A program made the position numbers and the translations under genes. From Nitrospirota bacterium (GTDB taxonomy: Bacteria > Nitrospirota > Nitrospiria > Nitrospirales > Nitrospiraceae): a stretch of DNA of 11,345 nucleotides. Where the stretch lies: NCBI GenBank assembly GCA_005877535.1, contig VBOM01000127.1:1-11345 (forward strand), in the 5' to 3' direction. Below the pieces are notes generated by a model that saw only the letters and a list, made by a program, of their open reading frames with translations, had not been told where the DNA came from and did not search any database. Shown in pieces: positions 1 through 11,345 of the stretch (positions within the stretch are counted from its first letter, which is position 1; each line of letters opens with the position of its first letter).

Positions 1-1
1 C

Positions 2-2026
2 GCAGACCTATTGCAGTTTCTCGCGAAGACTGTCAAGTCGGAACAGCTGTCGCGTGTGTTGGCTGCTTCCCATGAGGTCGAAGGCAGTGCCTCTCCCAGG
101 TTTCGGATGGTCGGCTCGCTCAATCAGCCGGGTGGCGTCACTTTTGCCGGGGGTGAGATTACAGTTCAGCGTGTCAGTCTGACCAATCCGTCGTTGCCCG
201 AGAGACTGACGGGGCTGCAGGGCCGGTTCGTCCTGTCGGATGGCGGGACGCAGTTCGATCAGGTGACGGGACATTTTGGCGATCTGGCCTTGCAGATCAG
301 TGGAGGCATCACGGGGGGCAGCGGCACCACCTTTCAAGATTTCCTGATTAGGGTCAAGGGAGATGCGGAGCATATGGCCAAGTTGTTGCCCTCGCAAGCC
401 ATTCCAGCCGGGATGATCGAGGGCTTGGTCAATGGCGCTGTGGTGCTGACCGGGCCGACCGTATCGCCGCACATACGGGGTGAGGTCGTTCTGTCTGAAT
501 CGAAAGTGACGCTTCCCGGTCTGGTCGAAAAACCGATCGGCGCCCAGGCGACGGTGGAATTCGAGGGCATGATTCCACAGGCCTCCGGGGTCTTGCTCGA
601 TCGGCTCGAGCTGAGTGTGCCGCCGATCAAACTGCCGGTCAAAGGCAAGATTCAACTGGGTGAACGATTCTCAATCGATGCGGCGCTTTCGACCGGCACC
701 CTGTCATTGTCTCGCGTGCCGGAATGGATTGCCAAAGGAGGGTTTGAGGCGGGGAATATCGAATTGTCGCTCGACATGAAGGGGAAGGGACCAGATTGGA
801 AAGCCTGGAGGAACACCGGGTGGCTCGCGTTGACCAACGGTCTGATGAACGCCAAGGGGGTCGAGGGACCAATCCAGGATTTGTATCTGCGGGTCCACTT
901 TGTGAAAAACGGCGTGGAGATCAAGCGGTTGTCGTTTCGCCTGCTCGACAGCGACGTCGTGCTGGAAGCGGCGATCCGCAACTGGGCGGCAAAACCTTCG
1001 ATTATCGCCAAGATCGAGTCCAGTCAAATGGATCTCGATCTCCTTATCCCGAAAGGCCAACGGTCGCCGATCCGAGAGTTTCTGGAAACTCTTGCAGCTA
1101 CCAGCAAGGTCCAAGCAACCTTATCGATGGCGCGTGGCCATTATAGACATCTCAAATTTGGAAGCCTCTCCGGCCGCATTACGATTCAAGACGGTGTGCT
1201 TGATCTGGATCGTTTGTCCGGCCAATCGACCAATGGAGAAGTCGCCGGCCGCATGGTGGTGCAACTGCCGCGCAAAGAGCCAGCCGACGCTGAGCTCTCG
1301 GTTCGGGCGACGGGCCTGTTGGTGGAAGATGTATTGAAGCTGGCGAAGGGGGGTAAAGGAGGCGGAATCACAGGTGAAGCTCGAATGACGGGGACGATCC
1401 GCGGCAATGGGAAGAATCCGCACGGGCTATATCCCACGTTGAACGGCAAGGTGGATATCCTGCTTGAAAACGGACGCATCTTCAAATCGGAGGAACGGGC
1501 GGTCTGGAAAATCATCAGCATTTTGAATCTTCCGGCCGTGCTTCAAGGAAAAGTGGATTTGGAGAAAGAAGGGTTGCCCTATAATAAGATTTCGGCAAAG
1601 GTTGTCATGCGGAACGGGCTCTTCGAGACCGAGAACCTGATCATCGATAGCCCGATCGTCAAGATTACCGCTGCCGGCAACTATGATTTGCCGACGGATC
1701 AAATCGACATGGTCTGGGCCGTCAGCCCGTTCGGGTCCTATTCGCAATTCCTGAAAACGATTCCACTCTTCGGGCGAATCTTTGCCGGTGATCGCAAAGG
1801 CGTTGCCACTGCGTTGTTCTCCGTCAAAGGGTCAATCGAGGACCCAGAGGTGACGTACCTGCCGATGAAGTCGTTCGCCACCGGCGTGACGGGCCTGGCG
1901 CAACTTGCTTTCGACATTTTGAAGAACACGGTCATGCTGCCGATTGATCTGATGACGCCTGACGAGGAGAAAGATGTCGACAAGGACAACATACCCGCGC
2001 CTGAACCAGTTCCATCTGTGCCTTGA
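2..2026 (+). CDS. AsmA-like envelope protein, 5' end outside the window
   Basis: The reading frame is open to the left edge, so the gene starts upstream and the first TTG at 11 is not a real start; about 674 C-terminal codons are visible. The sequence is rich in alternating hydrophobic beta strands with repeated 'G.l.g' and 'G.v..p' turns, as in the AsmA/TamB/YhdP superfamily of bridge-like proteins that help move lipids between the inner and outer membranes. The best-matching part is the C-terminal AsmA-like region (about 1435-1960), with LNGKVDILLENGRI, the stretch ending KITAAGNYDLPTDQID, and FSVKGSIEDPEVTYLP. The protein ends in an acidic and proline-rich tail. An N-terminal signal anchor would be expected upstream but cannot be seen. 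The AsmA-like family call is fairly safe; the specific subfamily and substrate are inference. Confidence 0.8.
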   Translation, partial: ADLLQFLAKTVKSEQLSRVLAASHEVEGSASPRFRMVGSLNQPGGVTFAGGEITVQRVSLTNPSLPERLTGLQGRFVLSDGGTQFDQVTGHFGDLALQISGGITGGSGTTFQDFLIRVKGDAEHMAKLLPSQAIPAGMIEGLVNGAVVLTGPTVSPHIRGEVVLSESKVTLPGLVEKPIGAQATVEFEGMIPQASGVLLDRLELSVPPIKLPVKGKIQLGERFSIDAALSTGTLSLSRVPEWIAKGGFEAGNIELSLDMKGKGPDWKAWRNTGWLALTNGLMNAKGVEGPIQDLYLRVHFVKNGVEIKRLSFRLLDSDVVLEAAIRNWAAKPSIIAKIESSQMDLDLLIPKGQRSPIREFLETLAATSKVQATLSMARGHYRHLKFGSLSGRITIQDGVLDLDRLSGQSTNGEVAGRMVVQLPRKEPADAELSVRATGLLVEDVLKLAKGGKGGGITGEARMTGTIRGNGKNPHGLYPTLNGKVDILLENGRIFKSEERAVWKIISILNLPAVLQGKVDLEKEGLPYNKISAKVVMRNGLFETENLIIDSPIVKITAAGNYDLPTDQIDMVWAVSPFGSYSQFLKTIPLFGRIFAGDRKGVATALFSVKGSIEDPEVTYLPMKSFATGVTGLAQLAFDILKNTVMLPIDLMTPDEEKDVDKDNIPAPEPVPSVP

Positions 2027-2051
2027 CCGACCTCCCCCCCCGTGCTAAATT
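2023..2051 (+). promoter_or_regulatory. Probable sigma-70 promoter of the peptidase gene
   Basis: TTGACC (2023-2028) and TAAATT (2046-2051) are separated by exactly 17 bases. The -35 box matches five of six consensus positions and the -10 box four of six. The -35 box overlaps the stop codon of the AsmA-like gene. Transcription would begin near 2058, only about ten bases before the ATG at 2068. That leaves no room for a Shine-Dalgarno site, and none is visible, so a very short-leader or leaderless message is inferred. Confidence 0.45.
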
Positions 2052-2067
2052 CCGACCTGCATTCACT

Positions 2068-3174
2068 ATGGCTTCATCCACGCCGCAATCTCAACGTGCC
2101 ACGGTCTTTATCGCTGCCAGCGAGACCGATGCCAATTTATATTACGCGACGAAGTTTATTGCGCCGGACCCCTTTATCTATTTGGAAATTAAGGGGGAGC
2201 GGATGCTGGTGATGAGCGATCTTGAGATGGATCGGGCGAAGAGCCAGTCCTCCGTCGATCGGGTGCTCTCGTATTCGGAGGTCGAAGGGCGAGCCAAGAC
2301 GCAAGGTATCGCTGAGCCAAGTATGGTTGAGGTCGTTCATATCCTCCTGCGGGAAGCCGGCATCACGCAGGTCCTGGTTCCGGCGAACTTTCCCTTCAGC
2401 CATGCAGTCAAGTTCCAGTCCTTGGGGTATCAGCTGCATCCGAAAAGGGACCCGTTCTACGAACAGCGTGTGGTGAAGACCGCCGATGAAGTCCGCTATA
2501 TCGAAGCAGCCCAGCGCGCGACCGAACAGGCGGTCGCAGCCGCCCACGATCTGCTGCGTCAGGCCTCAATCAAACAGGATCAACTGTGGTTCGATGGGAT
2601 ACCGCTGACGTCGGAGCGAGTGAAGAAGCTGATCAATGTGACATTGATGGAGTGCGACTGTGTCGCCCAGCATACCATCGTTGCGGGGGGAGAGCAGGCT
2701 TGCGATCCACACAACGAAGGCAGTGGACCGTTACCGGCTCACCGCAGCATTATCTTCGACGTGTTTCCTCGTTCCGCCACCAACCGGTATTTCGCCGATA
2801 TGTCCAGAACTGTGGTGCGAGGGACCCCGAGCCCCGAACTGAAGCGGCTCTATCAGACGGTCCTGGCTGCGCAGGAAGAGGCGATCACGAAAGTCAAAGA
2901 CGGAGCGGACGGGAAGAGGATTCATCAGGGGATCTGCGCTCGGTTTGAAAAAGCCGGGTACAAGACAGGCCTCGTCAATGGCCGCATGCAGGGCTACTTT
3001 CACGGCACCGGCCATGGGGTTGGACTCGATATCCATGAAATGCCGCGCATTAGCCGCACCGGGTCACTTCTCCAAGAAGGCCACGTTGTCACCGTTGAGC
3101 CAGGCCTCTACTATCCCGGTCTCGGTCCACACCCCATCCTGAAGAGTTTCGGCTCGATGTCAGCCGCGGGATGA
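2068..3174 (+). CDS. M24-family metallopeptidase (Xaa-Pro type), C-terminally truncated
   Basis: This resembles cytoplasmic Xaa-Pro aminopeptidase/prolidase enzymes: an N-terminal creatinase-like domain (residues 1 to about 150) followed by the pita-bread catalytic domain. Visible metal ligands are D231 in IIFDVFPR, D244 in YFADMSRTVVRG, H316 in HGTGHGVGLDIHE and E344 in TVEPGLYYPGLG. In the family a further glutamate, in an R-x-E-D motif just after 'PGLG', completes the five-ligand dinuclear metal site. Here the protein instead runs into PHPILKSFGSMSAAG and stops, so that ligand and the last strand are missing. The enzyme is therefore probably inactive, or the sequence has lost a segment. 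The ATG at 2068 is preferred over the TTG at 2023 because it follows a promoter-like pair. The stop TGA overlaps the sdhB ATG by four bases. Confidence 0.8.
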   Translation: MASSTPQSQRATVFIAASETDANLYYATKFIAPDPFIYLEIKGERMLVMSDLEMDRAKSQSSVDRVLSYSEVEGRAKTQGIAEPSMVEVVHILLREAGITQVLVPANFPFSHAVKFQSLGYQLHPKRDPFYEQRVVKTADEVRYIEAAQRATEQAVAAAHDLLRQASIKQDQLWFDGIPLTSERVKKLINVTLMECDCVAQHTIVAGGEQACDPHNEGSGPLPAHRSIIFDVFPRSATNRYFADMSRTVVRGTPSPELKRLYQTVLAAQEEAITKVKDGADGKRIHQGICARFEKAGYKTGLVNGRMQGYFHGTGHGVGLDIHEMPRISRTGSLLQEGHVVTVEPGLYYPGLGPHPILKSFGSMSAAG

Positions 3175-4055
3175 CCGTCCTCGATGCCCTCATTCGGATC
3201 AAGCATGAGTGCGACGGGAGCCTGGCACTTCGCTACTCCTGCCGCTCTGCGATTTGTGGCTCTTGTGCGATGACGATCAACGGCAGCGAGAAACTGGCAT
3301 GCCGCACCTCTCTCCGCAAAGAACTTGAAAGGCACGGCCACATCGAGGTTTCGCCGCTCCGCAACCTCCCGGTCATCAAAGACCTGGTTGTGGATATGGC
3401 GTCGTTCTGGGGGAAGATCCGCGACGTGCATCCCTGGCTGGTTCCAACGGCTTGGCCTAGGCGTGAGGGCGTGCCTGCTCAGACGAAGGTGCGGGACCAT
3501 GCCAATCCACAGTTTCACAATGTGGATGCCTGCATCATGTGCGGCGCCTGCGTCGCGGCTTGTACTGTGCATGAAGTCTCGAAAGGGTTTGCCGGCCCTG
3601 CAGCCCTGGCGAAGGCCGATCGTTTCCTTTCCGATCCACGAGAATCTCGTTCATCGACAAGGGCCAGGCTCTCGACGCTCCAAGACGAGCACGGCATCTG
3701 GGACTGCACACGTTGTAATTTCTGCGTGGAGGTCTGTCCGAAAGATGTCAAACCCATGGAGGCGATCGTCAGGTTGCGTCGGGCCTCTCTCGAACATGGG
3801 TTGACGACGACCGGTGGCGCGCGTCACATTCTTGGTTTTACCGATCTGGTCGAGCAGCAAGGGCGCTTGAACGAAGCGATCATGCCACTGAAGGTGGTGG
3901 GGTTCGCACCGCGTAACCTCTTGCGCATCCTGCCTCTGGCCATCACGATGTTGCTCAAAGGGAAAATCCCCAATCCTTTCGGACATGCGCTCCCTGGGCT
4001 CAGCCAGATCCAGGCCCTCATTCGTCGAGTGCGACGTACTATGCCGCCAGCCTGA
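3171..4055 (+). CDS. sdhB: Succinate dehydrogenase/fumarate reductase iron-sulfur subunit, N-terminally shortened, HdrC-like tail
   Basis: This is the electron-transfer subunit that passes electrons between the flavin subunit SdhA and the quinone side. The 2Fe-2S cysteines are C24, C29, C32 and C44 (SCRSAICGSCAM, then LACRT). A 4Fe-4S motif lies at C121/C124/C127/C131 (CIMCGACVAAC), and a second at C179/C182/C185/C189 (CTRCNFCVEVCP). The last has four cysteines where classical SdhB has C-x5-C-x3-CP and a 3Fe-4S cluster; the four-cysteine form is known from type-E enzymes. Residues 211-294 (GRLNEAIMPLKVVG and on) resemble the tail of HdrC. The protein begins at MTVLDALIRIK and so lacks the first ferredoxin-domain strand of the family. 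The same frame upstream encodes a plausible remainder (HPEEFRLDVSRG) but has no start codon before a stop at 3096. There is no Shine-Dalgarno site, so expression would depend on ATGA coupling. Confidence 0.85.
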   Translation: MTVLDALIRIKHECDGSLALRYSCRSAICGSCAMTINGSEKLACRTSLRKELERHGHIEVSPLRNLPVIKDLVVDMASFWGKIRDVHPWLVPTAWPRREGVPAQTKVRDHANPQFHNVDACIMCGACVAACTVHEVSKGFAGPAALAKADRFLSDPRESRSSTRARLSTLQDEHGIWDCTRCNFCVEVCPKDVKPMEAIVRLRRASLEHGLTTTGGARHILGFTDLVEQQGRLNEAIMPLKVVGFAPRNLLRILPLAITMLLKGKIPNPFGHALPGLSQIQALIRRVRRTMPPA

Positions 4056-4060
4056 CGCCC

Positions 4061-4495
4061 ATGGCGTGGACCTTTCGATTTCTTGAGGATATTGCTATGG
4101 CCGATACTGCCTTCGAAGCTCAGGGGGAGTCGGTCGAGGAGGTCTTTCGCGGCGCGACGCAGGCTCTCCTTGAGAGCATGGCTAACCCTGTCACGGTTTC
4201 GGGAGGATGGGAGCGCGCAATTGAGCGGACCGATGTGGACCCATCGACGTTGTTGTTCGATTGGTTGTCGGAGGTGGTCTACTGGAAAGACGCAGCGGGG
4301 GTGGTCTTTCGAGAGGCACCGCTCACACTGACGCGGGAGGGGGACGTGTGGCTGTTGCGAGCAGGTCTGATCGGCGCACCGGTGGATCAGCAGACACAAG
4401 AACTCCATGCCGATGTGAAGGGGGTCACGAAACATCGGTACGAGCTCAAGCAAACAGGCGGTTCCTGGAAGGTAATTGTGGTGCTCGACGTATGA
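4061..4495 (+). CDS. Archease, activator of the RNA ligase RtcB
   Basis: At 144 aa this is the usual size for archease, a small metal-binding protein that speeds guanylylation of RtcB and lets it turn over many times. Recognisable family features are the N-terminal FRFLEDIAMADTAFEAQG with its acidic metal-site residues, LLFDWLSEVVYWKD (64-77), the 'EL-H-ADVKGVTKHRYEL' block (114-129), and the C-terminal VVLDV, whose aspartate and terminal valine form part of the calcium site in characterised archeases. The start ATG lies 5 bases after the sdhB stop. The rtcB gene follows after 110 bp, so the two very probably act together in RNA repair or processing. Confidence 0.9.
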   Translation: MAWTFRFLEDIAMADTAFEAQGESVEEVFRGATQALLESMANPVTVSGGWERAIERTDVDPSTLLFDWLSEVVYWKDAAGVVFREAPLTLTREGDVWLLRAGLIGAPVDQQTQELHADVKGVTKHRYELKQTGGSWKVIVVLDV

Positions 4496-4513
4496 CCCCT
4501 GCGAGACATGCGG

Positions 4514-4592
4514 GACGAGCGAGGCAAGCGCGACGTGTTCGAGACAGTCGTCTTTCTTACACTTCTCGCTCATCGCGCTTTTCTCGCTAGTC
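4514..4592. repeat. Imperfect inverted repeat between archease and rtcB
   Basis: GACGAGCGAGGCAAGCGCG (4514-4532) pairs with CGCGCTTTTCTCGCTAGTC (4574-4592) at 16 of 19 positions, with a loop of 41 bases. Outer bases (GCGAGACATG at 4501-4510 and TCTCGC at 4591-4596) extend the similarity loosely. It fills most of the 110-bp gap. It could be a small dispersed palindrome, an RNA structure in the leader of rtcB, or an attenuator between the two genes; the sequence does not decide. No T-run follows, so a simple intrinsic terminator is unlikely. Confidence 0.55.
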
Positions 4593-4605
4593 TCGCTCAC
4601 TTGAT

Positions 4606-6057
4606 ATGAATCTCAACACTGACATGGCGGTCAATCGGATTACGGACGACATTTGGGAAATCCCTCTGTCTGAAAAACCCGGGATGCTGGTGCCGGCCAG
4701 GATTTATGCAACCAGGGAGATTCTCCAGGCCATGGATTCCGGGGTCTTCGATCAGGTGACCAATGTCGCCTGCCTACCCGGCATCCGCCGGTATGCGCTC
4801 TGTATGCCTGACGGGCATTGGGGATATGGATTCCCGATCGGGGGTGTTGCGGCGTTCGACGTGCAGGACGGGGTCATCTCTCCAGGCGGTGTGGGATATG
4901 ATATCAACTGCGGCATGCGGCTGATTCGAACAGATTTGACGCTGGCGGACGTGCAGCCTTATCTAGAGACGCTCCTGACCGAGCTCTTTCGAAAAGTGCC
5001 GGCGGGCGTCGGGGCGAGCGGATTTCTTCGGCTCTCGGGGGAGGAATTTGCTCAGGTGATGACCCATGGGGCCCGGTGGTGTGTAGAGAGGGGATACGGG
5101 TGGCATCGGGATCTCGTCCGTATGGAAGAGGGGGGCTGCATCGAGGGCGCCGATCCGTCGATCGTGACCGACCATGCGATCCAACGGGGCATCAACCAAC
5201 TGGGGACCTTGGGCTCGGGCAATCACTATCTTGAAGTCCAGGTGGTCTCGAACGAACGGATATTCGATCCGGTCACGGCTGCGGCGCTCGGGATCACCGG
5301 CCACGAGCAGATCGTCGTGATGGTGCATTGTGGCTCGCGCGGGTTCGGTCATCAGGTTGCGAGCGACTACCTCAAGGTGTTCGAAAAAGCCATGCGCCGC
5401 AATGGCATCACAGTGAAAGATCAGCAGTTGGCCTGTGCGCCGTTTCGATCTCCCGAGGGGCAGGAGTATTTTTCCGCCATGAACTGTGCCGCGAACACGG
5501 CCTTTGCCAATCGCCAAGTCATCACGCATCAGATTCGCGAAGCCTTCGCAACGGTATTCGGTCAGTCCGCCGAGGCACTGGGGATGGAGCTGGTGTATGA
5601 CGTGGCACATAACATCGCGAAGGTGGAGCGGTATGCAGAAGGAGAGTTGGTGGTGCATCGCAAAGGAGCGACCAGGGCGTTTGGGCCGGGAAGTCCTGAA
5701 CTACCAGAAACGTTTCGACAGACAGGCCAGCCGGTAATCTGTGGCGGCTCAATGGAGACTGGCTCGTACCTGCTTGTGGGGACGGATCAAGCGGTGCGTG
5801 ACACGTTCGGGTCGACGATGCACGGGTCCGGGAGAACGATGTCCCGCGCACAAGCGAAGAGAACAGTTCGCGGTGAGCAGCTGCAGCAACAGATGAAACA
5901 GCGCGGCATTCTGGTCAAGGCCGTGTCGATGTCAGGTCTGGCGGAGGAGGCCGGCCTGGCATACAAGAATATTTCTGAAGTGGTGGAGTCGGTCGATCGT
6001 GCGGGAATTACAAAAAAAGTGGCGGAATTGCGTCCGATTGGCAATATAAAGGGGTGA
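4606..6057 (+). CDS. rtcB: RNA-splicing ligase RtcB
   Basis: RtcB is a GTP- and manganese-dependent ligase that joins RNA ends carrying 2',3'-cyclic phosphate or 3'-phosphate to 5'-hydroxyl ends. All active-site residues known from the Pyrococcus enzyme can be matched by context: D99 and C102 in GYDINCGMR, H207 in GSGNHYLE, H241 in VMVHCGSRGFGHQ, H335 in YDVAHNIAKVE, and the guanylate-accepting H406 in TMHGSGRTMSRAQAKR. The 483-aa length is normal and the gene looks intact. The start is uncertain: ATG 4606 and ATG 4624 are in frame and neither has a good ribosome-binding site; the shorter form begins MAVNRITDDIWEIP. The neighbouring archease gene supports the call. Confidence 0.95.
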   Translation: MNLNTDMAVNRITDDIWEIPLSEKPGMLVPARIYATREILQAMDSGVFDQVTNVACLPGIRRYALCMPDGHWGYGFPIGGVAAFDVQDGVISPGGVGYDINCGMRLIRTDLTLADVQPYLETLLTELFRKVPAGVGASGFLRLSGEEFAQVMTHGARWCVERGYGWHRDLVRMEEGGCIEGADPSIVTDHAIQRGINQLGTLGSGNHYLEVQVVSNERIFDPVTAAALGITGHEQIVVMVHCGSRGFGHQVASDYLKVFEKAMRRNGITVKDQQLACAPFRSPEGQEYFSAMNCAANTAFANRQVITHQIREAFATVFGQSAEALGMELVYDVAHNIAKVERYAEGELVVHRKGATRAFGPGSPELPETFRQTGQPVICGGSMETGSYLLVGTDQAVRDTFGSTMHGSGRTMSRAQAKRTVRGEQLQQQMKQRGILVKAVSMSGLAEEAGLAYKNISEVVESVDRAGITKKVAELRPIGNIKG

Positions 6058-6075
6058 TCGCAGAAGGAGAGTCAC

Positions 6076-6432
6076 ATGGATAAACGGCAGCATCCCCGGT
6101 TTCCCGCCAGGTTTCACAGTTCCTTTACCTCCGTCACCGTGGTCAGTGGGGAGGGGAATGTGGTTGATCTGTCGTTGCGTGGCTGCTGCGTGGAATCCGA
6201 GACGTCCGTGCAGCCCGGAAGCACGCTCACGATACGCGTGCATATTCTGCAGGACGAACCCCCCATCACCATCCTTGAAGCCGTCGTGCGGTGGACGCGC
6301 GAGGGCCGCTTCGGGATCGAATTTCTCTCCTTGGTTCCTGAAGAATGGGCTCGCTTGCAACATACCGTGACGCAGTTGGAACTGCACCCCTACGAGAAGA
6401 AGCCAACCGACGACACTTCTGAAGCTGCGTAA
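6076..6432 (+). CDS. PilZ-domain protein, probable cyclic-di-GMP receptor
   Basis: This 118-aa single-domain protein carries both PilZ ligand motifs: RxxxR as R4-QHP-R8 and D/NxSxxG as D31-L-S-L-R-G36. These residues grip cyclic-di-GMP in studied PilZ proteins, so binding is likely. The rest fits the PilZ beta barrel, with VVRWTREGRFGIEFLSL as the usual last strand. No output domain is present, so it would work by binding a partner. AGGAGA at 6065-6070 precedes the ATG at a good distance. The gene begins 18 bases after rtcB ends and may be read from the same transcript, although no functional link to RNA repair is known. Confidence 0.9.
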   Translation: MDKRQHPRFPARFHSSFTSVTVVSGEGNVVDLSLRGCCVESETSVQPGSTLTIRVHILQDEPPITILEAVVRWTREGRFGIEFLSLVPEEWARLQHTVTQLELHPYEKKPTDDTSEAA

Positions 6433-6530
6433 CAGCAATCGGCCACGCGAGTTCAGTAGCTGACCCTTCTCCCTCTGTGTGTCCCTGTGGTGGATGGCAC
6501 AGGTGTCTGCTCCCGTTCCGCTCCTTGACC

Positions 6531-6724
6531 TAGCCCGCATTATTCATGAACACTTCTGCTGCAATCGCCGATCCGCTGCTGCGACGGGCCTCCAGCCGGC
6601 GGGCTCGCCCCTCGATTCCTCAACGTACTGCACGAGTACGCATCGGGTCCTCAGGGCTCCGCGCGCTGGTCTCGCGACGCGGCTCAGCGATTTCGCGACG
6701 AACCGTCATGAATAATGCGGGCTA
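6531..6724 (-). repeat. 194-bp foldback (MITE-like) repeat, copy 1
   Basis: This copy is bounded by a perfect 19-bp terminal inverted repeat, TAGCCCGCATTATTCATGA at 6531-6549 and its complement at 6706-6724, and is flanked so that CTAG stands at both ends. The centre is a hairpin (CGTACT 6624-6629, five-base loop, AGTACG 6635-6640), and much of the interior also pairs arm to arm. It is inverted relative to the copies at 8284 and 9431; minus is used here only to record that. All three are 194 bp and align without gaps. One strand is open from ATG 6546 to TAG 6725 (59 codons, arginine-rich), but no ribosome-binding site or clear protein-level selection supports it as a gene. No transposase is in the window. 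A non-autonomous mobile element or a structured intergenic repeat is most likely. Confidence 0.85.
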
Positions 6725-6802
6725 GATCTCCCTACATCTGGTACCTCGGAAGATGGGTCGATCATTGCTCGTTCAATTTCGTTTGGGTTCTCTCTGGTTC
6801 AT

Positions 6803-6864
6803 CTGGTCTATCTGGTTTGTTTTGATGATTGAGCCAGCGAAACGAGACAAACCAAACAGACCAG
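6803..6864. repeat. Inverted repeat with CTGGT-rich arms
   Basis: CTGGTCTATCTGGTTTGT (6803-6820) and ACAAACCAAACAGACCAG (6847-6864) pair at 16 of 18 positions around a 26-base loop. The left arm sits in a run of three 9-base units beginning TCTGG (6802-6828 approximately). The arms are AT-richer than the surrounding DNA. It could act as a transcription terminator for the genes upstream, but there is no clean T-run after the stem. It may instead be a small dispersed palindrome. Confidence 0.5.
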
Positions 6865-6903
6865 TGCATCCTGTCGTTTCTCACGCTTTATGATCCCTGC
6901 ACG

Positions 6904-6932
6904 GTGACTTTCCGAAAGGCGGAAGTTATACT
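6904..6932 (+). promoter_or_regulatory. Probable promoter of the coiled-coil protein / sdhE pair
   Basis: GTGACT (6904-6909) and TATACT (6927-6932) are 17 bases apart; the boxes match consensus at four and five of six positions. The spacer begins within a short palindrome, CTTTCCGAAAG (6908-6918), a position where a repressor could act; that role is inference. The start codon at 6974 lies about 35 bases after the expected transcription start. Confidence 0.45.
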
Positions 6933-6960
6933 TCAAATCTAGGGCCCTATCGTTAGAAAT

Positions 6961-6965
6961 GGAGG
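6961..6965 (+). promoter_or_regulatory. Ribosome-binding site fixing the start at 6974
   Basis: GGAGG lies eight bases before ATG 6974, the ideal distance, and overlaps the in-frame ATG at 6959. The earlier ATG would place the ribosome-binding site inside its own coding sequence, so 6974 is the better start. That choice also gives a standard signal peptide beginning MKNYVGRLW. Confidence 0.75.
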
Positions 6966-6973
6966 CGATCGCT

Positions 6974-7423
6974 ATGAAGAATTATGTCGGAAGGTTGTGG
7001 GGGATCGTGGGGATAGGGTTGCTCACCATACCAGTCGTCCTTCCGGCTGGAGCGTCAGATAAGCCTGTGACGGGTGACACAGTTGTACGGGAAGCTCAGG
7101 AGGCGGTGACGGCCACCAAGGACTATACGATTCAGCAAAAAGACGCGTTTCAGCGAAAGGTTCAAACAGAACTGGATGAGATGCAAGTGCGCATCAAGCA
7201 GCTGCGTGGACAAGTCAAGCATGCGTCGGGGGAAGCAAGAGCGGAGATCCAGAAGGCGATCGGGGAATTAGAGAAGAAAAAGGACCTGGCCAGTAAGAAA
7301 GTCGAGGCCATTCAATCCGCAACGGCCTCGTCCTGGGAGCAGGTGAAGTCGAAAACAGAAGCTGCGATGGACGATCTTCGCGATTCTCTCGCAAGGGCCC
7401 GGTCTTATCTCCCGTCACGGTAG
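6974..7423 (+). CDS. Secreted coiled-coil protein of unknown function
   Basis: The 149-aa product begins with a signal peptide: a basic start (MKNYVGR), a hydrophobic core (GIVGIGLLTIPVVL) and a likely cleavage after PAGAS near residue 28. The mature part is almost wholly predicted helix with charged heptad-like repeats (ELDEMQVRIKQLRGQVK, then IGELEKKKDLASKKVEAI), so a periplasmic coiled coil is likely. It ends SLARARSYLPSR. The composition resembles helical apolipoprotein-like or stress-associated periplasmic proteins, but no defined family is recognised. Only four bases separate it from sdhE, which suggests co-transcription; whether it assists the SDH complex is unknown. Confidence 0.75.
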   Translation: MKNYVGRLWGIVGIGLLTIPVVLPAGASDKPVTGDTVVREAQEAVTATKDYTIQQKDAFQRKVQTELDEMQVRIKQLRGQVKHASGEARAEIQKAIGELEKKKDLASKKVEAIQSATASSWEQVKSKTEAAMDDLRDSLARARSYLPSR

Positions 7424-7427
7424 ACCA

Positions 7428-8357
7428 ATGAAATATGCCCTCTACCCCGGTTGTGCGGCCCAAGGGGCGACACCGGAACTGTATCAATCGACGAGGGCGA
7501 TCATCGGCCGATTGGGGATCGAGGTCGTCGAACTCACGGCCGCGGCCTGTTGCGGCGCCGGGGTTGTGACAGAGGCGAATCCCGATATGGCGCTGGCGCT
7601 GAACGCCAGGACGTTTGCGCAAGCGGAGGCGCTTGGACTGGACGTCATGACGATCTGCGGCACCTGTCAAGGAGTGATGAGCGCCGCCAATCGACGATTG
7701 AAGACAGAGGCAGGAACCCTGGAACGCATCAACGCCCTCCTGGCACCAGAAGGTTTGGCCTACCACGGGCAGGTCCAAGTCAAACATCTGTTGTGGATTG
7801 TGGTGCGAGACATCGGGCTGGCTCGCCTGGGCACCCTGGTCTCCGTGCCCATGCGAGACTTCCGCGTCGCCCCGTTTTACGGTTGCTACATCCTGCGTCC
7901 GTCGTGGGATCTAGGATTTGACGATCCTGAGAATCCCCAATCCCTCGAACGCGTCATTAAGGCCGTCGGTGGCGAGCCGGTGGCCTATGCCGGAAGAACC
8001 AAATGCTGTGGGTTTCCCATTATCCTCGAAAAGGAAGCTATTGCCGTGGCCATGGCAGGGACGCACATGAATGAAGCGAAGGAGCAGGGAGCCGACTTTA
8101 TGGTGACGCCCTGTCCGCTCTGTCACATGAGCCTGGATATTTATCAGGATCGGGCTGGTCGTTCCGTGAACCGCGAACTCCACTTACCGATCTTGCATGT
8201 GCCGCAGTTACTTGGTTTGGCGATGGGGCTTCCGGCCAAGGACTTGGGACTCTCGCATCATGTGATCTCGGTCGATTCCATTTTGGCCCGCATTACTCAT
8301 GACGGTTCGTCGCGAAATCGCGGAGCCGCGTCGCGAGACCAGCGCGCGGAGCCGTGA
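7428..8357 (+). CDS. sdhE: HdrB-like subunit of type-E succinate dehydrogenase/fumarate reductase
   Basis: The protein has two cysteine-rich CCG domains, the hallmark of HdrB and of the SdhE subunit of type-E enzymes. The first uses C9, C41-C42-G43 and C77/C80 (YPGC, AACCG, CGTC); the second uses C153, C193-C194-G195 and C229/C232 (YGC, TKCCG, CPLC). In HdrB such domains bind unusual 4Fe-4S clusters; in type-E SDH the subunit takes the place of the usual haem-bearing membrane anchors and joins the enzyme to quinone or to another thiol/disulfide partner. The sdhB gene in this window supports the SDH reading over methanogen-type HdrB. The last 23 residues (from A287) and the stop codon are encoded by repeat copy 2, so the native C-terminus has been replaced. 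The start has no strong ribosome-binding site. The name sdhE is used in the type-E sense, not for the FAD assembly factor. Confidence 0.85.
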   Translation: MKYALYPGCAAQGATPELYQSTRAIIGRLGIEVVELTAAACCGAGVVTEANPDMALALNARTFAQAEALGLDVMTICGTCQGVMSAANRRLKTEAGTLERINALLAPEGLAYHGQVQVKHLLWIVVRDIGLARLGTLVSVPMRDFRVAPFYGCYILRPSWDLGFDDPENPQSLERVIKAVGGEPVAYAGRTKCCGFPIILEKEAIAVAMAGTHMNEAKEQGADFMVTPCPLCHMSLDIYQDRAGRSVNRELHLPILHVPQLLGLAMGLPAKDLGLSHHVISVDSILARITHDGSSRNRGAASRDQRAEP

Positions 8358-8477
8358 GGACCCGATGCGTACTTGTGCAGTACGGTGAGGGTCCGAGGGG
8401 CGAGCCCGCTGGCCGAAGGCTCGTCGTAGCAGTGGATCGGCGATTGCAGCAGAAGCGCTCATGAATATTGCTGGCTC
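8284..8477 (+). repeat. 194-bp foldback (MITE-like) repeat, copy 2, overlapping the sdhE 3' end
   Basis: The element aligns without gaps to the copies at 6531 and 9431, with identity near 90 percent by hand alignment. Its terminal repeats are the most decayed: the left reads TGGCCCGCATTACTCATGA (8284-8302) and the right TCATGAATATTGCTGGCTC (8459-8477), so the TA ends are lost and this is probably the oldest copy. The central hairpin is CGTACT (8368-8373), loop TGTGC, AGTACG (8379-8384). The first 74 bases are translated as the end of SdhE. Read on the minus strand, the 59-codon frame is open here too, but its terminal stop is mutated and it runs into sdhE antisense. Confidence 0.85.
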
Positions 8478-8479
8478 AA

Positions 8480-8495
8480 CGACGCTTGATCGTCG
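8480..8495. repeat. Short hairpin before the cupin gene
   Basis: CGACG, a six-base loop, then CGTCG. It lies just past repeat copy 2 and 37 bases before the cupin start. The stem is short and no T-run follows, so it is noted only as possible leader structure. Confidence 0.3.
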
Positions 8496-8532
8496 TCGAA
8501 CGCAGCCGCAACCATTCTGAAGGAGTTGGCGA

Positions 8533-8853
8533 ATGAACGTGGTAAATATATCGGACTATCAAGAGTTTAGCATGGAGAAGATGAAGAAGAACAATATGTT
8601 TAAGACACCACGATTCTTCTGCGACATCTACTGCTTTGAGCCAGGGCAGGAACAGAAGGGGCATATCCACGGCGAGCAGGATAAGGTCTATCTCGTGCTT
8701 GAGGGACAGGGCACGTTTCAGGTCGGCTCAGAGAAACAGGTGCTTGGTCCAGGGCAGGGAACCATGGCGCAGGCCGGGGAAGAGCATGGCGTGAAGAATC
8801 ACACAGGCCAGCGCCTCAAAGTATTCGTGTTCGTGGCGCCTAATCACTCTTGA
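8533..8853 (+). CDS. Small single-domain cupin protein
   Basis: The 106-aa product is one cupin barrel. Motif 1 is PGQEQKGHIHGEQDKVYLVLEG, with H44 and H46 as metal ligands and D50 at the place normally held by glutamate (E48 is also near). Motif 2 is AGEEHGVKN with H85. A metal-binding fold is therefore likely, but substrate and reaction cannot be told from sequence; such small cupins include sugar isomerase-like, dioxygenase-like and sensor proteins. AAGGAG at 8520-8525 is an excellent ribosome-binding site seven bases before the ATG. The gene follows repeat copy 2 and is convergent with the DUF5069 gene. Confidence 0.85.
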   Translation: MNVVNISDYQEFSMEKMKKNNMFKTPRFFCDIYCFEPGQEQKGHIHGEQDKVYLVLEGQGTFQVGSEKQVLGPGQGTMAQAGEEHGVKNHTGQRLKVFVFVAPNHS

Positions 8854-8857
8854 AGAC

Positions 8858-8887
8858 GTGAATCGTTAAAGGTGAAACGTTCAAGGG
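8858..8887. repeat. Short direct repeat in the convergent gap
   Basis: GTGAATCGTTAAAG is followed at once by GTGAAACGTTCAAG, matching at 12 of 14 positions. It lies between the 3' ends of the cupin and DUF5069 genes. No terminator-like hairpin was found in this 81-base gap. Confidence 0.35.
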
Positions 8888-8934
8888 CTAGAGCAGGCAT
8901 GTATGACGAGTCAATCCCTACTGTGCCCGACTGA

Positions 8935-9363
8935 CTATCTTTTAGGAACTGCCCGACCCTCTTCTAAGTCTTGGAGGTCGGCCCAGCTGGTGAGGTCGGT
9001 TCGGGAGGGATCGGCTGCGTCTCTGAGCTTGTTGAAGTATTCCTGCTTCTTTGGAGTACTCGGTCCGCGGGTCAACATCATCCGGTTCCATGCTTCCAAC
9101 TCGACTGGAGGACGTGCCTTCGCCGTCTGGGTGAACCATTTTGCCACTGCTTCGTCTGATGGATTGGCTTTGACGGCTGCGGTGAACTCTTCGGCCCTGA
9201 TGCCTGCGAACTCCATGAGCCGCTCATCCATCGGGCAGGGGTAGATGTATTCGCCTTCGGTGCCGGCCAGCACGGCGCGGCATTTATCGATCATCCGCGC
9301 CAGATGGACATACCCCTCCAGCGTGACGCGCATACTGTGCGGAAATGATCTTCGAAGATCCAT
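8935..9363 (-). CDS. DUF5069-domain protein
   Basis: The frame can be read from 9420, but the family-like sequence begins at the ATG at 9361-9363 with MDLRRSFPHSMRVTLEGYVH, matching the DUF5069 opening 'L...PRSP...LgGyvhLaRmiDK'. GGAAG lies upstream at a usable distance. The 142-aa protein continues ARMIDKCRAVLAGTEGEY, then CPMDERLMEFAGI and 'EEFTAAVKANPSDEAVAKWF', all typical of the family. No biochemical function is established for DUF5069; there is no signal peptide or membrane segment, so it is probably cytoplasmic. The C-terminal half (QEYFNKLRDAADPSRTDLTS) is also family-like, and the gene appears intact. Confidence 0.8.
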   Translation of the reverse strand: MDLRRSFPHSMRVTLEGYVHLARMIDKCRAVLAGTEGEYIYPCPMDERLMEFAGIRAEEFTAAVKANPSDEAVAKWFTQTAKARPPVELEAWNRMMLTRGPSTPKKQEYFNKLRDAADPSRTDLTSWADLQDLEEGRAVPKR

Positions 9364-9389
9364 TGAGCTTCCGCGCGCGCTTGCCTTCG

Positions 9390-9410
9390 CCTCTCCACTT
9401 GTGGGGGAGG
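9390..9410. repeat. Hairpin upstream of the DUF5069 start
   Basis: CCTCTCCAC (9390-9398) and GTGGGGGAGG (9401-9410) pair with one mismatch or bulge across a two-base gap. It sits in the presumed leader of the DUF5069 gene, between its ATG and repeat copy 3. It may be a small palindromic repeat or a structure affecting translation. Confidence 0.35.
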
Positions 9411-9430
9411 GGGTAGGCATGTAGGATCGC

Positions 9431-9624
9431 TAGCCCGCAATATTCATGACGGTTCGTCGCGAAATCCCTGAGCCACGTCGCGAGACCGGCGGGCGGAGCT
9501 CTGAGGACCCGATGCGTACTCGTGCAGTACGGAGAGGGTCTGAGGGGCGAGTCCGCCGGCCGAAAGCTCGTCGTAGCAGCGGCTCGGCGATTGCAGCAGA
9601 AACACTCATGAATAATGCGGGCTA
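9431..9624 (+). repeat. 194-bp foldback (MITE-like) repeat, copy 3, abutting the DUF3386 stop
   Basis: Ends are TAGCCCGCAATATTCATGA (9431-9449) and TCATGAATAATGCGGGCTA (9606-9624), a 19-bp inverted repeat with one mismatch. The central hairpin is CGTACT (9515-9520), loop CGTGC, AGTACG (9526-9531), flanked by further pairing such as CCGGCGG (9486-9492) with CCGCCGG. It has the same orientation as copy 2. Its last three bases, read on the minus strand, are the TAG stop codon of the DUF3386 gene. The 59-codon frame seen in copy 1 is open here on the minus strand, and the plus strand is also open from the ATG near 9447 to a TAA at its right end. Confidence 0.85.
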
Positions 9625-10302
9625 AATCAATTTGTGATTCGTGAACGTCAAGTTCTTCACGATCACTTCGCCGTTTTCGTATGTAATGATGCGGCGGGTG
9701 GCCGGCAGATCCGATGATCCGACGCGCACATGGGTGTCGGTGAAGCTTTCTACGTTGGTCAGTTTCCCGTCGGTGGGTGAATAGTAGTACACGCAGTATT
9801 TCGTCGTCAGATTCTTCTGGTCTTGCGTCACCGCGCTCTCTTCCACGTTTATCGTAAAGGCAAAGGGGGTCATGCCGGGGTGCGCCATCTTGCGATTAAT
9901 CTGGGTAATGCGATGGTCTTTAAGGCGATAGAACGAGTTCGACCCATGGATGATTAGTTTTGCGCCTAATGGGTGCCCGTCCTCTTCCTTGGTCAATGAG
10001 TACTTGCCGTCCGATTCCTCGAAGGTTCTTGGCCCACGGTGCACCGCGATCATACCGAGCTGTTCCTGCACCCACTTCTGCACGTCGGTCTCTCCCAGTT
10101 GGACCGATACATCACGAGGGCCTTTCACCTTGACGGATCCGCTGGTTTCCTTCCCGTTTAGATTCACTGTCAGGTCGGCAGTGAATCCCTTAAAGTCTTT
10201 CTGCCACCGCGCGGTCTTTTCGAAGGCTTGCCGTAGCAGCTCGCGGGCCTTCGGATCGTCGGCGACTGTGGTTTGTTCTTCTTTCCGTTGATGCTGTTCC
10301 AT
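9622..10302 (-). CDS. DUF3386-like protein
   Basis: The 226-aa protein fits the DUF3386 family, best known from cyanobacteria: an opening helix 'PKARELLRQAFEKTARWQKDFKGFTADL', then a beta-rich body with NGKETSGSVKVKG, LKDHRITQINRKM, and a late TDTHVRVGSSDLPATRRII. No enzymatic residues or function are established for the family. There is no signal peptide, so a cytoplasmic place is inferred. AAGGAG (complement of 10311-10316) precedes the ATG at a good distance. The stop codon TAG is made by the end of repeat copy 3, so the native C-terminus may have been slightly altered by insertion. Confidence 0.75.
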   Translation of the reverse strand: MEQHQRKEEQTTVADDPKARELLRQAFEKTARWQKDFKGFTADLTVNLNGKETSGSVKVKGPRDVSVQLGETDVQKWVQEQLGMIAVHRGPRTFEESDGKYSLTKEEDGHPLGAKLIIHGSNSFYRLKDHRITQINRKMAHPGMTPFAFTINVEESAVTQDQKNLTTKYCVYYYSPTDGKLTNVESFTDTHVRVGSSDLPATRRIITYENGEVIVKNLTFTNHKLI

Positions 10303-10345
10303 TGGGTAGTCTCCTTCGCGACTCGAATTACCGAATTAGTGGTTC

Positions 10346-10375
10346 ATTATACACTTGGGGTGAAAGATGCCACAA
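10346..10375 (-). promoter_or_regulatory. Probable promoter of the DUF3386 gene
   Basis: On the minus strand TTGTGG (complement of 10370-10375) and a perfect TATAAT (complement of 10346-10351) are 18 bases apart. Transcription would begin near 10339, leaving a leader of about 37 bases that contains the AAGGAG site and a direct repeat TAATTCGG/TAATTCGA. Confidence 0.5.
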
Positions 10376-10492
10376 GCGCGGCGCAGGGAGTTGTACCAGC
10401 TTGAGCCCATACAAGCGCTAGAAGAAATTGAACATTTCCAGTATACTGCGACGCGTGCGGGCTCTATGCCCATGTAAAACGAAAGGACGGAC

Positions 10493-10891
10493 ATGGAACG
10501 ACGGGCTGCTTCCCATACCGAAGAGGAAGAGATGAACCATCGCCGCCGGTTGCTGAATGCCGCGAAGAAAGGCGATCAAAAGGCCATTGGTAAGCTCTTA
10601 GAGCTCTATCAAGTGCGGATCTACAGTGGCGATATGGTGACGAAAATGAATAAGACATCCGCGACACACAAACTTCAGGCTCAGCTCGCGGAAGGGAAAC
10701 CAGTGAAGGGTGGGCCGGGAAGTCATGGCAAGAAGACTCCGCCTGCGAAGTCCGCTCCAGCGAAACTCAGACATGCGAAGTCGACTCCAGCGAAACGCAC
10801 ACCTGCGAAAGCCGCAGCGCGTCGGCCCATTGTGAAGGCAAAGCCAAAATCTCGGCCAGCCAAAGCAGCTCGAAAGAAACACAAGAAGTAA
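10493..10891 (+). CDS. Small protein with histone H1-like basic tail
   Basis: This 132-aa protein has two parts. Residues 1-65 form a charged helical head (MNHRRRLLNAAKKGDQKAIG, then KLLELYQVRIYSGDMV), loosely like small helix-bundle heads. Residues 70-132 are a disordered, strongly basic tail built of S/T-P-A-K and A-P-A-K units ending KKHKK. Such tails occur in bacterial histone H1-like and other nucleoid or ribosome-associated proteins, so nucleic-acid binding is the natural guess but is not shown. AAAGGA at 10482-10487 supports the ATG at 10493. A TATACT at 10442-10447 could be a -10 box but no matching -35 box was found. It is divergent from the DUF3386 gene and convergent with the ClpS-like gene. 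Confidence 0.75.
   Translation: MERRAASHTEEEEMNHRRRLLNAAKKGDQKAIGKLLELYQVRIYSGDMVTKMNKTSATHKLQAQLAEGKPVKGGPGSHGKKTPPAKSAPAKLRHAKSTPAKRTPAKAAARRPIVKAKPKSRPAKAARKKHKK
10745..10813 (+). repeat. 30-bp tandem repeat encoding the PAK tail
   Basis: Two full 30-base units (10745-10774 and 10775-10804) and a 9-base partial unit, each starting GCGAAG or GCGAAA, encode AKSAPAKLRH, AKSTPAKRTP and the start of a third. In-frame units mean the tail can lengthen or shorten by slippage without shifting the frame. Confidence 0.7.
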
Positions 10892-10946
10892 CCACGCTAT
10901 GCCAATGATTTTTCGCCGGATACCCTGTAGCTTGCAACGGGGAGCT

Positions 10947-11243
10947 TCATTGCACGGCCACTCGTAGTCCCCCTCCCGCCAGTTTTGTGGCGATCTCCTC
11001 CGCTTCTGTCAGCGCACCCGCGTACACAATGGCTTCCCCCTCATGGTCGATCTTCCATGCCAGCTCAAAGGCCTTCGTGGAGTTCATGCCAGGAATGTAT
11101 TGGCAAAAGAGTGCAATGACTTGCTCGTAGGTATGACACTCGCAGTTGAACACGATCACACGCGCGTCGATCCTGGCACCTACGTCGGTGCTGGTGGTCT
11201 CTGTCGTGACGGGGGGTGCGAAGGGGGTTTCCGTGCCTGCCAT
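10947..11243 (-). CDS. ClpS-like adaptor protein with altered binding motif
   Basis: The 98-aa product has the ClpS core: ARVIVFNCECHTYEQVIALF (27-46), MNSTKAFELAWKIDHEGEAI (53-72) and a last helix-strand 'LTEAEEIATKL..GGLRVAVQ', preceded by a flexible acidic/threonine-rich N-terminus as in ClpS. ClpS hands N-degron substrates to ClpA/ClpC; its pocket uses the N-D-D motif and a histidine. Here N33 is kept, but the two aspartates are C34 and E35, and the position aligned with the histidine appears to be D66 with H67 next to it. It may therefore recognise other substrates or act only as a ClpC regulator. There is no Shine-Dalgarno site. I am confident of the fold, less so of classical N-degron function. 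Confidence 0.75.
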   Translation of the reverse strand: MAGTETPFAPPVTTETTSTDVGARIDARVIVFNCECHTYEQVIALFCQYIPGMNSTKAFELAWKIDHEGEAIVYAGALTEAEEIATKLAGGGLRVAVQ

Positions 11244-11251
11244 AGTGGCAA

Positions 11252-11280
11252 ATTCTATCAGACTTGGTTGTAACTTTTAA
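11252..11280 (-). promoter_or_regulatory. Possible promoter of the ClpS-like gene
   Basis: TAGAAT (complement of 11252-11257) and TTAAAA (complement of 11275-11280) stand 17 bases apart on the minus strand. The -10 box matches five of six positions; the -35 box is weak. The -10 box ends only eight bases before the ATG, which together with the missing Shine-Dalgarno site points to a leaderless message. Confidence 0.35.
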
Positions 11281-11345
11281 TAGCCTACGCGGATGAGCAG
11301 GTGGTTGATTCTCGGCCAATTCTCTCGGACGCAGGATTGCGCATA

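Follow-up and report, generated by a model that had tools for sequence, protein, structure and literature searches.

A 194-bp palindromic repeat in Nitrospira-family genomes is very probably a MITE with IS1380-family ends

Three copies of a palindromic repeat in one window

The window analyzed here is a stretch of 11,345 nt from a Nitrospirota bacterium (GenBank assembly GCA_005877535.1, contig VBOM01000127.1, positions 1 to 11,345 of the forward strand). It contains three copies of a 194-bp palindromic repeat and the genes around them, two of which end in or at a copy (Table 1). A PilZ gene and a small gene flank the first copy. The second supplies the protein of its CCG/HdrB-like host gene with a new C-terminal tail, RITHDGSSRNRGAASRDQRAEP. 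The third is flanked by CTAG on the left and CTAA on the right, a single-base difference.

Table 1. Coordinates of the repeat copies, their flanking 4-mers, and the genes they touch
Feature	Position	Strand	Remarks
Copy 1 of the 194-bp putative MITE	6531..6724	-	Opposite in orientation to copies 2 and 3; 19-bp ends without mismatch
CTAG left of copy 1	6530..6533	.	Read from the sequence; presumably half of a 4-bp target duplication
CTAG right of copy 1	6722..6725	.	Read from the sequence
CCG-domain (HdrB-like) gene	7428..8357	+	Pfam PF02754; final codons and stop come from copy 2
Copy 2	8284..8477	+	Ends decayed (TTGG left, CTCA right); within the 3′ end of the CCG/HdrB-like gene
Copy 3	9431..9624	+	Sits on the stop codon of the DUF3386 gene
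CTAG left of copy 3	9430..9433	.	Read from the sequence
CTAA right of copy 3 (TTAG on the - strand)	9622..9625	.	TAG is the DUF3386 stop
DUF3386 gene	9622..10302	-	Ends in the putative duplicated target of copy 3

Most of what a sequence-only reading of this DNA had described was borne out. The three copies are present, gap-free and 194 bp long, with the first inverted relative to the other two, and they are 88–91% alike (copies 2 and 3, 89% over 194 nt; copies 1 and 3, 88% over 201 nt; copies 1 and 2, 91% over 191 nt). The 19-bp inverted ends, perfect in copy 1, extend there to arms of 23 nt at 96%; the CGTACT/AGTACG center is visible in every copy; and copies 1 and 3 have TA at both ends. 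The proposed arm-to-arm similarity over most of the length is confirmed in the form of bulged base-pairing; in an ungapped reading, 51% of consensus positions match the reverse complement.

Abundance and distribution

The repeat belongs to a large family. The assembly that contains the window comprises 2.33 Mb in 505 contigs and is 79.8% complete. Allowing up to three mismatches, the 19-bp end pattern has 46 + 49 matches in this assembly, and a reversed control pattern has none; this abundance is far above chance. A BLAST search of the same genome with copy 3 gave at least 50 matches (40 of 70 candidates were scored), of which at least 15 cover at least 165 of the 194 bases and at least 11 of these do so at ≥81% identity, all counts including the query. 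The search for further copies in this and related genomes, suggested by the sequence-only reading, thus returned many dispersed copies. Across the Nitrospira family, the whole 194-bp element is matched (E ≤ 1e-20) in 114 of 172 genomes and 17 of 22 genera, a figure that is not a copy count, because as a rule no more than four candidates were scored per genome. The end pattern, at up to two mismatches, occurs in 62 of 100 genomes, including that of the window.

From the fetched loci we collected 174 distinct copies with at least 150 aligned bases and 40 bp of flank. Of these, 131 project to exactly 194 bp, and their mean pairwise identity is 88%. Among the matches listed, the exact end was also found on contigs labeled Gammaproteobacteria, Myxococcota, Acidobacteriota, Planctomycetota, and others; on several contigs labeled as other phyla it sits on elements of different lengths and cores, with the proviso that the phylum labels of metagenome bins may be wrong. 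Collections of plasmids and phages searched with the 194-bp element gave no match.

Empty sites and the age of the copies

Comparison with relatives showed that the site of every copy in the window is empty in at least one of them. The copy-2 site is the best covered. In 25 of 26 relatives, the CCG/HdrB-like gene has its native C-terminus (e.g., ATLERRRTHPQPS), and only G030 (locus L257) has an insertion at the same place; in a separate single-strand alignment, 14 relatives align across the site, 13 empty and one filled. For copy 3, the alignments of six loci span an empty site. In the best of these (L252), TTAG occupies the position of the element; the other five align poorly on the left flank, and one further locus falls short of the junction. 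For copy 1, only G006 (L250) aligns across the site, which is empty and reads GACC-AA-GACC, with AA where TA was expected; two further loci fall short of the junction. As far as they go, these comparisons agree with the earlier suggestion of separate insertion times: copy 2 also occurs in G030, and where the few alignable relatives span the sites of copies 1 and 3 (one and six loci, respectively), those sites are empty. Copy 2 is probably the oldest of the three, because it is shared with G030.

The shared copy-2 site also differs between its two carriers. The elements of G030 and of the window's genome (G000) have the same unusual end bases, TGGCCC, ATTACTCATGA, and ATATTGC. The elements themselves are 73% identical, and their flanks are 86% and 87% identical. 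The G030 core resembles a different, 198-bp element of G000 (L024), with 77% identity over 139 bp. Because the ends are the same and the cores differ, this one case suggests that the core was exchanged in place, presumably by gene conversion; alternatively, it may reflect a second insertion at the same spot.

A hairpin core

Folding, another of the checks proposed from the sequence, showed that copy 3 folds end to end as a single strand (z = −7.0 for RNA, + strand; −6.3 for RNA, − strand; −4.9 for DNA, + strand), and none of 200 shuffles was as stable in any of the three cases. In a consensus structure of the 131 gap-free copies, 145 cells are changed on both sides of a pair, against a mean of 36 and a maximum of 53 in shuffles that ignore the relatedness of the copies, and against 22–59 when partners are slid. 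With the ends set aside, no significant difference in variability separates paired from unpaired positions (p = 0.48). No reading frame is open in clearly more of the 131 copies than under the null (largest excess, 25 versus 19.4 ± 4.2), and the copies carry no codon-position signal. The core would thus appear to form a long, imperfectly paired hairpin; its arms vary in concert, and nothing in it points to coding. The hairpin may serve transposition or RNA folding, or may have no function.

Near-constant length (131 of 174 copies at exactly 194 bp), so stable a fold, and the excess of double-sided changes are also what might be seen for a functional RNA or regulatory hairpin that is held in place by selection and is not mobile. 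We consider such a hairpin very unlikely: the 131 gap-free copies fall into 118 flank clusters, sites are empty in relatives, variability outside the ends does not differ significantly between paired and unpaired positions, and no Rfam family is matched at its gathering score. There is also no strong preference with respect to gene orientation. Among 73 copies with genes on both sides, as called by a home-made gene finder, 47 lie between tandem, 15 between divergent, and 11 between convergent genes, a split that does not bear out a terminator-like or orientation-biased role.

IS1380-family ends and a likely mover

A search of 61 genomes, including that of the window, for the PF13701 domain uncovered an intact 467-aa transposase in a related genome, G014. 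Its scores are 394 bits with the IS1380 model of NCBIfam (cut-off 180) and 429 bits with Pfam PF13701. The element encoding it is 1713 bp long. One of its ends, TAGCCCGCATTATTCATGA, is identical to the end of the 194-bp repeat at 19 of 19 positions, and the other is inverted with four mismatches. When the G014 protein was used as the query, matches were found in 21 of 175 genomes of the family, two of them in the window's genus, so that most genomes carrying the repeat have no detected partner. The same search detected no related protein in the genome of the window, at its 79.8% completeness.

We compared 11 fetched loci with a match over >80% of the G014 protein (L101–L108, L116, L117, and L122). 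Both ends, within four mismatches of one of three end variants, are present in nine of the 11, which are elements of 1697–1743 bp; L102 has one such end and L117 has none. Five more distant PF13701 matches (L056, L057, L059, L067, and L068) have no such ends at up to five mismatches. The look for an insertion sequence with the same ends, as the sequence-only reading had proposed, therefore yielded nine complete IS1380 elements of ~1.7 kb in the same family of genomes, one of them with a right end identical over 19 bp. The ends are also found on plasmids. The G014 protein matches 684 plasmid records, and of four annotated IS1380 elements that we fetched, three begin with CTAGCC at both ends; the exception is a copy of IS1380A (L281), whose best end pair is of another type. 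The two ends of the plasmid elements match each other at 18 of 18 bases in Acidovorax, 16 of 18 in Sphingobium, and 14 of 18 in Microvirga, the last being one of several 14-base pairs and chosen for its likeness.

Likeness between the repeat and the IS elements is concentrated at the ends, where 19–23 bp are shared (28 bp at 89% with L055), and both arms of the repeat resemble the right end of the IS best. Past the ends, likeness to the 10 IS sequences compared (nine complete and one shortened) is limited to short stretches, such as 17 bp with L103. A simple deletion of such an IS was rejected as the origin of the repeat, since these 10 sequences show no likeness to it apart from the ends and the short stretches.

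Target duplication

The 118 independent clusters of gap-free copies were used for a test of the flanks. At the YTAR blocks to the left and right of the element, positions 1 and 4 agree more often than in any of 5000 shuffles, as do the whole 4-mers. At positions 2 and 3, which hardly vary, there is no excess, and none is clear at the six neighboring positions that were compared. The left and right 4-mers are identical in 51 of the 118 copies (shuffled mean, 27%), including 32 CTAG/CTAG, 16 TTAG/TTAG, and two CTAA/CTAA pairs; equal numbers of the last two would be expected under random orientation. The remaining 67 pairs are unequal, copies 2 and 3 of the window among them, and include 13 CTAG/CTAA and 11 TTAG/CTAG. 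The 4-bp signal was also present, in weaker form, in an earlier flank test of 129 elements selected by their ends. From these correlations, the flanks appear to fit a 4-bp duplication of YTAR, mostly CTAG or TTAG, better than a duplication of TA alone. Published duplications in the IS1380 family are of similar size: 4 bp for ISPa33 and 5 bp for ISPsp9, as listed in Table 1 of PMC4133298, and 5 bp for IS1247, as listed in Table 2 of PMC3281130. Yet the 13 CTAG/CTAA and 11 TTAG/CTAG pairs, 24 of 118, are a misfit to plain 4-bp duplication with little decay. In the unequal pairs, the inner bases may at times be donor-derived, or 2-bp and 4-bp events may both occur.

Those 24 pairs would fit a 2-bp duplication, and the TA at both ends, with a YTAR context and C/G inside both ends in many copies, points the same way. 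A TA-duplicating MITE could be of the Tc1/mariner-IS630 kind that the sequence-only reading had offered as a parallel, or could duplicate TA within YTAR, as IS711 seems to do according to excerpts of PMC2266754. Either is unlikely. The 16 independent TTAG/TTAG pairs speak against a TA duplication, as do the left outer T in 21 of 27 copies with a right inner T (p = 3e-8) and the left inner A accompanied by a right outer A in seven of eight (p = 3e-4). Judged on ends and flanks, the Tc1/mariner-IS630 assignment finds no support: the ends are those of IS1380 elements, and the flanks co-vary across 4 bp.

The other parallel on offer, a palindrome of the REP/BIME type spread by a RAYT (Y1) transposase, we regard as scarcely credible. 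The repeat is palindromic, often intergenic, and abundant, and Y1 transposases occur in 33 of the 61 genomes searched. REP/BIME elements are short palindromes with a RAYT partner, and REPs are not known to have a defined target or a target duplication. The element described here measures 194 bp, its 19-bp ends are inverted repeats, and it duplicates a defined target; a search for a Y1 transposase in the window's own genome found none. A REP/RAYT origin is contradicted by the duplication together with the IS1380 ends, and Y1 transposases would leave the duplication unexplained.

Four lines of evidence support a MITE: copies are scattered, sites are empty in relatives, the target is duplicated, and one IS family has matching ends. 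The three repeats are very probably copies of a non-autonomous MITE, 194 bp long and lacking a transposase gene, with IS1380-family ends, moved by an IS1380-type transposase and inserted at YTAR. Likeness of the ends makes mobilization in trans by an IS1380 transposase the most likely route. An IS1380-type transposase encoded by a complete element that the cell has, or once had, would recognize the 19-bp ends, move the repeat, and insert it at YTAR, usually duplicating the 4 bp. Surviving copies lie mainly outside genes. The unlabeled palindromes of Nitrospira genomes, those of nitrite oxidizers and comammox bacteria, would thereby gain a name and a likely mover.

Placement at stop codons

Copy 3 is placed at the stop codon of its neighboring gene; at copy 2, by contrast, the C-terminus of the gene was replaced. 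We examined how common the former placement is among the 118 independent copies, using home-made gene calls on the 233 sides that have ≥200 bp of flanking sequence. On 58 of these sides, a coding frame reaches the element, and on 43 of the 58 its stop codon is the TAR of the duplicated YTAR, against eight and seven in the other two frames (p = 3e-10). Counted per copy, for the 113 copies with 500 bp on both sides, 37 are at a stop, 14 are read through, and 62 are neither. For 393 natural YTAR sites in the same flanks, the numbers are 27, 138, and 228, and for 1151 natural YTAR sites in 62 Nitrospira-labeled loci they are 90, 544, and 517. The odds ratio for stop versus neither is 5.0 with the same-flank control (p = 2e-8), 3.4 with all YTAR of the 62 loci (p = 7e-7), and 2.4 with their CTAG alone (p = 0.002); the “neither” control sites may hold unrecognized genes, in which case the enrichment would shrink. 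Roughly one in three copies in this sample thus appears to be placed precisely at the stop codon of an adjoining gene. The pattern recurs among 121 elements of other lengths: 105 were usable, of which 33 are at a stop, 19 are read through, and 53 are neither (40, 14, and 6 sides in the three frames); some of these may be related, since identical flanks alone were removed, and some come from phyla outside the scope of the codon model.

Where YTAR contains a gene's stop (YTAG or YTAA), duplication of the target would leave the gene its stop, which would make such sites safe. The simplest reading of the counts is that, with TAG and TAA present within YTAR, insertion there does no harm, harmlessness being the presumed cause. 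Because YTAR contains both stops, the 4-bp duplication would be a built-in route to settle at gene ends without damage. A bolder idea, which we put forward tentatively and think rather doubtful, is that the IS1380-type machinery actively prefers YTAR at stop codons, perhaps guided by local structure, by replication, or by transcription where genes end, and that cores swap in place via shared 40-bp arms. If true, stop codons would be a general docking site, and the sites would outlive the sequences that fill them. The stop-codon counts make the built-in route to gene ends testable for any element that targets YTAR, such as those of the IS5 type. IS711 belongs to the IS5 family.

Comparison with known systems

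Searches of the mostly open-access literature for IS1380 with MITE, for Nitrospira with MITEs or palindromes, and for the end sequence returned no such family, and a 2024 survey of prokaryote MITEs might list it. No IS1380-type or Nitrospira MITE family appears in the available portions of PMC11578231, PMC4133298, PMC9330008, PMC9208149, PMC3281130, PMC3542288, PMC12542641, PMC9012009, PMC4549789, PMC10272864, or PMC13383857. The MITE predictions in excerpts of PMC12542641 concern bioreactor contigs with DxmA-like genes and not Nitrospira.

Among described MITEs, two are close in kind. As excerpts of PMC6382973 describe it, MITEAba12 of Acinetobacter likewise has the ends of a known IS and a near-constant length, and one copy is fused to the 3′ end of a gene and supplies its stop; it differs in being mostly 113 bp long, with ISAba12 ends and a 9-bp duplication. 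MITEPye1 of Paracoccus, in the excerpted account of PMC11578231, is also IS-derived, with a long stem-loop and a preference for intergenic sites, and differs in its IS1182 ends and its one to three copies in chromosomes. Correia elements (CREE/NEMIS) share the format of a small mobile inverted-repeat element with TA at its ends, as excerpts of PMC2229807 indicate, and are set apart, by description, by other ends, hosts, and sizes. IS5 and IS711 share the YTAR target, according to parts of PMC10359306 and PMC2266754, respectively; the match of the MITE ends to IS1380 elements is what sets the MITE apart from them. The MITE also resembles insertion sequences of the IS1380 family, three of four annotated plasmid elements of which have ends of the CTAGCC...TATTCA type, and whose published target duplications of 4–5 bp resemble that proposed here; the ends of the IS1380A copy differ from those of the MITE. 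Unlike these insertion sequences, the MITE has no transposase gene, spans 194 bp, has an unrelated interior, and has two arms that both resemble the right end of the IS.

Copy 2 and the CCG/HdrB-like gene

The final codons and the stop codon of the CCG/HdrB-like gene come from copy 2 of the MITE, and the native gene end is found in 25 of the 26 relatives in which this gene was compared. In the relative that shares the copy-2 insertion, the orthologous locus (L257; G030:C27) has the same insertion site and the same end variants as copy 2, but a different element core. It looks as if the core had been exchanged in place.

Coordinates of features in the window and elsewhere in the same genome
Location	Feature	Observation
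Window 4061-6057	Archease and RtcB RNA ligase genes	Side by side; iron-sulfur protein gene upstream
Window 7428-8357	CCG/HdrB-like gene	
Window 8284-8477 (+)	MITE copy 2	
Window 10744-10803	30-bp direct repeat (83%)	Lies in a small protein's basic, Lys/Ala-rich tail
G000:C206:2764-2974	Pair of inverted MITE ends	Back to back, with one TA common to both

Flanks and relatives of the element

Among 118 independent MITE copies, the flanks read TTAG/TTAG in 16 versus CTAA/CTAA in 2, and the duplications are half-matching in 24. These uneven and half-matching flanks may reflect an orientation effect or a mixture of 2-bp and 4-bp duplications. The back-to-back ends at G000:C206:2764-2974 resemble the insertion of one element at the end of another.

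MITE-sized elements with identical 19-bp ends and unrelated cores occur at other loci (L135, L141, L187, L195, L197, and others), on contigs labelled as other phyla. These elements suggest a wider population of IS1380-type MITEs.
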